A DNA stretch of 41,577 nt from Streptomonospora alba. Its GTDB lineage: Bacteria; Actinomycetota; Actinomycetes; Streptosporangiales; Streptosporangiaceae. Each line of letters opens with the position of its first letter. The first letter of the stretch is position 1. A program made the position numbers and the translations under genes. Shown here one piece after another: positions 1 to 41,577 of the stretch. The DNA lies in the NCBI RefSeq assembly GCF_000826685.1, contig NZ_JROO01000065.1:1-41577 (forward strand). The letters run 5' to 3'. The notes below the pieces were generated by a model, which saw only the letters and a list, made by a program, of their open reading frames with translations, was not told the origin of the DNA and did not search any database.

Positions 1-206
1 CCGGTCGCGGCGGGGGCCGCCGCAGGCCGCAACCGATCGCGACCCGTTCGGGAACCGGGGTCGGGCCCACCGCGTCCCAGCTGACACGAAGCGGTGCCAG
101 GGAAGCTCCGCGCCGTGCGCGGCGTTGGGAATGAACGCGTTCCACGTTGCCTCCGGCGGATCCGGCAGAATGTCGCGACCCGCCCCTACGGTTAGGAGAC
201 GGAGTG

Positions 207-470
207 ATGGACACCCAGAACGGCGGTGCGGTCACGATGTACACAACGCCCTGGTGCGGCTTCTGCAAGCGGTTGAAGAGCCAGCTGGGGCGCGAGGACA
301 TCGGGGTCGAAGAAGTCGACATCGAGCAGAACCCCGATGCGGCCGAATACGTCATGCGGGTCAACGGCGGCAACCAGACCGTTCCGACCGTGGTCTTCGC
401 CGACGGCTCGGCGATGACCAACCCGTCGCTGGCCCAAGTCAAGGAGAAGCTCGCGGCGTCGGTCTCGTGA
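207..470 (+). CDS. mrx1: Mycoredoxin (glutaredoxin-like thiol oxidoreductase)
   Basis: An 87-residue cytoplasmic thioredoxin-fold protein. The N-terminal beta strand runs straight into a redox motif CGFC in the context TPWCGFCKRLK. The TVPTVVF segment carries the cis-proline that shapes the thiol site, and a closing helix follows. Family knowledge: actinobacterial mycoredoxins reduce mycothiol-protein mixed disulfides, taking electrons from mycothiol. The ATG at 207 was chosen because it follows GGAG boxes at 194-204; a reading frame open from 147 has no such support. The gene sits near nudC on the opposite strand, as in the M. tuberculosis Rv3198A-nudC neighbourhood, where the gene on the far side is uvrD2. 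That gene would lie just left of this window (inference). Confidence 0.9.
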   Translation: MDTQNGGAVTMYTTPWCGFCKRLKSQLGREDIGVEEVDIEQNPDAAEYVMRVNGGNQTVPTVVFADGSAMTNPSLAQVKEKLAASVS

Positions 471-547
471 CCGACCGGCACGCCACGCCAGGCCAGGCCG
501 CCGCCCGAACGGACGGCGGCCGCCGCCCTTCACGGGGGAGTGAGGAT

Positions 548-1042
548 ATGGGGAAAGACGTGACGCCGAACACCACGTCCGGTGCGGCCGCGGAGACCGC
601 CACGCTGGGCGTGATCGAGCGGACGTCGGCGGGGTGGCGTGTGCACAACGGCGAGGAGCTGTCCGACCTGCTCAACGCCATGGTGCTCGCCGACCTGCTG
701 GCCGCCGAGGACCACCGGCGCGGATCCGCGCCCGCTCCCCCTAGGGCCTCCGACGAGGAGGACGAGTCCGCGCGCCTGCGGCTGACCGTCGCCCAGTTGG
801 AGCACGCCCTGAACACCCGGGTCGTCACCGAGCAGGCCATCGGCGTGCTCTCCGAGCGCCACGGGATGGCCCCGCGCAAGGCCTTCGAACTGCTGCGCTC
901 GGCCTCGCGCTCGCGCGGCCGCAAAGTCGCCGACATGGCCCGCGAGGTGGTGGCCAGCTGCACCAACCCGCTGACCGCCCTTCCCGGAGAACTCGCCGCC
1001 GAGGGCGCCGCGGCCCAGACCTCCGGACGCCGCGGCGACTGA
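548..1042 (+). CDS. ANTAR-domain protein, probable RNA-binding antiterminator
   Basis: A 164-residue protein. Residues about 80-137 form an ANTAR domain: a coiled N-terminal helix (LEHALNTRVVTEQAIGVL) and a three-helix bundle with the typical AIGVL, AFELLRS and VAxxV positions. The first 70 residues have no GAF, PAS or receiver domain that I recognise, so any input signal would have to come through the short N-terminal segment (GVIERTSAGWRVHNGEELSDLL) or a partner. ANTAR proteins bind dual hexaloop RNA hairpins and prevent termination. No such tandem hairpin was identified next to the gene, so targets are probably elsewhere. The start has a strong GGGGGAG Shine-Dalgarno at 535-541. The gene converges with nudC. 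Confidence 0.85.
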   Translation: MGKDVTPNTTSGAAAETATLGVIERTSAGWRVHNGEELSDLLNAMVLADLLAAEDHRRGSAPAPPRASDEEDESARLRLTVAQLEHALNTRVVTEQAIGVLSERHGMAPRKAFELLRSASRSRGRKVADMAREVVASCTNPLTALPGELAAEGAAAQTSGRRGD

Positions 1043-1056
1043 CCGGTCCCCTTCGC

Positions 1057-1088
1057 GCCCGTCCCCAGCACCCCCGCCCCCGACGGGC
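1057..1088. terminator. Weak hairpin between convergent ANTAR gene and nudC
   Basis: GCCCGTC (1057-1063) and GACGGGC (1082-1088) are complementary 7-bp arms around a C-rich 18-nt loop. They lie between two convergent stops, so a bidirectional terminator is plausible, but there is no T-run. Confidence 0.3.
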
Positions 1089-1116
1089 ACACCGCACCTG
1101 CGCAGCGCGCCCGCTG

Positions 1117-2085
1117 TCACCACTCGCCGGGCAGGCTGCCGCCGTACCAGTGCTCGATGAGCTTCCGGGCGATGGAGACCGACCCCGGAAGCAGCACCTC
1201 GCCCGATTCCGCCGCCTCGCGCAGGGCCGGGCGTGTGAACCAGCGGACGCGGGAGATCTCCTCATCGTCCGTGCGCTCCACCCGCCCCGTGGCTCGGGCG
1301 GTGTAGCCCAGCATCAGGCTGCGCGGGAACGGCCAGGGCTGCGATCCCTGGTAGACCGGGTCGGCCACGGTCACGCCGACCTCTTCGGCGACCTCGCGCA
1401 CCACGGCCTGCTCCAGCGACTCCCCCGGCTCGACGAAGCCGGCGAGCACGGAGTAGCGGCTCTCGGGCCAGCGCGGGTTGTGGCCGAGCAGGCACTCCTC
1501 GACACCGTCGACCTCGCGATGCACCAGCATGATCACCGCCGGGTCCGTGCGCGGGTAGTTCTCCGTGCCCTCCCGCGTGCACACCCGCAGGTGGCCGGCG
1601 CCGGCCGGGGCCGCCGGCGCCCCGCACGCCGGGCAGAAGCGGTGGGTGGCGTTCCAGTGGGCCAGCGCGACGGCACGGGTGAACAGGCCCGAGTCGCGGT
1701 CGCCCAGCAGTGCCCCCGCCTCGCGCAGCGACGCGGGTTCGGCGCCGGGCACCTCGGGCACCCGGGCGTCGGCACCGGCCAGGACGGCGAAGTACGCGCG
1801 GCCGGACTCGTCGACGCCCAGCAGGTAGCGCTCCCCCTCAGGCGCCTGCTCGGGCGGGGAGAACACCAGGCTCGGCCCCTCGTCGCCCTCGGTCACCAGG
1901 GCGTAGGAGCGGCGGCCCATCCGGCGGCGGTGGTCCTCGGTGCAGGGATCGCCGTCCTGGAGGACCAGCACTCGGGTGCGGGCATCGGCCCAGGCCTTCT
2001 CCAGCCATTCCTCGTCGCCGCGCCGGTGGCCGGCCGCGTCGATCGTCGCGCGGGACAGCGCTGGGGTCTCGTCGGAGGAAAGCAT
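1117..2085 (-). CDS. nudC: NAD(+) diphosphatase NudC
   Basis: A 322-residue Nudix hydrolase that cleaves NADH/NAD into NMN(H) and AMP and can remove NAD caps from RNA (family knowledge). An N-terminal domain is followed by a zinc-ribbon region with C151, C154 and C169. The fourth ligand position (172) is Glu, not Cys. The Nudix box GX5EX7REVAEEVGV spans residues 216-238, and the NADH-pyrophosphatase signature SQPWPFP follows at 248-254, which separates NudC from general Nudix proteins. The start is supported by GAGAAGGG upstream of the ATG at 2085. It is followed on the same strand, across a 137-bp gap on its upstream side, by the M20 peptidase gene. Confidence 0.93.
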   Translation of the reverse strand: MLSSDETPALSRATIDAAGHRRGDEEWLEKAWADARTRVLVLQDGDPCTEDHRRRMGRRSYALVTEGDEGPSLVFSPPEQAPEGERYLLGVDESGRAYFAVLAGADARVPEVPGAEPASLREAGALLGDRDSGLFTRAVALAHWNATHRFCPACGAPAAPAGAGHLRVCTREGTENYPRTDPAVIMLVHREVDGVEECLLGHNPRWPESRYSVLAGFVEPGESLEQAVVREVAEEVGVTVADPVYQGSQPWPFPRSLMLGYTARATGRVERTDDEEISRVRWFTRPALREAAESGEVLLPGSVSIARKLIEHWYGGSLPGEW

Positions 2086-2222
2086 CGGCCCTTCTCATCG
2101 TAGGCAGGCGGCGGGCGGGGCATGCGCCGCCGTTGCACCGCACGGGTGGAGGCGCCGCGCCGACGGTGGGCGCCGACGGCGGGCGGCGCCGGTCGGACAG
2201 CGCCGGGGACCGGGCGGGGCGC

Positions 2223-3611
2223 TCAGCCGGGCGCCGACCGGTGGGCGCCCAGCTGCTCCCACAGGTAGGCGGCGCTCTCGGCGCCCTTGAGCAGCAGGGG
2301 GATCTCGACCTTCTCGTTGGGCGCGTGGATGCGGTCCTCGTCCAGTCCCACGGCGACGAAGACCAGCGGCGCACCGAGGATCTCGGCGATGTCGGCCTCG
2401 GGACCGCTGCCGCCCTCGCGGGTGAACAGCACCTCGGTTCCGAACGCCCGCTCCATTGCCGAGCGCGCCGCGCGCACGGCGGGCGAGCCGATGTCGGAGG
2501 CGCAGGCCCGCACGCCGGGGCCGCCGAAGTCCACCTCGGCGCGCATCCCCGCAGGCACGCGGTCGGCCACGAACGCACTGACGCGCTCCTGCACGTGCGC
2601 GGGCTCCTGCCCGGGCACCAGCCGGAAACTGACCTTGGCGTGGGCGGAGTGCGGCACGATCGTCTTGGTGCCCGAGCCGGTATGGCCGCTCCACATCCCG
2701 TTGATCTCGGCGGTGGGGCGTACCCAGATGCGCTCCAGCGTGCTGTAGCCCGCCTCCCCGGAGGCAGCCGGGCTGCCGGCGGTGCGCAGCCACTCGGCCT
2801 CGTCGAAGGGGAGCTTGGCGATGAGGTCCCGCTCCTCACCGCTGATCTCGGCGACGCCGTCGTAGAAGCCCGGCACGGCGACGCGGCCCCCGTCGTCGTG
2901 CAGCGCGGAGAGCAGGTCGGCCATGGTGCGCGCCGGATTGGGGACCGCACCGCCGAAGGATCCGCTGTGCACGTCGGTCTCCGGGCCGGTGATGCTGATC
3001 TCGCAGTCGGTGAGCCCCCGCATGCCCACGCACATCGAGGGGACCTCGGCCGACCACATGGTGGTGTCGGAAACGACCACCACGTCGCAGGCCACGCGGT
3101 CGCGGTTGCTTTCGAGCAGCTCGGCGAAGTGCGGGGACCCCGACTCCTCCTCGCCCTCGATCAGCATCCGCAGCGTCACCGGCGGTGCGCTCGCCCCGGA
3201 GGCCGCGAGGGCGGCGCGCACGCCCAGCGCGTGGAAGAGCACCTGCCCCTTGTCGTCGGAGGTGCCGCGGCCGATCAGCCGGTCGCCGCGCTCCTCGGGC
3301 AGGAAGGGCTCGGTGTCCCACCCGTCGGCCGCACGCGCCGGCTGCACGTCGTGGTGGCCGTAGACGAGCACCACCGGAGCACCGGGGTCGGCGGCGGGCC
3401 ACTCGGCGAAGACGGCGGGCATGCCGCCGCTCTCCCAGATCTCGACGGTGGGGAACCCGGTCGCCGCGAGGTGGTCGCGCAACCACTCCGCCGAGCTCCG
3501 CACGTCCCCGTGATGGCCGGGATCGGCGGAGACCGAGGGGATGGCCGCCCACTCCTTGAGCGCGGCGACGAACTCGCCCCGGTGCTCCTCGACGTACCCG
3601 CGCACATCCAT
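2223..3611 (-). CDS. M20-family dipeptidase / metallopeptidase
   Basis: A 462-residue cytoplasmic zinc peptidase of the M20 (CNDP/PepV-like) type. The metal and catalytic motifs are present: GHHDVQP (His86, Asp88), GRGTSDDKG (Asp119), the Glu pair in EGEEES (152-157), an Asp in VVVSDT, and a C-terminal His in the IHAPNEK segment. A lid/dimerisation domain interrupts the catalytic domain from roughly residue 190 to 310, as in the family. The upstream open frame extends to 3737, but the ATG at 3611 has the GGAAAGGAAG ribosome site and begins the conserved protein. Likely substrates are dipeptides or small N-acyl amino acids; the exact specificity cannot be read from sequence. Confidence 0.88.
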   Translation of the reverse strand: MDVRGYVEEHRGEFVAALKEWAAIPSVSADPGHHGDVRSSAEWLRDHLAATGFPTVEIWESGGMPAVFAEWPAADPGAPVVLVYGHHDVQPARAADGWDTEPFLPEERGDRLIGRGTSDDKGQVLFHALGVRAALAASGASAPPVTLRMLIEGEEESGSPHFAELLESNRDRVACDVVVVSDTTMWSAEVPSMCVGMRGLTDCEISITGPETDVHSGSFGGAVPNPARTMADLLSALHDDGGRVAVPGFYDGVAEISGEERDLIAKLPFDEAEWLRTAGSPAASGEAGYSTLERIWVRPTAEINGMWSGHTGSGTKTIVPHSAHAKVSFRLVPGQEPAHVQERVSAFVADRVPAGMRAEVDFGGPGVRACASDIGSPAVRAARSAMERAFGTEVLFTREGGSGPEADIAEILGAPLVFVAVGLDEDRIHAPNEKVEIPLLLKGAESAAYLWEQLGAHRSAPG

Positions 3612-3721
3612 TCCCGACCGCTTCCTTTCCCTCGACTCCCTCGGCCCGCGTTCGGCGATCACCGCGCATACGAGCCTAGCCGCCGGTTCCGCCGACCGAT
3701 CGCGCCCCCGACTGGGAGGGG

Positions 3722-3753
3722 GATACCTGAGAACCACGTCGGCGCGATACCTG
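3722..3753. promoter_or_regulatory. Direct repeat GATACCTG upstream of the histidine kinase
   Basis: GATACCTG occurs at 3722-3729 and again at 3746-3753, 24 bp apart start to start, in the 255-bp divergent gap between the M20 peptidase and the histidine kinase genes. The second copy lies inside a CCACG...CGTGG inverted pair. The spacing of about two helical turns would fit a response-regulator dimer site. This is inference only. Confidence 0.3.
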
Positions 3754-3866
3754 CGTGGGACGCCCCGAGCGCGGTCGGCGTCCTAGAGTTGCGGTGAGCG
3801 CGACCGGGCGGCGGTGACGGCCGGCACGGCAGGGCTCGGTACTTCGGGTGCGACGGTGAGCGGGAG

Positions 3867-6377
3867 ATGTCCGGCGAGGAGCGGTCGACGGGGGACGCGC
3901 GGTCCCGGCGAGGCGGTTCGGCCGCCGCGGCCGGCGCCGCGCGCGATGCGCTGTGGCGGCGGCCGGCAGACGTCCCGCGGTGGCTGCCCGCAGACGGCGC
4001 CGCCGCCGACGCCCCGGTCCTCGGCGGCGTGTGCGCGGCCCTCGCGGCGCGCAGCGGCCGCCCGGCGCCCCTGGTGCGGCGGCGCTTCGCGAAGCTGGTG
4101 GCGCCCGCACTCGCCTACCCGCTGCTGTGGCTGGTGCGGCTCGCCGAGCGCCCGGACGCCGAAGGGCGCGAGCGGTTCGACGGAACCCTGTTCCTCGCCG
4201 CGGCGGCGCTGGGCACGGCCGCCGCGAGCGCCGCGCAGCTGAGCCTGCACGGCGTCCCCGCCGCCGTCTCCGCGGTCCTCGGCGTCGCGCTGGGCGCGCC
4301 GCTGCTGGCGCTGAGCACCTCGGTGCTGCTGACGTGGCGGTGGATGACGGCGGCGCTGCTGCTGACGGCGCTCATGACGGCGACCCTGCCTCCCGCCGCG
4401 CCCCCTCTTCCCGGCATACCGGTCCCCGCCGCCGCCGCGGCGCTCTACCTGCTCGTGCTCTACCTCGCGGGCACCCAGTACGCCCGTCCCGTGGCCGCGG
4501 CCGTCGGCGGGTGCGGCGCGGCGACGACGGCGGCCGCCGCGGCCGCCGGGTCGGCGCCCGCGGGAGTGTGGTCGGCGGCAGCCGCGGCCGCGGTCGTGCT
4601 GGTCGGTGACAACGTGCGGATGCGCCGCGCGCACGCCGACCAGCTGCGGACGGCGCCCGGCGGCGGACCCGGGCGATCGGCACCGCCCGTTCCCGCCGCC
4701 GACCCCGGGGGCGCCTCCACACCGCAGACCGGTCTTCCCGGCGGCGCGCGCGAGAACCGGCCCGGCGACGACGGCGGCTCCGCAGCGGCCGGCGCCGCAA
4801 GCACCGGCCCGCCGGGCCCGGCTTCAGCCGTGCGCGCTGTGGCGGACGCGCTCTGGCGCACCCCCGGCGCCCTCCCCCGGGGCCCGCTGCGGCTGGTCCA
4901 CGGCCCGCGCCGCCCGGTGCGGGGCCGTGTCGCGGCGGGCGTGTGCGCCGGGCTGGCGCGCGGGTCCCAGCCGATGACGCTCGTGCTGCGCGTCCTCTTC
5001 CCGCTGGTCTCCTTTCCCGTGGGCATCGTCGTCTACCTGCTGCTGTGGGTCGTGCTGCCCCGGGCCGACGAGGCCCCCGACGAAGACGGCGAGGCCGGGC
5101 CGGACGACGGCGGGCGCCTGCCGCCGGTGCAGCCCCGCGAGGTGACCGCGTGGTTCCTGCTGCTCGGGGTCGGCGGCGGGATCGCGGCCCTCGTCGCCGT
5201 GCAGCTGGTCCAGTTCCACCGCGTGGACACGGTGTTCTCGATCCTGCTGGGTCTTGTGGTCGGCCTGCCGTTCGCCCTGCTGCCGGTCGCTCCGCTGACG
5301 GCCTGGCGGATCATGGCGGCAGGGCTGTTCGCTGTGCTGATCGCCGTCGGCGCGAGCGCCCCGCCGAGCCACCTCGGATCCGCCTACACCACGCCCTACG
5401 AGCTGTGGCCGTGGCCGGTGGCGGCGCTCGTCGCGCTTCCGGTGGTTCTCTACGCGGTCGCCGTGAACCATCCGGGGCGGACGACCGTCGGCGTCGGCCT
5501 GGTCACCGTCGGCGCCGACATCGCCGCCGCCTCCCCCCTGGTCGGCACCCACCCCGGACAGGTCCTCTGGATCGCCGCGGTGGCCGCGGCCGTGCTGCTG
5601 TTCGGCTACAACGTGCGCAGCCGCCGGACGGCGCAGCGGCGGCTCGCCGAGGAGAGCGCCCTGCGCCGCCAGGACCGCGCCCGCCAGGCGGTGCTGGAGG
5701 AGCGCTCGCGTATCGCCCGCGAGCTGCACGACGTGGTTTCGCACCACATGTCCATGATCGCCATCCAGGCCGACGCCGCTCCCTACAAGTTCCCCGATCT
5801 GACACCGGGGCCCGCCGCCACCTTCACCACCCTCCGCGACGCCGCCCGCGACGCGCTCGCGGAGATGCGCCGCGTCGTGGGGCTGCTGCGCGAGGAGGAC
5901 GAAGCGCCCGAGGACGCGCCCCAGCCGGGCCTGGGGACACTGCCCGACCTGGTGGAGAGCGCCCGCAGGGCCGCCGTGGACGTGAGGCTGGAGGGCGGCG
6001 CCGACGCGGCTCGCGAAGCCGCCCGCGGCCTGCCCGGCGCCGTGGACGTGTCGGCGTACCGCATCGTGCAGGAGTCGGTGAGCAACGCCGGGCGGCACGC
6101 GCCGGGCGCCACGGTCGTCGTCGGCATCGAGCGCACGGCCGCGACGCTCACGGTCCGTGTCGCCAACGGACCTGCGCCCACTCCAGGAGACGCCGACGAG
6201 CGCGGAGGCGCGCCCCCCGCCGTATTCGACCGCGGCGGCCACGGGCTGGTGGGCATGCGCGAGCGCGTGGCCATGCTCGGCGGCCGGCTGCGGGCCGCGC
6301 CCACGGCGGACGGCGGATTCGACGTCGTCGCCGAGCTCCCCGTGGACGGCGGCCCAGCCGGGACCGCAGAGCACTAG
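3867..6377 (+). CDS. PspC-domain sensor histidine kinase (NarL/LiaS-type)
   Basis: An 836-residue membrane histidine kinase. It contains two PspC-like segments (about residues 49-96 and 350-400, each with a GGVCAAL/AAGVCAGLA motif and a membrane helix), separated by a multi-helix membrane region and a Pro/Gly/Ala-rich cytoplasmic linker. Further membrane helices lead to a HisKA_3 dimerisation domain with RELHDVVSHH; the phosphoacceptor is His621. The HATPase_c domain follows, with an N-box in VQESVSNAGRHA and a G-box in GGHGLVGMRERV. Kinases of this class often sense cell-envelope stress. The stop codon is 9 bp before the response-regulator start, so the two form one operon. The GGTGAG at 3855 supports the ATG at 3867. 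It is unusual to see the PspC module twice in one protein. Confidence 0.9.
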   Translation: MSGEERSTGDARSRRGGSAAAAGAARDALWRRPADVPRWLPADGAAADAPVLGGVCAALAARSGRPAPLVRRRFAKLVAPALAYPLLWLVRLAERPDAEGRERFDGTLFLAAAALGTAAASAAQLSLHGVPAAVSAVLGVALGAPLLALSTSVLLTWRWMTAALLLTALMTATLPPAAPPLPGIPVPAAAAALYLLVLYLAGTQYARPVAAAVGGCGAATTAAAAAAGSAPAGVWSAAAAAAVVLVGDNVRMRRAHADQLRTAPGGGPGRSAPPVPAADPGGASTPQTGLPGGARENRPGDDGGSAAAGAASTGPPGPASAVRAVADALWRTPGALPRGPLRLVHGPRRPVRGRVAAGVCAGLARGSQPMTLVLRVLFPLVSFPVGIVVYLLLWVVLPRADEAPDEDGEAGPDDGGRLPPVQPREVTAWFLLLGVGGGIAALVAVQLVQFHRVDTVFSILLGLVVGLPFALLPVAPLTAWRIMAAGLFAVLIAVGASAPPSHLGSAYTTPYELWPWPVAALVALPVVLYAVAVNHPGRTTVGVGLVTVGADIAAASPLVGTHPGQVLWIAAVAAAVLLFGYNVRSRRTAQRRLAEESALRRQDRARQAVLEERSRIARELHDVVSHHMSMIAIQADAAPYKFPDLTPGPAATFTTLRDAARDALAEMRRVVGLLREEDEAPEDAPQPGLGTLPDLVESARRAAVDVRLEGGADAAREAARGLPGAVDVSAYRIVQESVSNAGRHAPGATVVVGIERTAATLTVRVANGPAPTPGDADERGGAPPAVFDRGGHGLVGMRERVAMLGGRLRAAPTADGGFDVVAELPVDGGPAGTAEH

Positions 6378-6386
6378 GCTGTCGCC
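6374..6386 (+). promoter_or_regulatory. Possible internal promoter (-10) for a leaderless response-regulator mRNA
   Basis: TAGGCT at 6374-6379 overlaps the kinase stop codon and lies 7 nt before the GTG at 6387. No Shine-Dalgarno is visible there. This is the spacing expected when transcription starts at the first base of the start codon, a common actinobacterial arrangement. No clear -35 was identified. Confidence 0.35.
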
Positions 6387-7043
6387 GTGCCCATCACCGT
6401 CATCGTCGCCGACGACCAGGACATGGTCCGCGACGGCATCGCCACGCTCCTCGACGCCGCCGAGGACATCTCGGTCCTCGCCCAGGCCGCCGACGGGCAC
6501 GAGGCGGTGGCGCTGACGCGCGAACACCGACCCGACGTCGTGGTCATGGACGTGCGCATGCCCACCATGAGCGGTCTCACCGCCACCCGCGAGATCGTGG
6601 AGGGGACCGACGGCGAGGGCCCGCGCGTGCTCATGCTCACGACCTTCGACCTCGACGAGTACGTCTACGAGGCCCTGGGTGCGGGTGCCAGCGGCTTCCT
6701 TCTCAAGGACGCGCCGGTGGAGGACCTCCGCTCGGCGGTGCGCGTCGTCTCCGAGGGCGAGGCCCTGCTGGCGCCGTCGGTCACGCGCAGGCTGATCGCC
6801 GACATCGCGCGCAGCCGCCGCGAGAAGGTCCACGCGCGGCCGGAAAGCGTCGAAGCGCTGACCCCGCGCGAGGCCGACGTGCTGCGCTACATCGCACGGG
6901 GGCTGTCCAACGGCGAGATCGCCGAGGAGCTCTTCCTCGCCGAACAGACGGTGAAGACCCATGTCGGGCGGATCCTCACCAAGCTCACGCTGCGCGACCG
7001 CACCCAGGCCGTCGTGTTCGCCTACGAGAACGGCCTGGTCTAG
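6387..7043 (+). CDS. LuxR/NarL-family response regulator
   Basis: A 218-residue two-domain regulator. The receiver has the acidic pair ADD (8-10), the phosphorylated Asp55 in VVVMDVRMP, Thr85/Thr86 and Lys107 in FLLKDAP. The LuxR-type helix-turn-helix spans about residues 155-215 (LTPREADVL, GLSNGEIAEEL, TVKTHVGRI). All phosphorelay residues are intact. It lies immediately downstream of the PspC histidine kinase and is its evident partner. The start is GTG; upstream there is no good ribosome site but a TAGGCT box at 6374, so it may also be made from a leaderless transcript. The direct repeats upstream of the kinase (3722-3753) are candidate autoregulatory sites. Confidence 0.94.
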   Translation: MPITVIVADDQDMVRDGIATLLDAAEDISVLAQAADGHEAVALTREHRPDVVVMDVRMPTMSGLTATREIVEGTDGEGPRVLMLTTFDLDEYVYEALGAGASGFLLKDAPVEDLRSAVRVVSEGEALLAPSVTRRLIADIARSRREKVHARPESVEALTPREADVLRYIARGLSNGEIAEELFLAEQTVKTHVGRILTKLTLRDRTQAVVFAYENGLV

Positions 7044-7093
7044 CTGTACTGACAATGGAGGTTGGTGACAGCGCCCCCGCTGACACACGCAAA

Positions 7094-7149
7094 GAGGCCC
7101 TCCGGTAGCGGTGTGGACTGCGGAATCCGCACCCGACCGGAAGGCCCTC
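7094..7149 (+). terminator. Nested hairpin downstream of the response regulator
   Basis: The outer arms GAGGCCCTCCGGT (7094-7106) and ACCGGAAGGCCCTC (7136-7149) pair with one bulge and one mismatch. Nested inside is the perfect 13-bp palindrome TGCGGAATCCGCA (7119-7131). It lies 50 bp past the stop of the kinase/regulator operon and may be its terminator; there is no T-run. It could alternatively be a relic of a mobile-element end. Confidence 0.45.
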
Positions 7150-7203
7150 AGCACCTCACACCGCCCACGCCAACCAGCTCGGTCCGTGAGCTCGCCTGCC
7201 CCC

Positions 7204-7264
7204 GTTGATCTTGTACCTACGGTCACTGTGAGCGATCACATGTGCCCGTAGGTACAAGATCAAC
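7204..7264. repeat. 61-bp palindromic repeat, copy 1
   Basis: The arms GTTGATCTTGTACCTACGG (7204-7222) and its exact complement (7246-7264) form a perfect 19-bp stem. Pairing continues inward past one mismatch and one bulged base to TGTGA-GCGA-TCACA, giving about 28 bp of stem closed by a GNRA-type GCGA tetraloop. Copy 2 at 20955-21015 matches at 57 of 61 positions. It lies between two plus-strand genes. The origin is unknown; it is REP- or MITE-like. Confidence 0.9.
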
Positions 7265-7350
7265 GCTGGAGCGGGGCGCTGCCGCGTCACCCGCAGGGGG
7301 CAGGCGCAGATTCGCTCCGTGCGGTGACGTGCGGTCGGGAGCCCGATTTC

Positions 7351-7356
7351 TAGCGT
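7351..7356 (+). promoter_or_regulatory. Putative -10 box for a leaderless lipoprotein mRNA
   Basis: TAGCGT at 7351-7356 is followed by 7 nt and then the ATG at 7364, with no Shine-Dalgarno. This favours the second of two in-frame ATG codons as the start. A -35 is not obvious. Confidence 0.35.
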
Positions 7357-7363
7357 CATGGCC

Positions 7364-8212
7364 ATGACGCGACGGATTTCCGCCCTGCTGCTCGGTGCGC
7401 TTCTGACCACCGCGGTGCTGTCCTGCGGAGGCCGCCCCGAGGCCGCGGCTCAGGTCGTGCCGCCGGAGCCGCTGGACTACGCCGAGACGACGGTGGACGG
7501 CCACCACCTGCTCGCCGACGACACCTCGGGGTCCGGGCGCGTGGTGGAGGTGCTGGGCGACCTCGCCGGCGCCGAGCACATCGCTGTGGTCGTGCCCGGC
7601 TCGGGGCAGAACCGCGACAACTTCCGCGCCGGCGCCCACCCCGGCGCGGTTCCGCTCGTCAACGGGCGCGCCCTGTACGCCGCGATGCGCGAACGCGCTC
7701 CCGAGGGCGGCACCGCCGTCGTGGTCTGGCTGGGCTACCTGCCGCCGCAGGGGTACGGCGCCGATCTCGTCGGGACCGCTCGTGCGCGGGAGGGGGCCGA
7801 GGCCCTGGTGCGGTTCGCGCGGGAGGTGCTGCCCGCCGACGCGCACGTGACCCTCTCCTGCCACAGCTACGGCACCGCCGTGTGCGGCCTGGCCGCCGCG
7901 CAGGCGCGGACGGCCGACGACGTGGTCGCGCTGGCGAGCCCGGGCATGGGCGTCGACGCCGCGCACGAGATCCGCGCCCGCGTCTGGGCGACCCGCGCCG
8001 AGGACGACTGGATCCGGTGGGTGCCGAGCCTGCGCATCGGCCGGCTGGGGCTCGGCGGCGACCCGATGGACCCGGAGTTCGGCGCCGTCCGGTTCGACCC
8101 GGGCGCCGTGAGCGGCCACACGCAGTACTACCGCCCGGGCAGCGCCGCCCTGTCCGCGACCGCGGCGGTCGCGGTCGGTGACAGCGGGGCCGTCTCCGGA
8201 GGGCTGCTGTGA
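7364..8212 (+). CDS. Secreted alpha/beta hydrolase (DUF1023-type) with lipobox-like signal
   Basis: A 282-residue exported protein. It begins with a signal peptide (MTRRISALLLGALLTTAVLSC) whose Cys21 lies in a lipobox-like VLSC, so membrane anchoring is likely. The body looks like a DUF1023 alpha/beta hydrolase: VVPGSGQNRDNF forms the oxyanion region, the nucleophile Ser168 lies in CHSYGTA, and a late His252 is in SGHTQYY. An Asp of the EDDW segment may complete the triad. Another ATG 6 bp upstream (7358) is possible; 7364 was chosen because of the TAGCGT spacing. Its stop overlaps the start of the acyltransferase gene by GTGA, so the two are co-translated. The substrate is unknown; a lipid or cell-wall ester would fit the partner. 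Confidence 0.8.
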   Translation: MTRRISALLLGALLTTAVLSCGGRPEAAAQVVPPEPLDYAETTVDGHHLLADDTSGSGRVVEVLGDLAGAEHIAVVVPGSGQNRDNFRAGAHPGAVPLVNGRALYAAMRERAPEGGTAVVVWLGYLPPQGYGADLVGTARAREGAEALVRFAREVLPADAHVTLSCHSYGTAVCGLAAAQARTADDVVALASPGMGVDAAHEIRARVWATRAEDDWIRWVPSLRIGRLGLGGDPMDPEFGAVRFDPGAVSGHTQYYRPGSAALSATAAVAVGDSGAVSGGLL

Positions 8213-9564
8213 CCGGGGGGCCGGGCGCGGGCCCCGACGATCGCGTCCGCCCGGCGCGCACCGGGCCGGAGTCCGCGGATCGGCACCACCCGGCCGCAGC
8301 GGAACGCCGGACCGCCCGCCGGCCCGGCGGTTCCGGGACCGGCCCGCTCCGGGCCGTGCGGCGCCACGCCGAGCGGATCGACCGTGCGACCCCGCCGACG
8401 CGCGACCGGGCGCTGGACGGGATCCGGGGCGTCGCCGTCGTCGGGGTCGTGCTGGGCCACTGGATGGTGACCGGTTTCGTGCTCGTCCCCGGCGGCGGCC
8501 TCGCCCCGGCCAGCCCGCTCGCGGCCATGCCGTGGGCCGCCCCTGCGACGTGGCTGCTGGACACGCTGGCGCTGTTCTTCTTCGTGGGCGGCTGCGCCGC
8601 GGCGCTCGCGCTTCGGCGGGCGCGCGAGCGGGGCGAAGGCTGCGCGCGCTGGATGCGGTCCCGATCGGTGCGGCTCGCCCGTCCCGTCCTCGTCGTCGGC
8701 GCGGTGTGGGGCGCGGTCCTCTCCGCCGGGCCGGCCCTGGGGGCGCCGGTGGAGACGATGCTCACCGGGGCGCTGCTCACCTTGCAGCCGTTGTGGTTCG
8801 TCGCCGTCTACGCGGCCGCGACGGCGCTGACCCCGGCGGCGCTCGCCGCCGACCGGCGCTGGGGCACGGCGGCCGCACTCGTGCCGCTGGCGGCGGTGGC
8901 GGCGGTCGACCTGGCGCGGTACGGACCGTGGGCGTCGGCGCTCCCGGACTGGGTGGGATACGCCAACGTCCTGCCCGTGTGGCTGTTCGCGTACCAGCTC
9001 GGCGTCTCCTGGGCCGGCGGGCGGCTGCGCCGACCGCTCGGGCTGCTCCTGCTGCTCGGCGGGGTACTGGGACTGGCCGCCCTGGTGCGGGCCGGATACC
9101 CGGTGAGCGCGGTCGGGGTGCCCGGCGCCGAGCGCTCGAACTCGGCTCCGCCCTCGTTGCTGCTGCCGGCGCTCGCGGCGGCCCAGATCGGCGCCGCCGT
9201 GCTCCTGCGGGCGCCGTTGGAGCGCCTGCTGCGCCGACCGGTGCCCTGGGCGTGGGTGGCGGGACTGAACCTGTGCGCGCTGACCGTGTTCTGCTGGCAC
9301 CTGACGGCCCTGCTGGCGGTCGGCGCCGCAGGCGCGGCCTGGGGCACGGTGCCCGGCCTGACCGACGTGCCCGTCGGCCCGGCGTGGCTCGCCTGGCGCC
9401 TGGCCTGGCTCGTGCCGGCGGCGGCCGTCCTGTGCGCCGCGGTTGCCGCCTTCCGGCACTTCGAGGGCCCCTGGTCGGACACGCTCCTGCGCCGCCCGGC
9501 GGCGCGCACCGCGGTCGCCCTCGCCGCGGCCGCGTTCGCGGTCCAGGCACTGGCTCTGCTGTGA
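8209..9564 (+). CDS. Membrane acyltransferase (Acyltransferase_3 family)
   Basis: A 451-residue polytopic protein with about ten hydrophobic helices. The cytoplasmic N-terminus ends in RDRALDGIRGVAVVGVVLGHW, in which the His of GHW after the first helix is the family's presumed catalytic residue. The family O-acylates sugars, glycans or lipids at the inner membrane. The GTG at 8209 overlaps the preceding stop (GTGA), with GGAGGG as ribosome site, which couples it to the DUF1023 lipoprotein. A reasonable inference is that one enzyme adds and the other removes or transfers an acyl group on an envelope molecule. Neither the acyl donor nor the acceptor can be assigned. Confidence 0.82.
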   Translation: MTGGPGAGPDDRVRPARTGPESADRHHPAAAERRTARRPGGSGTGPLRAVRRHAERIDRATPPTRDRALDGIRGVAVVGVVLGHWMVTGFVLVPGGGLAPASPLAAMPWAAPATWLLDTLALFFFVGGCAAALALRRARERGEGCARWMRSRSVRLARPVLVVGAVWGAVLSAGPALGAPVETMLTGALLTLQPLWFVAVYAAATALTPAALAADRRWGTAAALVPLAAVAAVDLARYGPWASALPDWVGYANVLPVWLFAYQLGVSWAGGRLRRPLGLLLLLGGVLGLAALVRAGYPVSAVGVPGAERSNSAPPSLLLPALAAAQIGAAVLLRAPLERLLRRPVPWAWVAGLNLCALTVFCWHLTALLAVGAAGAAWGTVPGLTDVPVGPAWLAWRLAWLVPAAAVLCAAVAAFRHFEGPWSDTLLRRPAARTAVALAAAAFAVQALALL

Positions 9565-9775
9565 CGGCGCCGGGAGCGGAACACCGCGCGCGCCGCCGCG
9601 AGCCCGCAGCCGAGCCGGTCACACCGACCCGCCGCGACGCGTCCGGCCGGCGGATCCCGGCCGAGGACGCCCGGACCGACCGCCTGCGCGCCGACGGCGG
9701 GGGCGCTGCCCACCGGCCGCGTCCCGGGCCGAGCGGTCGGCGCGCTCCCGCGGCGCCGGCCGCCCCGGCGAACGC

Positions 9776-10663
9776 TCAGCCCGCCGACAGCACCTCCCGC
9801 AGCTTGGCCGCGAAGGCCTCGGGCTCGCCCTCCATGCCGAACTCCCCGGACATGAAGCCCGCGTGGTGGCTGGGGAACATCGCGGGTTCGGTGCCCAGGC
9901 GCTCGGCGACGGCGATCGCGGCGCGGCCCGGCATCTCGGTGGCGGACTCCCGCCCGGCCGCCAGGACGATGCGCGTCGGCGCGGCGGCCAGGGCGTCGAA
10001 GTCCAACGCGACGGTGGGGTTGGTGCGGATGTTCTGCATCAACGCGTCGTCCCGGGAGCCGTCGTCCTCGGCGGGCAGCCCGAACTGCTCCGGGGCCGGG
10101 GCGGGCCGGTCCAGGTAGTCGGCGGGCAGGGGTCCCGAGTACTGCACGAACGCGATGAACTTGGCCATGGCCGGGCCCATCCCGCTGCGGTGGTAGGTGT
10201 CGTAGATGTCCTCGCAGACCGCGGTGAGCTGCTCGCGGTCCGGCAGGACGTCGACCACCGGCGGCTCGTGGGCCACCAGCGTCCGCACCCGCTCGGGGGT
10301 GCGGGACACCAGCACCAGGCTGTTGAGGGCGCCGCCGCTGCTGCCGAACAGGTCCACCCTGTCGACGCCGAGGGCCTCGATCACCCGGCGCAGGTCCTCG
10401 GCGTGCTCCTGCGGAGTGGACTCGCCGCCGTCGGTGCGGAGACTGCGCCCGGCACCGCGCGGGTCGTAGGTGACGACGGGGCGGTCGGTGAAATACCCCG
10501 CCAGCGTGGTGAAGCCGCTCGCGTCCATCGGCGAGCCGACCAGCATGAGCACGGGGGTCTCGGCGGTCGCCTCGCTCAGGTCGCCGCGCACATCGTAGTG
10601 GATGGTCGCACCGGGGGCCTCGACGCTGCGGGTTGCGGTCTCGCGGGTGGTCGGCTCTGTCAT
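9776..10663 (-). CDS. Alpha/beta-fold hydrolase
   Basis: A 295-residue cytoplasmic alpha/beta hydrolase. It has an oxyanion segment (VGSPMDASG), the arch DPRGAGRS, the nucleophile elbow GSSGG (Ser109) and a C-terminal His in PSHHAGFMSG. The ATG at 10663 has a good AAGGAG site; a frame open to 10759 has none. It lies downstream of adnB on the same strand with a 178-bp gap, so it probably has its own promoter. Its natural substrate is unknown; the sequence resembles the broad epoxide-hydrolase/peroxidase-like group. It converges with the acyltransferase gene across 211 bp in which I see nothing else. Confidence 0.85.
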   Translation of the reverse strand: MTEPTTRETATRSVEAPGATIHYDVRGDLSEATAETPVLMLVGSPMDASGFTTLAGYFTDRPVVTYDPRGAGRSLRTDGGESTPQEHAEDLRRVIEALGVDRVDLFGSSGGALNSLVLVSRTPERVRTLVAHEPPVVDVLPDREQLTAVCEDIYDTYHRSGMGPAMAKFIAFVQYSGPLPADYLDRPAPAPEQFGLPAEDDGSRDDALMQNIRTNPTVALDFDALAAAPTRIVLAAGRESATEMPGRAAIAVAERLGTEPAMFPSHHAGFMSGEFGMEGEPEAFAAKLREVLSAG

Positions 10664-10841
10664 GGCATCGCTCCTTGTGGTCCGTCCAGCCTGTCTGTAC
10701 AGACCGGCGCGCGCGGCGGAACTCATCGCTCGCCGTACCACAGGATGGACGGGACCCACGACACTTCCGCTCCCATGCCGACACCCCCGGCCCGTACCAG
10801 GTCAACCGGTCCAAGGGCGGTGCGCGCCCGGAGCCCGGCCG

Positions 10842-13800
10842 TCACTCCTCGGGCAGGTTCTCCAGCAGGGCGGCCAGGCCGTCCGCGTCGAGGAGGTCGG
10901 CGGGGCGGACGGTCTCCTCCGCGCGGACGTAGTGGAAGGCGGCGCGCACATCGTCGGGGGAGACCCCGGCCAGCTCGGCCCATGCGATGCGGTAGGCCGC
11001 CACCTGCACGGCCACCGCCCGGCGCTCGTCCGCCGTCTGGGGCGGACGTCCGGTCTTCCAGTCGACGACGTCGTAGGTGCCGCTGTCCTCGTCGAAGAAG
11101 ACCGCGTCCATGCGCCCGCGCACGAGGCGGTCACCGATGATCGTCTCGAAGGGGACCTCGACCTCCAGCGGCGTACGGCTTCCCCATTCGCCCGCCTCGA
11201 AGCGGCGCTGCAGCTCGGCCAGCTCCTCGTCGGCACCGGCGCCGTCGTCGGCGGCGCCGGGGAGTTCGCTGGGCCCGAGCAGGCTCTCCTGGCCGAAGCG
11301 CTGCTCCAACCAGGCGTGGAAAGCCGTGCCGCGGCGGGTGTGCGGCGCCGGCGGCCGCGGCAGCGGGCGGCGGATCCGGCGCGCGAGCGCGGAGGGATCG
11401 CGGGCCAGCGACACCAGCGAGGACACCGAGAGGTGGGCGGGCAGCTCGACGGGAATCGTGCCGTCGCCGGCCGCGGGCGCCGTGTCGCGGTGGGCCAGCA
11501 GCAGGTCGGTATCGCGACTCCAGCCGTCCAGTCGCCGCCGCATGCGCTCGGGCATCCGGGCGCGGTCGAGCGTGGCGAGCCACCGCTGCCCGAAGGTCTC
11601 CTCATCGGCCGTCGGCGCGTACGGCGCCTGCGCTCCGCTCCCCCCGCCGGACCGGGCTTCCGCCGCACGGCCCTCCGCGGCCTCCGCGGGCCGCCCGCCC
11701 GCCGCACCGGAATCGCCGGCCGTGTCCCGCCGGTCCGCACCGCCTCCGCCGCCGGCTTCCGGCGCGCGCTCGGCGTTCTCGGCCTCCTCCGACGGGCGGC
11801 GCCGTGCTTCGGCCACCAGCTCGGCGCCCTCCACGATGTCGCGGTGCCGCCGTGCCGCAGCCTCGCCCTCCTCGTCGGGCGACTGCGGCCAGGCCACCGG
11901 CTCCGACGCGACGGTCTGCGGATTGGCCTCGCCCTCCTCCGGCGGGGCCGCCCAGGCCGCCACGTCCCCGGCGCCGTGCTCGCAGGCTTCGCGGATCTCG
12001 TCGAGGAACTCCGAGGGTCCGCGCTTGCCCGAGCTCGCGTGCCCCCACCAGTGCCCGGAGCACAGCAGCCCGAAGGACGCCCGCGTCACGGCGACGTAGG
12101 CCAGCCGGCGCTCCTCCATCCGGTGCCGGTCGCGGTCGGCGGCGACGAACTCCTCGATGCTCTCCTTGTCCACATCGGCCAGCTTGGGCAGTCCGTGCGC
12201 GTCTCCGCGCAGCGGGAACGGGAGCTTCTGCTCCTTGCGCGCCCAGCCGCCGGCGTCGCGCGGCTTGGTGGGGAACACCGGCGAGGCGGTCCCGCCGGAG
12301 AGCCCCGGCACCGCCACCAGCGGCCACTGCAGGCCCTTGGCCGCGTGCACGGTCATCAGCTTGACCGTGTCGCTGCCGCCGACCCGCTCACCCGGCTCCA
12401 ACCCCTTTTCGGCGTCCTCGGCCGAGCGCAGATAGGTCAGGAAGGTGCCCAGCGTAGGGTCCTCGCTGTTGCCCACGAAGCGCACCGCCGCGTCCAGGAA
12501 CGCGTCGAGGTCGGCGCGGGCGGCGACAGGGTCGCGCCCGGGCCGCGCCGCCACCTCGATGTCCAGGCCCATGGTCCGCTCGACCTCGCCGATCAGGTCG
12601 GGCAGCGGCTGAGCGGCCAGGCGGCGCAGCGTGCGCATCTCCGCGCCGAGGGCGGTCAGCCTCCGGTAACCGGTCTCGGAGTAGCGCTCGGGTGATCCGG
12701 GATCGTCCAGAGCGTCGACGAGGCTGCCGCTCTCGGCGGTCAGGTCGAGCACCGTGCGGCGCAGCAGGTCCTCGTCATCGTCGTCCGCGGGCTCCGGCGC
12801 GGAGGCGGCCAGGTCGCGGCGCGTCTCCTTGGCGAGTTCGGCCGCCCGCCCGCCCAGCGCCACCAGGTCGCGCGGGCCCAGCCGCCAGCGCGGGCCCGTC
12901 AGCAACCGCGCGAGCTCGTTGCCTGCCGTGGGGTCGTGCAGCACGCGCAGCGTGGCGATGACGTCGCGCACCTCCGGCACCGTCATCAGTCCGCCGAGTC
13001 CGACCACCTCGACGGGGATGCCGCGTTCCTCCAGCGCCTCGCGCAGCACCGGGAACTGGGAGCGCTTGCGGCACAGCACCGCCACGTCGCTGTAGCGCAG
13101 CCCGTCGCCGCCCTCGCCGACCGGCCAATCGGCGCCGTCGGGGGCGATGCGGGCGGGTCGGCCGATGCGGTCTGCCACCGTGTCGGCGATCCAGCGCGCC
13201 TCCTCGGTTTCGGTGGCGAAGAGCCCGCAGGCCACAGCGCCCCGCCCGCGGCGCGCCGCCCCCGGATACAGCACGGGCACATACCCGCTCTCCGCACGCA
13301 GCGGCTCGGAGATGCGCCGGGCCGCCTCCAGCACCCGCTCGCCGTTGCGGAAACTCGTGGCCAGCTTGCGCACCGGGGCCGGGCGCCCCGGCGCCGCGGG
13401 AAAGTCGGTGGGGAAGCTGGTGAGGTTGCCCGCACTGGCGCCGCGCCAGCCGTAGATGGACTGGCAGGGGTCGCCGACCGCCGTGACCGGGTGGCCGCCG
13501 CCGAACAGCGCCCGCAGCAGCATGAGCTGAGCGTGGCTGGTGTCCTGGTACTCGTCCAGCAGCACCACCCGGAACCGGCTCTGCTCGATCAGCCCGACCT
13601 CGGCGTGGCGAAGCGCGATACGCGCCGCGAGCGCCACCTGGTCGCCGTAGTCCATGACCTCGCGGTCGGTCTTGGCTGCGATATAGCGCTCGACCAGCGG
13701 CAGCAGCTGCTCGCGGCGGCGCTGGACCTCCGCGAGGTCGCGGGTGGGCGCAAGCGGCTTGCGGGGCAGCGCCGCGACGCGCTCGGCGATCCAGGTGCCG

Positions 13801-14420
13801 ATACCGCGCACGTCCTCAGGCGTGCGCAGGTGGTCGGACAGCTCGCCGGCCAGTTCCAGCGTCCGGTCGGTGACCTCGCGCGGCCCTACGGTGACAGCGT
13901 CCATGGGGCCGTCGTAGTCGGCGACGACGCGCGCGGCGAGCTGGTAAGCCTGGCCCTCGCTGAGGAGCCGGACGGAGGGCTCGACGGCCTCGCGCAAGGC
14001 GTGGTCGCCGACCAGGCGGGCGGCATAGGAGTTGTAGGTGGAGACCGCCGGGTCGCCGTCGAGGAGCTCCTCGGGCACCTGCTCGGTTTCGCGCAGCTGA
14101 TCCAGCCGCTTGCGCACCCGTTCGGCCAGCTCGGCGGCCGCCTTTCGGGTGAAGGTCAGGCCCAGGACGTGCTCCGGGCGCACCAGCCCGTTGGCTACCA
14201 GCCATACGACCCGCCCGGCCATGGTCTCGCTCTTGCCGGAGCCGGCGCCGGCGACGACCACACCCGGCTCCAGCGGGGCGGCGATGACGGCGGCCTGCTC
14301 GGCGGTGGGCTCGGGTTGGCCGAGCAGACGGGCGAGCTCGGCAGGGCTCAGCCGGCTCCTGGACGCGCCGGCATAGGCCGCGGCGCCCGTCGGCGCGGTC
14401 CGGTACTCCGCGGCGGTCAC
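10842..14420 (-). CDS. adnB: AdnB-type helicase-nuclease subunit
   Basis: A 1192-residue subunit of the AdnAB double-strand-break resection motor. The UvrD-like motor has Walker A GAGSGKS (58-64), the Walker B/DEYQDT helicase motif, GDPCQSIYGWRGA (motif III), a TVHAAKGLQW motif and VAVTRA. The C-terminal RecB-type nuclease is complete: RRGTAFHAWLE, GRMDAV, DVVDWKTG and QVAAYRIAW. It is longer than mycobacterial AdnB (about 1100 residues) because of a charged, Ala/Gly/Glu-rich insert between motor and nuclease (DNA about 11640-11830). The start GTG overlaps the adnA stop (GTGA) behind GAGGGGAAG, which supports coupled, equimolar synthesis. The long open frame extending upstream to 15710 is only overlap with adnA. 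Confidence 0.93.
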   Translation of the reverse strand: MTAAEYRTAPTGAAAYAGASRSRLSPAELARLLGQPEPTAEQAAVIAAPLEPGVVVAGAGSGKSETMAGRVVWLVANGLVRPEHVLGLTFTRKAAAELAERVRKRLDQLRETEQVPEELLDGDPAVSTYNSYAARLVGDHALREAVEPSVRLLSEGQAYQLAARVVADYDGPMDAVTVGPREVTDRTLELAGELSDHLRTPEDVRGIGTWIAERVAALPRKPLAPTRDLAEVQRRREQLLPLVERYIAAKTDREVMDYGDQVALAARIALRHAEVGLIEQSRFRVVLLDEYQDTSHAQLMLLRALFGGGHPVTAVGDPCQSIYGWRGASAGNLTSFPTDFPAAPGRPAPVRKLATSFRNGERVLEAARRISEPLRAESGYVPVLYPGAARRGRGAVACGLFATETEEARWIADTVADRIGRPARIAPDGADWPVGEGGDGLRYSDVAVLCRKRSQFPVLREALEERGIPVEVVGLGGLMTVPEVRDVIATLRVLHDPTAGNELARLLTGPRWRLGPRDLVALGGRAAELAKETRRDLAASAPEPADDDDEDLLRRTVLDLTAESGSLVDALDDPGSPERYSETGYRRLTALGAEMRTLRRLAAQPLPDLIGEVERTMGLDIEVAARPGRDPVAARADLDAFLDAAVRFVGNSEDPTLGTFLTYLRSAEDAEKGLEPGERVGGSDTVKLMTVHAAKGLQWPLVAVPGLSGGTASPVFPTKPRDAGGWARKEQKLPFPLRGDAHGLPKLADVDKESIEEFVAADRDRHRMEERRLAYVAVTRASFGLLCSGHWWGHASSGKRGPSEFLDEIREACEHGAGDVAAWAAPPEEGEANPQTVASEPVAWPQSPDEEGEAAARRHRDIVEGAELVAEARRRPSEEAENAERAPEAGGGGGADRRDTAGDSGAAGGRPAEAAEGRAAEARSGGGSGAQAPYAPTADEETFGQRWLATLDRARMPERMRRRLDGWSRDTDLLLAHRDTAPAAGDGTIPVELPAHLSVSSLVSLARDPSALARRIRRPLPRPPAPHTRRGTAFHAWLEQRFGQESLLGPSELPGAADDGAGADEELAELQRRFEAGEWGSRTPLEVEVPFETIIGDRLVRGRMDAVFFDEDSGTYDVVDWKTGRPPQTADERRAVAVQVAAYRIAWAELAGVSPDDVRAAFHYVRAEETVRPADLLDADGLAALLENLPEE

Positions 14421-17400
14421 AGGCGCTTCCCCTCGTCGTGCGCCGGACAGCTGGAGCGCACGGCGCAGGAGTCGCAGAACTCGTTGCGCATCGCCTGGAA
14501 GCGTGCGCCCGACATGCCCTCGGCCACGCCGCGCACCAGCTCCTGCGACCACTGCGGGTCGGGATCCTCGCCCAGCGGGGCCTGGGCCTGGGTGCGGGCC
14601 CCGCTCTTGAAGGAGGCCCGGGTGCCGACCTGCACGAGCTCGGCTCCGCCGGGCTCGGCCAGGCCCAACTGGGCGAAGGCCGATTTCAGCACCGCCAGCT
14701 GGTACACGCCCAGCTGCGGGTGGCGCGCCAGTTCGGCGTCCTTGGGCTTGCTGTTTCCCGTCTTGATGTCGACCACCACGGCGCGTCCCTGGGCGTCCTT
14801 CTCCAGCCGATCGACGCGCCCGGTGATCTCGATACCGCCGATGTCGACCTTGAATCCCTCCTCGGTCACCACGAGTTCGCGCTCGCCGGACTCGTGCCAG
14901 GCGATGAGCTTGCGCACCATCTCGTCGGCACGCTCGCGCTCCTTGCCTGCGAACCACGGGCCGCCGAAGTCCAGTTCGGACCAGATGTCGTCCATGCGGC
15001 GCCGGATGTCCTCCATCCCGGCGCCGTCGGCGACGAGTACGGCGACGGCGTGCACGATACTCCCCAACGCCGAGGTGACCTCCATCGAGGAGGCGCCGGC
15101 GGCGTTCTCCAGCAGCCAGCGCAACTCGCAGGTGGTGAAGCGCTCGACCTGGGAGGGCGAGACGCGGATACCGCCGTCGTCGGATTCGTCGACCAGCGGG
15201 CGGTCGTCGGAGACCGTCGTCAGGGCGTACCACTCGGCGGGGTCGGCGCCGCGCACCCCTTCGTCGGCGAGCCGGGCGAGGTGGGCGGCGGCGGCGCGGC
15301 GCACCGGGTGGGAGCGCTGGGGATCGGTCACCACCGAGCGCAGGTCGGCCACCAGAGCGGGCAGGGACAGCCAGCGGCGGCCGGTACTGACGCGCTCGGG
15401 CTCGCCCAGGCCGAGCTCGGCGAGGAAGCGCGAAGGGCGTTCCTCGGTGTCGTCGCCGCCCACGGCCGTGACGACCAGGTGCCGGCGGGCGCGGGTGCAG
15501 GCGACGTAGAACAGGCGGCGCTCCTCGTCGAGCAGCTTGGAGGCCGCGGCCGCCCCCGCGGCCCCCGCTGCGGCGGGGCCGGCTCCCGCGGCGGAGGCGC
15601 CGAAGCCGGTGGAGGAGTCGACCAGCTGCTCGACGCCCAGCAGCGAGCCGCGCAGCCGCAGGTCGGGCCAGTCGCCCTCGTGGACGCCGGCGACCACGGT
15701 CAGGTCCCACTCCAACCCCTTGGCTCGGTGCGCGGTGAGGATACGCACGGCCTCGCCCTCGGGGGCGCGCTCGGCGAGGCTGTCCGCCGGGATCTCCTGG
15801 GCCTCCAGGTCCTCGAGAAAGCCCAGCGGCAGGCCGGGCGGGAGCCGGTCGCAGTAGCGCGCGGCGCTTTCGAACAGGGCGACGACGGCGTCGAGGTCGC
15901 GGTCGGCCGCCGCGCCGCGCCGCCCGCCGGCCTGGCTGGCGCGCAGCAGCCGGTCGGACAGGCCGCCGGCCTGCCAGACCTCCCAGAGCACGTCCTCGGC
16001 CGAGGCTCCGGCCGCGGCGCGGTCGCGGACCAGCCGCAGGTAGCCGGCGATGCGCTGGGCCGGGGCGGCCACGTCGGGATCGACCAGGGTCAGCTCGCGC
16101 GGATCGCGCAAGGCGTCGGCGAGCAGCGCGGACGAGGGGCGGTTGCCGCGCGTACGGCCGTGCGGCGCCTCGCCGAGGGGGCCGGGGGAGGTCCCGTCGC
16201 CGTCGAGGGCGTCCGCGCCGTCGCGCGACGCCGACGTATCGGCGGACTCGGCCGCATCGCCGCCGTCGTCGCGGCCCGACGCGGCGTCCGCGCCCTCGCC
16301 CGGCCCTCCCCGGTCGCCGGGCGTGTGCTGTTCGGCGGCGAGGGCCGCCGCGGGCTCCCCTCCCCCGCTCCCGGCGGCGTCCTCGCCCCCGTGCTCGCCG
16401 GTGCGGCGCTGGGCGGCGCGGTAGTCCAGGTCCAGGCGGCGCAGGGCGCGGGCCAGGCGGCGCAGCCGGACGGTGTCGGCCTCACCGAACTGGCTGGTGA
16501 GCAGCTCGTGCGCCGCGGCCTCGTCGATGGTCTCGGGCCGCAGCGCGCACCGGATGAGCAGCAGCATGGCGCGCACGATCGGCTCGACGGCCAGCGGCAT
16601 CTCGTCGCCGCCCACCGCCACCGGAACCCCGGCGGCCGACAGCGCACGGCGCAGCGTCGGCATCTGCCGGGAGGCCGAGCGCACCAGGACCGCCATGTCC
16701 GACCAGGGCACGCCGTCGATCAGGTGGGCGCGGCGCAGGATGTCGGCGACGACGGCGGCCTCCTGCGCGGTGCTTTCGGCCAGCAGCACCCGCGCCGCGC
16801 CCTCGGGGGCGGAGTCGGCGGGCTCCAGCGCCCGGTGCGCGTTCACCGACCCGCCGCCGGCGGCGGGAGCGGCAGGCAGTCGGCGGGCCACCCCGCGCGA
16901 GGCGTCGAGCAGGCCCGAGCCGCTGCGCCGGCATGTGCGCAGTGCCACCACGGGCGCGGACTCGCCGCCGATTTTCGGGAAGCGCTCCGGAAACTCCAGG
17001 ATGTTGCGCACGTCGGCGCCGCGGAAGCCGTAGACGGACTGGTCGGGGTCGCCGACAGCCACGAGGTCGCGGCCCTCCCCGGCCAGCGCGTGCAGCAGCT
17101 CCTCCTGAGCGGGGTCGGTGTCCTGGTACTCGTCGACGAAGACCACCTCGCGGGCGGCACGCTCACGCGCTTGGACCTCGGGGTCGTCGAGCAGGTTCGC
17201 CGCCACGCGCACGAGCTCGGCGTAGTTGAAGGTCGGCGCCGGTGCGACGTCGAAGCGGCCGGTGTAGCGGTCCAGGAAGTCGCCGACGGCCACCCAGTCG
17301 TCGCGCCGGTGCTCGCGGCCCAGGCGGTCCAGGTCGGCGGAGTCGATTCCGCGCTCCTGGGCACGCATCAGGAAGTCGCGCAGCTCCTCGGCGAACCCGC

Positions 17401-17875
17401 GGGTGTGCAGGGCGGGCCGGAGCCGCTCGGGCCACATCTCGGCGCCGTCGAAGGCTTCGCCGGCCAGCAGCTCGCGGACCTCCATCAGCTGCTCCGGACC
17501 GGAGAGCAGCCGCGGCGGGTGGTCGCCCAGGCGCCCGAACTCCCGGCGGATCAGCGCATAGGCGTAGCTGTGGAACGTCAGCGCCAGCGGCTCGCGCGTG
17601 GTGCGGCGCAGACGTGCGGTGATGCGCTCGCGCAGCTCCTGGGCGGCCTTGCGGCTGAATGTGAGCACGAGGATCCGGGCGGGGTCGACGCCGCGGTTCT
17701 CGATGCGGTCCACCACCGCCTCGACGATGGTGGTGGTCTTGCCCGTGCCCGGCCCGGCCAGCACCAGCAGCGGACCGCCCGCGTGCGCGACGACCCGGCG
17801 CTGGTTCTCGTCCAGGCTCGGGGGCGGCGTCTGGGCATGCACACGTCGCACAAGACGGTACGGGGAGGATCTCAC
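14417..17875 (-). CDS. adnA: AdnA-type helicase-nuclease subunit
   Basis: A 1152-residue partner of AdnB. The motor domain has GPGTGKT (41-47), VVFVDEYQDTD, GDPDQSVYGFRGAD, LTAHRAKGLEWD and YVACTRAR. The C-terminal nuclease has LGSIVHA, GRVDRLEKD, VVDIKTGN and QLGVYQLAV. Four cysteines frame the nuclease, one in TTCELRW and three in CDSCAVRSSC near the end, the pattern of the AddB-type iron-sulfur fold. A low-complexity Gly/Asp/Ala insert of roughly 95 residues (DNA about 16130-16420) interrupts motor domain 2. The start is uncertain: GTG at 17875 is chosen, TTG at 17905 is an alternative, and neither has a strong ribosome site. It is the first gene of the adnA-adnB operon. Confidence 0.92.
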   Translation of the reverse strand: MRSSPYRLVRRVHAQTPPPSLDENQRRVVAHAGGPLLVLAGPGTGKTTTIVEAVVDRIENRGVDPARILVLTFSRKAAQELRERITARLRRTTREPLALTFHSYAYALIRREFGRLGDHPPRLLSGPEQLMEVRELLAGEAFDGAEMWPERLRPALHTRGFAEELRDFLMRAQERGIDSADLDRLGREHRRDDWVAVGDFLDRYTGRFDVAPAPTFNYAELVRVAANLLDDPEVQARERAAREVVFVDEYQDTDPAQEELLHALAGEGRDLVAVGDPDQSVYGFRGADVRNILEFPERFPKIGGESAPVVALRTCRRSGSGLLDASRGVARRLPAAPAAGGGSVNAHRALEPADSAPEGAARVLLAESTAQEAAVVADILRRAHLIDGVPWSDMAVLVRSASRQMPTLRRALSAAGVPVAVGGDEMPLAVEPIVRAMLLLIRCALRPETIDEAAAHELLTSQFGEADTVRLRRLARALRRLDLDYRAAQRRTGEHGGEDAAGSGGGEPAAALAAEQHTPGDRGGPGEGADAASGRDDGGDAAESADTSASRDGADALDGDGTSPGPLGEAPHGRTRGNRPSSALLADALRDPRELTLVDPDVAAPAQRIAGYLRLVRDRAAAGASAEDVLWEVWQAGGLSDRLLRASQAGGRRGAAADRDLDAVVALFESAARYCDRLPPGLPLGFLEDLEAQEIPADSLAERAPEGEAVRILTAHRAKGLEWDLTVVAGVHEGDWPDLRLRGSLLGVEQLVDSSTGFGASAAGAGPAAAGAAGAAAASKLLDEERRLFYVACTRARRHLVVTAVGGDDTEERPSRFLAELGLGEPERVSTGRRWLSLPALVADLRSVVTDPQRSHPVRRAAAAHLARLADEGVRGADPAEWYALTTVSDDRPLVDESDDGGIRVSPSQVERFTTCELRWLLENAAGASSMEVTSALGSIVHAVAVLVADGAGMEDIRRRMDDIWSELDFGGPWFAGKERERADEMVRKLIAWHESGERELVVTEEGFKVDIGGIEITGRVDRLEKDAQGRAVVVDIKTGNSKPKDAELARHPQLGVYQLAVLKSAFAQLGLAEPGGAELVQVGTRASFKSGARTQAQAPLGEDPDPQWSQELVRGVAEGMSGARFQAMRNEFCDSCAVRSSCPAHDEGKRL

Positions 17876-18004
17876 CCCACCCAGTTCACCAGACCCCCAT
17901 GACAATCCGGGGCGCTCTCCGCTATCACCTGGGTCACCCGTCGCGGAGCGGCGCGGCCGGAGGCCCCGCCGGCAGGCCCTTCGCCGCGACCGCGATCGGG
18001 GCCG

Positions 18005-19387
18005 TCAGTCGAACAGGTGCACGCCGCACTCGGGCCACTGGCCCTGCCAGTTGCCGCCGACCATGTCGTAGAGCTTCTGCGCGCGCATGGTCTGCTCGCT
18101 GGCGCTGGCCTCGGCCGGGTTTCCGGAGCCGCCGGCGGACTGCCAGGTGGCCATGGAGAACTGGTAGAGCCCGTAGTAGCCGCCGGCCGAGTTGACCGCG
18201 GTGGGGTCGCCGCCCGACTCGCACTCGGCCAGCGCCGACCAGTTGAGGCTGGAGGCCTCGGCGGAGGAGTCGATCTCGGGCTCGGGCTCCTTGGTCCCGA
18301 TCTCGGTGATCCCCTTGGTCGGCTTCTCGACGACCTTCTCCTTGAGGACGTGCTCGGTCTCCACGCCCTCCTTCATGATCGTGGCGGTGGTGACCTCTTT
18401 GACGCCGTCCTCGGGCTCCTGCACCACCTTCTCCTCGCCCTCGGGCAGGTCCGGGTTCTCCCGCTCCTCGACCTCCGCCTCGACCGGGACCTCCTCGGTC
18501 TCGGGCTCGGAGAGCAACTGGGTGACGTCGATGACCATGCCGTCGGTGGGCTCGGCGCCCGCCTTGGGCTCGACGACGTCGTGCTCGCCCAGGGTGACGC
18601 CGTTGTCCTCGAGGACCTCCTCGACGGTGCCGGCGGTGGTGGCGGTCTCGATGCGGACCCGGTCGCGCAGGATGACGACCCGGCGTGCGGCCGTGGCCTC
18701 GACCTCCAGTCCGGCCTGGGGGACCGCCTTGTCGGGTTCGACCGACAGCTTCATCGACTCCGGACTCATGCCGATCTGGTTCATCGCCTCCCCCACGGTC
18801 AGGGCGGTGACCCAGTGCGTCTGGGACTCGCCGTCGACCGTCAGGGTCAGCTCGCGCCCGGAACGCACCAGCACGCTGTCGCCCTGGCCCAGTTCGGTGC
18901 CGAGCGAGGGTGCGACGGCGTCGTGCTCGCCCAGGGCGACGCCCGCTGAGTCGAGTACGTCCTGCACCGTGGCGCCGTAGGTGTGCACCGTGCTGCGCTC
19001 GCCGTCGACGCTGAGGGTGATGCGCTGATCCATGGCGAAGGCGGTGCCGCCGGCCACGAGCAGCAGCACCGCCGCCACCGCGCCGATCACAACACCGCGG
19101 GACCGCAGCCCGCGTGGAAGCGCGAAGCGGCGGGCGCGCCCGCCGGACGCGCCGTCCGAACCCCCGCCGTCGGCGGGAACGGCGGCCATGGCGGCCGTCT
19201 GGCCGTACTCGCCGCCGGGATGTCCAGGGCCCGCGGGACCGCCCGCGGGCGCACCCGCGCCGGAGTAGGCGGCGGTTCGGGGACCGGCGGCGCCGCTCTC
19301 GCGGGCGCCGCGCCGACCGGAGGCGCCCGGCTTGCTCAGTGCCCTGCGGCTGCCGCGGTGGGAACGGCGATTCGACGGACTACGCAC
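18005..19387 (-). CDS. rpfB: Resuscitation-promoting factor, RpfB-like
   Basis: A 460-residue surface lytic transglycosylase. A Gly/Ala-rich cytoplasmic tail (about 97 residues) precedes one membrane helix (99-118). Outside are three DUF348 repeats (about 122-160, 180-220, 237-275), a glutamate-rich G5 domain (about 292-368) and an Rpf/lysozyme-like domain (381-460). The catalytic Glu390 is in CESGG, and Cys389 and Cys454 probably form a disulfide. Rpf enzymes cleave peptidoglycan and wake dormant cells or spores. The GTG at 19387 is the best start but has only a weak ribosome site. In many actinobacteria rpfB is followed by ksgA; here it is followed by adnAB. No c-di-AMP riboswitch was recognised upstream. 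Confidence 0.9.
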   Translation of the reverse strand: MRSPSNRRSHRGSRRALSKPGASGRRGARESGAAGPRTAAYSGAGAPAGGPAGPGHPGGEYGQTAAMAAVPADGGGSDGASGGRARRFALPRGLRSRGVVIGAVAAVLLLVAGGTAFAMDQRITLSVDGERSTVHTYGATVQDVLDSAGVALGEHDAVAPSLGTELGQGDSVLVRSGRELTLTVDGESQTHWVTALTVGEAMNQIGMSPESMKLSVEPDKAVPQAGLEVEATAARRVVILRDRVRIETATTAGTVEEVLEDNGVTLGEHDVVEPKAGAEPTDGMVIDVTQLLSEPETEEVPVEAEVEERENPDLPEGEEKVVQEPEDGVKEVTTATIMKEGVETEHVLKEKVVEKPTKGITEIGTKEPEPEIDSSAEASSLNWSALAECESGGDPTAVNSAGGYYGLYQFSMATWQSAGGSGNPAEASASEQTMRAQKLYDMVGGNWQGQWPECGVHLFD

Positions 19388-19813
19388 GTTGGTCTCGACC
19401 TTCGCGATCGCGCACGGACGGGAGGGGTGGTCTTCAGGACGCGAGCGGGCCGGAGGAGCGGGAGGTCCCCGGCGCACGGCTCACAGCGGGTCGGGGGCGG
19501 CTGCGCCTCGCCCGACCACGGGCTGCTGGAGAAAGTATCACACAGCTACAGACCCGCTTTGCTCTTGACCGAATCTCGGGGCGGGCCTGGCGCGATCGGT
19601 CCCGCCCGTGCTGGTGAGGGGCCGTGGCCGCCGCCCGTGCGGCCGCACGGGCGGCGGTGTCGTGCACTCTCTCCGTCCGCGGCGGCCGGGCTCGCGGCCG
19701 CGGGGGTTCCACGGCGCCGCATGGCCGGTGGCGCCGGAACGCGGCGCCCCTACAGAATGGCCCGTGAAACCGAACGGCGTTCGCGTCACGTCCGAAACCC
19801 AGGAAGGTCGCCC
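19388..19813. other. 426-bp divergent intergenic region between rpf and the racemase gene
   Basis: No gene is supported. The stretch contains the 30-bp perfect palindrome at 19628-19657. On the minus strand it holds an AT-richer patch around 19530-19570 (TGTGTGATACTTTC) that may include the rpf promoter. Confidence 0.6.
19628..19657. repeat. 30-bp perfect GC palindrome between rpf and the racemase gene
   Basis: CCGCCGCCCGTGCGG (19628-19642) is followed directly by its exact reverse complement (19643-19657). It lies between divergent genes, where a terminator is not expected. The arm core CGCCCGTGCGG / CCGCACGGGCGGCG recurs in the hairpin at 41409-41449. Confidence 0.85.
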
Positions 19814-20920
19814 ATGGGTCCGCTGCACGGAATCCGGGTCGTGGAATTCGCCGGGATCGGCCCCGGGCCGATGGCCGCCATGCTGCTCGCCGACCTCGGG
19901 GCGTCGGTGATCCGGCTGGACCGGCCCGCCGCCGCGGAGGCCGCGGCTCAGGGCGCCCGCCCGCACATGAGCGCCGGGCGGCCGGTGATGGGCGCGGACC
20001 TGAAGTCCGAGGACGGCCGGGCCACCGCCCGCGAACTCGTCCACGCGGCCGACGTGCTGCTGGAGGGATTCCGCCCCGGGGTCATGGAGCGGCGCGGCCT
20101 GGGCCCGGACACCTGCCTGGAGCTGAACCCGCGGCTGGTCTACGCCCGCATGACCGGGTGGGGCCAGGACGGCCCGCTGGCGTCGGTCGCCGGACACGAC
20201 ATGAACTACATCTCGCTCAACGGCGCCCTGCACAGCATCGGCCGCCAGGGCGGCCCGCCCGTCCCTCCCGTCAACCTGCTCGGGGACTTCGGCGGCGGCA
20301 CCATGTTCGTGGTCACCGGGATTCTCAGCGCACTGGTGGAACGCCAGTCCTCGGGCCGCGGCCAGGTGGTCGACGCGGCCATGGTCGACGGCAGCGCGCT
20401 GCTGATGTCCATGGTCTACGAGGACCGCGAGCGCGGTGCGTGGTACGACGAGCGCGGCACCAACTACCTGGACACCGGCGCCCCCTGGTACGACGTCTAC
20501 GAGTGCGCCGACGGCCGCCACGTCTCCGTGGGCTGCATCGAGCCGCAGTTCTACGCCGCCTTCCTCGAAGGCCTGGGGCTGTCCGGCGCCGACCTGCCCG
20601 ACCAGTGGGACCGGGAGAACTGGCCGGTACTGCGCGAGCGCTTCGCCGAGGTACTGCGCACCCGGTCCCGCGATGCGTGGGCGGAGGTCTTCGGCGACAC
20701 CGAGGCCTGCGTCCAGCCCGTCCTGTCGATGGCCGAGGCCCCCGACCACCCGCACGTGCGCGCCCGGGGATCGGTGGTGCACAAGGACGGCCGCCTCTAC
20801 CCGGGACCGGCGCCCCGCTTCGACCGGACCCCGGGCCGCGCCACCCGCGACCCCGAGTTCCCCCGGCCCTCGCTGGAGGAGACCCTGGCCGAGTGGGGAC
20901 TGGACACCGGCGCGACCTAG
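19814..20920 (+). CDS. mcr: Alpha-methylacyl-CoA racemase (CaiB/BaiF class III CoA-transferase family)
   Basis: A 368-residue enzyme that epimerises (2R)- and (2S)-2-methylacyl-CoA so that branched chains can enter beta-oxidation (family knowledge). The three catalytic residues of M. tuberculosis Mcr (His126, Asp156, Glu241) align with His128 in GHDMNY, Asp158 in GDFGGG and Glu243 in IEPQFY, each offset by exactly two. This supports racemase over CoA-transferase activity, which would use an Asp nucleophile in a different context. AGGAAGG at 19800-19806 supports the ATG. It stands alone on the plus strand between rpf and tatD, a pair that is usually adjacent, and so looks like an insertion into that block. 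Confidence 0.88.
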   Translation: MGPLHGIRVVEFAGIGPGPMAAMLLADLGASVIRLDRPAAAEAAAQGARPHMSAGRPVMGADLKSEDGRATARELVHAADVLLEGFRPGVMERRGLGPDTCLELNPRLVYARMTGWGQDGPLASVAGHDMNYISLNGALHSIGRQGGPPVPPVNLLGDFGGGTMFVVTGILSALVERQSSGRGQVVDAAMVDGSALLMSMVYEDRERGAWYDERGTNYLDTGAPWYDVYECADGRHVSVGCIEPQFYAAFLEGLGLSGADLPDQWDRENWPVLRERFAEVLRTRSRDAWAEVFGDTEACVQPVLSMAEAPDHPHVRARGSVVHKDGRLYPGPAPRFDRTPGRATRDPEFPRPSLEETLAEWGLDTGAT

Positions 20921-20954
20921 CACCGCCGGCCCGGTCCCGAACTTGCGCATCAGC

Positions 20955-21015
20955 GTTGATCTTGTACCCACGGTCATTGTGAGCGATCACAGGTGACCGT
21001 AGGTACAAGATCAAC
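20955..21015. repeat. 61-bp palindromic repeat, copy 2
   Basis: It matches copy 1 (7204-7264) at 57 of 61 positions. The arms pair over 22 bp with a single C/A mismatch, then continue past one bulge to the same TGTGA-GCGA-TCACA cap. Here it lies exactly between two convergent genes (racemase stop 20920, tatD stop 21048), where a bidirectional terminator would be expected. Confidence 0.9.
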
Positions 21016-21047
21016 GGGGAGGGAACGGGGAGGGAGAGGACCGTCTC

Positions 21048-21971
21048 CTAGTCGAGGCCGAATGCGCGGCGTCCATTGGCGGCGACCGCCGCCGCCAGGT
21101 CGTCCTCGGCCATGCCCTTGGCCTCCGCCAGCGCACGCAGGGTGTAGGGGACCAGGTAGGGCGCGTTGGGCCGGCCACGGTAGGGCTTGGGAGTCAGGAA
21201 CGGGGCGTCGGTCTCGACCAGCACCAGCTCGGGCGGCGCGAGAGCGGCGGCTTCACGCAGCTGGTCGGCGCTGGCGAAGGTGACGTTGCCGGCGAAGCTC
21301 ATGAAGTAGCCGTTGTCGGCGCAGATCTTGGCCATCGCGGCGTCGCCGGAGAAGCAGTGGAAGATCACCGCCTCGGGCGCACCCTCCTCGGCGAGGACGG
21401 CCAGCACGTCGTCGTGGGCGTCGCGGTCGTGGATCATCAGCGCCCTGCCGTGCCGCTTGGCGAGGGCGATGTGCCGGCGGAACGAGTCCTGCTGGGCCGC
21501 CCTGCCTTCGTCGCCGGTGCGGTAGTAGTCCAGGCCGGTCTCGCCGACCGCGCGGACCTCGGGCAGGGCCGCCAGCCGATCGATCTCGGCGATCGCCGCG
21601 TCCAACCCGGCCGGGCCGCCCGCCGGCCGGGCCTTGCCGGCCCAGTCGGTGTCGTCGGCCTCGACGCCCGGGGCCCCGTCGCCGTGCACGATGCGCGGAG
21701 CCTCGTTGGGGTGCAGGGCCGCGGCGGCCCACACGCCCGGATGCTCGGCCGCCACCTCGGCCGCCCATTGCGAGGAGGAGACGTCCACGCCGACCTGCAT
21801 CAGCGGGGTGACCCCCACCGCCTCGGCGGCGGCGATGATCTCGTCGACCGCGGGGGTCTGCATGTCCATGTGCGTGTGGCTGTCGCCGACGGCCACACGC
21901 AGCGGCTCCGGAGGTTCCGGCGGCGTCTGCGCGTTCCTGTTGCGCACGGCGCTGCCGCTTCGCTTGCCCAT
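21048..21971 (-). CDS. tatD: TatD-family metal-dependent deoxyribonuclease/hydrolase
   Basis: A 307-residue TIM-barrel hydrolase. Metal ligands are visible in DSHTHMD near the N-terminus, in the catalytic GETGLDYYR, in the His of FHCFSGD and in ETDAPFLTP. The length is longer than E. coli TatD (about 260) because of a basic N-terminal tail and an inserted loop after the ALHPNEAP segment. The start at 21971 was chosen because GGGAG lies 8 nt upstream; the ATG five codons earlier (21986) has no ribosome site. The gene follows metG on the same strand, the conserved metG-tatD-rpf order. TatD proteins are 3'-5' DNases linked to DNA repair or fragmentation; the exact role here is not visible. Confidence 0.92.
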   Translation of the reverse strand: MGKRSGSAVRNRNAQTPPEPPEPLRVAVGDSHTHMDMQTPAVDEIIAAAEAVGVTPLMQVGVDVSSSQWAAEVAAEHPGVWAAAALHPNEAPRIVHGDGAPGVEADDTDWAGKARPAGGPAGLDAAIAEIDRLAALPEVRAVGETGLDYYRTGDEGRAAQQDSFRRHIALAKRHGRALMIHDRDAHDDVLAVLAEEGAPEAVIFHCFSGDAAMAKICADNGYFMSFAGNVTFASADQLREAAALAPPELVLVETDAPFLTPKPYRGRPNAPYLVPYTLRALAEAKGMAEDDLAAAVAANGRRAFGLD

Positions 21972-22228
21972 CGGGGCTTCTCCCATCGCTTGCTCGTCCG
22001 AGAACCGTGCGGGTCCGCCGCGGACCCGCGCTTGTGCCGGCGCTCGCGCCGCCCGTCCGGCGCCCGTCCGGTGCGCGAGGGGAGGCGGACACGGGTGCGG
22101 CGGGCCGCCGCTGGGGCGACCCGCCGGTGTCCGCTGGGTCCGCGCGACCGGGCGCGCCGACCCGCGGCCGCGCTCCTATCGTGCAGTGCGCGCCGGCGCG
22201 TGCGCCGCTCGCGCGAGGCCGCCGATCG

Positions 22229-24049
22229 CTATTCGACGGCCTCCTGCTCCAGGCGGGCGACCTCCTCGTCGGCCACGCTGGGGTCGAGTTTGGTGAACAG
22301 CGGCGTCGGCGCCGACAGCGGGGTGCCCGGTCGGAGGGGCACCGACGCCCATACCGCCTCGCTGTCACCGTAGTCGCCGGTGATGATCGGGTACTCGCTG
22401 GTCTCGGTGTCGCCCCCGATGGTGTCGGTGGCGGCTTCGATACACGGCATCGCCGACCACGTCCCGGTCCCCCCGAGCATGGCGTAGACCTTGTTGGAGG
22501 AGTCCGGAAGGAACGGCGTCATCAGCGTCTTGGCGTCGCTGACCAGTTGCAGCGCGACGTGCAGCACGGTCCGCATCCGGTCGGAGTCGGTCTTGCGCAG
22601 CGCCCAGGGCGCGTGCTCGGAGATGTACTTGTTGGCCTCGGCGACGGTGCGCATCGTCTCCTGCAGGCCCGCCTTGAACCGGGAGTGGTTCAGGTGCTCG
22701 CCCACCGTGTCGAAGGCGGCGGCGGAGTCGGCCAGGACGCGGCGGTCCTCGTCGGTGAGCTCGCCGGCTTCGGGGATCTCGCCGAGGTACTTGGCGGCCA
22801 TGGAGATCGACCGGTTGACGAGATTGCCCCAGGTGGCGACCAGCTCGTCGTTGTTGCGGCGGACGAACTCGGCCCAGGTGAAGTCGGTGTCCTGGGTCTC
22901 GGGCCCCGCCGCGATGATGTAGTAGCGCAGCGCATCGGCGGAGTAGCGCTCCAGGAAGTCGCGGACGTAGACGGCCACACGCCGCGACGAGGAGAACTTG
23001 CGCCCCTCCATCGTGAGGAACTCGCTGGAGACCACCTCGGTCGGCAGGTTCAGCGCGCCCATCGAGCCGGGATCGCCGCCGCGGTCGCCCTGACCGCTGT
23101 AGCCCATGAGCATCGCCGGCCAGATCTCGGAGTGGAAGACGATGTTGTCCTTGCCCATGAAGTAGTAGCCCTCGGACGCGGGCTCCTGCCACCAGCGGCG
23201 CCAGGCCTCGGGGTCTCCGGTGCGCCGGGCCCACTCCACCGACGCCGAGAGGTAGCCGATGACCGCGTCGAACCACACGTACAGCCGCTTGTTGGGGTTG
23301 TCGCGCCAGCTCTCCAGCGGGATCGGCACGCCCCAGTTGAGATCGCGGGTGACCGCGCGCGGCTGGAGGCCCTCGAGCAGGTTCAGCGAGAACTTCAGCA
23401 CGTTGGGCCGCCACTGGCCGCTCTTGGACTGCAGCCAGGTGCCCAGCGCCTCGGCGAACGCCGGAAGGTCGAGCATGAAGTGCTCGGTGTCGACGAACTC
23501 GGGGACCTCGCCGTTGACCTTGGAGCGCGGCTCGATCAGATCGATCGGGTCGAGCTGGTTGCCGCAGTTGTCGCACTGGTCGCCGCGCGCGTTGCCGTAG
23601 CCGCAGATGGGGCAGGTGCCCTCGATGTAGCGGTCGGGCAGGGTGCGCCCCGTCGACGGCGACATGGCGCCCTTGGTGGTGTGGGTGAAGATGTAGCCGT
23701 TCTCGTAGAGCCCGGTGAACAACTCCTGGGCGACGGCGTAGTGGTTGCCGGTGGTCGTACGCGTGAACAGGTCGTAGGACAGCCCGAGCGCGACCAGGTC
23801 CTCGACGATCACCCTGTTGTAGCGGTCGGCGAGTTCGCGCGGGGTGACGCCCTCCTGGTCGGCCAGGACCAGCACCGGCGTACCGTGCTCGTCGGTGCCG
23901 CTGACCATCAGGACCTCGTGCCCGGACATTCGCTGGAAGCGCGCGAAGACGTCGGAGGGGACACCGAATCCGGATACGTGCCCGATGTGGCGGGGGCCGT
24001 TGGCGTAAGGCCAGGCCACCGCGGTCAGGATGTGGCGTTTCGACGACAT
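22229..24049 (-). CDS. metG: Methionyl-tRNA synthetase
   Basis: A 606-residue class I aminoacyl-tRNA synthetase charging tRNA-Met. The HIGH motif is at residues 21-24 (PRHIGHVSG). The zinc knuckle has CPIC...CDNC, and the KMSKS-type loop is KFSSSR in a [13 protein letters not shown] context, as in many actinobacterial and eukaryotic-like MetRS. The anticodon-binding helical domain is complete, and no C-terminal tRNA-binding dimerisation domain is attached. There is no Shine-Dalgarno before the ATG. A TATAGG box ends 8 nt upstream of it, so the mRNA may be leaderless or nearly so. It leads the metG-tatD block. Confidence 0.97.
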
Positions 24050-24057
24050 GCCACAAC

Positions 24058-24078
24058 CCTATAAGGGGCCGCGGCCCC
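24058..24078 (-). promoter_or_regulatory. Probable metG promoter with palindromic spacer
   Basis: On the minus strand a -10-like TATAGG (24063-24058) lies 8 nt before the metG ATG. Directly upstream, between -10 and -35 positions, is the perfect 14-bp palindrome GGGGCCGCGGCCCC (24065-24078), which could be an operator or a chance GC palindrome. Confidence 0.4.
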
Positions 24079-24176
24079 GATTCACCCGCATTCCCGCGGC
24101 CTGTGGACGGCGCCGGCCGCCCTCCACAGCCCCCGGCGCAGGGATCACAGGAGCCTCGCGAATCGGTAGGCTTGGC

Positions 24177-24198
24177 GTCCAGGCTCGTCTGCCTGGAC
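24177..24198 (+). other. Hairpin in the leader of the small secreted-protein gene
   Basis: GTCCAGG (24177-24183) and CCTGGAC (24192-24198) form a perfect 7-bp stem with an 8-nt loop. It lies just after a possible -10 box (TAGGCT, 24167-24172) and about 70 bp before the gene start. Its role is unknown. Confidence 0.3.
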
Positions 24199-24270
24199 GA
24201 CGTGCCCGCCCGGTTCCCTCCCGGGCCCGCGCAGGCGGCCGGACACGCGGCCCCACGTTCGACTAAGGCG

Positions 24271-24687
24271 GTGGTCACCACGGTTTCCCGTGCCCTGGCC
24301 TCGCTAGCGGTGATGGCCCTGCTCCTTATGGGCGCACCGTTGTCGCAGGGCGCCTCCGCGCTGGCCGCCCAGACCGCGCGGCACGCGCCGCTGGCCGTCG
24401 CCACAGCGAACCACGACGATTCCAGCGACGACGACTCCGGCTCCGGCCGGACGCTGGTCGTCGAGCGCGACTCCGGCGCCGTCGCCGTCGCACTGCCCGG
24501 CTGGAGCTCCGAACACCGCCCGCCGGTGCGCGACCTGTCCGAGGTCTACAGCCCGGCGCTGCCGTGGCTGGCCGACCTCGGCGCCCGGGTACTGATACCG
24601 GCGCCCGAATCGGTCGGCATCCCGCATCTCGACGACGCGTTCGCGCTGCCGTTCGGCCGCGCGCCACCGCTCACCCGAGGCATGTGA
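24271..24687 (+). CDS. Small secreted protein of unknown function
   Basis: I do not recognise a family. The 138-residue product begins with a good Sec signal (VTTVSRALASLAVMALLLM) ending near ASALA. The mature part opens with an acidic Ser/Asp run (HDDSSDDDSGSG), continues with a mostly soluble region (LVVERDSGAVAVAL, then RDLSEVYSPALPWL) and has no cysteines or further membrane helix. The GTG at 24271 is inferred from the signal peptide and an AAGG just upstream; a longer open frame reaches 24103 but would bury the signal. It lies 72 bp upstream of secDF on the same strand and might be co-transcribed. It is hypothetical but likely real from codon bias and the signal peptide. Confidence 0.6.
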   Translation: MVTTVSRALASLAVMALLLMGAPLSQGASALAAQTARHAPLAVATANHDDSSDDDSGSGRTLVVERDSGAVAVALPGWSSEHRPPVRDLSEVYSPALPWLADLGARVLIPAPESVGIPHLDDAFALPFGRAPPLTRGM

Positions 24688-24759
24688 ACCCGTCCACAGC
24701 CGGCAGTGCGCCCCGCCCTGCCGCAGAGGCCGCATGACCCGTTCGTGAGAGGTAATCCA

Positions 24760-27477
24760 TTGTCCACCCAATCGGGAGCCGGAACGCGCTGGCTGCGCGG
24801 GATCGTCTCCCTAGCCATCGTCATCGGCGCGTTCGGCGCCGCATGGTTCATACCGCCGCAGCTGGGGCTCGACCTCAGCGGCGGCACCCAGATCGTCCTG
24901 GAGACCCGGGACGGACGCGCCGGAACCGAGGCCAACGCCGAGAACACCGACCAGGTGATCGAGGTGCTGCGTGAGCGCATCGACGGGCTCGGTGTCAGCG
25001 AGGCCACCATGTCGCGGTCCGGCGAGAACCGCATCATCGTCGAGCTTCCGGGGGTGCAGGACCCCACCGAGGCGGCCGAGATCCTCGGCCAGACCGCGCA
25101 GCTCACCTTCCACCCCGTCCTGGGCGTCCAGCCGCAGCAGGGCGGCGGCATGCAGGCGCCGGGCGGCGGCATCGGCGGCGGTGGCGGCGACTCCGCCAAG
25201 GCACCCGCCGATGAGGCGCGCGCTCCCACCGACGGCCAGGGCGGCCAAGGCGGCGGCCAAGGCGGAGGCGGCGCCGGCGGCATGTCCGAGGAGGAGCTCC
25301 AGCAGCTCATGGAGAGCCAGGGCGGCCAAGGCGGCGGCCAGGGCGGCGGCGCCGAGGACATGACCCAGGAGCAGCTCGAGCAGCTGATGCAGGGCCAGGG
25401 CGGCGGCCAAGGCGGCGGCCAGCAGGCCGCCGACCCCGACAAGGTCGCCCGCACCCTGCCCGACGAGCAGGGCAACCAGCTCCAGCTGGGCGAGTCCAAG
25501 ATCGAGGGCGACCAGGTCGCCAGCGCCGAAGCCGTGCTCGACCCGACCACCAACACGCAGTGGCAGGTCAACGTCGACTTCCGCGGGCAAGGCCAGGACG
25601 CCTGGGCCGACCTCACCGGCCAGGCCGCCTGCAACGACCCCGGCCAGCCCCAGCGGCGCGTCGCCATCGTGCTCGACGACGAGGTCATCTCCTCGCCCGA
25701 GGTCAACCAGGACACCGCCTGCGACGTCGGTCAGACCGGCGGTTCAACGACCATCACCAGCTCCTCCTTCGACCAGGAGAGCGCCAACGACCTGGCCGTG
25801 CTGATCGAGGGCGGCTCGCTGCCGCTGCCGGTCACCGAGGTGCAGCGGCAGACCGTCGGCCCGACCCTGGGCGCCGACGCCATCAAGGCCAGCTTCATCG
25901 CCGGCGCTGTCGGCCTCCTGCTGACCGGCGCCTACATCTGCGTGGCTTACCGCCTCGTCGGCTTCCTGGCCGCGGTGGCGCTGGCCTGCTACACGTTGAT
26001 CGCCTACGCGGCCCTGGTGGCGCTGAGTGCGACGCTCACGCTGCCCGGTCTAGCCGGGTTCGTGCTCGCGATCGGCATGGCCATCGACGCCAACGTGCTG
26101 ATCTTCGAGCGAGCGCGCGAGGAATACCAGCAGCAGTCGAAGGTCTACAAGGCCAACAAGTCGGCGGGGATGGCCGACGCCACCGATTCCGAGACGGAAC
26201 AGGCCGAGGCGGGCGTGCTTTCCCGGCGCCGGCGCCGGGCGATCCCGCCGAACCTGCAGAAGGCGTTCCTCGGCGGTACCCAGAAGGCCTGGAGCGCGGT
26301 GCTGGACACCAACATCACCACGCTCATCGCCGCGGCGCTGCTGTTCTTCTTCGCCTCGGGCACGGTCCGCGGATTCGGTGTCACCCTGGGCCTGGGCACC
26401 ATCGCTTCGATGGTCTCCGCCCTGGTCATCGCCCGCGTGCTGGTCGAGTGGGCGGTGCGCCGCAAGGTCGTGCGCCAGCACCCCGCCGTCACCGGCATCT
26501 CCAGGATCAGCCGGGTGCGCACCTGGCTGATCGAGCGCAACCCCGATCTGATGTCGCGCAGCAAGCTCTGGCTGGGCATCGCCGCGGGGATCGCGGTCGT
26601 CGCGGTGGCCGGCGTGCTGATCCGCACGCCCGACTTCGGTGTGGAGTTCACCGGCGGCCGGGTCATGGACTTCACGACCGAGCAGGACATCAGCGTCTCC
26701 GCCGCCCGCGACGCCGTCACCGAGGCCGGCCACCCCAACGCGGTGGTGCAGGAGTCGGGCGACGGCGATGTCGCGGTGCGCACCGGCCCCGTCTCCGACG
26801 CCGAGGCACACGCGATCCAGGACGCGCTGTCCGAGGAGGCCGGAAACGTCGAGCGGCTCTCCGACGAGAAGATCGGCCCGAGCATGGGCGACGAGCTGCG
26901 CAACCGGGCGCTCATCGCGCTGGTTGCGGCGCTCGCCCTGCAGATGGTCTATCTGGCCTGGCGGTTCCGCTGGTCGTTCGGCGTCTCGACGATGCTGGCG
27001 CTGGCCTTCGACATCACTCTGGTGATCGGCCTGTTCACGTGGCTGGGCCGGCCCATCGACGGCGTGTTCCTCGCCGCCATCCTGAGCGTCATCGGTTTCT
27101 CGGTGAACGACTCGGTGGTGGTGTTCGACCGAGTGCGCGACGAATGGGCCAACGACAGCAAGTCGGGCTTCAGAAAGATCGCCAACACGGCCATCCTGCA
27201 CACCATCCCGCGTACGGTGAACACCACCATCGGCGGCGTGTTCATCCTGGGCACGCTGGCGATCTTCGGCGGTTCGTCGCTGCGCGACTTCGCGGTGGCG
27301 ATGCTGATCGGCCTGATATCGGGTGTCTTCTCGACGGTGTTCGTGGCGGCCCCGCTGGCGGCGTGGCTGCAACGGTGGGACAAGACGCCCGCGCCGCACG
27401 TCATCCGCGAGAAGCGCACCAAGCAGCGCAAGGAGCTGCGCACCGCCCGTGAGCAGACCGACGGAGCAGTGGTCTAG
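24760..27477 (+). CDS. secDF: Fused SecDF protein-export membrane protein
   Basis: A 905-residue fusion of SecD and SecF, the proton-driven subunit that helps SecYEG complete protein export. SecD features: the first helix, GLDLSGGTQIVLE, RIDGLGVSE, a periplasmic P1 domain and five helices with GMAIDANVLIFERAREE. SecF features: FGVEFTGGRVMDF and five helices with IGFSVNDSVVVFDRVRDE. The start is TTG at 24760, because GAGAGG lies 7 nt upstream; the in-frame GTG at 24706 has no such site. P1 carries a Gly/Gln-rich insert (DNA 25233-25423) with an internal repeat. A second basic/acidic insert follows the SecD helix pair. Most actinobacteria have separate secD and secF near ruvB; this may be a second, specialised copy (inference). 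Confidence 0.93.
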   Translation: MSTQSGAGTRWLRGIVSLAIVIGAFGAAWFIPPQLGLDLSGGTQIVLETRDGRAGTEANAENTDQVIEVLRERIDGLGVSEATMSRSGENRIIVELPGVQDPTEAAEILGQTAQLTFHPVLGVQPQQGGGMQAPGGGIGGGGGDSAKAPADEARAPTDGQGGQGGGQGGGGAGGMSEEELQQLMESQGGQGGGQGGGAEDMTQEQLEQLMQGQGGGQGGGQQAADPDKVARTLPDEQGNQLQLGESKIEGDQVASAEAVLDPTTNTQWQVNVDFRGQGQDAWADLTGQAACNDPGQPQRRVAIVLDDEVISSPEVNQDTACDVGQTGGSTTITSSSFDQESANDLAVLIEGGSLPLPVTEVQRQTVGPTLGADAIKASFIAGAVGLLLTGAYICVAYRLVGFLAAVALACYTLIAYAALVALSATLTLPGLAGFVLAIGMAIDANVLIFERAREEYQQQSKVYKANKSAGMADATDSETEQAEAGVLSRRRRRAIPPNLQKAFLGGTQKAWSAVLDTNITTLIAAALLFFFASGTVRGFGVTLGLGTIASMVSALVIARVLVEWAVRRKVVRQHPAVTGISRISRVRTWLIERNPDLMSRSKLWLGIAAGIAVVAVAGVLIRTPDFGVEFTGGRVMDFTTEQDISVSAARDAVTEAGHPNAVVQESGDGDVAVRTGPVSDAEAHAIQDALSEEAGNVERLSDEKIGPSMGDELRNRALIALVAALALQMVYLAWRFRWSFGVSTMLALAFDITLVIGLFTWLGRPIDGVFLAAILSVIGFSVNDSVVVFDRVRDEWANDSKSGFRKIANTAILHTIPRTVNTTIGGVFILGTLAIFGGSSLRDFAVAMLIGLISGVFSTVFVAAPLAAWLQRWDKTPAPHVIREKRTKQRKELRTAREQTDGAVV
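25233..25423 (+). repeat. Coding repeat in SecDF: GGQGGGQGGG plus EELQQLM-like helix
   Basis: Two successive units each pair a glycine-rich stretch (GGQGGGQGGG) with a short amphipathic helix (MSEEELQQLMES, then MTQEQLEQLMQG). A third, truncated glycine-rich unit (GGGQGGGQQ) follows. The DNA shows the same unit with scattered synonymous changes (caa/cag), so it is not a very recent duplication. Confidence 0.85.
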
Positions 27478-27516
27478 CGCCGCACCGGTGCCGCAGTCGC
27501 GGTAGCGGATTCGCAG

Positions 27517-27546
27517 GCGGGGTCGGGCACTGCCCGGCCCCGCTTT
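27517..27546. terminator. Terminator between convergent secDF and rsmI
   Basis: GCGGGGTCGGGC (27517-27528), loop ACT, then GCCCGGCCCCGC (27532-27543) form a 12-bp stem with one wobble, followed by TTT. It lies 40 bp past the secDF stop and 66 bp from the rsmI stop on the other strand. Confidence 0.8.
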
Positions 27547-27611
27547 CGCGTGTGAGGGGCCCGGCGCACGTGCGGCGATCGGCCGCCGCGGCCGGAACGG
27601 CGCCGCGTGGG

Positions 27612-28490
27612 TCAGCGGTGCGCCGCGTCGTAGACCTCGCGCTTGGGCACCCCGAGCTCCCGGGCCACCTCGCGGATCGCGTCCTTGCGGGATACGCCCT
27701 CGTCCTCGCGCTCGGCCACCGCCGCCGCCAGGTCCTCGGGGGTGCGCGCGACGGCGGCCGGGGCCGCGCCGGCCACCACGACGGTGATCTCCCCGCGCAC
27801 CTCGCCCTGCGCCCACTCGGCGAGCTCGCCCAGCGGCGCGCGCCGCACCTCTTCGTAGGTCTTGGTCAGCTCTCGGCACACCGCGGCGCGCCGGTCGGCG
27901 CCGAACCCCTCGGCCATCGCCGCGAGTGTCGCGGCCAGCCGGTGCGTGCTCTCGAAGAACACCATGGTGCGGCGTTCGCCGGCCAGGTCGGCGAAGTAGG
28001 CCCGCCGGCCCTTGCGCGGCGGGAAGCCCTCGAAGCAGAAGCGGTCGGTGGGCAGCCCGGACAGCACCAGCGCGGTGGTCGCCGCGGTGGGCCCGGGGAT
28101 CGCCGTCACGGGGACTCCGGCGTCCGCACACGCCGCGACGAGCCGGTAGCCGGGGTCGGAGACCCCGGGCATGCCGGCGTCGGTGACCAACAGGACGTCG
28201 CGGCCCGCCTGCAGCTCGCTCAGCAGCTCCTCCGCGCGGCGCGCCTCGTTGGCGTCGTAGTAGGAGACCACGCGCGCCCCGGTCTCGCCGCCCAGCCGCA
28301 GCTGCGCCCGGGCGGCGAAGCGGCGCAGCCGCCGGGTATCCTCCGCCGCGATGGTCCGTGCGTCCCCAAGCGCGCGCAGCAGCCGGGGCGGAGCGTCGTC
28401 ACCGTTGCCGATCGGCAGCCCCGCCAGCGTCAGGGTTCCCGTCGCGTGTGCGGCGCGCGGCTCCTCGGCCTCACTCGGCCCTGCGGTCAC
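27612..28490 (-). CDS. rsmI: 16S rRNA (cytidine(1402)-2'-O)-methyltransferase
   Basis: A 292-residue SAM-dependent tetrapyrrole-methylase-fold enzyme that 2'-O-methylates C1402 in the ribosomal P site. Diagnostic segments are GLPIGNGDD near the N-terminus, IAAEDTRR (47-54), VTDAGMPGVSDPG, IPGPTAATTAL, GFPPRKGRR and FFESTHR. The C-terminal helical part ends with VSRKDAIREVARELGVPKREVY, also typical. The start is GTG at 28490 behind a modest GGTGG. It is divergent from pmt, the usual rsmI-pmt pairing of actinobacteria, and converges with secDF across a strong terminator. Confidence 0.95.
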   Translation of the reverse strand: MTAGPSEAEEPRAAHATGTLTLAGLPIGNGDDAPPRLLRALGDARTIAAEDTRRLRRFAARAQLRLGGETGARVVSYYDANEARRAEELLSELQAGRDVLLVTDAGMPGVSDPGYRLVAACADAGVPVTAIPGPTAATTALVLSGLPTDRFCFEGFPPRKGRRAYFADLAGERRTMVFFESTHRLAATLAAMAEGFGADRRAAVCRELTKTYEEVRRAPLGELAEWAQGEVRGEITVVVAGAAPAAVARTPEDLAAAVAEREDEGVSRKDAIREVARELGVPKREVYDAAHR

Positions 28491-28695
28491 GGTCCACCCG
28501 CTTTCTAGACGCTACGGTAAGGGAGTGCTCCGCGGGCGGCCGCCGACCGGCCCTCGGCCCCGCCGCAGCGGCGGTTTGCGGAGCGCGCCCCGGTCGGCGC
28601 ACCCCGTCGGCCGCGCGGCATCGCCCGGCACGATCGATCCAGCCGCGAGGCGCCCCCGAAGACCGTCCACCCGTGCCCCAACCTTAAGAGCCGAC

Positions 28696-30327
28696 ATGAC
28701 CACCACCGCACCCGAAGCCACCGTCGACCCCGATCCGAGCTGGCGGGCATCGGTCCGCTCCCGCCTGGTGCCACCGATGCCGACACCGGCGTGGCCGGGG
28801 TGGGTCGGCGCGGTGGCGCTCGCCCTGTTCGCCGGCGCGCTGCGCGTGATCGGGCTGGGGCGGCCCGGCCACATCTACTTCGACGAGACCTACTACGCCA
28901 AGAACGCGCTGTCGATGTGGGTCTTCGGCTATGAGCACGAAACCCTGGAGAACGCCGACGAGATGCTGGCGCGGGGCAACGGCGACATCTGGAGCGGCGG
29001 CGCCGACTTCGTGGTGCACCCTCCGCTGTCGAAGTGGCTGATCGCAGCGGGCGACCGGCTGTGGGGCCTGCTGCCGGGCACCGCCGCCGTCGAACCCGAA
29101 GGCTGGCGGCTGGCCTCGGCGGTCTTCGGTGCGCTGTCGGTGCTGCTGCTGGTGCGCATCGCCCACCGACTGACGCGCTCGTGGCTGCTGGGCTGCGCGG
29201 CGGGCCTGATCATGGCGCTGGACGGGCTGCACTTCACGCTCAGCCGCATCGCCATGGTCGACATCTTCCTGACCTTCTTCATCCTGGCCGGTTTCGGCTG
29301 CCTGGTCGTCGACCGCGACCGCACCCGGGAGCGGCTGGCCGCCAACGCCGAGCGCGGCGGCGGCGTGCTCAACTGGCTGGGGATGCGCTGGTGGCGCATC
29401 GCCGCGGGCCTGTTCCTGGGCCTCGCGGTGGGCTGCAAGTGGTCGGCGCTGTTCTACGTTGCGGCGTTCGGACTTCTGACGGTGGCCTGGGACTACGGCG
29501 CGCGGCGCAGCGTCGCCCACGACCGCACCGCGCTGCGCTGGTTCGCCTTCGACGCGGTGCCGGCGTTCTTCCAGACCGTGGGCGTCGCCGCGGTGACGTA
29601 CCTGGCCACCTGGACCGGCTGGTTCGCGACCGCGGGCGGCTACGCCCGCGGGTGGGGGGCGGCCCACATGCCGGGGTGGCTGGAGAGCGCCCCGGGGTTC
29701 GTGCAGGCTCCCGTCAACGGGCTGCGCAGCCTGGCCCACTACCACAACCAGATGTACTCCTTCCACAGCGGACTGTCCAAGCCGCACGACTACGCGTCGC
29801 AGCCGTGGGAATGGCCCATCATGCGCACGCCGGTCGCCTTCCACTACAGCGACCAGCCCTCCGACTGCGGCGCCTCCGACTGCTCCACGACGATCCTGAG
29901 CCTCGGCACCCCTGCGGTGTGGTGGCTGGGGTCCGTGGCCGTCGTGGTGATGCTGGGCTGGTGGCTGACCTACCGCGACTGGCGCGCCGGCGCGGTGCTG
30001 CTGGGCGTGGCCGCGGGGTGGCTGCCGTGGTTCGCCTATCCCGAGCGGACCATGTTCGCCTTCTACGCGCTGCCGGCGCTGCCTTTCGTCGTGCTGGCGA
30101 CGGTGCTGGCCCTGGGCCTGGCCCTGGGTTCGGGCGAGACGCGGCCGGAGTACTCGCCCTGGGCCCGGGTGGCCGGCGGCGTGGCCTTCGGTGTTGTGCT
30201 TCTCCTGGTGGTCGCCAACTTCGCCTACCTGTACCCGGTGCTCAGCGCCGAGACGATCCCCTACGACGCCTGGGCGGAGCGGATGTGGTTCGACACCTGG
30301 ATCTACGGCAACGGCGGCGGAAGTTAG
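28696..30327 (+). CDS. pmt: Polyprenol-phosphate-mannose-dependent protein O-mannosyltransferase
   Basis: A 543-residue polytopic GT39 glycosyltransferase that moves mannose from polyprenyl-phosphate-mannose to Ser/Thr of proteins during Sec export. The catalytic Asp63-Glu64 lie in IYFDETYYAK in the first outer loop. HPPLSKWLIAAG, DGLHFTLSRIAMVDIFL and GLAVGCKWSALFY are family hallmarks. There are about eleven membrane helices and a large soluble loop containing HNQMYSFHSGL. The ATG at 28696 follows a modest AAGAG. It is monocistronic, with a clear terminator at 30349-30386. The nearby secreted proteins (Rpf, the hydrolase lipoprotein) are possible substrates, but that is speculation. Confidence 0.95.
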   Translation: MTTTAPEATVDPDPSWRASVRSRLVPPMPTPAWPGWVGAVALALFAGALRVIGLGRPGHIYFDETYYAKNALSMWVFGYEHETLENADEMLARGNGDIWSGGADFVVHPPLSKWLIAAGDRLWGLLPGTAAVEPEGWRLASAVFGALSVLLLVRIAHRLTRSWLLGCAAGLIMALDGLHFTLSRIAMVDIFLTFFILAGFGCLVVDRDRTRERLAANAERGGGVLNWLGMRWWRIAAGLFLGLAVGCKWSALFYVAAFGLLTVAWDYGARRSVAHDRTALRWFAFDAVPAFFQTVGVAAVTYLATWTGWFATAGGYARGWGAAHMPGWLESAPGFVQAPVNGLRSLAHYHNQMYSFHSGLSKPHDYASQPWEWPIMRTPVAFHYSDQPSDCGASDCSTTILSLGTPAVWWLGSVAVVVMLGWWLTYRDWRAGAVLLGVAAGWLPWFAYPERTMFAFYALPALPFVVLATVLALGLALGSGETRPEYSPWARVAGGVAFGVVLLLVVANFAYLYPVLSAETIPYDAWAERMWFDTWIYGNGGGS

Positions 30328-30348
30328 CCCTGCGCCGAGAGCGGAAGG

Positions 30349-30386
30349 GGGAAGGGCCTCAGCGCGGCATGCGTCCGGCCCTTCCC
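30349..30386 (+). terminator. pmt terminator
   Basis: GGGAAGGGCC (30349-30358) and GGCCCTTCCC (30377-30386) form a perfect 10-bp stem with an 18-nt loop, 22 bp after the pmt stop. Confidence 0.75.
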
Positions 30387-30525
30387 TGCTGCTCACGGCG
30401 ACGCGGAAACAGGGAATGACGGATTCTGGAAATCGGGTTCCCGCGGCGGAAAGCCTCGGCACGGCGCATGTCCGCCTGGTAGTCTCATGATCCGGTTGCG
30501 GTTGTAGTTTCCATTGATGGCCCAG

Positions 30526-30620
30526 GCGCCTCACGGAACTTCACGTGGGCGCTGGTCGTTCGGGCGGAAACTCCCTGGGGCGAGCGCTCAGCGACCCGGG
30601 GCCAGCAGGGTGCGGCCCCG
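30526..30620 (+). promoter_or_regulatory. Structured 5' leader of the cold-shock gene
   Basis: Two hairpins precede the ribosome site. One is GCGCC-T-CACG (30526-30535) with CGTGGGCGC (30544-30552), 9 bp with one bulge. The other is CGGGGCC (30597-30603) with GGCCCCG (30614-30620), 7 bp, ending about 15 nt before GGGAGAG. Cold-shock mRNAs often carry temperature-sensing leaders, so the role is plausible but inferred. Confidence 0.4.
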
Positions 30621-30644
30621 AAGTAGTCCCCAAAGGGAGAGCAG

Positions 30645-30848
30645 ATGGCTCAGGGCACCGTGAAGTGGTTCAACTCTGAGAAGGGTTTCGGTTTCATCGC
30701 CGTTGAGGGCGGTGGACCGGACGTGTTCGTGCACTACTCGGCGATCGCGGGTACCGGCTTCCGGAACCTGGAAGAAGACCAGTCGGTCGAGTTCGAGATC
30801 ACCGAAGGGCCCAAGGGCCCGCAGGCGTCCAACGTGCGTTCGCTCTGA
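30645..30848 (+). CDS. csp: Cold-shock protein, CspA family
   Basis: A 67-residue single-domain OB-fold nucleic-acid chaperone. RNP1 (KGFGFIAV) and RNP2 (VFVHYSAI) are intact, and the aromatic residues Trp, Phe, Phe and His that stack on bases are present. The length is exactly that of actinobacterial CspA-type proteins. GGGAGAG precedes the ATG. It is monocistronic, with a structured leader and a strong terminator (30871-30903). The protein binds single-stranded RNA and prevents secondary structure; actinobacterial copies may be constitutive rather than cold-induced, which sequence alone cannot decide. Confidence 0.97.
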
Positions 30849-30870
30849 CGGCGCCTGAATCCGTTTCTCG

Positions 30871-30903
30871 GCCCTTCGCTCGGTCCCGGGCGAAGGGCTT
30901 TGT
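30871..30903. terminator. Terminator after csp
   Basis: GCCCTTCGC (30871-30879) and GCGAAGGGC (30890-30898) form a perfect 9-bp stem followed by TTTG. It lies between the csp stop and the convergent channel gene and may serve both. Confidence 0.85.
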
Positions 30904-30922
30904 GCATTGGGAGGACGGCGCC

Positions 30923-31888
30923 CTAGGTGCTGGGACTTCCGTCGGTGCCCCGGGCTCCGGAAGGCGCAGCCGCCGAATCGCTGCTGCGGCCGCGTGGCAC
31001 CACCGCCGATTCCGCCCTCGCCCCGCCGTCCGCACCGTCGGGTCCCGAGGCCGCCTCTCGCCCGTCGTCGGTGCCGCTGAGCACCCGCACCTGTTCGCTG
31101 AGCCGGCTCACCTGCTCGGTCAGCTCCTCCAGCCGGTTCATGACCGACTGGTGCTGGGCAAGCTCCAACTCCTGGTCCTCCTGCCAGCGCTCGGCGTTGA
31201 CCTCCTGCTCCAGCGCGGTGACGATCACGCCGATCACCAGGTTCAGCATGATGAAGGCCGTGACCACGATGTAGCCGACGAAGAACAGCCACGCTGCCGG
31301 CTCCTGTGCCAGCACCGGCGCGGCCACCTCGGGCCAGTCCTCGGTGGTGAGCAGCACGAACATGGTGTAGAGGGTCGTGCCCAGGTCGCCGAAGTGCTCG
31401 GGGTCGATGTCGTGGAAGAGCCGCTCTCCCAGTACCGCCGCGGTGTAGACGATGATGAGCAGCAGCCCGATGACGGTCCCCATGCCCGGGACCGAGCGGA
31501 ACAGCGCCGTGACGATCGTGCGCATCTGGGGCAGGACGCTGACCAGCCGCAGGATCCGCAGGATGCGCAGCATCCGCAGCACCGAGAACCCGGAGGACGC
31601 CGGGACCGCGGCGATGCCGACCACGGCCATGTCGAACCAGTTCCACGGGTCGCGGAAGAACCGGCGGCCGTAGGCGAAGATCTTGAGCGCCAGTTCGACG
31701 GCGAAGAAGGTGACGAACCCGGCTTCGGCCAGGGCCAGCCAGCCCTCGGCACGGGCGAGAGGACCGTCGACATAGGTCTCCATCCCCAGTGCTGCCGCGT
31801 TCAGCAGGATCAGTGCGACGATCAGCGACTGGAACCAGCGGCTGCCGACGATCGTCCCTGCCTGTTCGCGCAACCCCGTGCTGCCCAC
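30923..31888 (-). CDS. Voltage-gated cation channel (bacterial Nav/Cav type)
   Basis: A 321-residue single-domain channel with six helices, forming tetramers in the membrane. S4 carries Arg105, 108, 111 and 114 at three-residue spacing (VLRMLRILRILRL). The pore helix leads to the filter TTEDWPE (181-187), aligned with TLESWAS of NaChBac. S6 is FIMLNLVIGVIVTAL. A C-terminal coiled coil (about 228-270, EELTEQVSRLSEQVRVL) follows, as in NaChBac-type channels, then a disordered Ser/Gly tail. Acidic Asp184 and Glu187 in the filter point to calcium permeability. The GTG at 31888 has GGGAGAGG upstream; the longer open frame to 32086 does not look coding. It is divergent from tatB. Confidence 0.88.
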   Translation of the reverse strand: MGSTGLREQAGTIVGSRWFQSLIVALILLNAAALGMETYVDGPLARAEGWLALAEAGFVTFFAVELALKIFAYGRRFFRDPWNWFDMAVVGIAAVPASSGFSVLRMLRILRILRLVSVLPQMRTIVTALFRSVPGMGTVIGLLLIIVYTAAVLGERLFHDIDPEHFGDLGTTLYTMFVLLTTEDWPEVAAPVLAQEPAAWLFFVGYIVVTAFIMLNLVIGVIVTALEQEVNAERWQEDQELELAQHQSVMNRLEELTEQVSRLSEQVRVLSGTDDGREAASGPDGADGGARAESAVVPRGRSSDSAAAPSGARGTDGSPST

Positions 31889-32065
31889 TGCACCTCTCCC
31901 GCCCGACTCCCCTACCGGGGGCACTCCGCGCCGCGATTCCCACCGGCCGCCGAAGCACCTGCGGATGCGAACCGCCCCAACCCTAGCGCTGCGCCCCGCT
32001 GCCGCGGCCGAACCGATCGGCCGGGCGGAGATAACGCGAGTCGTCATCCACAGGCCGCCCCTCCG

Positions 32066-32096
32066 TTGCCACGACGGGTACAACAACGGTTAATCT
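32066..32096 (+). promoter_or_regulatory. Candidate tatB promoter
   Basis: TTGCCA (32066-32071) and TAATCT (32091-32096) are 19 bp apart. An imperfect inverted pair CCGTTG (32063-32068)/CAACGG (32084-32089) overlaps the promoter. The gene starts about 45 bp downstream. Confidence 0.45.
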
Positions 32097-32142
32097 GCTA
32101 GAAGGCCGGAGCAACCCCCACGGGCCATCGGAGGAGCCGGAC

Positions 32143-32466
32143 ATGTTCAACATCGGCATGGGCGAGTTCATCGCCCTGGCTGTGCTTGCACTCGTGATCC
32201 TCGGCCCGGAGCAGCTGCCGAAGGCCGCCACGCAGGTCGCCCGCGTGCTGCGCCAACTGCGGACCATGGCCAACAGCGCCAAGTCCGACATCCAGAAGGG
32301 GCTGGGGCCGGAGTTCAATGACTTCGACGTCGAAGACCTCAACCCGCGGCGGTTCGTGCAGAAGCACTTCTGGGACGCCGACGACGAGGACGATCCCTCC
32401 TCCGGCCGCCGTCCCGCCTCCCAGCTGAACGGCAAGCGCCCGCCCTTCGACAGTGAGGCCACCTGA
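32143..32466 (+). CDS. tatB: Sec-independent protein translocase subunit TatB
   Basis: A 107-residue TatA/B-family protein. One N-terminal membrane helix carries Glu8 (MFNIGMGEF), the polar residue that marks TatB for TatC contact. The hinge Gly21-Pro22 (ILGPEQLPKAA) and an amphipathic helix (residues 24-55) follow, then an acidic, disordered tail. TatA proteins would have a shorter tail and usually a polar residue at another position. GGAGGAG precedes the ATG. No tatC or tatA is adjacent, as usual for actinobacteria, where tatB is separate. It exports folded twin-arginine substrates. Confidence 0.93.
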   Translation: MFNIGMGEFIALAVLALVILGPEQLPKAATQVARVLRQLRTMANSAKSDIQKGLGPEFNDFDVEDLNPRRFVQKHFWDADDEDDPSSGRRPASQLNGKRPPFDSEAT

Positions 32467-32507
32467 GCCGGACCCACCGGCCGCGCCCGCGCCGCGCGGG
32501 GTCCGGC
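32467..32507. terminator. Bidirectional hairpin between tatB and a convergent membrane-protein gene
   Basis: GCCGGACCC (32467-32475) and GGGTCCGGC (32499-32507) form a perfect 9-bp stem directly after the tatB stop and 22 bp from the opposing stop. Confidence 0.65.
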
Positions 32508-32528
32508 CGCACAGGCGGCCCGCAGGCC

Positions 32529-33134
32529 TCAGCCGAACAGCGACACCAGGAAGAATCCGACCACGAGGACCACGACCGATCCGATCATGGCCGCGGTGGA
32601 GCCCACCGTGGCCACCAGGACTTCGGTCGCGATCGTGCCTACGACGGCGGCCGCGGGCCAGGGCCAGCGCGGCGCCGCCTTCCAGGCGTTGCGGCGCTCA
32701 CGGTAGAGCGCGAACAGCGCCGCGGCGCCCAGCAGTGCCCAGAACACCAGATGCCACACCGCGCGGGTGGTCGGCTCCAGGTAGTCGGCCCAACTGGCCG
32801 TGAACATGACGAACAGCACTGTGGTGGTCCACAGGCGCCAGTGCCCCTTGCTGCCGAAGGCCGGTATGGCCTTGCGCCGGGCGGGTTCGGCGCGGCGGAA
32901 CCGCTCGGCCGCCACCGGTGCCGACTCCTCCCGGCCCGCGCCGGTTCCGGGGGCGTTCTCGCTCGCCGAGGGGTTCGCGGGCGGCGGGGGCTCGGAGGGA
33001 TCGACGGGCAACTGGTAGCCGCCGGGGGCGTGGTGGCCGGGCGGGAACTCGCCGCCGCCCGGATGGCGGCCGCGCCGAGGGCGCGGCTGGGACCCGGGGG
33101 GCTCTGGCGGGGGCTGCTCGGGGTGGTCGGGCAC
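32529..33134 (-). CDS. Hypothetical membrane protein with proline-rich N-terminus
   Basis: I do not recognise a family. The 201-residue protein has a disordered, Pro/Gly/His-rich cytoplasmic N-terminal half (residues 1-90), then a basic stretch (RRAEPARRKAI). Four hydrophobic helices follow: LWTTTVLFVMFTA, TRAVWHLVFWALLGAAALFAL, a central WPAAAVVGTIATEVLVA, and a last helix ending VVGFFLVSLFG. The GTG at 33134 was chosen for GAGG/AAGGA upstream and because the body starts there; an upstream GTG (33170) is possible. Coding statistics and helices make it likely real. It converges with tatB. Its function is unknown. Confidence 0.7.
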   Translation of the reverse strand: MPDHPEQPPPEPPGSQPRPRRGRHPGGGEFPPGHHAPGGYQLPVDPSEPPPPANPSASENAPGTGAGREESAPVAAERFRRAEPARRKAIPAFGSKGHWRLWTTTVLFVMFTASWADYLEPTTRAVWHLVFWALLGAAALFALYRERRNAWKAAPRWPWPAAAVVGTIATEVLVATVGSTAAMIGSVVVLVVGFFLVSLFG

Positions 33135-33317
33135 AATCCTCGCCGTCCTTCTGCCGCCGGCCTGAATCACTCCGAGTTGCCTACCCGTTCGGCGCGGCTC
33201 CCCAACCCGGGCCGACCGCCGCGGCGGTGTCCGCAACCGGCGGCGAGGCCGGGGAGTGGAGACGCGTCGCGGCCCGCGCAGAGGCACGTCGGGGCCGGGG
33301 ACGGCTGTACACACGCA

Positions 33318-33361
33318 AACGCCGCCTTCCGACCCGGGGGCACGGGCCGGAAGGCGGCGTT
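33318..33361 (-). terminator. Strong terminator of the small secreted-peptide gene
   Basis: AACGCCGCCTTCCG (33318-33331) and CGGAAGGCGGCGTT (33348-33361) form a perfect 14-bp stem with a 16-nt loop, 37 bp beyond the stop of the 39-codon gene. On the minus strand it ends in GTTTGCG. Confidence 0.85.
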
Positions 33362-33397
33362 CTTGCTCTGCAGGCTCCCGGCGAACGGGCGACCCGC

Positions 33398-33517
33398 TTA
33401 GTACCAGTTGAAGCCGGCTGTCGACGCCTCGGCCGTATCGGCGCTGGCGGCGGGAATCGAAGGCGCGAGAACCGCGGTGATGGCAAGCGCCATGACCGCG
33501 AAGGACTTCTTCAGCAC
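33398..33517 (-). CDS. Tiny secreted peptide precursor (39 aa)
   Basis: A 39-codon gene with a textbook Sec signal peptide: basic n-region (KKS), hydrophobic core (FAVMALAITAVLAP) and AASA cleavage box. Cleavage would release DTAEASTAGFNWY, 13 residues with an aromatic C-terminus and no cysteine. The GTG at 33517 is preceded by AAAGG with a 6-nt gap; ATG at 33532 lacks a ribosome site. A promoter (TTGCGC, 17 bp, TTATCT) lies about 45 bp upstream and a strong terminator 37 bp downstream, so it is a complete monocistronic unit. I know no family for it. It could be a signalling peptide, a surface-active peptide or the stub of an exported protein; no receptor gene is recognisable nearby. Confidence 0.7.
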   Translation of the reverse strand: MLKKSFAVMALAITAVLAPSIPAASADTAEASTAGFNWY

Positions 33518-33559
33518 AGTGCACCTTTCCATTGCATCATCATCCATCCCCGGCACGTA

Positions 33560-33588
33560 AGATAAGCCACCGGCCACACTTCGCGCAA
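33560..33588 (-). promoter_or_regulatory. Promoter of the small secreted-peptide gene
   Basis: On the minus strand, TTGCGC (33588-33583), a 17-bp spacer and TTATCT (33565-33560) give a housekeeping-type promoter. The expected start point is near 33553, about 36 nt before the GTG. Confidence 0.55.
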
Positions 33589-34254
33589 GCCCCAAACCGG
33601 GATTTACCAGCCTTCTACCGGATATATATGCCATGACGCTGAAATGCGCATAAACAATGCACTGCACAACGGAACCCGTCGTCGCCCACCGTGTTCGGCG
33701 GGGCCGCTCGCCGCCGCACCGACCGCCTGTGCATTCGCCGCCCTCGCGCGGGCTCTGAACTGGGAAAACAGCGGTCCGACGAATGCCGGGCCCCGTCCAG
33801 GAGACCGAATCCGCAGGCGCACGGCACCCGAGGGGCCGGCGCCCGACCTCCTACCTGCGAATTCTCGCGTCGCCCGGAAATACCGGCCCGCCGTCCCGCC
33901 AATCCGATCGCGACGGCTCCATTGGCCCGGGCGCCATTCCGTCCGCTCTCGCCAATGCATTGCGTGACCGCGGTCGCACTCGCGCCGCCCGATCCGGCGG
34001 CGGCGACAGAGACAGCGGGGTGGCGGGTGAGCCCGCTGCAGCACACGATACCCGGGAGCGCCCGAGTGCGCCGGATTTTCCCGACGTCGCCCCGGTCCGT
34101 CACGCGGGGGCGCGGCCGCCCAAGGGGCCGCGCGGGTGCGAACGCTCACAGTGACGGTGACTCCACGTCGGCCGCGGGTCCGCGGTCGTCCCGTGACGGC
34201 CCCCTGTGTCCGCGTGTCCCCGTACCGCCGACCGGGCGACGCACGAAATACGAA

Positions 34255-34285
34255 GGCCAGGCCAGAGATGATCTCTGACCTGGCC
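34255..34285 (-). terminator. tRNA-Ala terminator
   Basis: GGCCAGGCCAGAGA and TCTCTGACCTGGCC form a 14-bp stem with one mismatch around a 3-nt loop. It is followed on the minus strand by TTCGTATTT and lies 6 bp past the tRNA 3' end. Confidence 0.8.
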
Positions 34286-34290
34286 GAATG

Positions 34291-34364
34291 TGGAGCTGAG
34301 GGGATTTGAACCCCTGACCCCCTCGATGCGAGCGAGGTGCGCTACCGGACTGCGCCACAGCCCC
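34291..34364 (-). tRNA. tRNA-Ala, anticodon CGC
   Basis: A 74-nt cloverleaf read on the minus strand. The acceptor arm GGGGCTG/CAGCTCC contains the G3:U70 pair that identifies alanine tRNA. The D arm is GCGC...GCGC, the anticodon stem CCTCG/CGAGG holds loop CTCGCAT (anticodon CGC, reads GCG), and the T arm is AGGGG-TTCAAAT-CCCCT. Discriminator A; no encoded CCA. A -10-like TAGGAT lies upstream (34385-34380). Confidence 0.97.
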
Positions 34365-34379
34365 TGAACAACGCTCCAA

Positions 34380-34385
34380 ATCCTA
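34380..34385 (-). promoter_or_regulatory. -10 box of the tRNA-Ala gene
   Basis: TAGGAT on the minus strand lies 15 nt before the tRNA 5' end. No clear -35 was found. Read-through from sepX, 64 bp upstream, is also possible. Confidence 0.4.
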
Positions 34386-34448
34386 GCAGCTTCAGCCGTG
34401 TGCTCCGAATCGGCTAACGAGGCGGGCGCCGCGGGCGCCGAGCGGTCC

Positions 34449-35204
34449 TCAGTCGCCCGCGGCGCGCTGGTGGGCGTCGGTGTACTGGTCGTAGACCTCC
34501 TTGCGGCGCTCCATCAGCTCGATGACCTGAGCCCGGCGCGCCGCCTGGGCCTCCTCGCGGGCCGCACGGGCGCGGCGCAGCTCGGCCGCACGCCGACGGC
34601 GCCGCAGTTCGGCGACGCGGCGCTCGGCGTCGGCCTTGGCCGCCTCGCGCAGCAGGGCCAGGTGGCCCAGCAGCAGTACCGCCGGAGGCGCCAGCACCCA
34701 CCACGGCCCCAGACCGGTGGCGACACCGATGCCGGCCAGTACGAGCAGCGCAATCAGCCCGGAGGTGCGCCGCCGGCGCCGCGCGATGACCGTCGCCCGG
34801 CTCAGGCGCCGCCGCGGCGCGGGCGGAGGCGGCGCGGCCTCCATCACGGCCTCCTCCTCGCGCGGCTCCTCCGCATCCCGGTACTCCAGAGTGCGGGTGG
34901 GCTCCGGCTCGGAGGCGCGCCGTGCGGCGTGCGCCCGCCGGACATCCGCCTCCCGGACCTCCGGCGCGCGGACGCGCTCGTCCCCGGGGGCGGCTTCCTC
35001 GGCCCCGTCGTCCTCGACGTCCTCGCCATCCTCACCGTCGTCGGCGCGCTCGTCGTCCGGACGGGTCTGCGGGTCGTCGTCGAGATCGGCGTCCAGGTCG
35101 GTGTCGTCCTCGTAGTGGACGGCGGAGTCGCGACGCAGCAGCATCGGCACCAACACGATGAGCCACACGACCACGATGGCGAGATACAGAGGAGAGCTGC
35201 TCAT
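34449..35204 (-). CDS. sepX: Cell-division membrane protein SepX/GlpR
   Basis: A 251-residue membrane protein. An N-terminal helix (LAIVVVWLIVLVPMLL) leads into a long acidic, disordered segment (about 28-120). Two close helices follow (about 148-185, LIALLVLAGIGVATGLG and WVLAPPAVLLLGHLALL), then a highly charged coiled-coil tail (REAAKADAERRVAELRRRRRAAE). The identification rests on this layout and on the conserved neighbourhood galU, moeA-like glp, rimJ-like, then this gene. Family knowledge: Streptomyces SepX is an actinobacterial divisome membrane protein, and Corynebacterium GlpR binds the MoeA-like protein Glp. GAGGAGG precedes the ATG. Two GACAC motifs lie about 225-260 bp upstream. 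Confidence 0.82.
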   Translation of the reverse strand: MSSSPLYLAIVVVWLIVLVPMLLRRDSAVHYEDDTDLDADLDDDPQTRPDDERADDGEDGEDVEDDGAEEAAPGDERVRAPEVREADVRRAHAARRASEPEPTRTLEYRDAEEPREEEAVMEAAPPPPAPRRRLSRATVIARRRRRTSGLIALLVLAGIGVATGLGPWWVLAPPAVLLLGHLALLREAAKADAERRVAELRRRRRAAELRRARAAREEAQAARRAQVIELMERRKEVYDQYTDAHQRAAGD

Positions 35205-35680
35205 GACCCCTCCTCGTACCGCCGACCACAGGACAGTCCCAGACGCTCCGGCGACAAGGCCCGTTCATGGCTCATGGCTGGTGGCGACCCCTCGGCGGGC
35301 CGCCCCGAGGTCACGATCCGGCGCCCGCGCCGTTCACCGTGCCACTCGTCATTCGCCGTCCCCCATGCGCCATATGTACGTGTTGCCTGCATCGTTAGTG
35401 CGTCTACGTTCCGCACGGTACGACCAGGTGTCCATAAATGCGCAGTATTCGGACCGGAGTGTCGTGAGATTACAGCCTTTCCCCATTGACGTTGGCCGCC
35501 GGCTACCGGTTCCGCAACGGCCGCCTGACACCCGGACACGCTCGCGGGCCGCGACACGACAGGCCGCGCCGCCGACAGCCGTGCGGCCGGGTCATCGGCG
35601 ATTATCCCGCGAACGGAGGCCTGCTGACACCGGTTTCTCAGCGCCGATCCCGGCCGCCTCCGGCCCCTGGGCGCGCCGGG
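35205..35680. other. 476-bp intergenic region upstream of sepX
   Basis: No gene is supported. The stretch presumably contains the sepX promoter. It has two GACAC motifs on the minus strand (35428-35432 and 35459-35463) beside AT-richer DNA (TGTAATCTCACGAC). GACAC is the core of WhiA sites in Streptomyces, but a 5-bp match proves little. Confidence 0.4.
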
Positions 35681-36328
35681 CTAGACCGAGCCTCCGGCTG
35701 CGCTGTCGGAACCTGCGACCTGGCCGCGTTGGCGCCGCCAGCGCGCGAGCAGGCCACCGGGGACGTCCTCGGTGGTCAGTGCGTAGCCGATGTGGTCGCG
35801 CCACGCGCCGTCGATGTGCAGCTGGCGCTTGCGCACACCTTCCTCGCGAAAACCCAGCTTCTCGACCACGCGCCGGCTCGCCTGGTTCTCCGGCCGGACG
35901 CAGGCCTCGATCCGGTGCAGCCCCACGGTGAAGAACGCGTGGTCGACGGCCAGCGCGACCGCCGTCGGGGTGATACCGCGCCCGGCGTGGGCCCTGTCGA
36001 TCCAGTAGCCCACCTGCGCCGAGCGCGCCGACCCCCACACGACGGCACTGATCGTGAGCTGCCCGGCGAACTCGCCGTCGTAGGTCACGGCCCAGGGCAT
36101 CGATATGCCGTGGCGTGCCTCGCGGCGGATCGCCTGCACCATCGCCACATACGGCGACAGCCCCGAGGTGTGCAGCGGCATCTCGGGATAGGTGGGCTCC
36201 CATGGGCGCAGCCAGTCGGCGTTGCGGGTGCGGGTGTCGCGCAGCGCGCCGGCGTCGCGCAAGCGCAGCGGGCGCAGGCCCACCGGCCCCTCCGTGAGGG
36301 TGATCGGCCAGCCGCGGATCCGATTCAC
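35681..36328 (-). CDS. rimJ: GNAT-family N-acetyltransferase, RimJ/RimL type
   Basis: A 215-residue acetyltransferase. It has the RimJ-type opening (GPVGLRPLRLRDAGAL), an Arg/Trp-rich substrate loop (NADWLRPWEPTYP), the acetyl-CoA loop in RAHAGRGITPTAVALAV and the C-terminal NQASRRVVEKLGFREEG. RimJ/RimL enzymes acetylate protein N-termini; the substrate here is unknown. The GTG at 36328 follows GGAAGGA at good spacing. In actinobacteria this gene is regularly found between the glp/moeA gene and sepX, so a target within the division complex is conceivable but untested. Confidence 0.9.
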   Translation of the reverse strand: MNRIRGWPITLTEGPVGLRPLRLRDAGALRDTRTRNADWLRPWEPTYPEMPLHTSGLSPYVAMVQAIRREARHGISMPWAVTYDGEFAGQLTISAVVWGSARSAQVGYWIDRAHAGRGITPTAVALAVDHAFFTVGLHRIEACVRPENQASRRVVEKLGFREEGVRKRQLHIDGAWRDHIGYALTTEDVPGGLLARWRRQRGQVAGSDSAAGGSV

Positions 36329-36472
36329 GTCGCGTCCTTCCGGCGCCGCCCGGTCCCGGTGCCCCCGGTGACCGGCCGGCGGGTGCTGTGGTCCCGCCCC
36401 TGCCGCGACGGGCGGGGAGCGGGTGGTGCCCCCTTCGCTTTCCTCCAGTATTCCACCACGCGCTGAACGCCG

Positions 36473-37018
36473 TCAGCCTGCCGAGGCAGGGTGGTCGCCG
36501 CCGCGCATCTGATCGATGGCGTGGCCGAGGATGGGGGCCAGCACCCCCATGCCGTCGCGGACCCCTCCGCTGGAGCCGGGCAGGTTGACCACAAGCATGC
36601 GCCGACCGCCGCGTTCGGCGACGCCGGCCAGCCCGCGGGAGAGTACCGCCGATGCGACGCCCTTGTCCCGGCCCGCGTCACGCAGCGCCTCGGCGATGCC
36701 GGGGATCTCATAGGTCAGCAGCGGGCGGGTGGCCTCGGGGGTGGCGTCGGTGGGGTTGAGCCCTGTGCCGCCGGTGGTGACGGCGGCGTCGCAGCCCACG
36801 CGCAGGGCACGGAGCAGAGCGTCGGCGACGGGCGGCCCGTCGGCGACCACCCACGGGCCCTCGACGGCGACGCCGTCCAGGCGCGCGAGCTCCTCACGCA
36901 GTACAGAGCCCGAGCGGTCGGCGTAGACGCCGGCGGCGGCCCGGTTGGACGCGGTGATCGCGGCGACGCGGTAGCGCGGCCCCGTCACACCTTCGTCGTC
37001 GGCGAACACCCCGTTCAC
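36473..37018 (-). CDS. mog: Molybdopterin adenylyltransferase Mog/MoaB
   Basis: A 181-residue MoCF-fold enzyme that adenylates molybdopterin before molybdate insertion. Signature segments are VAAITASNRAAAG, TTGGTGLNPTDATPEAT and VVNLPGSSGGVRDGM. Its GTG overlaps the moaC stop codon by GTGA, with GGAGG just upstream, so moaC and mog are translationally coupled. It acts between MoaC/MoaE/MoaD products and MoeA, whose gene is two positions upstream in the same operon. Confidence 0.93.
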   Translation of the reverse strand: MNGVFADDEGVTGPRYRVAAITASNRAAAGVYADRSGSVLREELARLDGVAVEGPWVVADGPPVADALLRALRVGCDAAVTTGGTGLNPTDATPEATRPLLTYEIPGIAEALRDAGRDKGVASAVLSRGLAGVAERGGRRMLVVNLPGSSGGVRDGMGVLAPILGHAIDQMRGGDHPASAG

Positions 37019-37503
37019 TGCGACCGCCTCCAGTCCCCGGTCTTGCCGCCGGTCTTCTCCTCGACACGGACCTCGGTGACCACGGCTTCGGGATCGATCG
37101 CCTTGACCATGTCCACCAGCCCCAGCGCGGCCGTCGTCACGCAGGTGAGCGCTTCCATCTCCACTCCGGTGCGGTCGGCCGTGCGCACCGTCGCGCTGAT
37201 GAGGACGCCCTCGTCGACGACCTCCAGGCCGACGTCGACGCCGTGGATGGCGATGGGGTGACAGAGCGGGACGAGGTCGGGGGTGCGCTTCGCCCCCTGG
37301 ATTCCGGCCAGCCGCGCCACGGCCAGCGCGTCGCCCTTGGGCACGCCCTCCCCGCGCAGCGCCGCGACGGTCTCGGCCGACAGCAGCACCTTGCCGGTGG
37401 CGGTGGCGGTGCGGGCGCTGACGTCCTTGGCCGACACGTCGACCATCCGGGCCGCGCCGGCGGAGTCCAGGTGGCTCAGCCCGGAGGGATGGTCCTGTGA
37501 CAT
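37015..37503 (-). CDS. moaC: Cyclic pyranopterin monophosphate synthase MoaC
   Basis: A 162-residue enzyme converting 3',8-cyclo-7,8-dihydro-GTP to cyclic pyranopterin monophosphate in molybdenum-cofactor synthesis. Conserved blocks are MVDVSAKDVSARTA, GIQGAKRTPDLVPLCHP, GVEMEALTCVTTAALGLVDMVK and the terminal EKTGGKTGDW, which holds active-site lysines. GAGGAGG precedes the ATG. It lies 55 bp after moeA and overlaps mog, giving a moeA-moaC-mog unit. MoaA, the partner acting before it, is not in this window. Confidence 0.96.
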   Translation of the reverse strand: MSQDHPSGLSHLDSAGAARMVDVSAKDVSARTATATGKVLLSAETVAALRGEGVPKGDALAVARLAGIQGAKRTPDLVPLCHPIAIHGVDVGLEVVDEGVLISATVRTADRTGVEMEALTCVTTAALGLVDMVKAIDPEAVVTEVRVEEKTGGKTGDWRRSQ

Positions 37504-37558
37504 GGTGTTCGTCCTCCTCGACGGAATGCGGGGTGCCTGCCGGCGGGGTGTCCGGCTG

Positions 37559-38794
37559 TCAGGGGGCGGCGGGCAACTGGAGGACCTCTACCACGCTGCC
37601 CTCGGCCAGCTCCGTGACCGCTTCGGGCACCACCGCCAGCGCATTGGTCTCGGCCAGCGCGGAGAGCTGGTGGGAGCCCTGGCGTGTGGCGATCCGAGCG
37701 GTGTAGGGGGTGGGGCCGCCGGCGCCGTCGTACTCCAGCACCGAGCGCAGGTAGGAGCGCCGCCCCTTCGGCGAGTGCGGAACGGGCGAGGTCAGGCGCG
37801 CGTGTACGGCCGGAAGCGGGTCGGGCGACAGGCCCCGCAGTCGGCGCAGCACCGGGCGCACGAACAGCTGGAAGGAGACGTAGGAGCTGACCGGGTTGCC
37901 GGGCAGGGTCAGGATCGGGGTGGCGGAGTCGCCGACGGTGCCCGCCCCCTGCGGCATCCCCGGCTGCATGGCGACCTTGTCGAAGCGCACCGTGCCCAGG
38001 CGGGAGAGCACCTCCTTGACGACGTCGTAGGCCCCCATGCTCACCCCGCCGGTGGTGAGGACGACGTCGGCCTCTACCAGCGCGTCCTCGATGGTCTCCA
38101 TGACCGTGGCGGGATCGTCGCCGACGAAGCCGCGGCGGAACGCCGAGCAGCCCTCGTCCAGCGCGGCGGCGGTCAGCATGTAGCTGTTGGACTCCCAGAT
38201 CTGGCCGGGCCCGATGGGCGAGCCCGGCTCCACCAGCTCGGCTCCGGTAGAGAGCACCACCACGCGCGGACGCGGATGGACCGGCACCGATCCCCGCCCC
38301 ACGGCGGCCAGCACCGCGAGCTCCCCCGCGCCCAGGCGCGCGCCGCGCTGCAGCACGGTAACGCCCTTCTCGACGTCCTCACCGGCCCGGCGGATCGCGT
38401 TGCCCGGGCGCACGGGCCGGTCTACGGCCACGGTGGCCAGGCCGCCGTCGGTCCACTCGACGGGGACCACGGCGTCGGCGCCGCGCGGCAGGGGCGCTCC
38501 GGTCATGATGCGGGCGCAGTGGCCGCGGCGCACTGCGGTGGCCGCGACGTCGCCGGCGGGGATGTCGGCCACCACGGGCAGGCGCACCGGTTCCTCGGCG
38601 GAGGCGCCGGCGAGGTCGTCGGCCGTCACCGCGTAGCCGTCCATCGAGGAGTTGTCGAACGGCGGCAGGGCGACTCCCGAGGCCACGGGTTCGGCGAGAA
38701 CGGCGCCGTGGGCGCGCAGGAGGTCCAGGTCGATGGGTTCGAGCGGCTCGACCAGGTCGAGGACGTCGCGGATGTGCTGCTCGACGGATTTCAT
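37559..38794 (-). CDS. moeA: MoeA / gephyrin-like Glp
   Basis: A 411-residue MoeA-family protein. Domain III/IV features are FDNSSMDGYAV near residue 46, ARIMTGAPLPRGADAVV and VVVLSTGAELVEPG. The MoCF core has TTGGVSMGAYDVVKEVL, FDKVAMQPGMPQG and LPGNPVSSYVSFQLF, so molybdate-insertion residues appear intact. In Corynebacterium the orthologous gene in this context encodes Glp, which binds FtsZ and the receptor GlpR/SepX. Both jobs are possible here because moaC and mog are in the same operon and sepX follows three genes later. GAGGA precedes the ATG. Confidence 0.92.
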   Translation of the reverse strand: MKSVEQHIRDVLDLVEPLEPIDLDLLRAHGAVLAEPVASGVALPPFDNSSMDGYAVTADDLAGASAEEPVRLPVVADIPAGDVAATAVRRGHCARIMTGAPLPRGADAVVPVEWTDGGLATVAVDRPVRPGNAIRRAGEDVEKGVTVLQRGARLGAGELAVLAAVGRGSVPVHPRPRVVVLSTGAELVEPGSPIGPGQIWESNSYMLTAAALDEGCSAFRRGFVGDDPATVMETIEDALVEADVVLTTGGVSMGAYDVVKEVLSRLGTVRFDKVAMQPGMPQGAGTVGDSATPILTLPGNPVSSYVSFQLFVRPVLRRLRGLSPDPLPAVHARLTSPVPHSPKGRRSYLRSVLEYDGAGGPTPYTARIATRQGSHQLSALAETNALAVVPEAVTELAEGSVVEVLQLPAAP

Positions 38795-38864
38795 CGGTGT
38801 TCCTCACCCGGTGTCGGCGGTACCGCCCTCGCGCGGGGCCGCGGCGAGGGGCGTTTGGGTGTGC

Positions 38865-39794
38865 TCAGGCGTCGTCGCCGGCGGCGGGGTGCCGGTCGAC
38901 GAAGTCGCGCAGCCACGGCAGGAACTCCGCGGCCAGATCCTGGCGCTCACAGGCGAACTCCACCACAGTGCGCAGGTAGTCGATCTTGTTTCCGGTGTCG
39001 TAGCGCTGACCGCGGAACAGCACGCCGTGCACCGGACCGCCGTCGGCGGGCTTGCGCTGGGCGAGCTGCAGGAGGGCGTCGGTCAGCTGGATCTCGCCGC
39101 CGCGCCCGGGCGGGGTCTCACGCAGCACGTCGAACACGGCGGGGTCGCAGATGTAGCGGCCGATGACGGCCCAGCGGCTGGGGGCCTGATCCACCGCGGG
39201 CTTCTCGACGAGGTCGGTGACGGTCACGACGTCGTCCTCGTCGGTGGGCTCGATCGCGGCGCAGCCGTAGAGGGACACGTGGTCGGGTTCGACCTCCATG
39301 AGGGCGACGACACTGCCGCCGTAGGTTTCGCGGACCTGGATCATGCGCCGCAGCAGGGCCTCGTTGCGGCCGATGAGGTCGTCGCCGAGCAGCACGGCGA
39401 AGGGCTCGTCGCCGACGTGGGCGGAGGCGCACAGCACCGCGTGGCCCAGGCCGCGCGGCTCGCCCTGGCGTACGTAGTGGACCTGCGCGAGTTCGCTGGA
39501 CTCGCGCACGGAGTACAGGCGCTGGGTGTCGCTCTTGGCCCGCAGCGCCTCCTCCAGCTCGTAGGCGCGGTCGAAGTGGTCCTCGATGGAGCGTTTGGAC
39601 CGGCCGGTGACCATCAGTACGTCGTCGAGACCGGCGTCGACGGCCTCCTCGACGACATACTGGATCGCCGGCTTGTCGACGATGGGCAGCATCTCCTTGG
39701 GGGTCGCCTTGGTGGCCGGGAGGAACCGGGTGCCCAATCCGGCCGCGGGGACGACCGCCTTCCCCACGCGCGAGGGGTGTTCTGTATCTGTCAT
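38865..39794 (-). CDS. galU: UTP-glucose-1-phosphate uridylyltransferase
   Basis: A 309-residue nucleotidyltransferase making UDP-glucose for envelope glycans and trehalose. The nucleotide-binding loop AAGLGTRFLPATKATPKEML occupies residues 18-37. GEPRGLGHAVL, LLGDDLI, EVEPDHVSLYG, GRGGEIQLTDALL and RYDTGNKIDYL are family hallmarks. There is no good ribosome site: a TAAAGT box (39806-39801) ends 7 nt before the ATG, so the transcript may be leaderless. It heads the galU-moeA-moaC-mog-rimJ-sepX run and is divergent from the 5-formyl-THF cyclo-ligase gene. Confidence 0.96.
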   Translation of the reverse strand: MTDTEHPSRVGKAVVPAAGLGTRFLPATKATPKEMLPIVDKPAIQYVVEEAVDAGLDDVLMVTGRSKRSIEDHFDRAYELEEALRAKSDTQRLYSVRESSELAQVHYVRQGEPRGLGHAVLCASAHVGDEPFAVLLGDDLIGRNEALLRRMIQVRETYGGSVVALMEVEPDHVSLYGCAAIEPTDEDDVVTVTDLVEKPAVDQAPSRWAVIGRYICDPAVFDVLRETPPGRGGEIQLTDALLQLAQRKPADGGPVHGVLFRGQRYDTGNKIDYLRTVVEFACERQDLAAEFLPWLRDFVDRHPAAGDDA

Positions 39795-39800
39795 GTCGGC

Positions 39801-39806
39801 ACTTTA
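39801..39806 (-). promoter_or_regulatory. Putative -10 box for leaderless galU mRNA
   Basis: TAAAGT on the minus strand is 6 nt from the galU ATG (39794), which places the expected transcription start on or next to the A of the start codon. Confidence 0.4.
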
Positions 39807-39960
39807 GGACACCTCCCCGGCGCGCGGCGCCCGGCGCGCGTGGCGGCGCCGCAGCGGTTCGCAGCGGTGTCCGTACACCCGGCGGGGCCGGCGGCGGGTG
39901 CCCGCCGGCGGGCGGACCGGACTGCGCGCTCAGGGGCGGGAGCTGGGAGACTGCTGTGTC

Positions 39961-40548
39961 GTGACCGCACAGGAGAGCAAGCAGGAGATGCGCCGGCGTC
40001 TCGTCGCGGCGCGGCGGGCGATGCCCGAACGGGAGCGCGAGGAGTCGGCCTCGGCGATCCGCGACGCGCTGGCCGCCGAGCCGCTGTTCACGACGGGCGG
40101 GACGGTCGCCGTCTACTACTCGGTGGGGACCGAGCCCGGCACCCGCAAGCTGATCGCGGCGCTGTGGAAGCGCGGTACCTACGTGCTGCTGCCGGTGTTC
40201 CTCGACAGCGGGGAGCTGGACTGGGCGGCCTATGAGGGGCCGGACAGCCTGGAGGGCGCCCGGTACGGGCTGCTGGAGCCGGCGGGCCGCCGCTACGGGC
40301 CCGACGCGGTGCGCAGGGCGGCCGCGGTGGTGTGCCCGGCGCTGGCCGTGGACGGCGCCGGACTGCGGCTGGGCCGGGGCGCCGGGTGCTACGACCGCGC
40401 GCTGTCGCGGGTGGGCCCCAACACGCTCACTCTGGCGGTGATTTACGACACAGAGCTGGTGGAGTCCGTTCCGGCCGAGCCGCACGACCGGCCCGTGGAC
40501 GGGGTGGTGACGCCCGAACGGGGGCTGCGTGTGCTCGACCGGCGGTGA
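39961..40548 (+). CDS. 5-formyltetrahydrofolate cyclo-ligase
   Basis: A 195-residue MTHFS-type enzyme that uses ATP to convert 5-formyl-THF to 5,10-methenyl-THF, returning stored folate to one-carbon metabolism. Typical segments are KQEMRRRLVAARRAM at the N-terminus, VAVYYSVGTEPGT, a PALAVDGAGLRLGRGAGCYDRAL nucleotide/folate loop (the family's GxGxGYYDR) and the C-terminal PHDRPVDGVVTPE. The GTG at 39961 was preferred to an upstream ATG at 39898 because the conserved protein begins here. It is divergent from galU and upstream of ruc, an order conserved with M. tuberculosis Rv0991c-Rv0993. Confidence 0.93.
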   Translation: MTAQESKQEMRRRLVAARRAMPEREREESASAIRDALAAEPLFTTGGTVAVYYSVGTEPGTRKLIAALWKRGTYVLLPVFLDSGELDWAAYEGPDSLEGARYGLLEPAGRRYGPDAVRRAAAVVCPALAVDGAGLRLGRGAGCYDRALSRVGPNTLTLAVIYDTELVESVPAEPHDRPVDGVVTPERGLRVLDRR

Positions 40549-40683
40549 CCGGGCGGGAGCCGGATACGCAGGGCAAGGGGGAACACCCCCGTTCCGTGCG
40601 GCGTTGACGGATGTCGGCAGCCCGCTCCCAGTGATCTCTACGGCGCCACGCCCCCGATGTCGCGGCTGCGCTGCCCGACCGCG

Positions 40684-40689
40684 TAATAT
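40684..40689 (+). promoter_or_regulatory. -10 box of the ruc promoter
   Basis: TAATAT at 40684-40689 lies directly before the CIRCE element, so bound HrcA would cover the transcription start. No clear -35 was found about 17 bp upstream. Confidence 0.5.
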
Positions 40690-40716
40690 TTGGCAGTCGA
40701 CGGGTGAGAGTGCCAA
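40690..40716 (+). promoter_or_regulatory. CIRCE element (HrcA operator) upstream of ruc
   Basis: TTGGCAGTC (40690-40698), a 9-bp spacer (40699-40707) and GAGTGCCAA (40708-40716) reproduce the 9-9-9 layout of CIRCE. The high-GC form is TTGGCACTC-N9-GAGTGCCAA, so there is one mismatch (position 7). Flanking T40689/A40717 extend the symmetry. It lies between a TAATAT box and the AAAAGGAGG ribosome site of the FmdB-family gene. Confidence 0.85.
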
Positions 40717-40728
40717 AAGGAGGACCCA

Positions 40729-41136
40729 GTGCCGACGTACCAGTACGCATGTACCGAGTGCGGCTCCGAGATGGAGGTCGTGCAGAAGTTCACCGAGGAC
40801 TCGCTGACCGACTGCCCGCAGTGCGAGGGCCGGCTGCGCAAGGTGTACTCCGCGGTGGGCATCGTCTTCAAGGGCTCGGGCTTCTACCGCACCGACAGCA
40901 ACTCCTCCTCCGACCGCTCCTCCACGGCGGCGTCCGCCTCCAGTGAGGACTCCGGCGGCTCGTCGAACGGCGAGTCGGCGTCCTCCGGCTCGGACTCCGG
41001 CTCCGGTTCGGACTCCGGTTCGGGCTCGGGTTCCTCCTCCGGCACGTCGGACTCGTCCGGCTCCGGCTCCAGCGGCGCCAAGGAGAGCAAGACTCCGGCC
41101 TCGTCCGGCGCATCCGCCGCGGCCGCCGGCAGCTGA
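40729..41136 (+). CDS. ruc: FmdB-family zinc-ribbon protein, Ruc-like redox-regulated chaperone
   Basis: A 135-residue protein. An N-terminal zinc ribbon (MPTYQYACTECG...) has Cys8, Cys11, Cys29 and Cys32 in two CxxC pairs. From about residue 55 the protein is a disordered Ser/Gly/Asp tail (SGSDSGSGSDSGSGSGSSSG). The orthologue Rv0991c of M. tuberculosis (Ruc) is a chaperone switched on by oxidation of the zinc cysteines, needs its disordered tail and belongs to the HrcA heat-shock regulon. The CIRCE at 40690-40716 supports the same control here. The start is GTG with an excellent AAAAGGAGG. Its neighbours (5-FCL, galU) match the Rv0991c locus. Confidence 0.9.
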   Translation: MPTYQYACTECGSEMEVVQKFTEDSLTDCPQCEGRLRKVYSAVGIVFKGSGFYRTDSNSSSDRSSTAASASSEDSGGSSNGESASSGSDSGSGSDSGSGSGSSSGTSDSSGSGSSGAKESKTPASSGASAAAAGS

Positions 41137-41343
41137 CCCGGGCCGACGGCACACGCCGGCCCGGCGCCCGGGTCCGCCTGAACGTACCGCTGCCCGCCCG
41201 CTGCGCCTGCCGCGGCCGCCGACACTCACTCTCGCCCGTCGCGACGACCCCTGAGGTGGACGGCCGGGGGCAGGCAGCGCGGAAGGGCCCGTTTCCGACG
41301 GCGGACGACGGCCCCTGGCACGCGGCGGCGCGGAGGGCTTTCC

Positions 41344-41375
41344 TGCGGCTCCGCGTGCGCGCACGCGGAGCCGCA
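41344..41375. repeat. 32-bp perfect palindrome
   Basis: TGCGGCTCCGCGTGCG (41344-41359) is followed immediately by its exact reverse complement (41360-41375). It lies about 210 bp past the ruc stop. It may act as a terminator hairpin, though it has no T-run. Confidence 0.8.
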
Positions 41376-41408
41376 CACCCGGCTCGACCGCGCATGGCAC
41401 TGCCGTAG

Positions 41409-41446
41409 CGCCCGTGCGGACCGGTCGGCGCCCGTCCGCACGGGCG
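41409..41446. repeat. GC hairpin sharing arms with the 19.63-kb palindrome
   Basis: CGCCCGTGCGGAC (41409-41421) pairs perfectly with GTCCGCACGGGCG (41434-41446) around a 12-nt loop. Its CGCCCGTGCGG and CCGCACGGGCGGCG (41436-41449) are identical to the arms of the palindrome at 19628-19657. Confidence 0.75.
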
Positions 41447-41577
41447 GCGCCGGCTCCCCTCGCCTTCACTCCGCGAAAGGCCTGTGGACGACGGCGACAC
41501 GCGCTGCGGTCGGCGTCCTACCGTACGGGCATGCCATGCGTCCCCCGGTTCCCGTCCCACACAGCGATCGGCCGCCC

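Follow-up and report, generated by a model that had tools for sequence, protein, structure and literature searches.

A CIRCE operator with a gene-specific promoter-side base in front of the Ruc/FmdB-type gene of Streptomonospora alba and other actinomycetes

The ruc operator and the described HrcA targets

CIRCE is a 9-bp inverted repeat, TTRGCACTC-N9-GAGTGCYAA, with a 9-9-9 spacing. In Mycobacterium tuberculosis, HrcA represses groES, groEL1, groEL2, and ruc (Rv0991c), according to the available text of PMC7448276, PMC8557902, and PMC13091356, and hrcA-dnaJ2 is given as a further target in that of PMC8557902. HrcA binding and heat derepression of M. tuberculosis ruc are reported in the available text of PMC7448276, which also describes the use of SigH at a site overlapping the HrcA site, and a Ruc chaperone activity that is switched on by oxidation. 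The original prediction for the present locus had named Rv0991c as being under HrcA control, as that source indeed states. HrcA control of ruc is already known; what is new here is the breadth of the link and a kept, gene-specific deviation in the operator. In the open-licence literature we found no report of such a deviation in a ruc operator and no text bringing CIRCE together with Rv0991c, and FmdB is not mentioned among the matches listed; these are weak absences.

The window, the whole analyzed stretch of 41,577 nucleotides, is the entire contig C73 of a 5.9-Mb assembly. At 40690-40716 on the forward strand it reads TTGGCAGTC-N9-GAGTGCCAA, with the left arm at 40690-40698 and the right arm at 40708-40716; 17 of the 18 arm positions equal CIRCE, the 9-9-9 spacing is exact, and the sole departure from TTGGCACTC-N9-GAGTGCCAA is the G at 40696 (left-arm position 7), where the consensus has C. 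This is the only match with up to three mismatches in the window, and no match occurred in 100 dinucleotide-preserving shuffles. A -10-like box, TAATAT (40684-40689, forward strand), abuts the operator, and a ribosome-binding site, AAGGAGGA (40717-40724, forward strand), follows the right arm directly, both read from the letters; the GTG start codon of ruc at 40729 lies 12 nt beyond the operator end. The original prediction was thus exact in its sequence, coordinates, spacing, and single mismatch, and in placing the repeat between a -10 box and the ribosome site. A consensus scan found no full sigma-70 promoter at the operator and no -35 consensus, so that the -10 half alone is supported. A strong 5' RNA hairpin at the locus was not supported, with a z of -0.27 and 70 of 200 shuffles folding equally well.

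The ruc gene (40729-41136, forward strand) encodes an FmdB-type zinc-ribbon protein of 135 aa (Zn_ribbon_8), which scores 71.9 bits against TIGR02605, the FmdB family, at a cut-off of 31.3, and this membership bears out the small zinc-ribbon (Ruc/FmdB-type) product expected behind the operator. The residues C8, C11, C29, and C32 of the N-terminal CxxC-CxxC zinc ribbon are unchanged across 16 aligned ruc N-termini, and Ser, Gly, and Ala are abundant, by reading, in the C-terminal tail. A search of solved structures with the ruc profile gave no match at E 0.01. The upstream neighbor, a 5-formyltetrahydrofolate cyclo-ligase gene (39898-40548, forward strand; TIGR02727), is presumably separate from the operator unit. 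Past this gene, the minus strand carries galU, a Glp/MoeA-type gene, moaC, a moaB-like gene, and a RimJ-like acetyltransferase gene, the matches of the moaB-like and RimJ-like genes scoring under their models' cut-offs. Synteny with the cyclo-ligase gene, considered as proof of ruc orthology, was incomplete, being found at 15 of the 30 loci from relatives and at 14 of the 80 named loci, the latter judged with just 1 kb upstream of each.

The HrcA regulon of the source genome and the spread of the operator

The predicted control presupposes an hrcA gene, and the genome contains a single one (one PF01628 match, E 2.7e-60; an ORF of 343 aa). A genome-wide scan with the 25-base core, allowing up to three mismatches, gave 35 places against 40 for the reversed pattern used as a control; the matches with three mismatches are therefore noise. 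With up to two mismatches there are just five places, one at ruc, one at the groES-groEL (Cpn10-Cpn60) pair, two at a second groEL (Cpn60), and one at hrcA-dnaJ, and the families of the neighboring genes were confirmed as Cpn10/Cpn60, a second Cpn60, and HrcA/DnaJ. The genome scan and comparison with groES/groEL that the original prediction had proposed thus put the ruc site among these five, and the five correspond to the HrcA regulon given for M. tuberculosis in the available text of the sources. Like the CIRCEs of groES-groEL, groEL, and hrcA in the same genome, the ruc operator has the 9-9-9 repeat and near-identical arms; unlike these, which carry C at position 7, it has G there in the promoter-side arm. 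The two CIRCEs of the second groEL are 39 bp apart (L002 1501-1564; G000:C35:139261-139324), and the outer left arm is the weaker.

We found ruc in 55 of 60 relatives, one of which has two copies, and CIRCE in 55 of the 56 upstreams, with a score unequalled in 200 plain shuffles of each; the ruc upstream of G044 contains no CIRCE. Among 158 genomes of the class, ruc is present in at least 148 and HrcA in at least 151, weak second FmdB matches being left out of this search and of that in the 60 relatives. The two sets combined provide 185 ruc upstreams, of which 154 have a CIRCE at a score of at least 14 of 18; 153 of these score at least 15, and the one at 14, in G105, is doubtful. The operator end lies a median of 24 nt from the start codon, and 60 nt or less in 142 of the 154. 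The conservation of the inverted repeat upstream of orthologues, on which the original prediction had staked itself, therefore held. Furthermore, CIRCE is present at 77 of 80 named ruc loci. Of the 39 families of the class that were covered, 34 have it at ruc, so that Ruc ranks there as a standard HrcA regulon member. Outside the class it was found at two of 25 ruc upstreams, both from one genus, after 21 of the 46 non-class genomes with a match had been left out.

It is hardly credible that the repeat arose by chance or serves a regulator other than HrcA, as the shuffled windows had no match, the operator is kept in 154 of 185 upstreams, and the arms are the same as those of the groES, groEL, and hrcA sites of the source genome; no sequence sign of another regulator was found at 40690-40716.

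The conservation in the class is not universal. The 31 upstreams without CIRCE (score below 14 of 18) belong to f27 (11/11), f7 (5/5), f38 (5/5), f28 (4/11), f35 (2/3), f31 and f40 (1/2 each), and f34 and f41 (1/1 each), and, among the matches listed, HrcA is present in most of the families having a CIRCE-less ruc. In f7, f27, and f38, ruc is present with CIRCE in none of 21 upstreams, and HrcA still occurs in all three, in f27 often as a partial match only (among the matches listed).

Position 7 of the left arm at ruc and elsewhere

Of the 154 ruc sites, 89 have G at left-arm position 7, 61 have C, and four have A; at the mirror position of the right arm, the base is unchanged in 153. The deviation thus lies in the left arm in 89 sites and in the right arm in one, the ruc operator of G042 (L329, G042:C11:448672-448698), which is located 95 nt before the start and was tallied as C at position 7 despite its right-arm deviation. 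Counted by genus (n = 96), 57 have G, 35 have C, two have A, and two have both C and G. The G form was found in 14 families. Its named carriers (25 loci) include Streptomonospora, Nocardiopsis, Thermobifida, Nonomuraea, Actinomadura, Jiangella, Nocardioides, and an Acidothermus MAG, and those of the C form (52 loci) comprise all 46 Streptomyces together with Kitasatospora, Halopolyspora, and Plantactinospora. With C in 61 of 154 ruc operators and, in the separate set of named loci, in all 46 Streptomyces, the G deviation is not required. The mycobacterium-like family f6, so assigned by inference, differs in its left-arm forms, which carry C at position 7.

For comparison, hrcA loci were fetched by protein from 30 genomes, which avoids the bias of a pattern search; 28 were readable, the exceptions being G037, whose N-terminus could not be located, and G085, which was masked. 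Position 7 is C in all 28 hrcA operators, and among the ruc operators of the same 28 genomes 15 carry G and 13 carry C; the G is hence gene-specific. In the case of strict-pattern CIRCEs in the 158 genomes, 55 ruc sites are asymmetric (54 left, one right) and 48 symmetric, compared with 11 asymmetric and 339 symmetric sites elsewhere (11 of 350; Fisher 5e-31, though the sites share a common descent). Some groES sites are among the 11. The left-half mismatch is no random decay but a base common to the ruc operators of 14 families.

An HrcA operator in which G is an old inherited substitution, weakly constrained and without function, would fit the observations that the G and C forms largely track families, that healthy conserved operators exist with either form, and that a minimum of six changes between G and C is needed over the 29 of 30 rows of an HrcA tree, which is poorly resolved, with four of 26 inner branches starred. 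We nevertheless regard such a history as improbable: G occurs in none of the 28 hrcA operators of the same genomes, both forms are present within genus g76, and family f1 keeps G at position 7 in 40 of 46 sites, amid nearly random spacer positions 11-13.

Three further observations concern individual sites. The first spacer base past the left arm (40699 in the window) is G in 39 of the 46 f1 sites. In G018, two ruc copies (L044 and L062) carry unlike operators, TTAGCACTC and TTAGCAGTC, and this pair is natural material for testing the position-7 base. Away from ruc, L204 (G186:C145:10341-10399) contains two asymmetric CIRCEs, 34 bp apart and in a single orientation.

Promoter elements and a proposed set-point of ruc repression

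In 83 of the 98 genus representatives for ruc, a -10-like hexamer has its end at operator position 0-2, compared with 7.2% of shuffled upstreams (plain shuffles, as in the tests of the relatives' CIRCE and the GGAAT-type motif). With the box abutting the operator so often, position 7 may sit near the first transcribed base. The abutting box accompanies 55 of 59 G representatives and 26 of 37 C representatives, and this higher frequency at G sites favors a role of the base in the promoter. It could accordingly be proposed that the site is an HrcA operator in which the G serves the promoter as the first or second transcribed base, is tolerated by HrcA, and leaves repression untuned. In the window, TAATAT ends at 40689, which would put position 7 at the usual start distance, and the bias of 89 left-arm deviations to one in the right arm points the same way. 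However, in 13 genomes an abutting -10 box is found at both hrcA and ruc, and hrcA has C while ruc has G; geometry alone is thus no explanation, and it was rejected as the sole cause of the G. In addition, the A at position 6 would already provide a purine start. We therefore consider the promoter role a rather unlikely account, though a less remote one than functionless inheritance. A similar box comparison on loci fetched by the symmetric pattern is preselected for C.

Some ruc upstreams contain a GGAAT-N18-GTT-like motif, which we take to be the promoter motif of an ECF sigma factor (SigR/SigH-type). Among the 98 genus representatives, 12 have it ending at the operator edge, compared with 0.9% of shuffled upstreams, as do all 11 genomes of g51. 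The promoter types do not split cleanly by base, as the ECF-like motifs go with G in eight genus representatives and with C in four. The arrangement in these relatives is reminiscent of M. tuberculosis, for which the available text of PMC7448276 describes overlapping SigH and HrcA sites. Compared with M. tuberculosis ruc as described there, the present locus is alike in having an orthologous FmdB-type zinc-ribbon gene with an operator that probably lies over the promoter, of which the -10 half is supported here, and unlike in that, in place of SigH together with HrcA, no GGAAT-type promoter was detected in the ruc upstreams of the window's genus.

The explanation we favor, and think probable, is ordinary HrcA repression of ruc through a tuned half-site that gives the gene its own set-point. 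The CIRCE would overlie the ruc -10 box and the probable transcription start, and HrcA bound to it would bar RNA polymerase from the ruc promoter. Upon heat or protein stress HrcA would become inactive, and its repression of ruc would be lifted along with that of groES-groEL, the second groEL, and hrcA-dnaJ. The promoter-side arm has the conserved non-consensus position 7 and the other arm is intact, which suggests that, of the two half-sites for the HrcA dimer, one is maintained in a suboptimal form. A suboptimal half-site may in turn create a ruc-specific repression set-point, with expression leakier or earlier than that of the chaperonin operons. At this locus, binding by HrcA, induction by heat, and the altered set-point are thus predicted from sequence, as is a weaker affinity of HrcA for the G form, in line with the weaker repression that the original prediction had suggested.

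Several observations count against tuning. With a matrix built on the 28 hrcA sites, in which the G at position 7 costs 6.8 bits, the ruc operator scores 27.0 bits, compared with 26.6 (site b) and 30.9 (site a) at groEL, 30.9 at groES, and 28.4 at hrcA; it is within the range of the other CIRCEs of the genome and hence no outlier in strength. The deviation is nearly always on the promoter side, and a mere need for weakness predicts no side. The G form also goes with an abutting -10 box, as given above.

A bolder form of the tuned half-site can be put forward tentatively, at a little under an even chance: that a variant of CIRCE has been selected at ruc in many actinomycete families, its half-site held non-consensus as a built-in rheostat, by which the redox chaperone Ruc would respond at an HrcA level unlike that of the chaperonins. 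The link between HrcA and ruc, known from M. tuberculosis, is here widened to 34 of the 39 families covered in the class, and what had been supposed to be a mismatch becomes a testable idea, namely that the genes of a single heat-shock regulon may be derepressed in an order set by operator asymmetry.
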